From Frigoribacterium faeni (lineage in GTDB: Bacteria > Actinomycetota > Actinomycetes > Actinomycetales > Microbacteriaceae), in contig NZ_BJUV01000032.1 of NCBI RefSeq assembly GCF_007988805.1, positions 1 through 32,358 on the forward strand: a stretch of 32,358 bases of DNA, written 5' to 3'. Each line of letters begins with the position of its first letter. The first letter of the stretch is position 1. Below are positions 1 to 32,358 of this stretch, one piece after another. Below the pieces are notes generated by a model, which was given only the letters and a program-made list of their open reading frames with translations, did not search any database and was not told the DNA's origin. Position numbers and translations under genes: made by a program.

Positions 1-10
1 GTCAGCGCTG

Positions 11-80
11 ACCCGCCGCCGGTGCAGGGGACCCGCCGCCGGTGCAGGGGACCCGCCGCCGGTGCAGGGGACCCGCCGCC
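11..80. repeat. 20-bp tandem repeat, 3.5 copies
   Basis: The unit acccgccgccggtgcagggg occurs three times in a row (11-30, 31-50, 51-70) and is followed by its first half (71-80). The copies are identical, so the array is recent or kept uniform. It lies just past the stop codon of the minus-strand exporter gene that ends at 111. It may continue beyond the left edge. No protein is supported across it. Confidence 0.9.
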
Positions 81-110
81 CCGCGGCACGCGGACCCGCC
101 GCGCACGCCC

Positions 111-1277
111 TCAGCGCTGCCGCTGCCGCACCACCACGATGCGATCGATCAGCACCGTGACCGACGCCGCCACGGGCACGGCCACCAGGGCCCCGAGCAC
201 CCCACCCAGCGCGCCGCCGGCCAGCACCGCGATGAGCACGAGCGCTCCCGGCACCCGCACCGCGCGGGCCATGACCCGCGGCGTGATGACGTACGACTCG
301 AGCGGCTGGTAGCCGAGGTAGAAGATGATCATCGCGATGCCGGCCGGCGGCGAGGTGATCAGCGCCACCGCGATGATGATGACCGCGGCGACGACGGTGC
401 CGACGATCGGGATCAGCGCCCCGACGAAGGCGATCGCGGTGAGCAGCGCGATGCCCGGCACGTGGAAGATCAGCAGCAGCACGAACACCAGGATCGCGTT
501 CATCACCGACAGAGCGACCTGCCCCACGACGAAGCGCCCCACCGACTCGGTCATCTCGGCGTAGACCGGTCGCCACTGCCCGGCCTTCGACGCCGGCAGC
601 AGCTGGAACGCCTTGTCGACCACCCGCGGCATCGTCGCCGTCAGGTAGATCGTGAGCACGAGCACGACGATGATCGCCACGACCGCGTCCACCACTCCCG
701 ACCCGAGCGCCACCAGCCCGCCGCCGAGCGACGCCAGACGCGTGGGGTCGCGCAGGTAGTCCGTGGCCAGCTGCACGAGCCCCTCGACCGAGGCGTCGAG
801 CCCGAACTGGCCGGTGACGTCGACGAACCACGGCTGCTCGGTCAGCCGCGTGATCGCCGCCGGCGCCTGCTGCACGAGCGTCAGCAGCTGCCTCCCGACC
901 AGAGGGAGAACGAACAGCACGACCGCCGCGATCACCAGCACGACGAACCCGAAGATCAGCGCGACCGCCGGTCCCCGACGGATCCCGCGCCCGCGGAGCA
1001 GCCGCAGCACCGGCTCCAGCGCGAGCGAGAAGAAGTAGGCCACGCCGACGTAGGTCGCCACGAGCGACACCGTCTGGAACCCGGCCACCAGCGCGAGGGC
1101 GACGGCGGCCCCGAGGGTGCCGACGAAGCCGACGCGGAAGGCGGGCAGCGCGACCAGTCGGCGCGCGCCTCCTCGGGGAGTGCTCGCCTCGGTACGGCGG
1201 ACGAGCCGCGTCGTCGGGGTGCTCGCCCGTCGGCTCGCGCCGCGCGGCAGGGTCTTCTGGGGGCTCGGCCGGGTCAT
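111..1277 (-). CDS. AI-2E family transporter (TqsA/PerM-like membrane permease)
   Basis: A 388-aa polytopic membrane protein of the AI-2E/PerM family, whose members export autoinducer-2 or other small solutes or run Na+/H+ exchange; the substrate cannot be told from sequence. After a basic N-terminal tail of about 55 residues come paired hydrophobic helices, a long soluble loop rich in short helices (roughly residues 150-220), and a C-terminal block of helices containing the family-typical GALIPIVGT and the segment YQPLESYVITPRVM. I start at the ATG at 1277 because the protein before it (to 1358) is low-complexity and arginine-rich. The bases upstream read CAAGAT then six bases then ATG, so the mRNA may be leaderless. 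The LysM gene upstream on the same strand ends 115 bases away. Confidence 0.88.
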   Translation of the reverse strand: MTRPSPQKTLPRGASRRASTPTTRLVRRTEASTPRGGARRLVALPAFRVGFVGTLGAAVALALVAGFQTVSLVATYVGVAYFFSLALEPVLRLLRGRGIRRGPAVALIFGFVVLVIAAVVLFVLPLVGRQLLTLVQQAPAAITRLTEQPWFVDVTGQFGLDASVEGLVQLATDYLRDPTRLASLGGGLVALGSGVVDAVVAIIVVLVLTIYLTATMPRVVDKAFQLLPASKAGQWRPVYAEMTESVGRFVVGQVALSVMNAILVFVLLLIFHVPGIALLTAIAFVGALIPIVGTVVAAVIIIAVALITSPPAGIAMIIFYLGYQPLESYVITPRVMARAVRVPGALVLIAVLAGGALGGVLGALVAVPVAASVTVLIDRIVVVRQRQR

Positions 1278-1392
1278 CCGTCGATCTTGGCAGCGCAGCG
1301 GCCGGACCCGCAGGAGGCGCGGTGCCGGTCCGCCGAGGAGACGCGGCTCCGGGTCCACGGGACGCCGACCGAGGAGGCGCGGCGCCGACCGG
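1278..1392. repeat. Spacer with three copies or variants of the GAGGAGGCGCGG word
   Basis: The spacer between the LysM gene and the AI-2E gene holds one exact copy (1371-1382) and two near copies (starting near 1311 and 1335) of the 11-12 base word that recurs through the window. No gene is seen here. Confidence 0.7.
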
Positions 1393-2418
1393 TCAGACGC
1401 TGTCGGGATCGAGGTTGAGGGTCGTCCCCTCGAACAGCACCTGATCGTCGCCGAGCACCTGGAGCCCGGCGTTGAGGTAGATGACGGCGGCGACCGAGAT
1501 GCCGAAGCGCTGCGCGACGGCGGCGATCGTGTCGTTCGCCGCGATCTCGTAGCGGCGGGGGGCGCCGCTCGCCGTCGTCGACGTGACGGTCCCGGCCGCG
1601 AGGGAGGCGGCGCCCGAGTCGACCGGGGCGATGTTCGACTGCCGGGGCGGGATGCTCCAGCCGATCGAGTCGACGGCGAGCACCTTGTCGGGTCCGATCT
1701 CGACCGGCACCCCGTCGGCCGACCCCGCCGACGAGTACGTGACGAGCGTGCCGAGGTACGACGGCTGGCTCGTTCCCAGGGCCACCGTGCGCGAGGCGCC
1801 GTCCAGCGTCACGGCGCCGACGCCGTACGAGGTCAGACCGTCGCCGACCCGCGGGGCGATGTCGATCAGGGTGAGCGAGACGGGCACGGGCAGGCTCGAG
1901 CTGAAGCCCGAGTACTGGGCGTCGTAGCCGTTCGCGCCGTCGGCCACCATCCGGTAGTGGAACGAGACGCTGCCCTTGGGCGAGGTGACGTCGCCCTCGG
2001 CGACGACGGTGCCCGCCGGCACGGTGGAGACGGTCGGGTCGGGCTGGTCGGCGTCGGTCGGGGCGGCCGTCGCGGGTCGGGCCGACGGGGTGCCCGAGGG
2101 GGTGGGGCTCGGCGTCTCGCTCGGTTCCGCGCTCGGGGTGCCCGCACCCGCGCCGGGGGTGGCGGGCGCCGACGGCGACGTGGCGGCGGTGGGGTCGTCG
2201 TCGCCGCGGAGGCCGAACGGGTCGCCGAAGACGACGAGACCCGCGACGACGAGGGTGACGGCCGCGACGCAGACGGCGACGATCGTCAGCGCGAGCCCGA
2301 ACCGGGGTCGATCGGAGTGAGCGTCGACGGCCTCGTCGCCGCCGGGGCCGAACACGTCGTCGGTGTCGTGCGTGTGCTGCTCGTCTGCGCCGTGCCCGCG
2401 CGGTCCGTCGTCCGTCAT
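1393..2418 (-). CDS. Membrane-anchored LysM domain protein
   Basis: A 341-aa protein with an acidic, His-rich cytoplasmic N-terminus (1-40), one membrane helix (about 41-64), a Ser/Thr/Pro/Ala-rich extracellular linker (about 75-150), a beta-rich middle domain that I do not recognise (about 150-285), and a C-terminal LysM-like module (about 288-338, with RRYEIAANDTIAAVAQRFG and a closing GTTLNL). LysM modules bind N-acetylglucosamine-containing glycans such as peptidoglycan, so the protein probably sits on the outer face of the membrane, reaches through the wall by the flexible linker, and touches peptidoglycan. No catalytic domain is evident. The start ATG at 2418 follows AGGGGTGGC. It is divergent from recQ. 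Confidence 0.82.
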   Translation of the reverse strand: MTDDGPRGHGADEQHTHDTDDVFGPGGDEAVDAHSDRPRFGLALTIVAVCVAAVTLVVAGLVVFGDPFGLRGDDDPTAATSPSAPATPGAGAGTPSAEPSETPSPTPSGTPSARPATAAPTDADQPDPTVSTVPAGTVVAEGDVTSPKGSVSFHYRMVADGANGYDAQYSGFSSSLPVPVSLTLIDIAPRVGDGLTSYGVGAVTLDGASRTVALGTSQPSYLGTLVTYSSAGSADGVPVEIGPDKVLAVDSIGWSIPPRQSNIAPVDSGAASLAAGTVTSTTASGAPRRYEIAANDTIAAVAQRFGISVAAVIYLNAGLQVLGDDQVLFEGTTLNLDPDSV

Positions 2419-2606
2419 GCCACCCCTGCCGTCTGATTCCTCGAAGCCGAAGCTCCCCCGCCGACGATCCTAGGGCGAGTCGGAGTAGGGTGCCGCGCCC
2501 TGGCGCCCACGGGGTACGAGGGGCCGGGGATCGGCTGGCAGTCGTGCGCGTGTCCCGGGCGGTGAGCCTGAGATGGACGTCTGTCCCACCACGTCTCGAG
2601 GATCGC

Positions 2607-4355
2607 ATGAGCACCGCACGCACCGCCCCCGCCACCCGCACGCCCCGCACCACCCGGGCCGACGCCGCCACGACCGACCGCATCACCCGCGCCGCCGCCG
2701 ACCTGTTCGGCTGGGACGACCTCCACCCCGCGCAGCTCGAGGCGATCGAGGCCGTGGTCGCCGGCCGCGACACGCTCGGCGTCATGCCCACCGGGTTCGG
2801 CAAGTCCGCGATCTACCAGGTCGCCGGTGCGGTGCTCGACGGGCCCACCGTGGTCGTGTCGCCGCTCATCGCGCTGCAGGCCGACCAGGTCGCCGGTCTC
2901 GTCGGCCGCCCGGACGCCCCGCCGGCCGTCGCGATCAACTCCGGCCACACCGACGCCGAGAACGACGAGGGCTGGGACCGGCTGGCCGCCGGCGACGTCA
3001 CGTACGTGTTCCTCGCGCCCGAGCAGCTCGCCCGAGACGAGACCGTCGAGCGGCTGCGCGCCGCGGACGTCGCGCTCGTCGTCGTCGACGAGGCGCACTG
3101 CGTGTCGTCGTGGGGGCACGACTTCCGCCCCGACTACCTGCACCTCGGCGAGATCGTCGAGCGCCTCGGCCGACCGCCGGTGCTCGCTCTCACGGCGACC
3201 GGATCGGGCCCCGTCCGCGACGAGATCGTCGAGCGGCTCCGGCTGCGCGACCCGCTCGTGCTCAGCCGCGGCTTCGACCGTCCGAACCTCTCGCTCGAGG
3301 TCGTGCGTCACGAGGACGCCGACGAGAAGTTCCGGGCCGTCGTCGAGCAGGTGGCCGGATCGACCACGCCGGGGATCGTCTACGTGGCGACCCGGAAGGC
3401 GACGGAGGCGTACGCCGAGGCCATCGCCGAGCGGTGCCCCGACCGCACCGTCGTCGGGTACCACGGCGGCCAGCGGTCCGCCGAGCGCGGCGAGCTGCAC
3501 GAGCGGTTCCACGCCGGAGAGGTCGACGTCGTCGTGGCGACCAGCGCCTTCGGCATGGGCATCGACAAGCCCGACGTCCGGTTCGTGGTGCACGCCGACG
3601 TGCCCGACTCCCTCGACGCCTACTACCAGGAGATCGGGCGGGCCGGTCGCGACGGCGAGCCCGCGACCGCCACGCTGCACTACCGCCCGGAGGACCTCTC
3701 GCTCCGGTCGTTCTTCGCGTCGGGCCTGCCCGGTCGGGCCGACCTCCGCGACGTCTTCACCGCGCTCTCGGCGGCCGGGCGGGCGGTGACGCGCCGCGAG
3801 GTCGCGGACCAGCTGGCCCTCGGGTCGCGGAGCGTCTCCCGCCTCATCGACCTGCTGCTCGAGGCGGGCGCGCTGACCGAGTCCGCCGACGGCTTCGAAC
3901 CCGTCGCCGGTCTCGACGCGGTGGCGGCGGCGCGCTCGGCCCGGGAGGTCGCGCAGACGCGGGAGCGGGTCGAGCGGTCGCGGATCGACATGATGCGCAC
4001 CTACGCCGAGGCCGCCGGCTGCCGCCGCCGGTTCCTCCTCGGCTACTTCGGCGAGGACTCGCCCGAGCGCTGCGGCGCCTGCGATCTCTGCGCCGCCGTC
4101 GAACGGGACGAGGAGGCGCGCTCCGGTGCCGAGGAGGCGCGCTCGGGTGCCGAGGAGGCGCAGGCGACCGACGCCGCGCCTCCCGCGTTCGAGACCGACA
4201 CGCGCGTCGTCCACCCGACCTGGGGCGAGGGCACCGTGATGGGCACCGACGACGACCGCATGACCGTCTTCTTCGAGAGCGAGGGCTACAAGGTGCTCGC
4301 GGTGGCCGACGTGGTCGAGCGGGGGCTGCTCGCTCCGGTGGACGAGCCGCGGTAG
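2607..4355 (+). CDS. recQ: RecQ family ATP-dependent DNA helicase
   Basis: A 582-aa superfamily 2 DNA helicase acting 3' to 5' in recombination and fork repair. Visible motifs: Walker A MPTGFGKS (about 60-67), the DEAH box VVVDEAHCVSSWGHDFRP (about 158-175), FDRPNL, the helicase C block TSAFGMGIDKPDVRF, and motif VI QEIGRAGRDG. A winged-helix part follows, then the RecQ zinc module with Cys at about 472, 488, 491 and 494. There is no HRDC domain; instead the C-terminus carries a short beta domain (VVHPTWGEGTVMG...VLAVADVVERGLL) usual in actinobacterial RecQ. Between zinc module and tail, three 7-residue repeats (EEARSGA type) are made by tandem copies of the GAGGAGGCGCG word. The start is set by GAGG five bases before the ATG. 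The last 70 bases overlap the convergent glsA. Confidence 0.93.
   Translation: MSTARTAPATRTPRTTRADAATTDRITRAAADLFGWDDLHPAQLEAIEAVVAGRDTLGVMPTGFGKSAIYQVAGAVLDGPTVVVSPLIALQADQVAGLVGRPDAPPAVAINSGHTDAENDEGWDRLAAGDVTYVFLAPEQLARDETVERLRAADVALVVVDEAHCVSSWGHDFRPDYLHLGEIVERLGRPPVLALTATGSGPVRDEIVERLRLRDPLVLSRGFDRPNLSLEVVRHEDADEKFRAVVEQVAGSTTPGIVYVATRKATEAYAEAIAERCPDRTVVGYHGGQRSAERGELHERFHAGEVDVVVATSAFGMGIDKPDVRFVVHADVPDSLDAYYQEIGRAGRDGEPATATLHYRPEDLSLRSFFASGLPGRADLRDVFTALSAAGRAVTRREVADQLALGSRSVSRLIDLLLEAGALTESADGFEPVAGLDAVAAARSAREVAQTRERVERSRIDMMRTYAEAAGCRRRFLLGYFGEDSPERCGACDLCAAVERDEEARSGAEEARSGAEEAQATDAAPPAFETDTRVVHPTWGEGTVMGTDDDRMTVFFESEGYKVLAVADVVERGLLAPVDEPR
4104..4163. repeat. 21-bp tandem repeat inside recQ
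   Basis: Three copies of a 21-base unit beginning with gaggaggcgc (starting at 4110, 4131 and 4152) encode EEARSGA, EEARSGA and EEAQATD in the linker after the RecQ zinc module. The first two copies contain the exact word GAGGAGGCGCG; the third has one change. The flexible linker probably tolerates expansion. Confidence 0.85.
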
Positions 4356-5254
4356 CCGAAGGCGTGCAGTCCGTGCTCCTCGCTGAGGGCGCGGCTGAGG
4401 GCCTCGCCGCGGACGCTCGTGCCGAGCTCGTCGAGCGGCGGGCTGATGACGGCGGCGCCGAGCCGGTTCGGAGCCGAGAGGACGATCGCACCCGACACGC
4501 TCGACTTCGCCGGGACGCCCACCGAGCGCATCCACCGGCCCGAGCCGTCGTAGACCCCGCAGGTCGCCATGACCGACACGACGTCGCGCGCGACCGCGGC
4601 CGAGACGACCCGCTCGCCGGTGACCGGGTTCCGGCCGCCGAACGCCAGCGTGGCCCCCATCACGGCGAGCGCGGCGGCGTCGACCATCACGGAGCAGGCC
4701 CGGGCGTAGACGGCGACCGCCTCGTCGGCGGTCTCGTCGAGGGTGCCCTCCGACCGCATCAGGTGGGCGAGCGCGTGGTTGCGGTCGCCGTGCAGCTGCT
4801 CGCACTCGCTGATCTCGCGGTCGTAGTCGAGGTCGGTCCCGGCGAAGGCGCTGAGGCCCGCCAGGATCCGTCGGGTGCGCGCCTCGCCGGAGTCGCCGGA
4901 GACGAGGTTCGCCGTCAGCAGGGCCCCGGCGTTCACCATCGGGTTCGGCGGTCGGCCGGTGTCGCTCTCGAGCTTGATGGAGTCGAAGGCCTCGCCCGTG
5001 GGCTCGATGCCGACGCGGTCGAGCGCCTCCCCGTCGGTGTCGGCGAGGGCGAGCGCGAACAGGAACGGCTTCACGGCCGACTGGATCGACACCGGGTGCC
5101 GCGCGTCGCCCGAGGCGACCACCTCGCCGTCCGGATGCGCCAGGGCCGCCCCGAACAGCTCGGGGTCCGCCTCGGCGAGCTGGGGGATGCTGTCGTCCAC
5201 GGCGCCTCCTCGGGTCGAGACGAGGGAGGCGCGGAGGTCGTCGAGGGATCGCAT
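4286..5254 (-). CDS. glsA: Glutaminase A
   Basis: A 322-aa serine-dependent beta-lactamase-like glutaminase, which hydrolyses L-glutamine to L-glutamate and ammonia in the cytoplasm. The catalytic Ser-x-x-Lys is seen as S59-A-V-K62 in SIQSAVKPF, followed by the substrate-binding segments PPNPMVNAGAL, the DRNHALAHLMRSEG block, CSVMVDAAALAVMGATLA, and MATCGVYDGSG with the active-site Tyr. The C-terminal YRGSSTGASSPRSTTSATASTL is not conserved in the family and arises from reading into the 3' end of the convergent recQ gene, a 70-base overlap. The start ATG at 5254 is close to GGGAGG and also lies 7 bases after CAGGCT. The usual length is about 310 residues, so the gene is complete. Confidence 0.92.
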   Translation of the reverse strand: MRSLDDLRASLVSTRGGAVDDSIPQLAEADPELFGAALAHPDGEVVASGDARHPVSIQSAVKPFLFALALADTDGEALDRVGIEPTGEAFDSIKLESDTGRPPNPMVNAGALLTANLVSGDSGEARTRRILAGLSAFAGTDLDYDREISECEQLHGDRNHALAHLMRSEGTLDETADEAVAVYARACSVMVDAAALAVMGATLAFGGRNPVTGERVVSAAVARDVVSVMATCGVYDGSGRWMRSVGVPAKSSVSGAIVLSAPNRLGAAVISPPLDELGTSVRGEALSRALSEEHGLHAFGYRGSSTGASSPRSTTSATASTL

Positions 5255-5276
5255 GCCTCCCAGCCTGACAGGGCCG

Positions 5277-5330
5277 CCCGGGTACCGGCCCGGGCCCGGG
5301 CCCGAGCCCGAGCCCGAGCCCGGGCCAGGG
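5277..5330. repeat. CCCGGG/CCCGAG hexanucleotide tract
   Basis: Six or more consecutive CCCGRG hexamers (about 5290-5325) fill the spacer between the glsA start and the next upstream gene on the same strand. The tract is partly self-complementary and is likely prone to slippage. No regulatory role can be read from it. Confidence 0.75.
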
Positions 5331-5337
5331 CGCGGGG

Positions 5338-5655
5338 TCAGGGCAGCGCGGCGAACCAGTCGGCGTAGCGGGTGTTCTTCGCGAGCCGGCGGGTCTCGTC
5401 GGGGGCGTCGTCGTCCCACCAGACCGGTCCGCGCTCGCCGAGCGACGTCTTCGCGGCGTCGACGCGGGAGCGGGCCTGCTCGACGGCGGCCGGGTCGTCG
5501 GCGGCGAGGGCGGTCTTCTTCGCGCGCCGCGCCTCCATCAGGTCGTGCACGAGCTCGGCTCGGCGGTCGTCGCTCAGCGACGGGTCGGAGCGGCGCCACA
5601 GCCGACCGCGGACCACGATGTAGCGGCCGTCGGGGGTCTCGAGCGGGTCCGTCAC
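5338..5655 (-). CDS. Conserved small protein of unknown function
   Basis: A 105-aa soluble, charged protein starting TDPLETPDGRYIVVRGRLWR, a pattern I associate with a widely conserved uncharacterised bacterial family. The middle (about 25-75) is predicted helical and rich in Ala, Arg and Glu; the end carries GPVWWDDDAPDETRR and a closing YADWFAALP. No catalytic motif is clear. The GTG start at 5655 follows CAGACT by six bases, so it may be translated from a leaderless mRNA. It lies 83 bases upstream of glsA on the same strand and might be co-transcribed with it. Confidence 0.78.
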   Translation of the reverse strand: MTDPLETPDGRYIVVRGRLWRRSDPSLSDDRRAELVHDLMEARRAKKTALAADDPAAVEQARSRVDAAKTSLGERGPVWWDDDAPDETRRLAKNTRYADWFAALP

Positions 5656-5740
5656 CCCGCCAGTCTGGCCTCATGTCGACGTCCGGGGGCGGGTTCGTCA
5701 CAAACCCGGCCCCGTCGACACCTAGTGTTCGGAGGTGACC

Positions 5741-6349
5741 GTGAGATCACAGAGACGAGCCGGCGGCGACCACGCCCCCGGCCCCCACGCCCGCGACGGG
5801 CGGGCCCCCGACGAGCACGACCTGGTCCGCCGGGTGCGGGCCGGCGACGACGAGGCGTTCGCGGTGCTGTTCGACCGGCACGGCGGCACCGTGTTCCGCT
5901 ACGCCTGGGGCCTGGCCGACGTGCGGTCCGACGTCGACGACCTCGTGCAGGAGACGTTCCTCGTCGCCTGGCGCCGTCGCGACGCGCTCACCGTGGTCGG
6001 CACCTCGGTGCTGCCCTGGCTGCTGACGACCTGTCGCAACGCGTCGCTCAACCTGAACCGGCAGCGCCGCAGGGTGCGCCTCGACGAGCTCGACGACGGC
6101 GTCGCCCAGACGCACGGCCCGGCCTGGTACCGGAAGCTCGAGCACGACGCCGCGATCGAGCAGCTCGCCCACGTGCAGGGCGCCATCGACGCGCTGCCCG
6201 AGATCGACCGACGACTCTGCGAGCTGTGCCTGATCGAGGGCCGCAGCTACGACGAGGCGGCGACGCTGCTGGGGCTCACTCCCGCGTCCGCCCGCAAGCG
6301 CATCCAGCGCTCCCGCACACGACTGCGCGCCGCGCGCGCCACCGACTGA
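5741..6349 (+). CDS. ECF (sigma-70 family) RNA polymerase sigma factor
   Basis: About 202 aa. Sigma region 2 is visible at roughly 30-95 (DEAFAVLFDRHGGTVFRYAWGL, then DDLVQETFLVAWRR, then VLPWLLTTCRNASLN), and sigma region 4 at about 135-195 (IDALPEIDRRLCELCLIEGRSYDEAATLLGL with the helix-turn-helix, then SARKRIQRSRTRLR). It directs RNA polymerase to a private promoter set. GGAGGTGA (5731-5738) is a near-perfect ribosome site; it overlaps the GTG at 5735 and so favours the in-frame GTG at 5741, though a 5735 start is possible. The next gene, 21 bases on, encodes a membrane protein likely to act with it. Confidence 0.9.
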   Translation: MRSQRRAGGDHAPGPHARDGRAPDEHDLVRRVRAGDDEAFAVLFDRHGGTVFRYAWGLADVRSDVDDLVQETFLVAWRRRDALTVVGTSVLPWLLTTCRNASLNLNRQRRRVRLDELDDGVAQTHGPAWYRKLEHDAAIEQLAHVQGAIDALPEIDRRLCELCLIEGRSYDEAATLLGLTPASARKRIQRSRTRLRAARATD

Positions 6350-6370
6350 CCCGACCGATTGCGAGACACC

Positions 6371-7366
6371 ATGTTGACCACCACACCCCCCGAGGGCGCT
6401 CAGCTCGACGCCGCCCTGGCCCCCATCCGCCGCGCCGTCGTCGCGCAGGCCCGCACCCGTCGCCGCGTCCGCCGCTGGGGCTTCGCCACGGCCGGCGCGG
6501 CGCTCGCGCTCAGCTGCGGCCTCGTCGCCCTCAACCTCGTCGGCGTGAGCCCTCTCGCCGGTCTCGACGGGAGCCGAGGAGGCGCGACCGCCGAGGCCGC
6601 GGAGCTCCTGGACGACGCGGCCACGCTCTCCATCGGCGCCAGCGACCCCGTCGTCGGCCCGGGGCAGTATCTGAGAATCGAGACGAAGTCGAACTCGATC
6701 GGCTCGTTCGGGCTGCCCGACGGCACGATGTTCGCGGCCGCCGTGCCCGAGACCAGCACGGTCTACGAGCCGGCTGACCCCGAGGCGGACTGGGTGCTGG
6801 TGCGGAAGTCGGGCGAGCCCACCGCCTTCTACCCGGCCGCCGAGGCCGAGCGCTGGGCCGCCGAGTACGCGGCCATCGGCACGCCCTACCCCGAGGGCAC
6901 GATCCGCGCGCAGGACGGCGCCTTCTACGGCCCGGAGCCCTGGGCCGACCCCGACGTCGAGTCGATGCCGACCGACGATCCCCAGAAGACCCTCGCCTGG
7001 TTCGACGACCGCTACACCGGCGGCTCGTCCAACAAGGCGGAGGACACCTTCGTCCGTGCGACCGATCTGCTGCGTCAGGGGACGGTGAGGGCCGACCAGC
7101 GCGCCGCGATCTACGGGATGCTCACCCTCGTGCCCGGCGTGACGATCACCGATGCGACGGCGACCCTCGACGGTCGTGCCGGGGTGGCGCTGGGCCGCGA
7201 CGAGCCCGCCCGCGACGGCGAGCGGCAGGAGATCGTCATCGACCCCGAGACGGGCGCCTTCATCGGCGAGCGCTTCCTGGCCGGCACCGAGGGGTACGAG
7301 GTCCCGGCCGGCGAGGTCACCGGGTCGACCTCCGTCACGACGACCGTCGTCGACACCGCGCCGTAG
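6371..7366 (+). CDS. CU044_5270 family membrane protein (probable sigma-factor partner)
   Basis: A 331-aa protein with an N-terminal cytoplasmic part of about 35 residues rich in Arg, one membrane helix (about 38-58), and an outer domain of about 270 residues holding family-like stretches (GQYLRIET, LRQGTVRADQRAAIYGMLTLVPGV, QEIVIDPETGAFIGER). The CU044_5270 family is typically encoded right after an ECF sigma factor in Actinobacteria; the layout suggests a signal-sensing or anti-sigma role, which is inference. It lacks an obvious zinc-binding anti-sigma HxxxCxxC motif in the short N-terminus. The start ATG at 6371 is preferred over an in-frame TTG at 6359. Contains one copy of the GAGGAGGCGCG word (6576-6586). 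Confidence 0.8.
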   Translation: MLTTTPPEGAQLDAALAPIRRAVVAQARTRRRVRRWGFATAGAALALSCGLVALNLVGVSPLAGLDGSRGGATAEAAELLDDAATLSIGASDPVVGPGQYLRIETKSNSIGSFGLPDGTMFAAAVPETSTVYEPADPEADWVLVRKSGEPTAFYPAAEAERWAAEYAAIGTPYPEGTIRAQDGAFYGPEPWADPDVESMPTDDPQKTLAWFDDRYTGGSSNKAEDTFVRATDLLRQGTVRADQRAAIYGMLTLVPGVTITDATATLDGRAGVALGRDEPARDGERQEIVIDPETGAFIGERFLAGTEGYEVPAGEVTGSTSVTTTVVDTAP

Positions 7367-7380
7367 CCATCACGACGCCC

Positions 7381-7423
7381 GGGCCCTCATTCACGTTCAG
7401 CCGCTGAACGTAAATGAGGGCCC
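7381..7423. repeat. 43-bp near-perfect palindrome (possible terminator)
   Basis: Two 21-base arms (7381-7401 and 7403-7423) are reverse complements with a single mismatch and one base between them; the arm begins gggccctcattcacgttc. It lies 14 bases after the stop of the CU044_5270-type gene. In RNA it would form a very stable hairpin and could end transcription or protect the 3' end, although no run of U follows it. Confidence 0.88.
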
Positions 7424-7433
7424 AGGCTGTTCG

Positions 7434-7586
7434 CACCACGAGCGCGTCGAGGCGGTGATGGCCGATCTGATCGCCTTCATCGGTCGGCGCGACATCCCCG
7501 GGCCGATCCATTCGGCTCTCGCGCATGCCCGGTTCGAGACGATCCACCCGTTCCCCGACGGCAACGGACGTACAGGCCGAGCGCCT
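7434..7586 (+). pseudogene. Fic family protein remnant (core motif only)
   Basis: One frame reads about 50 residues of a Fic domain: HERVEAVMADLIAF, then IHSALAHARFETI, then the signature HPFPDGNGRTGRA at 7545-7583, matching the Fic catalytic motif HPFx(D/E)GNGRxxR. Fic proteins transfer AMP or other groups to target hydroxyls. There is no start codon, no N-terminal or C-terminal remainder, and the similarity stops abruptly where the convergent 103-aa gene ends (7585). The upstream edge is 10 bases from the palindrome at 7381-7423. This is a decayed gene fragment, not a working enzyme. Confidence 0.8.
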
Positions 7587-7896
7587 ACGGGTTCTCGTCC
7601 TCCATGGGGCGGCGCTGCTCGATGATGCGATCGCCGTCGGTGGCCGACCAGCGGGCGACCAGTCGTCGTGCGATGGGCAGCGGGCACGGGATCGTCAGCG
7701 AGCCCGTGCGGCTCACGATCGTCAGCCGGGCGGCTCCGGCACGGCCGCGGTGCCACATGCGCGAGATGTCCATCGCGACTCCGCCGTCGCCGCCGTCTTC
7801 GCGGCGGGGCTCGGTCATCTCGAGGGTGAGGCGGTTGCCCAGCACGCTGACACGGTAGACGACCCCGTCGTCGCTCCAGGTCTCGGCGTTTCCCAC
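7585..7896 (-). CDS. Hypothetical protein, putatively SOS (LexA) controlled
   Basis: A 103-aa protein of no family I recognise. It is predicted mostly beta in the first third (VVYRVSVLGNRLTLEM), acidic in the middle (EPRREDGGDGG), then basic. It has no signal peptide or membrane helix. The GTG start at 7896 is exactly six bases after a TATCGT -10 element, so the message is probably leaderless. Between that -10 and a TTTACA -35 sits the palindrome CGAACGGGTGTTCG, matching the actinobacterial LexA box. The gene is therefore likely induced by DNA damage. It is not next to any repair gene. Its 3' end abuts the Fic remnant. Confidence 0.72.
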   Translation of the reverse strand: MGNAETWSDDGVVYRVSVLGNRLTLEMTEPRREDGGDGGVAMDISRMWHRGRAGAARLTIVSRTGSLTIPCPLPIARRLVARWSATDGDRIIEQRRPMEDENP

Positions 7897-7902
7897 CCGA
7901 CA

Positions 7903-7932
7903 ACGATACGAACGGGTGTTCGATGCTGTAAA
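7903..7932 (-). promoter_or_regulatory. LexA-type operator inside a leaderless promoter
   Basis: On the minus strand: -35 TTTACA (7932-7927), 18 bases, -10 TATCGT (7908-7903), six bases, GTG start (7896). The LexA-type palindrome CGAACGGGTGTTCG (7909-7922 in plus-strand reading) fills most of the -35/-10 spacer and touches the -10. Both half sites CGAAC/GTTCG are perfect, with the 4-base spacing known for the Gram-positive/actinobacterial SOS box. Confidence 0.8.
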
Positions 7933-7996
7933 GCCAGGCCACCCTCAGTCGGGGTCGACATGCGTAAATCGGACAGCCGAGGAGGCGCGGCGCCCG

Positions 7997-8025
7997 TTGT
8001 GCGGGCCCGGCGACCGTCGTAGTGT
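7997..8025 (+). promoter_or_regulatory. Promoter of the leaderless upstream ORF before the FBP gene
   Basis: TTGTGC (7997-8002), 17 bases, TAGTGT (8020-8025), then six bases to the GTG at 8032. Spacing fits a housekeeping-type promoter whose transcript would start at the GTG itself. One copy of the GAGGAGGCGCGG word (7979-7990) lies just upstream. Confidence 0.65.
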
Positions 8026-8031
8026 TCCCCC

Positions 8032-8109
8032 GTGACCATCCCCCTCCGCACTGCGACGCCCGTCGGGCGTGAGGGGGTCGTCGGCGCCTTCTGCGCCGAC
8101 TGCAGGTAG
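8032..8109 (+). CDS. 25-aa leader peptide ORF with C-terminal Cys-x-x-Cys
   Basis: GTG to TAG, reading MTIPLRTATPVGREGV then VGAFCADCR. The start is placed where transcription should begin (TAGTGT plus six bases), so translation would be leaderless. Codons 21 and 24 are Cys, directly before the stop. The stop overlaps the first of two hairpins that lie between this ORF and the FBP gene 105 bases downstream. The arrangement resembles an attenuation leader in which ribosome position at Cys codons chooses between RNA folds. Being so short, its translation is inferred, not shown. Confidence 0.6.
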   Translation: MTIPLRTATPVGREGVVGAFCADCR

Positions 8110-8180
8110 AGGCGACGCCTCCGATCCATCCGCGCCGCGCCTCCCGGGCCCTCCATCCCGGTCGAGGCCGAGGCGGCGCG
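8109..8180 (+). promoter_or_regulatory. Possible attenuator: mutually exclusive hairpins before FBP gene
   Basis: Hairpin 1 pairs GAGGC (8109-8113) with GCCTC (8117-8121). Hairpin 2 pairs the CGCGCCGC..GCCTC stretch (8131-8143) with GAGGCGGCGCG (8170-8180), with a small bulge. The same GAGGC and GCCTC blocks can swap partners, so the two folds can exclude each other. This is what an attenuator needs; function is inference. Confidence 0.5.
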
Positions 8181-8214
8181 TCCCCTCCTGCCTGCTCACA
8201 CGAGAGAGATCACC

Positions 8215-8739
8215 ATGCTTCCCCTGACCGAGAAGACCATCCGCGCGTCGTTCGCCAACGCGAGTCGCCGCGAGACTGCCGACCTGACCCTGCCCGCCCG
8301 TTTCGACGAGATCGACTGGGCCGACCTCGAGTTCCTCGGCTGGCGCGACCCGAAGCTGGCACGCCGCGCCTACGTCGTCGTGCCGCTGGGCGCTGTGCCC
8401 GAGACCGGGAGCACGGCGGATGAGCCCGGGCTGATCGGCGTCGTGCTGAAGCAGGCCGAGGCCTCCCCCCGGGCGCGCGCCCAGTGCACCTGGTGCCAGG
8501 ACGTCCGACTGCCGAACGACGTCGTCTTCTACAGCGCCAAGCGGGCCGGTGCGGCGGGTCGCAACGGCGACACCGTGGGCACGCTGGTCTGCGCCGACTT
8601 CGAGTGCTCGGCGAACGTGCACGTCGCGCCGCCCGAGGCCTACCTCGGCTTCGACGTCGAGGCCGCCCGCGCCGAGCGCATCGCGAGCCTGCGCGACCGG
8701 GCGGCCGGCTTCGCCCGGAACGTCGCCCAGCGCACCTGA
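8215..8739 (+). CDS. FBP domain protein (FusB-like treble-clef zinc finger, EF-G binding)
   Basis: A 174-aa protein of the FBP family, named for the FusB/FusC-type C-terminal zinc finger. FusB proteins bind elongation factor G and free it from stalled, fusidic-acid-locked ribosomes; actinobacterial relatives carry the finger and are thought to bind EF-G too. Four metal-ligand Cys are seen: C91 and C94 (CTWC), C126 and C131 (VCADFEC). The N-terminal half is helical with WADLEFLGWRDPKLARRAY. The ATG at 8215 follows the ribosome site GAGAGAG (8202-8208). Expression may be set by the Cys-ended leader ORF and hairpins upstream. A long palindrome begins 34 bases after the stop. Confidence 0.85.
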   Translation: MLPLTEKTIRASFANASRRETADLTLPARFDEIDWADLEFLGWRDPKLARRAYVVVPLGAVPETGSTADEPGLIGVVLKQAEASPRARAQCTWCQDVRLPNDVVFYSAKRAGAAGRNGDTVGTLVCADFECSANVHVAPPEAYLGFDVEAARAERIASLRDRAAGFARNVAQRT

Positions 8740-8773
8740 CCCGGGCCGGCCGGCCCCGGCCCCGGCCCGGATG

Positions 8774-8833
8774 AAACCACGTTCCGGCGATGAAACCACG
8801 TCGTTCCGTGGTTCCATCGCCGGAACGTGGTTT
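8774..8833. repeat. 60-bp palindrome, family with the one at 32160
   Basis: Arms 8774-8800 and 8807-8833 (27 bases) are reverse complements with one mismatch, loop of six. Each arm holds the block AAACCACG twice. The palindrome at 32160-32223 has the same internal blocks, so the two are one family. It lies between the FBP gene and the convergent GMC gene and could stop transcription from either side. Confidence 0.9.
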
Positions 8834-8834
8834 C

Positions 8835-8918
8835 GCACCGGGCAAACCCGCACCGGGCAGCCGGCACCGGGCCAACCCGCACCGGGCAGCCGGCACCGGG
8901 CCAGCCCGCACCGGCCCC
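8835..8918. repeat. 29-bp GC-rich tandem repeat
   Basis: Nearly three copies of a 29-base unit made of two halves (gcaccgggccaaccc and gcaccgggcagccg). It fills the rest of the gap before the GMC gene stop at 8925. No role is evident. Confidence 0.75.
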
Positions 8919-8924
8919 GCCGGC

Positions 8925-10481
8925 TCAGGCCGCGGTGCGCGCCGCCAGGAACCTCTCCGCCGTCCGCAGCCCCAGCGCCATGATCGTCAGCGCCGGGTTG
9001 GCGACGACCGCGCTCGGGAACACCGAGTTGTCGCACACCCAGAGGTTCGGCACGTCGAAGCTGCGTCCGTCGGCGTCGACCACGGCGTCCGCCGGGTCGT
9101 CGCCCATGCGGCAGGTGCCGATCGTGTGCGCGGTGCGCTGGAGCACCATCGTGTCGATGGCGCCGGCCGCCTCGACGATCGCCGTCATGGTGCGGATGGC
9201 GTGCTCGTCGATGGCCTCCTCGTTCGGCCCGGTGCTGAACGAGACGACGGCCTTGGGGATGCCGAACTCGTCGAGCTCGTCGGACAGCTCGAGTCTGTTC
9301 ACGTCGCTCGGCAGGCACTCGGCGTTGATGCCGACCCCGGCGAGGTGGCGGTAGTCCTCCATCGCCTCGACGATGTCGTCGCCCCAGAGACCGGCCCCGC
9401 GGGCGAGCGTCGTGGCGAGGGTGAGCGGCATGACGCCGAGGCTCTGGATGAGGTAGCCGCCGACGAAGTCGGCGTCGTCGGGGCGCAGGGTGTCCTCGGT
9501 GATGATCGACGACGGGTAGCCGCGGTGGCTGCGGATCTCCTCGGGGAACCGGCCCCAGACCTGGGTCGCCCCGTGCGCCATGAAGTTGCGACCCACCTGG
9601 CCGCTGCTGTTGGCGAGTCCGGTGTGCAGCAGCAGGCGCGGAGTCTCGATGCCGCCGGCGCAGAGGAAGAGCGCCCTGGTGCGCTGCCGGTGCTCGACGC
9701 CGTCGCGCGTGTAGACGACGGCCGAGACCTCGCCGGCCTCGTCGAGCTCGATGCCGTGCACCATCGACCCGGGGCGGATCTCGGCGCCGTGCGCGACGGC
9801 GGATGGCAGGTAGGTGGTGTCCATGCTGACCTTGGCGCCGTTCCGACAGCCCTGGTGGCAGCTGCCGCAGTTGACGCAGGCGTGCCGGGTGCCGACGTGC
9901 TCCTGCTGGCGGTCGACGGTCGTGACGGCGACGGGGCCGTCGGTCGCCCGGATGCCGAGGGCCTCGCAGCCGCGGATCATCATGTCGGACGACGCGTTGC
10001 GCGGAGCAGGCGGCAGCGCGTAGCGCCGCGAGGGATCCCACGGGTAGTCGGCGGGGCCCGCGACGCCGACGAAGGCCTCGACGCGTTCGATGTACTCGAT
10101 CAGCTCGGCGTGCTCGATCGGCCAGTCGACGCCCTCGCCGGTGAGGCTCTTCAGCTTCAGGTCGCGTTCGTCGGGTCGCGGGGTGAACGCGCCCCAGTGC
10201 AGCGTCGACCCGCCGACGCCCTTGCCGCTGTTGTTGAGGCCGAAGGCGGTCGGCTTCTCGCCGCTGCTGAGGCGTTCGTCCATCCAGTTGATGGCGACGG
10301 CCTCGGTCTCGTCCTGCGTGAACTGCTCGGGGTCGAAGTTCGCCCCCGCCTCGAGCGCCACGACGTGCAGGCCCTGGGCGGCGAGCGTGCTGAGGATCGG
10401 CGCCCCGCCGGCCCCGGTGCCGATCACGACGGCGTCGACGATCTCGTCGTCGGAGTAGGTGGTCATCTGGTCGAGGTTCAT
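8925..10481 (-). CDS. GMC family oxidoreductase (gluconate/sugar dehydrogenase-type large subunit)
   Basis: A 518-aa FAD enzyme of the glucose-methanol-choline family. The FAD dinucleotide motif is GTGAGGAP at 21-28; the GGSTLHWGAF segment follows at about 90-100; a Cys-rich stretch CVNCGSCHQGC lies at about 200-212; the C-terminal domain has HTIGTCRMG and NPALTIMALG, carrying the catalytic His/Asn pair expected in the family. Such enzymes with a separate small subunit oxidise sugars, sugar acids or other alcohols and hand electrons to a membrane acceptor; substrate unknown. The start ATG at 10481 overlaps the stop of the upstream subunit gene (ATGA). No twin-arginine signal is visible, so export would depend on a partner or does not occur. 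Confidence 0.87.
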   Translation of the reverse strand: MNLDQMTTYSDDEIVDAVVIGTGAGGAPILSTLAAQGLHVVALEAGANFDPEQFTQDETEAVAINWMDERLSSGEKPTAFGLNNSGKGVGGSTLHWGAFTPRPDERDLKLKSLTGEGVDWPIEHAELIEYIERVEAFVGVAGPADYPWDPSRRYALPPAPRNASSDMMIRGCEALGIRATDGPVAVTTVDRQQEHVGTRHACVNCGSCHQGCRNGAKVSMDTTYLPSAVAHGAEIRPGSMVHGIELDEAGEVSAVVYTRDGVEHRQRTRALFLCAGGIETPRLLLHTGLANSSGQVGRNFMAHGATQVWGRFPEEIRSHRGYPSSIITEDTLRPDDADFVGGYLIQSLGVMPLTLATTLARGAGLWGDDIVEAMEDYRHLAGVGINAECLPSDVNRLELSDELDEFGIPKAVVSFSTGPNEEAIDEHAIRTMTAIVEAAGAIDTMVLQRTAHTIGTCRMGDDPADAVVDADGRSFDVPNLWVCDNSVFPSAVVANPALTIMALGLRTAERFLAARTAA

Positions 10482-11524
10482 CGCACGGCCTCCATGGTCG
10501 GCTCCCACTGTTCTCGTCGGTCGGCGCCGAGCAGGTCGAAGCCCTGGAAGAGCGCCCCGCCGGGACCGCCGTTGGCGAAGCCGTCGAAGCCGATGCGCTC
10601 CATCGTGGCCGGGTGGGCGAGCCATCCGCGCACGAGGTCGACGCGGGCGTCCTCGAACCAGAGCTGCATCTGCTCGGCGGTCAGCTCGCCGTCGGCCGGT
10701 TCGAACTCGCCGGCCACGATGGCCGCCACGCGGGCCTTCCGATCGGCGGTGTCGAGGAGGCGCAGGTCGGCCAGGGCGTCGAGCCCGCGACGGTAGGCCT
10801 CGGCGTCGGGCGGCAACGCGGCGTTCCGCCAGCCGTCGCTGGCGCCGGCGGCCTGGTCGGCGTCGATCCGGGCCGCGAGGTCGATGGCGGCGTCGGGTGA
10901 CGGCGCCCGCTGCGGCACCACCAGATCGGCGACGAGCCGGAGGGTGTCGAGCTGCGTCGTGGTCAGCACCTGCGGCTGGTACCCGGGATCGTCGGCGAGG
11001 GCCCGTCGGGCGAGGATGGCGCGGGTCTGCGGGCTGGTGTGCGTCGAGGCGATCACGTCGGCGAAGTCCCGCGAGGCGGCCGGGCCGTGCCCGGCGTGGT
11101 CGCGCCAGAACGACGTCACGGCCTCGGCGAGTCCGTCAGCGTGGTCGATCACGGCGTCGTCGACCAGGAGGGTGGGGACGTCGAGGCGGTCGCCCGCGGA
11201 CGCCGACCCGACGAGCACGAGACCGGCGAAGCCGAACAGCCCGGCCTCGCCGGACATCGTCATCGCCGCGACCTCGGAGGCGACGGCGCCACCCGATCCG
11301 TGGGCGGCCAGCAGCCAGCGGGCGGCGCCGGAGGCGCGGACGGCCCGGACGACGGACGTCGCGCGGTCGTCGCCGACCGCGTCGACGGCGGGCAGGTCGA
11401 CGACGACCACGTCGAAGGTCTCGGTGAGGATCGATGCGGTGGACGCCGACACGTCGGCCGTGGGGTCGGTGTCGCGCAGCGCGACGAGCGCGGGTCGTGG
11501 CGCGGCGGTGGGATCAGGGGACAA
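10478..11524 (-). CDS. Hydrolase-like domain fused to gluconate 2-dehydrogenase subunit 3-like domain
   Basis: A 348-aa protein in two parts. Residues about 1-180 look like an alpha/beta hydrolase or thioesterase fold (VVVVDLPAVD, WLLAAHGSGGAVASEVA as a degenerate nucleophile elbow, DVPTLLVDDAVIDH). Residues about 185-340 match the gluconate 2-dehydrogenase subunit 3 type (LTTTQLDTLRLVADLVVPQR, EAYRRGLDALADLR, RVAAIVAGEF, FEDARVDLVRGWLAHP). In known systems subunit 3 is a separate small protein that helps export or assemble the GMC subunit; here it comes with an extra domain. The TTG start at 11524 is backed by GAGGAG seven bases upstream. It overlaps the GMC gene by four bases, so the two are made together. 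Confidence 0.75.
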   Translation of the reverse strand: MSPDPTAAPRPALVALRDTDPTADVSASTASILTETFDVVVVDLPAVDAVGDDRATSVVRAVRASGAARWLLAAHGSGGAVASEVAAMTMSGEAGLFGFAGLVLVGSASAGDRLDVPTLLVDDAVIDHADGLAEAVTSFWRDHAGHGPAASRDFADVIASTHTSPQTRAILARRALADDPGYQPQVLTTTQLDTLRLVADLVVPQRAPSPDAAIDLAARIDADQAAGASDGWRNAALPPDAEAYRRGLDALADLRLLDTADRKARVAAIVAGEFEPADGELTAEQMQLWFEDARVDLVRGWLAHPATMERIGFDGFANGGPGGALFQGFDLLGADRREQWEPTMEAVR

Positions 11525-11680
11525 CGGTGCTCCTCGGAAGTACGGCCTCGGGTGGAGGCCCGTCCGACGATACGTCGGTCGCAGCGCCGTGGGCCGCCTC
11601 GTTCACAGGCCGCGGGAAGCCTGCGCGTGTGCACGACGGTGGGGAGGGGGGAGCCGGGGCCGGGGAGGCCCGTGAAGGCC

Positions 11681-11732
11681 CCTCGGATCGTCCTTGATCC
11701 GAGGAACCCCCGTCGAGGTTCGGGTCCTCGAC
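11681..11732. other. Two adjacent hairpins
   Basis: CCTCGGATC (11681-11689) pairs with GATCCGAGG (11696-11704) over a six-base loop; GTCGAGG (11712-11718) pairs with CCTCGAC (11726-11732). Both flanking genes are transcribed away from them, so they do not end either known gene; they may belong to a leader RNA of the GMC operon or be relics. Confidence 0.6.
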
Positions 11733-11746
11733 ACGTGCCGACCATG

Positions 11747-11764
11747 GGGTAAAGCGCTTGTCCC
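11747..11764. promoter_or_regulatory. LacI-family operator-like palindrome
   Basis: GGGTAAAGCGCTTGTCCC is symmetric at 14 of 18 positions around a central CG with the AAGCGCTT core typical of LacI-family regulators of sugar genes. The nearest genes are the GMC dehydrogenase operon (start 223 bases away) and the sigma factor gene (230 bases away). A sugar-related GMC operon is the more natural target, but the distance is large. Confidence 0.5.
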
Positions 11765-11993
11765 GACGGGTCTCGGGTACCCGCCGGTGAGGGCGGCGCT
11801 CGGGCCGACACGGGATGACGATGCATCCGAGCGTTCCTTCGGAGCCGAGGGCACCCCCGATTGGGGGGATCTCCGCCGGTTCGCGATTCGGATAGGCGCC
11901 CGGATCGGCGGCCCAGGGCTCCATGCAGACGCATAATCTCGAACGGGAGCCGAGGCGCAGTGTCCGGCTGCGGTTCGACGAGGAGGGCGGCCG

Positions 11994-12596
11994 ATGACGA
12001 TCCACGATCTCCCGGCCGTGCCCGCCGGGTCGGACGCGGTCGACGACGACGAGCTGCTCGCCCGTGTGGCCGCAGGCGACCGCCGGGCGTTCCGTGAGCT
12101 CTACGACCGGACGGCCCCGCGCCTCCTCGGCCTCGTCCGTCGGGTGCTCGTCGACCCGGCGCAGGCGGAGGAGGTCGCGCAGGACGTGTTCCTCGAGGTG
12201 TGGCAGACGGCGTCGCGGTTCGACGCGGGCCGCGGTCGGGCGCTGGGCTGGATGCTCACGATGGCCCACCGCCGCGCCGTCGACCGGGTGCGCGCCTCGC
12301 AGGCGTCACGCGAGCGCGACCTCGCGGTCGGCGTGCGGGACGTCGAGGCTCCCCGCGACGTCGTGTCGGAGCGGGCCGAGATCACCTGGGAGCATCGTCG
12401 CGTCGTCCGTGCGATGCGGGCCATCACCGACCTGCAGCGGGAGGCGATCGAGCTGGCCTACGCGCACGGCCTCAGTCAGTCGGAGATCGCGGAGCGGCTC
12501 GGGGTGCCGATCGGCACGATCAAGACGCGCCTCCGCGACGGGATGATCGCGCTGCGGCGGGAGCTCGTCCCGGCGTCGGAGCGATCCGTGGCCTGA
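11994..12596 (+). CDS. ECF sigma factor, SigK-like (ECF19 group)
   Basis: A 200-aa sigma factor. Region 2 spans about 20-90 ([55 protein letters not shown]) and region 4 about 135-190 ([29 protein letters not shown] with its helix-turn-helix, then [11 protein letters not shown]). These match the SigK/ECF19 group, which in mycobacteria is held by the redox-sensitive membrane anti-sigma RskA. No rskA lies next to it here: the following gene is convergent, five bases from stop to stop. The ATG follows GAGGAGGG. The word CCGCGCCTCCTC (12117-12128) lies inside the gene, encoding PRLLG. Confidence 0.88.
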
Positions 12597-12600
12597 GCGA

Positions 12601-12915
12601 TCAGATGACCTGTTCGATCAGTCGCACGTGGCTGGTGGCGACGCGCGTGGGTTCGCCGGCGAACGCCGCGGCACGCGAGTCGCTGGCGAGGTAGGTCTCC
12701 TCGACGGCCGTGAACGCCTCGGCGTCGCCGGGCACGCTGACGGCCCAGACGAACTGGTTGACCTCGCGGTCGGCGTAGGCGAACTCGATGGTGAAGCCCT
12801 CGGCCTCGCGGGCGGGGACGATCCGGGCCTCGAACCAGGCGACGAAGTCGTCGAGCACGCCGTCGACGAGCTCGTAGCGGCGGAGTTGGATCGTCTTCTC
12901 TGCGGTGCTGGTCAT
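12601..12915 (-). CDS. NIPSNAP family protein
   Basis: A 104-aa protein of the NIPSNAP/ABM-like ferredoxin-fold family. It shows the typical opening TIQLRRYELVDGVLDDFVAWFE, the middle FTIEFAYADREVNQFVWAVS, and a closing hydrophobic strand VATSHVRLIEQVI. The family consists of small dimeric proteins of unknown role in bacteria; some relatives are monooxygenase-like. The start ATG at 12915 is six bases after TAGGCT (12922-12927 in plus reading), a leaderless arrangement, with no ribosome site. It is convergent with the sigma gene and lies downstream of marR on the same strand. Confidence 0.82.
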   Translation of the reverse strand: MTSTAEKTIQLRRYELVDGVLDDFVAWFEARIVPAREAEGFTIEFAYADREVNQFVWAVSVPGDAEAFTAVEETYLASDSRAAAFAGEPTRVATSHVRLIEQVI

Positions 12916-12990
12916 GTCGGCAGCCTAGGCCCCGAGGAGCCGGCCCCCTGGAATGCGATGAGGCGACGTCTCCTCTCCGATGCCCGTGGT

Positions 12991-13473
12991 TCAACTCCGG
13001 CGAGGGAAGCGAGCGAGCGCAGCGCTCATGTTCTGCAGCGCCGCCAAGGTCGTCTCCCGCTCCTGGGGGGTCACCCCGTCGGCGACCGCACGCCAGTAAC
13101 GGATGCCGACGGCGTTCGCCGTCTGCATCCCCTCGGGGGTCAGGCCGAGGATCACCTCTCGACGGTCGCGCCCGGAACTCCGCTGGACGAGGTGCATGTC
13201 GACGAGCTGGTTCACGAGATTCGTGACGGAACCGGGTGTGAGGTTCAGCGCGTCGGCGAGTTGCCGGGACGTGTTGCTCCCGTGCACCGAGAGGTGGGAG
13301 ACGGCCTGGAACTGGGTGCGGCTGAGCCCGAGGGCCTCGGCCTCTTCGGCGTTCACGTCGCTGCTGACCTGCTGGAGATGCCGGAGGGCGATGAGGATCC
13401 GGACGACGTCATCGCCCGCGTCCGTCACGTCGGGATCGGTCTCGCTCAATTTCTCACCTCGGATGCTTGACAT
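12991..13473 (-). CDS. MarR family transcriptional regulator
   Basis: A 160-aa winged helix-turn-helix regulator. Helices 1-2 lie at about 20-60; the recognition region reads TSRQLADALNLTPGSVTNLVNQLVDMHLVQR, followed by the wing SSGRDRREVILGLTPEG and a C-terminal dimerisation helix. MarR proteins usually repress their own gene and a neighbour and respond to aromatic ligands or oxidants. The ATG at 13473 gives the best family length; an in-frame GTG at 13494 is possible. Upstream lies a TATGAT -10 and a TTTGA-aaa-TCAAA repeat just after it, fit for autorepression. Likely neighbours under its control: NIPSNAP (76 bases downstream). Confidence 0.87.
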   Translation of the reverse strand: MSSIRGEKLSETDPDVTDAGDDVVRILIALRHLQQVSSDVNAEEAEALGLSRTQFQAVSHLSVHGSNTSRQLADALNLTPGSVTNLVNQLVDMHLVQRSSGRDRREVILGLTPEGMQTANAVGIRYWRAVADGVTPQERETTLAALQNMSAALARFPRRS

Positions 13474-13489
13474 CGATCGACGTCGGTGT

Positions 13490-13523
13490 TTCACTTCGTG
13501 AACAGTTTGAAAATCAAATCATA
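13490..13523 (-). promoter_or_regulatory. marR promoter and candidate operators
   Basis: Minus-strand TATGAT (13523-13518) is a good -10. Directly after it lies the inverted repeat TTTGA-AAA-TCAAA (13506-13518 in plus reading), and 16 bases further TTCAC-TTC-GTGAA (13490-13502). Both would sit at or just past the transcription start, where MarR binding blocks transcription. This stretch is clearly more A+T-rich than its surroundings. Confidence 0.55.
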
Positions 13524-13747
13524 CGAGTCATCTCAGCGACACCGGATGCGTCACGCTTACCCGAACGCCGGGCATCCTGGTGCGGCATCACCCAGCTCCG
13601 AGCGCCTCCCCCCGCGTTCGAGCACGGCTCGCCCGATCGGGTGATGAGGGCTGCGGGCCCGGCGGTGGACACTCCTGCCGGGCCCCAGTCCATTCTTCCG
13701 CCGAATCTCGCGCGACCTCGCGTCCTGAGAGCCATTCCCGCCTGCTG

Positions 13748-14104
13748 TCAGTAAGGCAGGTGCAGTAAGGCGGACAGCGCGGCGACGAACGGGAGGACGC
13801 CGACCGCCGCGGACACGGCGGCGATCCAGATCGCGGCCGTCCGCGCGGGGAGGTCTCTGAGCAGCACCGACGCGGCGATCCCGCCGAGCGCCAGAGGGAA
13901 CGTCCCCAGGGTCGCGTAGAACGGCCACGAAAGCGGAGCCCAGGCCTCTGCGCTCTCGCCCATCGCGTCGATCGAGACGATCAGGCCGGCGACCACCGCG
14001 ACGACCTCGATGAGCGGAGGCAGGGCGATGAGCGACTCGCGCACGATCCGCCGACGATCCCGTCGGGCTACCCGTCCGCGTCCCTCGATCGCCTCGTCCC
14101 CCAT
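13748..14104 (-). CDS. Small membrane protein, unknown function
   Basis: A 118-aa protein with a basic N-terminus (RGRVARRDRRRIVR) and three predicted membrane helices (about 28-50, 60-82 and 88-114). No conserved motif is recognised. The ATG at 14104 lies six bases after TACTGT (14111-14116 in plus reading), so its mRNA is probably leaderless. It lies 254 bases upstream of marR on the same strand, separated by the marR promoter. Confidence 0.72.
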   Translation of the reverse strand: MGDEAIEGRGRVARRDRRRIVRESLIALPPLIEVVAVVAGLIVSIDAMGESAEAWAPLSWPFYATLGTFPLALGGIAASVLLRDLPARTAAIWIAAVSAAVGVLPFVAALSALLHLPY

Positions 14105-14151
14105 GCGTCGACAGTAATCCCGCTTCGCACCCGGCCGACCCGGTTAACGAC

Positions 14152-14179
14152 CACGAGCCTCCCGAGGGGGAGGCTCGTG
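14152..14179. terminator. 12-bp perfect hairpin, probable terminator of the small-ORF cluster
   Basis: CACGAGCCTCCC (14152-14163) pairs perfectly with GGGAGGCTCGTG (14168-14179) over a 4-base loop. Read on the minus strand it follows the three small ORFs (last stop 14309) and is trailed by gtcgttaacc, moderately T-rich. Confidence 0.65.
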
Positions 14180-14308
14180 CTGCGGATCCTCGTCGGCGTC
14201 CCACGCTGTGGGCCGCTGGTACGGATCGGATGCTCCGGGGTGGGCCCGGTGCGGGACGCGTGCCCGGCAGGGCACCCGTGGGTCTGTCGCTCGAGGCCGA
14301 GCGGAGGG

Positions 14309-14407
14309 TCAGTCGAGGTCGTCGTCTTCGATTCCGGTGTCGAAGTACGACACGTGGTCGACGTCGTCGGCCGTGGCCAGGATGCGGGCCGAGAAGGAGG
14401 GGCGCAC
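14309..14407 (-). CDS. Hypothetical 32-aa acidic peptide
   Basis: GTG start, three bases after the stop of the preceding ORF and in the same frame, reading MRPSFSARILATADDV then DHVSYFDTGIEDDDLD. The third codon base is G or C in nearly all codons, as in real genes here. The basic front and very acidic tail (EDDDLD) look like a short peptide precursor or a small regulatory peptide; no family is recognised. Because the frame is shared with the ORF before it, separated by TGA CCC, the pair could also be one 68-codon gene split by a stop. Confidence 0.45.
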   Translation of the reverse strand: MRPSFSARILATADDVDHVSYFDTGIEDDDLD

Positions 14408-14410
14408 GGG

Positions 14411-14515
14411 TCAGGCCGCCAGGTCCGCGTGACCGAGACGGTCGACGAACAGCTCGGACAGGTCCATGGCCTCGGTCGGGGCGAGCTCGACGTGGCGCAG
14501 GTCGGAGGCGGTCAC
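14411..14515 (-). CDS. Hypothetical 34-aa peptide
   Basis: GTG start overlapping the stop of the upstream 53-aa ORF by four bases (GTGA), a sign of coupled translation. Reads MTASDLRHVELAPTEA then MDLSELFVDRLGHADLAA, with G or C in nearly all third codon positions. No Cys. Leader-like amphipathic helix features (DLSELF) can be seen, but I do not recognise a family. The next ORF follows after three bases in the same frame. Confidence 0.48.
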   Translation of the reverse strand: MTASDLRHVELAPTEAMDLSELFVDRLGHADLAA

Positions 14516-14673
14516 GCGCCGAAGCCGAGCGTGACGAGGAGGGCGGCGGTCGCGGTGATGCTCGCGGCGACGGCCGAGGTCGCCACCACGAACAGCGTGG
14601 CCTGGCGCTCAGAGTCACGGACCTCCGAGAAGGGGCTCCGGACGCGCGTCGTGGTCGGGCGGATGATGCTCAT
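14512..14673 (-). CDS. Hypothetical 53-aa single-span membrane peptide
   Basis: ATG start, 53 residues: a polar N-terminal half (MSIIRPTTTRVRSPFSEVRD) and a C-terminal hydrophobic helix (about 25-52, LFVVATSAVAASITATAALL). G or C is used at almost every third codon position, a strong coding sign. No clear ribosome site. It is the first of three tiny ORFs on the same strand and lies 126 bases past the end of nhaA. It may be a membrane peptide; its function is unknown. Confidence 0.55.
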   Translation of the reverse strand: MSIIRPTTTRVRSPFSEVRDSERQATLFVVATSAVAASITATAALLVTLGFGA

Positions 14674-14799
14674 GGTGAAGCTCGTCTCTGGCAGCCCTGC
14701 GCTGCCCGCTGGTGTGAACGGTCGGCCCGGTGGGCCGCTCCCGCATCGCCGTGAATCGATGCAAGTGAATGTTTACACGCGGTTTCCTAGACCGACTAA
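14674..14799. promoter_or_regulatory. A+T-richer spacer upstream of the small-ORF cluster
   Basis: Between nhaA and the 53-aa ORF. It contains the imperfect palindrome GTGAATGTTTACAC (14765-14778) and a direct repeat of GTGAAT (about 14751 and 14765). On the minus strand TGTAAA could serve as a -10. It is the likely promoter region of the three small ORFs. Confidence 0.4.
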
Positions 14800-16089
14800 C
14801 TACTCGACGATCGAGTTCGCTTCATGGATAGACCGGCCGTAGCGGCGGCTCCGGGCGCTCAGGATCGACGCGCCGATCAGGGCCGAGAGGAGCGATCCGA
14901 CCAGCACCCCGACCTTGACGTGCGCATCGGCCTCGCTGCCCAGGCCGAACGACAGCTCGCCGATCAGCAGCGACACGGTGAAGCCGATCCCGGCCACGAA
15001 CGACAGCCCGACCAGGTCGACCCAGCGGATCGACTGGTGCAGGCGCAAGGCGGGCACCCGCGTCACCAGGAACGTCGTCAGGGTGATGCCGATCGACTTG
15101 CCGAACACCAGTGCCAGGATGATGCCCAGCGCGACGGGGTCCGCCAGCGATTCCCCGAGCCCCGAGAATCCGCCCACCGTCACGCCGGCCGAGAAGAACG
15201 CGAAGACCGGCACGGCCACGCCCATCGAGATCGGGCTCACCTGGTGGGCGAAGTGGTGCGTCATGCCCGTGAAGAGCGCGCGTCCGTCGGCGTCGACACC
15301 GGACGCGACCCGGGCGCGGACGCTGGCCACGACCGGGACGGAGAAGCCGAGCAGCACGCCGGCCACGGTCGCGTGGATGCCCGACGCGTGGACGAGCGCC
15401 CAGGTCGTCACGGCCAACGGGATCAGCACGTACCAGGCGCGGACGCCCCGCTGCGCGGCCACGCCGAACAGCACGAGGGGCACGGCGGCGACCGCCAGCG
15501 GGAGGAACGCGATGTCGTCGGTGTAGAAGATCGCGATGATGCTGATCGCGAGGAGGTCGTCGACGACTGCGAGGGTCAGCAGGAACGTGCGGAGCGCCGG
15601 GGGGAGGAACCTCCCGACGACCGCGATGACGGCCACCGCGAAGGCGATGTCGGTCGCGGTCGGGATGGCCCAGCCGCGGAGGGCGTCGCCGCCGGACTGC
15701 AGGTTCACGACGGTGTAGATCACGGCCGGCAGCGCGACCCCGCCGACGGCCGCCGCCACCGGCACCGCAGCCAGCCGGGGGTTGCGCAGGCTGCCCGCGA
15801 CGAACTCCTGCTTGAGCTCGAGGCCGACGACGAAGAAGAAGATCGCGAGCAGGCCGTCGGCCGCCCAGGTGCCGAGGCTGAGGTTCAGGTGGAGCGCGTC
15901 CGGGCCGACGCGCAGGTCGCGGATCGACTCGTACCAGGGGGCGAGCGGGGTGTTCGCCAGGACGAGAGCGAGCACGGTCGCGCCGAGCAGGAGGGCGCCC
16001 GCGACGGTGTCCTGAGTGACGACGTCGGCGACCCGACGGGCCAGGTGCCGCGGCCGGGACGGCGCGGACGGAGCGGGGGAGGAGGTCAT
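14800..16089 (-). CDS. nhaA: Na+/H+ antiporter NhaA
   Basis: A 429-aa membrane antiporter that expels sodium in exchange for protons and so supports pH and salt tolerance. It shows the NhaA hallmarks: [25 protein letters not shown] with the transport-lining Asp (E. coli D133 region), [11 protein letters not shown] with the paired Asp (D163/D164 equivalents), and [15 protein letters not shown]. About 11-12 helices are visible, with a loop near [16 protein letters not shown]. The ATG at 16089 is chosen; GAAAG precedes it by a suitable distance and residues encoded further upstream (to 16254) are arginine/proline-rich non-coding-like sequence. The C-terminal [17 protein letters not shown] is cytoplasmic. 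Confidence 0.93.
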
Positions 16090-16216
16090 GGGTGTCTTTC
16101 GCGACGGAGGGACGAGGAGGCGTCGGACCGGTCCCCGGCATCGGCGGCGCGCATACGGACACGGCGGCGCACGACGAGGTGCGCGCCGAGGATGCGGCGG
16201 AGAGAGCGGGGGCGGG

Positions 16217-16393
16217 TCAGGCGGCCGTCGGAGGCGGGCATCCGGCGATCTCACCGTGCGCGTTGGTGCCCCACAGGCTCATCCACCCGTTGGTGCCGCA
16301 GGTGCGCTTGGTCAGCACCAGCCGGTTCGGGAAGGCCGCCGTGTCGAGTCGCCGGAGCCGCGTGGAGGCGGGGGCGCAGGCGGGTGAGGACAC
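16217..16393 (-). CDS. Hypothetical 58-aa protein from a leaderless mRNA
   Basis: GTG to TGA, 58 residues: [58 protein letters not shown]. Three Cys (near 6, 32 and 51) and two Trp stand out. G or C at the third position of nearly every codon supports real coding. A TAGAAT -10 lies exactly six bases upstream of the GTG, so translation would be leaderless. It lies 127 bases upstream of nhaA on the same strand. Function unknown; possibilities are a small metal- or redox-binding peptide or a translated nhaA leader. Confidence 0.58.
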
Positions 16394-16399
16394 GTCGGT

Positions 16400-16405
16400 A
16401 TTCTA
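16400..16405 (-). promoter_or_regulatory. -10 element TAGAAT of the 58-aa ORF
   Basis: Minus-strand TAGAAT, six bases before the GTG at 16393. No good -35 is seen at the usual distance. A reverse copy of the GAGGAGGCGCG word lies directly upstream (16408-16418). Confidence 0.6.
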
Positions 16406-16475
16406 CCCGCGCCTCCTCGGCTCCATCGGGGTACGCCCGCACCGCACGTCCAGCGCCGCGGCGTACGACGGTCGC

Positions 16476-17375
16476 ATGACTCGCGACCAGTACACGTTCG
16501 ACGACCCGCGCACGCGCTACCCCGTCATCAGCCCCGAGGTGCAGCAGCAGCCCGAGCCCGGCCTCCAGTCGAAGATGACCCCGGTGCCCGACCTCGGGGA
16601 GGACACCTACCGCGGCACCGGCCGGCTCACCGGGCGCAAGGCCCTGATCACCGGCGCCGACTCGGGCATCGGAGCCGCCGTCGCCATCGCCTACGCCCGC
16701 GAGGGCGCCGACGTCGCCCTGTCGTACCTGCCCGAGGAGGAGGACGACGCCCGCCACGTCGTCGAGCTCATCGAGGCCGCGGGGCGCACCGCCGTCGCCC
16801 TGCCGGGCGACCTGACCAGCGCCTCCTTCTGCCGTTGGCTCGTCGAGGAGGCGGTGGCCGGCCTGGGCGGGCTCGACGCCATCGTCAACGTCGCCGGCAA
16901 GCAGGTCTGGCAGGACGGCATCGAGAACATCACCGACGAGCAGTTCGACCTCACCTTCAAGACCAACGTCTACGCGCCGTTCTGGATCGTCAAGGCGGCG
17001 CTCCCGCACCTCGGCCCGGGGTCGACCATCATCAACACGGCGTCGCTCGAGGCGTACCAGCCCGCCCCCGACCGGCTCGACTACGCGACCACGAAGGGCG
17101 CGATCAACAACTTCTCGAAGGGCCTCGCGCAGCAGCTGATCTCGAAGGGCATCCGCGTCAACGTCGTCGCGCCCGGTCCCACCTGGAGCGTGCTCCAGGT
17201 GACGCTGGGCGTCGACCCCGAGACCCTGCCGGAGTTCGGGTCGAGCGAGTCGCCGATCGGCCGTGCGGCGCAGCCGGCCGAGCAGGCCCCCGCCTACGTG
17301 TTCCTGGCGAGCGCGGAGTCGAGCTTCGTCGCCGGGGAGACCCTCAACGTCAACGGAGGCATGGTCACGCCGTAG
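16476..17375 (+). CDS. SDR family oxidoreductase (YghA/general stress protein 39 type)
   Basis: A 299-aa short-chain dehydrogenase with the N-terminal extension of about 50 residues (YPVISPEVQQQPEPG and the following segment) that marks the YghA/GS39 group. The NAD(P) motif TGADSGIG sits at about 59-66, NVAGKQ follows, catalytic Ser lies in INTASLEAYQ, and Y203-x3-K207 is in DYATTKGA. These enzymes reduce aldehydes or oxidise alcohols and are often induced by general stress; substrate unknown. The ATG at 16476 has TACGAC six bases before it and no ribosome site. A strong hairpin (17378-17399) ends the gene. Confidence 0.9.
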   Translation: MTRDQYTFDDPRTRYPVISPEVQQQPEPGLQSKMTPVPDLGEDTYRGTGRLTGRKALITGADSGIGAAVAIAYAREGADVALSYLPEEEDDARHVVELIEAAGRTAVALPGDLTSASFCRWLVEEAVAGLGGLDAIVNVAGKQVWQDGIENITDEQFDLTFKTNVYAPFWIVKAALPHLGPGSTIINTASLEAYQPAPDRLDYATTKGAINNFSKGLAQQLISKGIRVNVVAPGPTWSVLQVTLGVDPETLPEFGSSESPIGRAAQPAEQAPAYVFLASAESSFVAGETLNVNGGMVTP

Positions 17376-17377
17376 CA

Positions 17378-17399
17378 CGGGCCGGGTCGGACCGGCCCG
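17378..17399 (+). terminator. Hairpin after the SDR gene
   Basis: CGGGCCGG (17378-17385) pairs with CCGGCCCG (17392-17399) over a six-base loop, starting three bases after the stop. No U-run follows, as is common at high G+C. Confidence 0.6.
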
Positions 17400-17509
17400 G
17401 CGGACCGGGGCTGGGCCGGATCGGGCTCGGCGGGTCCGTCCGCACCCGGACGCGGCGACCGCCGCCTAGGGTGGAGGTCCTTGCCACCCACACCCGGACA
17501 GGAGGCGGC

Positions 17510-19186
17510 ATGGACACCCCGGACCTCACCGCGGGCATGGTGCTCGACGGTCGTTACGAGATCGTCTCGGTGCTCGGACGCGGCGGCATGGCCAGCGTCT
17601 ACCGCGCCCGCGACACCCTGCTCGGTCGCGTCGTCGCGATCAAGCTCTTCGCCCCGACGGGCGCCGCCGCCGCCGAGCTGCGGCGCGAGACCAGCGAGGT
17701 GCAGGTGCTCGCCGGTCTGGCGCACCCGGCCATCGTCACGCTCTTCGACGCCCGCGTCGACGACGCCGACCGGGCGTACCTCGTCATGGAGTACGTGGAG
17801 GGCCCGACCCTCCAGGAGCTCGTCTCGAGGGGGCCTCTGGCTCCGGCCACCGCGGCGGCCATGCTGGCCGATCTCGGCGAGGCCCTGCACGTCGCCCACG
17901 AGGGCGGCGTCGTGCACCGCGACGTGAAGCCCGCGAACATCCTGCTCGCGCCCGTGCCCGGCGGCGAGGGCCGGTACCGGGCCAAGCTCGCCGACTTCGG
18001 CATCGTCTACCTGGTCGACTCGACGCGGCTCACCGCGACGGGCACCGTCATGGGCACCGCCGCGTTCATCAGCCCCGAGCAGGCCCTGGGGCAGCCGATC
18101 GGCCCGCCCTCCGACGTCTACTCGCTGGGTCTCGTCACCCTCGAGGCGCTCACCGGCCACCGTGTCTTCGACGGCTCGGCGGTCGAGTCGGTCATGAAGC
18201 GGCTGCACAACGACCCCGTCATCCCCTCGTCGCTCGAGACCGGGTGGGCCTCGCTGCTGACCTCGATGACCGCCAGGGATCCGGAGGCGCGACCCACCGC
18301 GCTCGACGTCTCACGCCGAGCGTCACGACTCGCCTCGGCCGGCCGAGGGGGCACCGCCGACCTGGCCGCCGTCCCCGACGCGACCGCGCCGCTGGCGCCG
18401 AGCGATCGCACCATGGTCCTGCCGGCCGCGGGGGTCGCCGGTGCGGCTGCGGGGCTGGGCGCCGCCGGTGCGGCGGGTGCCGCGTCGGCGGACGAGCGGA
18501 CGGCCGCGGACGGCTCGGAAGCCCCGACGGCCGCGTACGGCTCGGACGCGCCCACGGCCGTGTACTCGAACGGGTCGGCGTCCGCCGGTTCGGACGCCCC
18601 GACCGAGCGCTTCGGCGCGGCGGCCGCGGCCGCGGGGGTCGGTGCCGGACTCGGCGCAGGTGCGGGAGCCGGGGGTTCGGGAACGGGCGCCGGCGGGGGC
18701 GACGACGCCCGCGCCTCCTCGGGGAAGCGTCGCTGGATCGTGCCGGTCGTCGTGGTCGCGGTTCTCGCGCTCGTCGTGGGCGGGATCGTCTGGGGCGTGT
18801 CGCAGGGATCGGGTGGAGGCGCGGTGCCGGCCGAGTCGACCTCGCCGAGCAGCACCCAGCCGAGCGACGAGCAGTCGACGCCTCCGGCCGAGAGCACCGA
18901 GCCGTCGACCGAGCCGTCGGACTCGTCGTCCGAACCGGAGACGCCGACCGAGCCGTCGCAGGACACGTCCACCGAGCCCTCGACGGAGCCCTCGGAGGAC
19001 ACGTCCACGGAGCCGTCGGCACCGACCGAGCCGTCGGCCGATCCCGTCGAGCCGAGCGTGCCCGAGGTGACCGTGCCCGCCGTGGACACCGGCGTCGACA
19101 CGGGCGTGCTCCCCGGCGGCAACGGGAACAGTGGCAAGGGGAACAACGGGAACGGCAAGGGCAACGGAGGCCCGAAGGCCCCGTAG
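17510..19186 (+). CDS. Membrane Ser/Thr protein kinase (PknB type)
   Basis: A 558-aa Hanks-type kinase. The kinase domain spans about 13-270: Gly loop GRGGMASVY (23-31), invariant Lys45 in VAIKLF, catalytic HRDVKPANIL (136-145), DFG at about 162-164, activation loop GTVMGTAAFISPEQ. A juxtamembrane stretch rich in Ala/Gly and with repeated SDAPTA(A/V)YS-like segments follows (about 300-400), then one membrane helix (about 408-430) and an outer tail of Glu-Pro-Ser-Thr repeats (about 440-520) ending in Gly/Asn/Lys. There are no PASTA domains, so the signal differs from that of PknB proper. The ATG follows GGAGG (17501-17505), and TAGGGT at 17467-17472 is a -10 candidate. Confidence 0.92.
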   Translation: MDTPDLTAGMVLDGRYEIVSVLGRGGMASVYRARDTLLGRVVAIKLFAPTGAAAAELRRETSEVQVLAGLAHPAIVTLFDARVDDADRAYLVMEYVEGPTLQELVSRGPLAPATAAAMLADLGEALHVAHEGGVVHRDVKPANILLAPVPGGEGRYRAKLADFGIVYLVDSTRLTATGTVMGTAAFISPEQALGQPIGPPSDVYSLGLVTLEALTGHRVFDGSAVESVMKRLHNDPVIPSSLETGWASLLTSMTARDPEARPTALDVSRRASRLASAGRGGTADLAAVPDATAPLAPSDRTMVLPAAGVAGAAAGLGAAGAAGAASADERTAADGSEAPTAAYGSDAPTAVYSNGSASAGSDAPTERFGAAAAAAGVGAGLGAGAGAGGSGTGAGGGDDARASSGKRRWIVPVVVVAVLALVVGGIVWGVSQGSGGGAVPAESTSPSSTQPSDEQSTPPAESTEPSTEPSDSSSEPETPTEPSQDTSTEPSTEPSEDTSTEPSAPTEPSADPVEPSVPEVTVPAVDTGVDTGVLPGGNGNSGKGNNGNGKGNGGPKAP

Positions 19187-19267
19187 CCCGCGCGGGCGCG
19201 AGACGCCCCCGTCGCGGGGCGCCCCCGTCGTGCCCCCCCCGTCGCGAGCTCGAACGCGTTCCGCCGA

Positions 19268-19325
19268 TCGAGTGGTCGGAAGATGCTCTTCGCGGCGCGA
19301 GGAAGAGCATCTTCTGACCACTCGA
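19268..19325. repeat. 58-bp palindrome, array copy 1
   Basis: 24-base arms (19268-19291 and 19302-19325), one mismatch, 10-base loop gcggcgcgag. The arm carries gtggtc then agatgctcttc. Copy 2 (19503-19560) is identical across arms and loop. Confidence 0.92.
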
Positions 19326-19502
19326 CGACGAGCGCAAGCGCGTGAGCGCGAGGCGCACCGTCATGACTCGAGCGCGTTCCGCGATCGAGTGGCGAGGCCC
19401 GCTCGCGAGGCGCGAGCTCCCCCCGTCGCGAGCTCGAACGCGCTTCGCGATCGAGTGGCGAAGCGCGAGACGCCCCCGTTGCGCTCGAGCGCGTTCCGCC
19501 GA

Positions 19503-19560
19503 TCGAGTGGTCGGAAGATGCTCTTCGCGGCGCGAGGAAGAGCATCTTCTGACCACTCGA
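19503..19560. repeat. 58-bp palindrome, array copy 2
   Basis: Identical to copy 1 over arms and loop, including the same arm mismatch, which points to a recent duplication. Confidence 0.92.
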
Positions 19561-19655
19561 CGACGCGCGCAAGTGGCGAGGCGCGAGGCGCGAGGACGCG
19601 GGAGTGCGAGCGCCCGCGCTCCCGTCCGGGAGATGTCGTGAGCCCGAACGCGTTC

Positions 19656-19723
19656 CGTCATCGAGTGGTCCGTAGATGCTCTTCGTAGCGGGAGGAAGAG
19701 CATCTTCTGACCACTCGATGACG
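19656..19723. repeat. 68-bp palindrome, array copy 3 (longer arms)
   Basis: 29-base arms (19656-19684 and 19695-19723) with loop gtagcgggag. The flank cgtcatcga pairs with tcgatgacg, so changes in the flank are matched on both sides, which keeps the hairpin. The inner arm differs at three bases from copies 1 and 2. Confidence 0.9.
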
Positions 19724-19777
19724 CAGGAGAGCGCGCGAGAGATCCAGGGCGCGAGCTCCCGCCCGCGGGACGACGAA

Positions 19778-19807
19778 CGGGCCGCCCTCCGAGTGGAGGG
19801 CGGCCCG
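19778..19807 (-). terminator. Hairpin terminator of the GlsB/YeaQ gene
   Basis: CGGGCCGCCCTC (19778-19789) pairs perfectly with GAGGGCGGCCCG (19796-19807), six-base loop. On the minus strand it lies 20 bases past the stop at 19827 and is followed by ttcgtcgt. Confidence 0.75.
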
Positions 19808-19826
19808 TCGGCGGTGCGGGACTCGA

Positions 19827-20105
19827 CTAGTTGCGAGCGCCCTTGCGGCCGGTGACGCGCAGGTAGATGAAGAGCACGATGATCGCGCCGATGATCGAGC
19901 CGATGATGCCCGACGTCTGGAAGAAGCCGTCGGGGTTCTGGCCCGGGAAGATGAGGTAACCGAGGAACCCACCGACGAACGAGCCGATGATGCCCAGGAG
20001 GATGGTCATGGGGATCGAGATGTTCTGCTTGCCGGGCATGACGAGACGGGCGACGGCGCCGGCGATGAGGCCGATGACGATGAGGCTGATGATGAGACCG
20101 AGCAT
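19827..20105 (-). CDS. GlsB/YeaQ/YmgE family stress-response membrane protein
   Basis: A 92-aa protein of the transglycosylase-associated (Tgly_assoc) family: three glycine-rich helices (about 3-25, 35-57 and 66-86) with the family signature GLIAGAVARLVMPG, then GSFVGGFLGYLIF and IIGSIIGAIIVLFIYLR. Members are induced by general or cell-envelope stress in many bacteria; molecular role unknown. The ATG at 20105 fits the family length; the reading frame to 20180 is an unlikely extension. It ends at a strong hairpin. Confidence 0.88.
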   Translation of the reverse strand: MLGLIISLIVIGLIAGAVARLVMPGKQNISIPMTILLGIIGSFVGGFLGYLIFPGQNPDGFFQTSGIIGSIIGAIIVLFIYLRVTGRKGARN

Positions 20106-20266
20106 GATGACTGCTTTCTTTCGGTGCGCCGGATGAGCGCGGTTGCTGCCACGGGGTCGGGCAATCACCGACTCAATCACTTATCGGGCACCGAGGGCCG
20201 ATTTCGTGAAAAGTCTTAACAGAACCCCCTCCGAACTGGTAGTGGCGCAGGTGGGAAATCCCTGAA

Positions 20267-20272
20267 TAAGAT
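20267..20272 (+). promoter_or_regulatory. -10 element TAAGAT of the PLDNc gene
   Basis: TAAGAT lies six bases before the ATG at 20279, so the transcript would begin at the start codon. No ribosome site is seen. Confidence 0.65.
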
Positions 20273-20278
20273 CGCGAC

Positions 20279-20686
20279 ATGTACGTGCTCGTCTCCGGCC
20301 TCATGTTCGCCCTCGTCGTCATCGCGCTGGTCGACATCATCACCCGCCAGGACGGCCAGGTGCAGCATCTGCCGAAGCTCGTCTGGGTGCTGCTCGTGGT
20401 GTTCCTCCCTCTGATCGGCAGCATCCTGTGGTTCGCCGTGGGCCGCGACTGGTCGGCGGCGACCGAGAACGTGACCTTCGGGGATCCGAGGAGGCGCGAA
20501 CGCCTCGGCTGGGCGGGCTCGCCCTCGCGGTCTGCCGTGGCGCCCACTCGCCCGCTCAGCACCGAGGAGCAGCTGGCGGCCCTCGACCGCGAGATCGAGT
20601 TCCACGAGCAGCAGGCGCGCCTGAGGGCCCTCGAGGCGGAGGTCGAGAGGCGTCGCGACGGCGACCGGGGCGGCCAGGCGGGCTGA
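20279..20686 (+). CDS. PLDNc domain membrane protein
   Basis: A 135-aa protein with two N-terminal membrane helices (about 3-20 and 36-55) separated by a short loop, matching the phospholipase D-nuclease N-terminal (PLDNc) module: [26 protein letters not shown]. The rest is cytoplasmic: a Ser/Pro/Arg-rich stretch and a C-terminal charged helix ([32 protein letters not shown]), likely a short coiled coil (the same layout is known from actinobacterial SHOCT-like proteins). Role unknown. The mRNA is probably leaderless. Contains the word GAGGAGGCGCG (20488-20498), here reading RRR. Confidence 0.86.
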
Positions 20687-20775
20687 CTCCGGCGCACCCG
20701 GGTTTCGTCGTGGGGTCGCGACGGTCGATGATGGACGACGAGCCGATCACGCTCGACCTCCCCGGAAGGACCCCC

Positions 20776-21465
20776 ATGACCGAGACCCTGCAGGCCGCCG
20801 ACATCGTCCGCCTCGTCGACCACACCCTCCTGAAGCCCGAGGCGACCCACGCCGACGTCGACGCCCTCATCGCCGAGGCCGTCGAGCTCGGCGCGTACTC
20901 CGTCTGCGTCTCGCCGTCGATGCTGCCCCTGGTCCTGCCCGAGGGCTCCGACCTGAAGATCGCCGTCGTCGCCGGGTTCCCCAGCGGCAAGCACACCTCG
21001 GCCGTCAAGGCGGCCGAGGCGCTCGAGGCCGTCGCCTCGGGCGCTCACGAGGTCGACATGGTCATCGACGTCGGGGCCGCGAAGGCCGGCGACTTCGTCA
21101 GCGTCGAGGAGGACATCGCGATCGTGCGCGGCGTGATCCCCGCCCCGACCGTGCTGAAGGTCATCATCGAGTCGGCCGCGCTCAGCGACGACGAGATCGT
21201 CGCCGTCTGCCAGGCGGCCGAGCGGGCCGGCGCCGACTTCGTCAAGACCAGCACCGGATTCCACCCCACGGGCGGGGCCACCGAGCACGCCGTCAGGCTC
21301 ATGGCTCAGACCGTCGGCGGGCGCCTCGGCGTCAAGGCCTCCGGCGGTGTCCGCACCATCGACGACGCCCGCCGCTACGTCGCCGCGGGCGCGACCCGTC
21401 TGGGCGTCTCGGGCACGCGCGCCCTCGTCGAGGGTGCCGACCCGTCGGCCGCCGCCGGGTACTGA
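20776..21465 (+). CDS. deoC: Deoxyribose-phosphate aldolase
   Basis: A 229-aa class I aldolase that splits 2-deoxyribose 5-phosphate into acetaldehyde and glyceraldehyde 3-phosphate, the last step of deoxynucleoside breakdown. Recognised by [12 protein letters not shown] at the N-terminus, [17 protein letters not shown], the Schiff-base lysine K157 in DFVKTSTGF, and the second active-site lysine (about 186) in [10 protein letters not shown]. Length is normal. The ATG follows GGAAGGA by five bases. No other nucleoside catabolic gene lies next to it. Confidence 0.95.
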
Positions 21466-21547
21466 CGACCGACCGTCGTCGAGCTCGAGCCGCAGCGAGG
21501 GCCCGGGCCCGGAGTCGACGTCTCCGCGGCGCCGGCCCGAGCCCCGC

Positions 21548-21820
21548 TCAGTCGTAGAGGCGCCCCAGCAGCCAGTGCCCGGCGGCGTCGCGGACGACCT
21601 CGAACATGTGGGTCGTGCCGTCGGACGCGGTCGCCTGGAACCGCCAGCCGAGGAACCTCTGCGGCGGGTGCGTGATGAGCTCGTGGATGAACAGCGGTTC
21701 GTCGACGAGCGGCGTCGGGGTGTCGCTGACCCGCCAGCGGACGCCGTCGTGGACGAGTCGAGCGGGCAGCCCGTCGTCGAACCAGAGCGCGACGGCCGAT
21801 CGGGTGGTGGAGATGTTCAT
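21548..21820 (-). CDS. DUF6504-like protein under a LexA-type operator
   Basis: A 90-aa protein with WFDDGLPARLVHDGVRWRVSDTPTPL, a middle block on family W/R positions, and GWRFQATASDGTTHMFEVVRD. This resembles DUF6504, a family found beside the SOS mutagenesis genes imuB/dnaE2 in other Actinobacteria. The ATG at 21820 has GAGAGG upstream. CGAACACACGTTCG (21836-21849), a perfect LexA-type box, lies 15 bases before the start. Here it stands alone, without imuA, imuB or dnaE2 nearby. Confidence 0.72.
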   Translation of the reverse strand: MNISTTRSAVALWFDDGLPARLVHDGVRWRVSDTPTPLVDEPLFIHELITHPPQRFLGWRFQATASDGTTHMFEVVRDAAGHWLLGRLYD

Positions 21821-21835
21821 GGCCCGCCTCTCGTT

Positions 21836-21849
21836 CGAACACACGTTCG
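21836..21849. promoter_or_regulatory. LexA-type operator (SOS box)
   Basis: CGAACACACGTTCG, extended by symmetric T and A to TCGAAC-N4-GTTCGA. On the minus strand a TTACAC -35 and TGTGTT -10 (17 bases apart) can be placed so that the box overlaps the -10. Confidence 0.8.
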
Positions 21850-21955
21850 ATCAGAGGCGAGTGTAAGCAGGCCGATCCGGCTCGCGCAACCGCGTCGGCG
21901 TGTCTTCCGTCGGGGCCCGGCATGGCGCTACGATCGGCTCGACCGAGGGGGTCGC

Positions 21956-22255
21956 ATGGAGACGCAGATCGATCGACCGACGGTCGCCGAGCCGCGCCCG
22001 GCCGCCTGGTCCGGTGCAGCGATCGCCGCGTTCGTGCTCGGCCTCGCCTCGCTCGTCCTGATCAACGGCGGGGCCGTGGGCGTGCCCGTGGCGGTCGTCG
22101 CCCTGGTGCTCGCGTTCCGGGCCCGGGCCGACCTGCGGGTCGATCCCGCCCTCCGGGGCACCACCCTCTCGCTGATCGGCTTCCTCGCGGCCGGGGTCGC
22201 CGCGGCGATCGGATTCATCTCGTTCGTGCTGCCCTTCGGGGCCGTCCTCCTCTGA
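21956..22255 (+). CDS. Small membrane protein (DUF4190-like)
   Basis: A 99-aa protein with two long hydrophobic helices (about 20-53 and 70-98) joined by a basic loop (FRARADLRVDPALRG). This resembles DUF4190-type small membrane proteins with a (A)xxAFVLGLASLV opening. Function unknown. The ATG follows GAGGGGG; TACGAT (21929-21934) is a -10 candidate. It is divergent from the LexA-box gene and convergent with the GNAT gene. Confidence 0.75.
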   Translation: METQIDRPTVAEPRPAAWSGAAIAAFVLGLASLVLINGGAVGVPVAVVALVLAFRARADLRVDPALRGTTLSLIGFLAAGVAAAIGFISFVLPFGAVLL

Positions 22256-22286
22256 CCCGACGCCGCGGCGGCCGTCGGCTCCGGGC

Positions 22287-22913
22287 TCAGATCCCGGCAG
22301 GCTCGGTCGAGCCCCCGCCCGCCGCAGCGCGCCGCAGGCTGACCCAGCGCTCGTGGATCTCGTAGCCGAGCGCCTCGTTCATCCGGATGCTGCCCGCATT
22401 GGCCTGCGCGCCTCCGGTGCCGAAGGTGCGGACGCCCTCGTCGGCGAGCGTGACCACCGACAGGGCCTTGACCGCGACGGCCAGCCCGCGACTCCGGTGG
22501 GTCGACCGCACCGAGGTGAAGTCCGTCTCGGCGTGCCCGCCCCGTCGCTCGATCGCGGTCACGGCGACGAGCAGGCCGTCGTCGAAGGCGCCGAACACCC
22601 GCCCGTCGCCCGCGAACAGCGTGCGCGCCGCGTCGAGGTCGAGGTGCTCGCGGGCCGTCGCCGGCGTGTACGGGTAGTCGGCCTGCGTCGCGGCCTCGAG
22701 CTCGTTCACGGCGTCCGCCTCGACCTCCCGCAGCTCGCGCACCTCGAACCCGGCCGCCCGGGCGGCCTCGACGGCGGCCCGTGCCTCGAGCAGCCGAGGA
22801 GGCGCGGCGACGGTCAGCCGCGCCCCCCACGACTCCCCGGCGAGGGTCCACCCCGCCGCCTCGAGCTCGGCCCGTCCGGGATCGTCTGCTCGCAGCACGC
22901 GCATCTCGTCCAT
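22287..22913 (-). CDS. GNAT family N-acetyltransferase
   Basis: A 208-aa acetyltransferase with the GNAT fold in its C-terminal two thirds: VFGAFDDGLLVAVTAIER (beta 4), DFTSVRSTHRSRGLAVAVKALSV (the acetyl-CoA pyrophosphate loop R-S-R-G-L-A), and GTGGAQANAGSIRMNEALGYEIHERW (substrate/CoA end with Asn and Tyr). The N-terminal 60 residues (AGWTLAGESWGARL) form the family's preceding region. The acceptor is unknown. The ATG at 22913 lies six bases after CAGACT. Contains the GAGGAGGCGCGG word (22796-22807). Confidence 0.85.
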   Translation of the reverse strand: MDEMRVLRADDPGRAELEAAGWTLAGESWGARLTVAAPPRLLEARAAVEAARAAGFEVRELREVEADAVNELEAATQADYPYTPATAREHLDLDAARTLFAGDGRVFGAFDDGLLVAVTAIERRGGHAETDFTSVRSTHRSRGLAVAVKALSVVTLADEGVRTFGTGGAQANAGSIRMNEALGYEIHERWVSLRRAAAGGGSTEPAGI

Positions 22914-22946
22914 AGCGCCAGTCTGCCGCCGGGCCGCGGCCGACCG

Positions 22947-24062
22947 CTACGCGCCGAGCGGCTCGAGCGACGCGAGAGGCATGCCGAGCGCGGCGGCGAC
23001 GCCCGCGTTGGTCACGGCGCCGGCGTGCACGTTGACGCCGGCCGCCAGTGCCGGGTCCGCCGCCGTGGCGGCCCGCCAGCCGCGATCGGCCAGCGCCACG
23101 ACGTAGGGCAGGGTCGCGTTGGTCAGCGCCCGCGTGGAGGTCTCGGGCACCGCGCCGGGCATGTTGGCCACGCAGTAGTAGACGGCGTCGTGCACGGCGA
23201 ACGTCGGGTCGTCGTGCGTGGTCGGGTGCGAGCCCTCGAAGCAGCCGCCCTGGTCGATGGCGATGTCGACCAGCACCGCCCCCGACTTCATGCTCGCGAC
23301 CATCTCGTCGGTCACGAGCTTCGGCGCCGCCGCGCCGGGGATCAGCACCGAGCCGATCACGAGGTCCGCCTCGCGCACCTGCGCCGCGATCTCGAGCGGC
23401 GTCGACGGCCGGGTCTGGATGCGCCCGTCGAAGCGGGCCTCGAGGGCGCGCAGCCGCGGCAGGGAGAGGTCGATCACGGTGACGTCCGCGCCGAGGCCGA
23501 GGGCGTTCGCCGCCGCGTGCTCTCCGGCGACGCCGCCGCCGATCACGACGACCTTCGCCCGCGGAGTCCCGGGGACGCCCCCGAGCAGGGTGCCGCGACC
23601 GCCGGAGGCGCGCATCAGCTGGTAGGCGCCCACCGTGATCGAGAGACGTCCGGCCACCTCGCTCATCGGCTGCAGCAGCGGCAGCGACCGGTCGGGCAGC
23701 TGCACCGTCTCGTAGGCGACGGCCGTCGTGCCCGAGGCGACCAGCGCCTCCGTCAGCTCCCGGTCGGCCGCGAGGTGCAGGTAGGTGAAGAGCACCTGGC
23801 CCTCGCGCAGCAGGGGGTGCTCGGCCGCGATCGGCTCCTTGACCTTCAGCAGCAGGTCGGCGCCCGACCAGACCTCGGCGGCCGTGGCGACGATCGTCGC
23901 ACCGGCGGCGAGGTAGTCGGCGTCGAGGATGCGCGAGCCGACGCCCGCGCCGCTCTCGACAAGCACCTCGTGGCCGCGGCGGACGAGGGCGTCGACGCCG
24001 GCGGGGGTGATGGCCACCCGGTTCTCGTTGTTCTTGATCTCGGTGGGCACTCCGACGCGCAT
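22947..24062 (-). CDS. ald: Alanine dehydrogenase
   Basis: A 371-aa NAD-dependent enzyme that interconverts L-alanine and pyruvate plus ammonia. Opening [20 protein letters not shown] with Arg15, catalytic Lys75 (LLLKVKEP) and His96 (YLHLAAD), the NAD motif [14 protein letters not shown] (about 169-182), and [12 protein letters not shown] with the conserved Asp. Length is normal. The ATG at 24062 is backed by AGGAGA. It is divergent from an Lrp/AsnC regulator gene, the arrangement known for ald/aldR in mycobacteria, so alanine-responsive control is likely. Confidence 0.94.
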
Positions 24063-24217
24063 GGGGTCTCCTGTCGGATCGGGGCCCTCGCGGGGCCGGT
24101 CGTCGCTGATCGTTGAGACGATGCTGGCGATCATTCGTTTCATTCGTGTTTCGACCGAAGAAGATTCTGCGAGAATCCCGTCATCGACTCGAAACGACAG
24201 CCTCAGGGGTGCTGCGC
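24063..24217. promoter_or_regulatory. ald/Lrp divergent control region
   Basis: 155 bases, A+T-richer than the surroundings. ATTCT-gcg-AGAAT (24164-24176) is a perfect inverted repeat with Lrp-type spacing, and TTCATTCGTGTTTCG-type half sites lie nearby (about 24138-24152). These are probable binding sites for the regulator encoded downstream. Confidence 0.55.
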
Positions 24218-24733
24218 ATGACCACGCCGAACGATCTTCGCCCGTCCGAGGGTCCCGCCGTCCCTCCCGCCGACCTCGACGAGGTGGACCGCCGTCTGCT
24301 CGACGCGCTCGCGACCGACGGTCGGCTGTCGAACGCGGCGCTCGCCGCGGCCGTCGGCGTCGCGCCGTCGACCGCGCACACGCGGCTCCGCTCGCTCATC
24401 GACCGCGGCGTGATCACCGGGTTCCTGACCAGCGTCGACCAGCGCCGCATCGGGCGTCCGCTCCAGGCGATCGTCGGCGTCACCCTCCGGCCGGGGTCGC
24501 GGCAGGCCGCGATCACCGCGTTCTCGGAGGCCGTGCGGAGCCTGCCCGAGGTGCTGCAGGTGTTCTTCCTCGGCGGTCAGGACGACTTCATCGTGCACAT
24601 CGCAGTGTCGGACTCGTCCGAGATCCGCACGTTCGTGGTCGACCACCTGTCGGCGCAGCCGAGCGTCGCGTCGACCCGCACGAGCATCGTGTTCGACTAC
24701 CACCGGAACGGCGTGGCGGCCTCGTTCCGCTGA
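24218..24733 (+). CDS. Lrp/AsnC family regulator (AldR-like)
   Basis: A 171-aa regulator: N-terminal AsnC helix-turn-helix (about 26-75, EVDRRLLDALATDGRLSNAALA then GVAPSTAHTRLRSL), then the RAM ligand-binding domain (about 85-160, GRPLQAIVGVTLRP, PEVLQVFFLGGQDDFIVHIAV). Lrp-type proteins form octamers and bind amino acids. Divergent ald makes alanine the most likely ligand and ald the most likely target. The ATG at 24218 matches family starts. Confidence 0.9.
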   Translation: MTTPNDLRPSEGPAVPPADLDEVDRRLLDALATDGRLSNAALAAAVGVAPSTAHTRLRSLIDRGVITGFLTSVDQRRIGRPLQAIVGVTLRPGSRQAAITAFSEAVRSLPEVLQVFFLGGQDDFIVHIAVSDSSEIRTFVVDHLSAQPSVASTRTSIVFDYHRNGVAASFR

Positions 24734-24795
24734 CCCGCGCCTCCCGGGTCCTTCTCGGGCCGGTGGTGGACGGACCGGCAGGAGGCACGGGTCGC

Positions 24796-25059
24796 CTACG
24801 CGTACTCGTCGAGGTCGAGAGGCGGAGCGTCCTCGACATCGCCCGCGAGCGACTGCTCGGCGATCGAGACGACCTCGACGACGACGACGGTCCGCTCGCC
24901 GACCAGGGCCGCGACGCGCTCGCTCGTGATCGTGCGGAACTCGACGAAGTCCGCCTCGTGCCGGACCGCGTCGACGAGTCGGGCGCGGAGCGCGGCGAGG
25001 TCCTGGGCCGGGTCGACCGCGTAGACCCGGTCGTCCAGTCGGAGCGTGATCAGCTGCAT
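24796..25059 (-). CDS. Hypothetical 87-aa protein
   Basis: Opens with MQLITLRLDDRVYAVDPAQD, a strand-turn-strand, followed by a helix (LAALRARLVDAVRHEADFVEF), a strand block (ERTVVVVEVVSIAEQ) and an acidic tail. It has no signal, helix or catalytic motif and belongs to no family I can name. The ATG at 25059 has no ribosome site and no TANNNT at leaderless distance, so the start is less certain than the frame. Confidence 0.62.
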   Translation of the reverse strand: MQLITLRLDDRVYAVDPAQDLAALRARLVDAVRHEADFVEFRTITSERVAALVGERTVVVVEVVSIAEQSLAGDVEDAPPLDLDEYA

Positions 25060-25268
25060 GGGGCCCGTCCGTCGGGGGTGCGCGACCAGGGCCGGCCGAC
25101 GCGGGGTCTCCCGGGGGCCGGGGGAGTGATCCCGCATCAAGCTTCGCACCCCGCCGGTCGTCGCGACACCCCCTTGCGCGGACGCGCCGCCCGTGCACGG
25201 GACCCGCCGACCGGACGGCTCGCCGGGACTTCTTCCGCACGACACCTGTGGGACGAACGCGAGACGAG

Positions 25269-25320
25269 TACCGTGGCGTCCATGAACGAACAGGGCCCGC
25301 CCGGGCGAGCGCGTGGTTGA
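25269..25320 (+). CDS. Leaderless 12-codon upstream ORF before the GAF-ANTAR genes
   Basis: TACCGT (25269-25274) lies seven bases before an ATG (25282) opening MNEQGPPGRARG-stop. Its TGA (25318-25320) ends four bases before the ATG of the GAF-ANTAR gene (25325), and it overlaps the alternative GTG start (25313) in another frame. Translation would therefore feed into the GAF-ANTAR gene by reinitiation. The feature span includes the -10. Confidence 0.45.
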
Positions 25321-25324
25321 CGCC

Positions 25325-26026
25325 ATGATCGACGCCCTCGAGTCCCTCCGTCGCGCCGCCGCGACCGGTGGCGACCTCGCGGGCCCCTTCCTCCGGGTCC
25401 TGCCCGTGACGGGCGTGTCGATCGCGACCATGGGCGATCTGCTGCGCACCGAGACGGTGGCGGCCAGCGACCCGCAGGCCGCGCGCCTCGACGAGCTGCA
25501 GTTCGACCTCGGCGAAGGGCCTTGCTGGGACGCCCTCGCCGAGCGGTCCCCCGTGCTCGAGCCCGATGTGCGCAACAGACCGCGACGGGTCTGGCCGGCC
25601 TTCTCGCGGGCGATCGAGCACGACGGGATCGGCGGTCTCTTCGCGTTCCCGCTGACGGTCGGACCGCTCGGCCTCGGCTCGATCGACCTCTACACGGCGC
25701 TGCCGCAGGCCCTCACGGCCCTGCACGAGGATCAGACCTGCCTGCTCGCCGCCGAGGTCAGCCGCCAGCTCCTCAAGCAGGCCGTGCGCGAGGTGGCCGA
25801 CGCCCAGGAGGAGGAGGTCGCCGTCGACAAGTCGTCGCGGCGGCGGGTGCACCAGGCGACCGGCATGGTTCTGGCCCAGGTCGACGTCTCGGCCGCCGAC
25901 GCCGAGCTGCTGATCCAGGGGCGGGCCTTCGCCGAGGGACGGACGATGAGGCAGGTGGCCGAGGACGTCCTCGCCGGACGGCTCAGCTTCGCCGTCCGCC
26001 CGAGCGGCATCGAGGAGTCACGATGA
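25325..26026 (+). CDS. GAF and ANTAR domain protein 1
   Basis: A 233-aa regulator. The GAF sensor domain (about 25-145) shows LDELQFDLGEGPCWDALAE and GGLFAFPLTVGPLGLGSIDLY. The ANTAR RNA-binding domain lies at the C-terminus (about 165-225, RRVHQATGMVLAQVDVSAADAELLIQGRAF). ANTAR proteins bind paired hairpins in nascent RNA and prevent termination. The in-frame GTG at 25313 is an alternative start. It is translationally coupled (ATGA) to a second GAF-ANTAR gene. Confidence 0.85.
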   Translation: MIDALESLRRAAATGGDLAGPFLRVLPVTGVSIATMGDLLRTETVAASDPQAARLDELQFDLGEGPCWDALAERSPVLEPDVRNRPRRVWPAFSRAIEHDGIGGLFAFPLTVGPLGLGSIDLYTALPQALTALHEDQTCLLAAEVSRQLLKQAVREVADAQEEEVAVDKSSRRRVHQATGMVLAQVDVSAADAELLIQGRAFAEGRTMRQVAEDVLAGRLSFAVRPSGIEESR

Positions 26027-26736
26027 GCGAGACCTCCAGAGAAGCGCGCCTGGTCGAGGCGTTCGCCACCCTGGCCGACACCCTGGTCGCGGGGTACGAC
26101 GTCATCGAGCTGATGCAGACCCTGCTCGAGACCTGCCACGACCTGCTCGACGTCACGGCGGGCGGCATCCTGCTGGCCGACGACGACGGCGACCTCGAGG
26201 TCGTCGCGTCGACGAGCGAGGGCAGCGCCCTCGTCGAGACCCTGCAGCTCGACGCCCGCAGCGGTCCGTGCTGGGACTGCTTCACGTCCGGCGAGGTCGT
26301 GTCGCTGATCGACGTCTCCGACACCCCCGACCGCTGGGGGGAGTTCGGCGACGTCGCCGCCGCCCAGGGGTTCCACGCGATCTACGCCCTGCCGCTCCGC
26401 CTGCGCGACACCGTCATCGGCACGCTCAACCTGATGCGCGCCACGGTCGGCGAGCTCAACCCGCGCGACGTCCGGGTCGCCCAGGCGCTGGCCGACGTCG
26501 CGACGATCGGCGTGCTCCAGCAACGGACCCTCCGCGACAGCGACATGGTGCGCGCGCAGCTGCAGACCGCGCTGAGCACCCGCGTGGTGATCGAGCAGGC
26601 CAAGGGCGTCGTCGCGCACACCCACGACGTGTCGACCGACGACGCCTTCGACCTCATCCGCGTGCACGCCCGCAGCAAGCAGCTCAAGCTCGCCGACGTG
26701 GCGCGAGGACTCGTCGACCGCACCATCCGGCTCTGA
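26023..26736 (+). CDS. GAF and ANTAR domain protein 2
   Basis: A 237-aa protein with GAF (about 10-165: LLDVTAGGILLADDDGDLEV, LDARSGPCWDCFTSGEVVSL, HAIYALPLRLRDTVIGTLNL) and ANTAR (about 175-235: LQTALSTRVVIEQAKGVVAHTHDVSTDDAFDLIRVHAR). The ANTAR matches the consensus (IEQAKG) better than that of the upstream gene. GAGGAG precedes the ATG, which overlaps the upstream stop. The two may form a heterodimer; ANTAR proteins bind RNA as dimers. Confidence 0.9.
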   Translation: MSETSREARLVEAFATLADTLVAGYDVIELMQTLLETCHDLLDVTAGGILLADDDGDLEVVASTSEGSALVETLQLDARSGPCWDCFTSGEVVSLIDVSDTPDRWGEFGDVAAAQGFHAIYALPLRLRDTVIGTLNLMRATVGELNPRDVRVAQALADVATIGVLQQRTLRDSDMVRAQLQTALSTRVVIEQAKGVVAHTHDVSTDDAFDLIRVHARSKQLKLADVARGLVDRTIRL

Positions 26737-26773
26737 TGCTCCGACCCGACGGCCCGTGACGCGGCGAGCGGCC

Positions 26774-26779
26774 TACGGT
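26774..26779 (+). promoter_or_regulatory. -10 element TACGGT of the three-gene operon
   Basis: Six bases before the ATG at 26786; the operon message is probably leaderless. Confidence 0.6.
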
Positions 26780-26785
26780 CGGGGG

Positions 26786-27895
26786 ATGCGTCTCTCCGCC
26801 CCGGCCGACCCGGGCAGCCTCACGCGACTCGTCTCCGACGCGTCGCCCTCCGACGTCGCGGGTGCGCTCCGACTCGCCGTCGACCTCACCAGCCGAGGAG
26901 GCGCGGCGCCGGTCCCCGGGGCCGGGCGCACCGCCGACCTGTGGCGGGCGCTGGCGACCCTCGCCGCCCACGACCTGGGCGCCGCCCGAGCGGTCGAGCC
27001 GCACCTCGACGCGATCGCGATCCTGACGCAGGCCGCCGACGCGGGCGAGGCGGGGGAGCCGACCCGCGCCTCCTCGGAGTCCGCACGCAGCTGGGGCGTC
27101 TTCGCCGCCGAGGTGCCCGGGGCCCGCCTGGAGGCCTCGCCCGCGCCCTCCGAGCCGTCGGGCGACGCGGCCGGCTGGACCCTCAGCGGCGAGAAGGGCT
27201 GGTGCTCGCTCGCCGGCGTGCTCGACTCCGCCCTGGTGACCGCCTGGGTCGGCGACGAGCGTCGGCTCTTCGCGGTCGACCTGCAGCAGCCCGGCGTCGA
27301 GGTCGTCGAGGGCGCCTGGCACGCCCGCGGGCTCGTCGAGATCCCCTCCGGTCCGGTCCGGTTCGACCGGGTCGCGGCACGCCCGGTCGGCGCACCGGGC
27401 TGGTACCTCGAGCGGCCCGGGTTCTCATGGGGCGGCATCGCGGTCGCCGCCTGCTGGTACGGCGGCGCGGTCGGGGTGGCCCGGACCCTGCACCGCTCCG
27501 TGCAGCGCCGCGAGCCCGACCCCTTCACGGCGGCGGCGCTCGGCGCGGTCGACGAACGGCTCTCGGACGCCCGACGCGCGCTCGCCGAGGCCGCGGAGCT
27601 CGTCGACGCGGGGGAGGCGACCGGCGACGCCGGCCGGCTGCTCGCCAAACGGGTCCGGGCGACGGTGGCGCACGTGGCCGACGACGTCCTGACGCGGGTC
27701 GGCCGCGCCCTCGGCCCCGCCCCGCTCGTGGCCGACGCCGCCCACGCCAAGCGCGTCGCCGACCTCGAGCTGTACCTGCGCCAGCACCACGCCGACGCGG
27801 ACGACGCCTCCCTCGGGCGCCAGCTCCGCGAGCTCGCGGTGTCCGGGGCCCGTTCCGCCGACGCCGACGCCGGCAGCGCGGTGGCCCCGTGGTGA
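26786..27895 (+). CDS. Acyl-CoA dehydrogenase-like protein
   Basis: A 369-aa protein with the acyl-CoA dehydrogenase fold in reduced form: helical N-domain (about 1-110), a beta domain (about 118-200) with WTLSGEKGWCSLAGVLDSALVTAWVG, and the C-terminal helix bundle (about 210-350) with a closing HAKRVADLELYLRQHHAD. The catalytic Glu of true dehydrogenases cannot be placed with confidence; the two short Ala-rich insertions near 36 and 100 each contain the GAGGAGGCGCG word or its reverse. It is the first gene of a coupled operon with a deacetylase/methyltransferase and a glycosyltransferase, so it may act on an acyl chain or on a sugar-linked substrate rather than in beta-oxidation. Confidence 0.8.
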   Translation: MRLSAPADPGSLTRLVSDASPSDVAGALRLAVDLTSRGGAAPVPGAGRTADLWRALATLAAHDLGAARAVEPHLDAIAILTQAADAGEAGEPTRASSESARSWGVFAAEVPGARLEASPAPSEPSGDAAGWTLSGEKGWCSLAGVLDSALVTAWVGDERRLFAVDLQQPGVEVVEGAWHARGLVEIPSGPVRFDRVAARPVGAPGWYLERPGFSWGGIAVAACWYGGAVGVARTLHRSVQRREPDPFTAAALGAVDERLSDARRALAEAAELVDAGEATGDAGRLLAKRVRATVAHVADDVLTRVGRALGPAPLVADAAHAKRVADLELYLRQHHADADDASLGRQLRELAVSGARSADADAGSAVAPW

Positions 27896-29289
27896 GGTTC
27901 GACGCCCGCGACCCCGCCGAGCCCGTCGCGGCCTGGTCCGACGACGGACGGCTGACGGCGCTGCCGGCCGACCCGCGCCTCCTCGGCGATCCCGGCCCCG
28001 TCCTCGTGCTCGCGGCGCACGCCGACGACGAGACCCTCGGCGCGGGCGGCCTCATCGCGCTCGCGTCCCGCGCCGGGCGCGCGGTCACGGTGGTCGTGGT
28101 CAGCGACGGCGCCGCCTCGCACCCCGGCTCGTCCACGACGTCGACCGACGCCCTCCGCGTCGAGCGCGCCGCCGAGGCCCGCGCGGCCCTCGACGAGCTG
28201 GGCGCCGGCATCGAGCTCGTGCTGCTCGGCGTCGCCGACGGCGGACTGCAGGAGGCGCGGGCCGACCTCCGCTCCCGCCTCGCCTCGATCGTCGCCGAGC
28301 GTCGCCCGACCCTCGTGCTCGCCCCCTGGCGCGGAGACGGTCACCGCGACCACCGCGTGCTGGGCGAGATCGCGGCCGACCTGGTCGGGCCGGGCGCGGA
28401 CGCGGACGGAGGCGCCGGGAGCGCCCCGGCCCTGTTCGAGTACCCGATCTGGCTCTGGCACTGGGGCGCCCCCGAGCACCCCGACGTCCCGTGGGGCGAC
28501 CTCGTCCGGGTGGAGCTCGACGCCCCGGCCCGCGACGCGGCGGCCCGCGCGCTCGACCGGTACGCGTCGCAGGTGCGTCCCCTCTCGGGGAGCGCCGGCG
28601 ACGAGGCCGTGCTGCGTCCCGACTTCCTCGTGCACTTCGCGCGCGACGCCGAGTACCTCGTCCGCCGCGCGCCCGCGCCCGCGCCGGATCGGCCCGCCGC
28701 CGCCCGCTTCGACGAGACGCACGCCCGCCGCGCCGACCCCTGGGGCGTCACCACGCGCTGGTACGAGCGCCGCAAGCGCGCGCTCACCCTCGCCTCCCTG
28801 CCCGACGAGACCTACGGCTCGGTGCTCGAGATCGGCTGCTCGATCGGCGTCGTCACCGCCGAGCTGGCCCACCGCGCCGACGCGGTGCTGGCCCTCGACG
28901 TCTCGGAGGTCGCCGTCGGCCATGCCCGCGCCCGCCTGGCCGATCGACCGCACGTGCGGGTCGAGCGCGCCGACGTCACCCGCGGTCTGCCGACCGACGG
29001 CCCCGTCGACCTCGTGCTGCTGAGCGAGGTGGGCTACTACCTCGACGCCGACCAGTTCGAGCGGCTGCTCGACGAGGTCGAGCGGGTGCTCGCGCCGGCC
29101 GGCACGGTCGTGGCCTGCCACTGGCGGCACGGTGCCGACGACTTCCGGCAGAGCGCCGACGACGTGCACGCCGCCCTCGCGCGCCGCCCGGGCCTGTCGT
29201 CGCTCGTGCACCACGTCGAGGCCGACTTCGTGCTCGACGTGCGGTCGCGCGACCCGCGGTCCGTGGCCGACCGGACGGGGCTGCGGTGA
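27892..29289 (+). CDS. PIG-L deacetylase fused to a SAM-dependent methyltransferase
   Basis: A 465-aa bifunctional protein. Part 1 (about 35-250) is a PIG-L/LmbE zinc deacetylase: LVLAAHADDETLGAGG (AHxDDE metal motif) and GDGHRDHR (second metal His). Such enzymes remove N-acetyl groups from GlcNAc-type sugars. Part 2 (about 270-450) is a class I methyltransferase of the NodS-like type: WYERRKRALTLASLP, then VLEIGCSIGVVTAELA (SAM motif I), LALDVSEVAVGHAR and LVLLSEVGYYL. The fusion suggests successive deacetylation and methylation of one amino sugar. The GTG start overlaps the upstream stop (GTGA). A reverse copy of the word lies at 27974-27984. Confidence 0.88.
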   Translation: MRFDARDPAEPVAAWSDDGRLTALPADPRLLGDPGPVLVLAAHADDETLGAGGLIALASRAGRAVTVVVVSDGAASHPGSSTTSTDALRVERAAEARAALDELGAGIELVLLGVADGGLQEARADLRSRLASIVAERRPTLVLAPWRGDGHRDHRVLGEIAADLVGPGADADGGAGSAPALFEYPIWLWHWGAPEHPDVPWGDLVRVELDAPARDAAARALDRYASQVRPLSGSAGDEAVLRPDFLVHFARDAEYLVRRAPAPAPDRPAAARFDETHARRADPWGVTTRWYERRKRALTLASLPDETYGSVLEIGCSIGVVTAELAHRADAVLALDVSEVAVGHARARLADRPHVRVERADVTRGLPTDGPVDLVLLSEVGYYLDADQFERLLDEVERVLAPAGTVVACHWRHGADDFRQSADDVHAALARRPGLSSLVHHVEADFVLDVRSRDPRSVADRTGLR

Positions 29290-30002
29290 CCGGCCCGCGC
29301 CTCCTCGGGGTCGCCGTCGTGGTGCCCGCGCGCAACGAGGCCGAGCTGATCGCGCGCTGCCTGGCGTCCCTCGCCGTCGCCCGGGAGCACCTGCGCGCCG
29401 AGATCCCCGAGCTCCGCGTCCTGACCGTGGTCGTCGCCGACGACTGCACCGACGACACCGCCGCGATCGCCCGCCGCGACCCCGACGTGACCGTCGTCGA
29501 GACCCGGGGACGCGCCGTCGGCGTCGCCCGAGCCGCCGGCGTCGAGGTCGCGGTGCACCGACTGGTCGACGAGGGCGTCGACGAGCCGGCGATCTGGATC
29601 GCGAACACCGACGCCGACTCGGTCGTCCCGCCGAACTGGCTGTCCGCTCAGCTCGCGCTCGCCGACGACGGCGCCGACGTGATGGTCGGCACGGTGCGAC
29701 CCGACTTCGCCGACCTGAGCGCTGAGCAGATCGCCGCCTGGACGGCACGGCACACCCCGGGCCGGCCGAACGGTCACGTGCACGGCGCCAACCTCGGCGT
29801 GCGGGCCAGCGCCTACCGGTCCGCGGGCGGCTTCGACCCGCTCGACCTGCACGAGGACGTCGTGCTCGTCGAGCGGCTGCGCGCGACGCCCGGCGTCGCC
29901 GTGGTCGCCTCCGACGCCGGCGAGGTGCTCACCTCGGGCCGGCGCGTGGGCCGCACCCGCGGCGGCTACGCGGGGTATCTCGCGGTCGACCTGCTGACCT
30001 GA
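29286..30002 (+). CDS. Family 2 glycosyltransferase
   Basis: A 238-aa GT-A fold glycosyltransferase. VAVVVPARNEAELIARCLASL opens the domain, followed by VVADDCTDDTAAIAR, the metal-binding NTDADSVVPPNWL (DAD/DxD), HGANLGVRASAYRSAGGFDPL, and the acceptor-end HEDVVLVERL (ED motif). It lacks membrane helices, so it acts in the cytoplasm or at the membrane edge. The GTG start overlaps the stop of the fusion gene (GTGA). The word GAGGAGGCGCGG (30001-30012) starts inside its TGA and forms the 5' arm of a terminator hairpin. Confidence 0.9.
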   Translation: MTGPRLLGVAVVVPARNEAELIARCLASLAVAREHLRAEIPELRVLTVVVADDCTDDTAAIARRDPDVTVVETRGRAVGVARAAGVEVAVHRLVDEGVDEPAIWIANTDADSVVPPNWLSAQLALADDGADVMVGTVRPDFADLSAEQIAAWTARHTPGRPNGHVHGANLGVRASAYRSAGGFDPLDLHEDVVLVERLRATPGVAVVASDAGEVLTSGRRVGRTRGGYAGYLAVDLLT

Positions 30003-30008
30003 GGAGGC

Positions 30009-30030
30009 GCGGCCCGATCAGGCGGGCCGC
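30009..30030. terminator. Hairpin between the glycosyltransferase and glutathione peroxidase genes
   Basis: GCGGCCCG (30009-30016) pairs with CGGGCCGC (30023-30030). It lies 6 bases past the glycosyltransferase stop and 10 bases past the peroxidase stop, so it can serve both converging genes. Confidence 0.65.
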
Positions 30031-30040
30031 GTCACGTCGA

Positions 30041-30526
30041 TCAGGCGGGCAGCGACGACTCGATCAGCGACACGATCTCGGGGGCGTCGGGTTCGGTGGT
30101 CGGTCGGAAGCGGTGCACCGCGCCTCCCGGGGTGATGACGAACTTCTCGAAGTTCCACTTCACCTTGCCGGCCTTGCCGTCGGCGTCGGCCGTCTTCTTC
30201 AGCTCGGTGTAGAGCGGGTGCTCGCTGCGGCCGTTGACCCGGACCTTCTCCATCATCGGGAACGTCACGCCCCAGGTCGCCGAGCAGTACTCGTCGATCG
30301 CCTCGGCCGAGCCCAGCTCCTGCAGGAACTGGTTGCTGGGGAACCCGAGCACGGTGAACCCGCGCTCGCCGTAGGTCCGCTGCAGCTCCTCGAGCTTCTC
30401 GTACTGGGGCGCGAGCCCGCAGCGCGAGGCCACGTTGACGACCAGCACGACCTTGTCGCTGTACGCGCCGAAGGTGGTGGCCTCTCCGCGCAGGGTGGTC
30501 AGGTCGATCGGATCGAGTTCGCTCAT
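30041..30526 (-). CDS. Glutathione peroxidase family thiol peroxidase
   Basis: A 161-aa enzyme reducing hydrogen peroxide or lipid peroxides. It carries the peroxidatic Cys36 (NVASRCGLAP), Gln66 in FPSNQF, and W124-N125 in KVKWNFEKF. Cys, not selenocysteine, is used. The usual second Cys of thioredoxin-dependent relatives in FPCNQF is Ser here; Cys81 (EYCSATWGVTFPM) may serve instead. Actinobacteria mostly lack glutathione, so thioredoxin or mycothiol is a likelier partner. The ATG at 30526 is six bases after TAGCGT (30533-30538 in plus reading). Confidence 0.93.
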   Translation of the reverse strand: MSELDPIDLTTLRGEATTFGAYSDKVVLVVNVASRCGLAPQYEKLEELQRTYGERGFTVLGFPSNQFLQELGSAEAIDEYCSATWGVTFPMMEKVRVNGRSEHPLYTELKKTADADGKAGKVKWNFEKFVITPGGAVHRFRPTTEPDAPEIVSLIESSLPA

Positions 30527-30642
30527 GCTGCGACGCTACGCCGAACCCGGTGGTTCACCGGAGGCGTCCGGCAGCTTCACGGTTATCTCCATGCGTGCGC
30601 ATGAGCACAGGGGGGACCCGTCGTCAAGCCCCCGATCTGGAA

Positions 30643-30671
30643 TTGGACCCAGGTCAACAATTCGACAGAAT
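30643..30671 (+). promoter_or_regulatory. Promoter of the AraC gene
   Basis: TTGGAC (30643-30648), 17 bases, CAGAAT (30666-30671), followed by nine bases to the ATG at 30681. Confidence 0.5.
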
Positions 30672-30680
30672 GACGATCTC

Positions 30681-31640
30681 ATGGAACATCGGGACGACGC
30701 GCGGGTACGCCTCGAGGTGCAGGGACGCGACCTCGACGAGGGTCTCGAGTTCTTCTCGGACGGTTACGGCGGCGACGGCCTGACCGGCAGGATCACCGAC
30801 GTCGACTTCGCGTATCGGCACACCGCCACCGGAGACTCCCGGCTGACGCTGCGCTCGAACAAGTTCCTCGGCGAGATGGCCGGCGCCGTCACCCCGGTCG
30901 GCGAGCACATCGTGCACTGGCTGACCCGCGGCACGGCCTCGATGGACGTCGGCCACGAGGAGCACCGCCTCGGGGTCGGCAGCCCGGTGATCGTCCCGAA
31001 GAACCAGCCGTTCCGGTTCCGTTACGAGGACTACGAGCAGAGCCTCGTGCACATCGACGACTCCGTGGTCTTCGAGGTCGCGGCCGAGCGCGAGGGCGCT
31101 CTGCCCGGCTCGCTCGTCTTCGACCACGCCAGCCCGCTGACCGAGGCGGCGAAGGCGCGCTGGGGTGCCGCGGTGCGCCGCATCGCCGCGACCTACCTCG
31201 ATCCGGCCGCGCCCCCGCTGCTGCGTCTCGAGGCCGCGCGGTTCGCCGCCGCGTCGATGCTCGAGGCCTTCCCCCACACGTCGACGATCATGCAGGAGGC
31301 GCTCCTCGCGCCCCGCAACGCCAGCCTGCGCGAGGCGGTCGAGTACCTCCACATCAATGCGCACCTCCCCATCACGCCCTCCGACGTCGCCCGGCAGGTG
31401 GGCGTCACCCCGCGCGGGCTGCAGCAGGCGTTCAGTCGCCACCTCGACACGACGCCGACGGAGTACCTGCGCGGCATCCGCCTCGAGCGGGTCCGAGACG
31501 AGCTGCGCATCTCGTCGCCCGACCAGGTCACCGTCGCCGAGGTGGCGCGGCGCTGGGCCTTCTCGCACCTGGGACGGTTCTCGGGGAGCTACGTGCAGCG
31601 CTTCGGCGAGTACCCCCGCGACACCCTGCTGCGCGGCTGA
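30681..31640 (+). CDS. AraC family transcriptional regulator
   Basis: A 319-aa regulator with an N-terminal AraC-binding-like domain of the FeaR type (about 20-190, RLTLRSNKFLGEMAGAV and GVGSPVIVPKNQPFRFRYEDYEQSLVHID) and a C-terminal double helix-turn-helix (about 210-315, LREAVEYLHINAHLPITPSDVA, GVTPRGLQQAFSRHLDTTPTEYLRGIRLERVR, VAEVARRWAFSHLGRFSGSYVQRFGEYP). Such regulators control uptake or use of aromatic or sugar substrates, and the target is not evident here because the neighbours are unrelated. Confidence 0.92.
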   Translation: MEHRDDARVRLEVQGRDLDEGLEFFSDGYGGDGLTGRITDVDFAYRHTATGDSRLTLRSNKFLGEMAGAVTPVGEHIVHWLTRGTASMDVGHEEHRLGVGSPVIVPKNQPFRFRYEDYEQSLVHIDDSVVFEVAAEREGALPGSLVFDHASPLTEAAKARWGAAVRRIAATYLDPAAPPLLRLEAARFAAASMLEAFPHTSTIMQEALLAPRNASLREAVEYLHINAHLPITPSDVARQVGVTPRGLQQAFSRHLDTTPTEYLRGIRLERVRDELRISSPDQVTVAEVARRWAFSHLGRFSGSYVQRFGEYPRDTLLRG

Positions 31641-31793
31641 TCCGCGGGCTCGCGTCTCCGGATCATGTCCGGGGGCCGGACGCAAGGGGGCTCTCCCGGC
31701 TGGGACCGCGGCGAGGAGGCGCGGGTACCGTCGTCCACGAGCGACCGCGGCCGTCGGGATGGGACCCGGAGGCGGATCAGCCGGGAGGGCACC

Positions 31794-32147
31794 GTGAAAC
31801 GCATCCACTACGCCGACGAGTACATCGTCACAGGAGACGACATCGCCGACGCCGTCATGGCCTACGCTCGCGGGCTCGCCCTGAAGGGTCGGTCCGACTC
31901 GGTCGAGCTGCCGGCGCTGACGCCCGAGGGCGAGGTCGGACGCTTCCAGGTGCTGCTCGGGCCGGCGAGTCAGATGGTCGTCTCGGGCGAGCCGGACTCC
32001 CTCGTCGTGATCGAGGACGCCGACCTCGTGGCCGACCTGCGCGCGCGGATCGACGGGCTCGAGGGACCCTCGGCGCGGCCCAGCTCGCCGGGCGAGCGGT
32101 TCCCCGACATGGACGCCGAGCAGTACCCCGAGTCGCGGGCCGGCTGA
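31794..32147 (+). CDS. Hypothetical protein, conserved in Microbacteriaceae-like genomes
   Basis: A 117-aa protein: MKRIHYADEYIVTGDDIADAVMAYARGLALKGRSDSVELP opens a strand-helix unit, followed by VGRFQVLLGPASQMVVSGEP and a C-terminal disordered tail rich in Pro, Ser and Glu. I know this pattern as a small uncharacterised actinobacterial family. The GTG start is set by GGGAGGG (31783-31789). A long palindrome begins 13 bases after the stop. Confidence 0.75.
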   Translation: MKRIHYADEYIVTGDDIADAVMAYARGLALKGRSDSVELPALTPEGEVGRFQVLLGPASQMVVSGEPDSLVVIEDADLVADLRARIDGLEGPSARPSSPGERFPDMDAEQYPESRAG

Positions 32148-32159
32148 GTCCGGTTCGGC

Positions 32160-32223
32160 TGAAACCACGTTCTGCACGTGAAACCACGTTCATACGTGGT
32201 TTCACCTGCAGAACGTGGTTTCA
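32160..32223. repeat. 64-bp palindrome, same family as 8774-8833
   Basis: Arms 32160-32189 and 32194-32223 (30 bases) are reverse complements with one mismatch and a 4-base loop. The block TGAAACCACGT occurs twice in each arm. It begins 13 bases after the stop at 32147. Confidence 0.92.
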
Positions 32224-32301
32224 CTCCGGCGGGGCGGCCGGGCGGCGGCCCGGCGGCGGCGGCCCGGTGGCTCGCCCCGGCCGGGTCCGGGCGCGCGGAA
32301 G

Positions 32302-32329
32302 ACCCCACCTCGCCGGGGCGGGGTGGGGT
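32302..32329. terminator. G+C-rich hairpin near the right edge
   Basis: ACCCCACCTCGCC (32302-32314) pairs with GGCGGGGTGGGGT (32317-32329), one G-T pair. It probably ends a gene beyond the right edge or backs up the palindrome before it; no U-run is seen. Confidence 0.5.
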
Positions 32330-32358
32330 TCCACCGGGAACGCGGGCCCCGGCCCCCT

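Follow-up and report, generated by a model that had tools for sequence, protein, structure and literature searches.

What does a very short reading frame, lying just ahead of an FBP gene in Frigoribacterium faeni, do for the gene that follows it? The window analyzed here is the whole stretch of 32,358 nucleotides of contig NZ_BJUV01000032.1, and the gene presumed to be controlled is a forward-strand gene of the FBP_C family (PF16571; 174 aa) at 8215-8739. The original prediction had placed ahead of it a leaderless ORF of 25 codons with two Cys codons near its end, followed by mutually exclusive hairpins, and had proposed that ribosomes stalled at these codons or by an EF-G drug control FBP. 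In our comparison, this observation was partly confirmed and its interpretation was partly supported.

Residues 9-170 of the FBP protein match PF16571 at E 1.7e-49, and a profile of 17 relatives matches one solved structure, FusC (2yb5), over residues 102-201 of its C-terminal part (E 0.0087). The single sequence gave no match in the PDB by phmmer and none in NCBIfam. The name EF-G-binding is derived from the distant relation to FusC and from Pfam, and we refer to the product as a putative EF-G-binding protein. By reading, its Cys pattern is CxxC-x31-Cx4C; that of FusB is CxxC-x23-Cx5C (PMC3352095). The N-terminal four-helix bundle of FusB/FBP is not present in the 174-aa protein, in which the Pfam match fills residues 9-170 and thus leaves no room for a second domain. 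The predicted structure of the protein was poor (mean pLDDT 41).

The predicted leaderless leader ORF (8032-8109, forward strand, GTG start) translates as VTIPLRTATPVGREGVVGAFCADCR*, with its TAG stop at 8107-8109. Reading of the window verified the promoter elements originally proposed, namely TTGTGC at 7997-8002, a 17-nt spacer, the -10 box TAGTGT at 8020-8025, and GTG at 8032. A total of 144 loci (one genome being present twice, under its name and under a handle) yielded 133 distinct leaders, and the -10 box, the start, the ORF end, and a hairpin inside the ORF recur in these 133 beyond chance, which bears out the ORF at 8032 ahead of the FBP gene. The proposed -35 element did not hold up as a conserved feature, since a TTG at a spacing of 16-18 nt occurs in 7 of 131 leaders; no -35 consensus was found across the leaders, and a generic promoter scan of 7000-9500 did not pick up the leader promoter. 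The -10 box is TANNNT-like, and its distance to the start codon, measured in 126 leaders, is 6 nt in 84, 7 nt in 35, and 8 nt in 7. Such short distances predict a transcript that starts on or beside the GTG/ATG and is apparently leaderless.

In 142 of the 144 loci, a TANNNT box (or one that begins with GA) is followed at 5-8 nt by an in-frame start codon, and the first automatic start choice alone was in frame in 132 of them compared to 48 expected. GTG serves as the start in 116 leaders and ATG in 17. The ORFs are 15-36 codons long (22-25 codons in 106 of 133), leaders differ in how many codons precede the conserved block and how many it contains, the block varies in length by whole codons, and the N-terminal part is variable in both length and sequence. 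The C-terminus of the 133 leaders is close to (E/G)-V-(V/A)-G-x3-(A/V)-(G/D)-x-Arg, usually with the stop codon next. An SD-like purine block, GG[AG]GGT (8073-8078, forward strand), is present in 125 of 133 leaders and is retained even where the codon shifts from Glu to Gly (GAG 115 and GGG 16 in the codon table). An optional hairpin further upstream, ACGCCC-GTC-GGGCGT (8056-8070, forward strand), is missing from the short-leader group (L007, L009, and L036 in the alignment) and lies outside the RNAalifold consensus. These leader rows are related, so the raw counts are not independent, and the tree-based count described below covers kinship for the hairpin inside the ORF only. Retention of the frame and the start codon argues that the ORF is selected as an ORF, and this conservation also points to its translation. 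As the conserved frame stands ahead of a FBP/FusB-related gene, the ribosome is a likely sensor.

We then asked how closely the leader is tied to FBP. When loci were collected by FBP protein similarity alone, with the motif unused, the leader was present in 21 of 24 loci (including those of Frigoribacterium, Leifsonia, Curtobacterium, Frondihabitans, Clavibacter, Agrococcus, Agromyces, and Microbacterium) and absent at three (L011, L020, and L026). A covariance model (R1) built from 26 leaders matched the host genome strongly at one place only (E 3.3e-17; the second-best match had E 0.04). Among 249 Microbacteriaceae genomes, the 110 strongest matches were inspected, and 96 of them, in 96 distinct genomes, were found upstream of an FBP ORF, with 61-336 nt between the end of the match and the ORF; at E<=1.6e-4 the proportion was 96 of 97. 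The other 14 had no FBP, 13 of them at E>=3e-4 and one (L153) at 9.9e-6. L153 was judged by eye to be coding noise. A second match common to L158, L160, and L161, three genomes of one genus, has no FBP and resembles coding sequence by eye. No instance of the motif ahead of other genes was found in the host genome or in the 110 inspected family loci, and the window stretch was without a match in plasmids. An FBP_C gene is present in 167 of the same 249 genomes, compared to 96 with a leader, and thus many FBP genes lack a detectable leader. Among 20 sampled FBP loci without a model match, 17 had no leader and three had a divergent one (two with AGG).

Beyond the family, 44 of 297 genomes of the order had a match at E<=0.001 (48 matches listed). 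All of the 29 further loci read among these 48 listed matches lie upstream of FBP, 20 of them in four other families (one, six, seven, and six loci in f6, f8, f10, and f16, respectively); L197 has a partial FBP match only. A scan of 246 genomes of the class gave 10 with a match at 1e-4: seven of Microbacteriaceae, one (L237) of another order with both leader and FBP, and two whose matches, near 1e-4, were not at FBP. In the phylum sample, FBP was found in 15 of 246 genomes, and among the 17 loci inspected by eye and with a half-motif pattern, the leader was detected only in L210, a member of Microbacteriaceae. It was not found at the 12 FBP loci of this sample from families f21-f23, and the half-motif pattern alone also matched L203, which has no leader. 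Six leader-less FBP genes of f21 and f23 (L204, L206-L208, L214, and L215) have a GCCTAA...TTAGGC palindrome just upstream, beside what appears by eye to be a divergent TetR-type gene.

In a tree of 177 FBP proteins, a single clade of 140 holds every one of the 129 leader-bearing proteins together with 11 leader-less ones, and none of the 37 proteins outside that clade has a leader. The leader label changes 10 times on this tree (at least six changes being forced by well-supported branches) compared to 42 in shuffles, and the leader is thereby placed at one origin on the FBP tree, whose bootstrap had not settled and whose leader-less rows are a non-random sample. Another FBP_C gene, of about 160 aa and in a separate clade, is also found in the host and its genus (L002, L038-L052). 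No short leaderless ORF was found within 400 nt upstream of this second type at any of the 16 loci; five of them show a loose left-half pattern within 600 nt, and none has the full motif. Two loci within the leader-bearing clade, L227 and L228, have no leader and lie, as judged by eye, close behind a transporter-like coding sequence.

The codon of the terminal Arg of the leader is AGG at 8104-8106 (forward strand) in the window. In 128 of 133 leaders, an Arg codon follows the conserved Glu/Gly at a distance of 8-12 codons, and it is always AGG (78) or AGA (50). The stop follows directly in 107 of the 128, as TAG in 87, TAA in 10, and TGA in 10. Elsewhere in the same leaders, Arg is encoded by CGN 206 times and by AGR 12 times (12/218). 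In the FBP genes downstream, counted with three starts that are not start codons and at least one short reading frame of 34 codons, AGR accounts for 85 of 2400 Arg codons (3.5%), and the stops are TGA in 96, TAG in 31, and TAA in 6. Because model R1 itself contained the AGR codon, the figure of 128/133 is partly biased; that from the loci found by FBP similarity, all 21 of which have an in-frame AGA/AGG at or near the stop, is unbiased. Moreover, two leaders that are frame-shifted across the hairpin (L150 and L196) keep an AGA near the stop in their own frame. Five leaders have no such Arg: L144, L149, L151, and L152, of one FBP clade, end in ADDD/ADGD, and L157 ends in GGIT.

Inside the ORF, a conserved hairpin of 8 bp, GTCGGCGC-CTTCT-GCGCCGAC, is formed by 8080-8087 and 8093-8100 (forward strand); neither this hairpin nor the AGR codon was part of the original prediction. 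Pair 13-19 (8087-8093) is a standard pair in 70 of 98 distinct equal-length blocks compared to 42.6 in shuffles (0/2000 as high), and pair 7-25 (8081-8099) is paired in 96 of 98 compared to 89.9 (1/2000 as high); the other six pairs are nearly invariant and carry little information. Changes were also counted on the FBP tree for 107 of the 129 tree leaders, those of standard length. Pair 13-19 underwent 25 double changes, of which 12 were pair-to-pair, versus 0-3 at six register-shifted neighbors, and pair 7-25 retained pairing in 31 of 33 changes. Counting against the hairpin, pair 13-19 was broken 14 times, and 13 of its 25 double changes were not pair-to-pair. Taken together, the behavior of these two pairs suggests that an RNA hairpin is selected beside the reading frame, and it appears to be so. 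The hairpin also partly explains why a Cys codon stands at 8092. Of the standard-length leaders, 22 have Cys at this position (R-4), and every one of them uses the G of its TGC in a C-G pair of the hairpin.

The covarying hairpin could mark an RNA that acts through its structure, whether riboswitch-like or as a hairpin bound by a protein or an RNase, with the ORF in a secondary role; nucleotides conserved at positions where a change alters the amino acid, as for Glu/Gly at the SD-like block, would fit this as well. We regard this explanation as improbable: the start and frame are kept despite the variable N-terminal part, the length of the block changes by whole codons, L150 and L196 keep AGA in their shifted frame, the window has no Rfam match at gathering scores, and the conserved core is, in our judgement, small for a ligand pocket.

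Between the leader stop and the FBP gene, the window has an untranslated C-rich spacer of 105 nt (8110-8214, forward strand), which by its composition and folding is a candidate Rho-loading or terminator region. Spacers at the 133 loci are 49-339 nt long (median 130) and consist of 44% C and 30% G, with C exceeding G in 131 of 133 (mean skew 0.21). Upstream of the leader promoters, C exceeds G in 64 of 133 (mean -0.01), and in 86 other 5' regions, taken from ORFs that were chosen by length and GC3 and may include wrong ones, 48 are positive (mean 0.017). The bias is partly shared with the FBP genes, 125 of 133 of which show it more weakly (mean 0.06 versus 0.21). Folding of the first 70 nt after the stop, compared to shuffles at every second locus (67 of 133), gave a mean z of -1.07 versus -0.06 in the control, with 14 of 67 loci below -2 versus 5 of 67 controls. 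A perfect hairpin of at least 7 pairs occurs near the stop in 70 of 133 loci compared to 38 in one shuffle each. Double changes were seen at 5 of 10 pairs of the post-stop hairpin in 12 loci, and as these loci were hand-picked for a strong-looking hairpin, such covariation is only suggestive. According to PMC12121999, a rut site is high in C relative to G and is not extensively structured. The spacer folds better than chance, which speaks against a Rho reading.

Leaderless starts are also common in the wider actinobacteria. They are common in mycobacteria (PMC4633059), and the FBP ribosome sites look weak by eye, so that the leader might simply deliver ribosomes to FBP, or cap its expression, by translational coupling or reinitiation and without any sensing. 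Such coupling seems rather unlikely to us, as spacers with a median of 130 nt are long for reinitiation and as the hairpin, the AGR codon, and the C-rich spacer would be left unexplained.

A further explanation is translational attenuation of the fusB type, in which a ribosome stalled by fusidic acid, or by a similar blocker of EF-G, would let alternative hairpins expose the ribosome site of FBP. In PMC12008383 and PMC3352095, staphylococcal fusB is described as controlled in this way, being induced when fusidic acid stalls ribosomes on its leader, and the target here is distantly related to the C-terminal domain of FusC. Both structures originally proposed for such an exchange are found in the window: GAGGC-GAC-GCCTC at 8109-8121, which occurs in one of 133 leaders, that of the window itself, and a second structure, predicted as a stable fold over about 8131-8180. 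Across 67 of the 133 loci, leader elements showed no excess of pairing with their spacers over shuffled ones (mean z -0.22 to +0.18). With its stop hairpin private to the window and its pairing not in excess, the GAGGC/GCCTC exchange was rejected, and fusB-type control is in our opinion quite unlikely. A cysteine-responsive attenuator would be like the leaderless polycysteine uORFs of mycobacteria reportedly described by Canestrari in 2020 (cited in PMC13236596), which likewise are small leaderless ORFs of an actinobacterium that precede a regulated gene, and could draw on the two Cys codons in the window (8092 and 8101). It is very improbable and was rejected, because across the leaders the frame is kept and the two Cys codons are not (6 of 128 leaders have both, and 37 have any Cys), the conserved codon is the AGR of Arg, the TGC at R-4 serves the hairpin, the target is different, and FBP is not known to be linked to sulphur.

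We consider a ribosome-sensing attenuator controlling FBP to be, on balance, the somewhat favored explanation. Its layout (the conserved frame, the apparently leaderless arrangement, the covarying hairpin, the AGR codon, the C-rich spacer, and the link to FBP) was compared directly among loci; from it we infer the control itself, including translation, pausing, the block by Rho or a hairpin, the inducer, the direction of control, and the action of FBP on EF-G. In such an attenuator, transcription would start on or next to the GTG and a ribosome would translate the leader of about 24 codons, and how fast it moves over the last codons, where a rare AGR is usually followed by a UAG/UAA stop, would set FBP expression. 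By default, the ribosome would terminate and depart, leaving the hairpin in the ORF and the post-stop region free, and the C-rich spacer (through Rho) or the post-stop hairpin would halt transcription or lower FBP translation. If EF-G function, AGR decoding, or termination were slow, the ribosome would rest on the Arg and stop codons and, judging from its usual footprint size, would cover the right arm of the 8080-8100 hairpin together with the beginning of the spacer, so blocking both, and FBP would be made. Fusidic acid or another inhibitor of EF-G or the ribosome is a possible inducer. Several results count against an attenuator: no conserved alternative pairing that could provide an RNA switch step was found, predicted pairing around the FBP start hardly changed with a stalled ribosome (from 0.59 to 0.48 in 65 loci), no leader was detected for 11 FBP proteins of the leader clade, and the Arg is missing from five leaders.

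Among known systems, TnaC of the E. coli tryptophanase operon is a leader of about 24 residues with Rho-dependent attenuation, in which, according to PMC8429421, the ribosome is held while the stop codon occupies its A site, masking a rut site behind the stop so that transcription proceeds. The FBP leader fits this plan in part, sharing the length of about 24 residues, the proposed hold-up with the stop in the A site, and the candidate Rho region directly after the stop, while it differs in its predicted leaderless start, the hairpin in the ORF, the terminal AGR Arg (Pro in TnaC), and the FBP target. By analogy, it resembles both TnaC and the staphylococcal fusB leader in function; the latter likewise precedes the gene of an EF-G-binding protein (FBP being a putative one), but the target here matches only the C-terminal domain of FusC and no exchange hairpins were found. 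Riboregulation by uORFs is also reported for whiB7/wblC (cited in PMC13236596) and described for toiL-topAI in PMC12121999, where the uORF reads translation stress and Rho terminates transcription in topAI; these systems are similar in that a uORF reading translation stress controls a downstream gene, and different in their target. Among the open-licence papers listed, we found none on the FBP leader element, as judged by title, and none on chromosomal actinobacterial FBP proteins.

It is possible, though we hold this as a tentative proposal, that the leader represents an undescribed arrest or attenuator family, in which a nascent leader, a covarying hairpin re-forming behind the ribosome, and a near-obligatory rare AGR codon beside a UAG/UAA stop would directly sense the speed of EF-G translocation or of release factors in actinobacteria and, once that speed drops, lead to the making of an EF-G-binding rescue protein. 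If this is true, the element would be an autonomous housekeeping feedback on EF-G and not a drug-resistance switch. A conserved switch, apparently read by the ribosome, ahead of FBP suggests that the FBP level must follow the state of translation, and the leader would thus offer a direct handle on what FBP proteins do. It would also be a compact case of a frame, a rare codon, and an RNA hairpin that are jointly selected over several actinobacterial families.

Additional features were observed around the leader and the FBP gene. Upstream, a forward-strand ORF at 7152-7622 matches the Fic/DOC family (E 1.2e-10), ends soon after the HPFPDGNGRTGR motif, and looks truncated by eye. Downstream of the FBP gene, an inverted repeat at 8773-8834, with 28-nt arms that are 96% complementary and 6 nt apart, is possibly a terminator or a repeat remnant. 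It is followed at 8834-8914 by a tandem array of a 29-nt unit in 2.8 copies (96% matches) with a 15-nt sub-unit.
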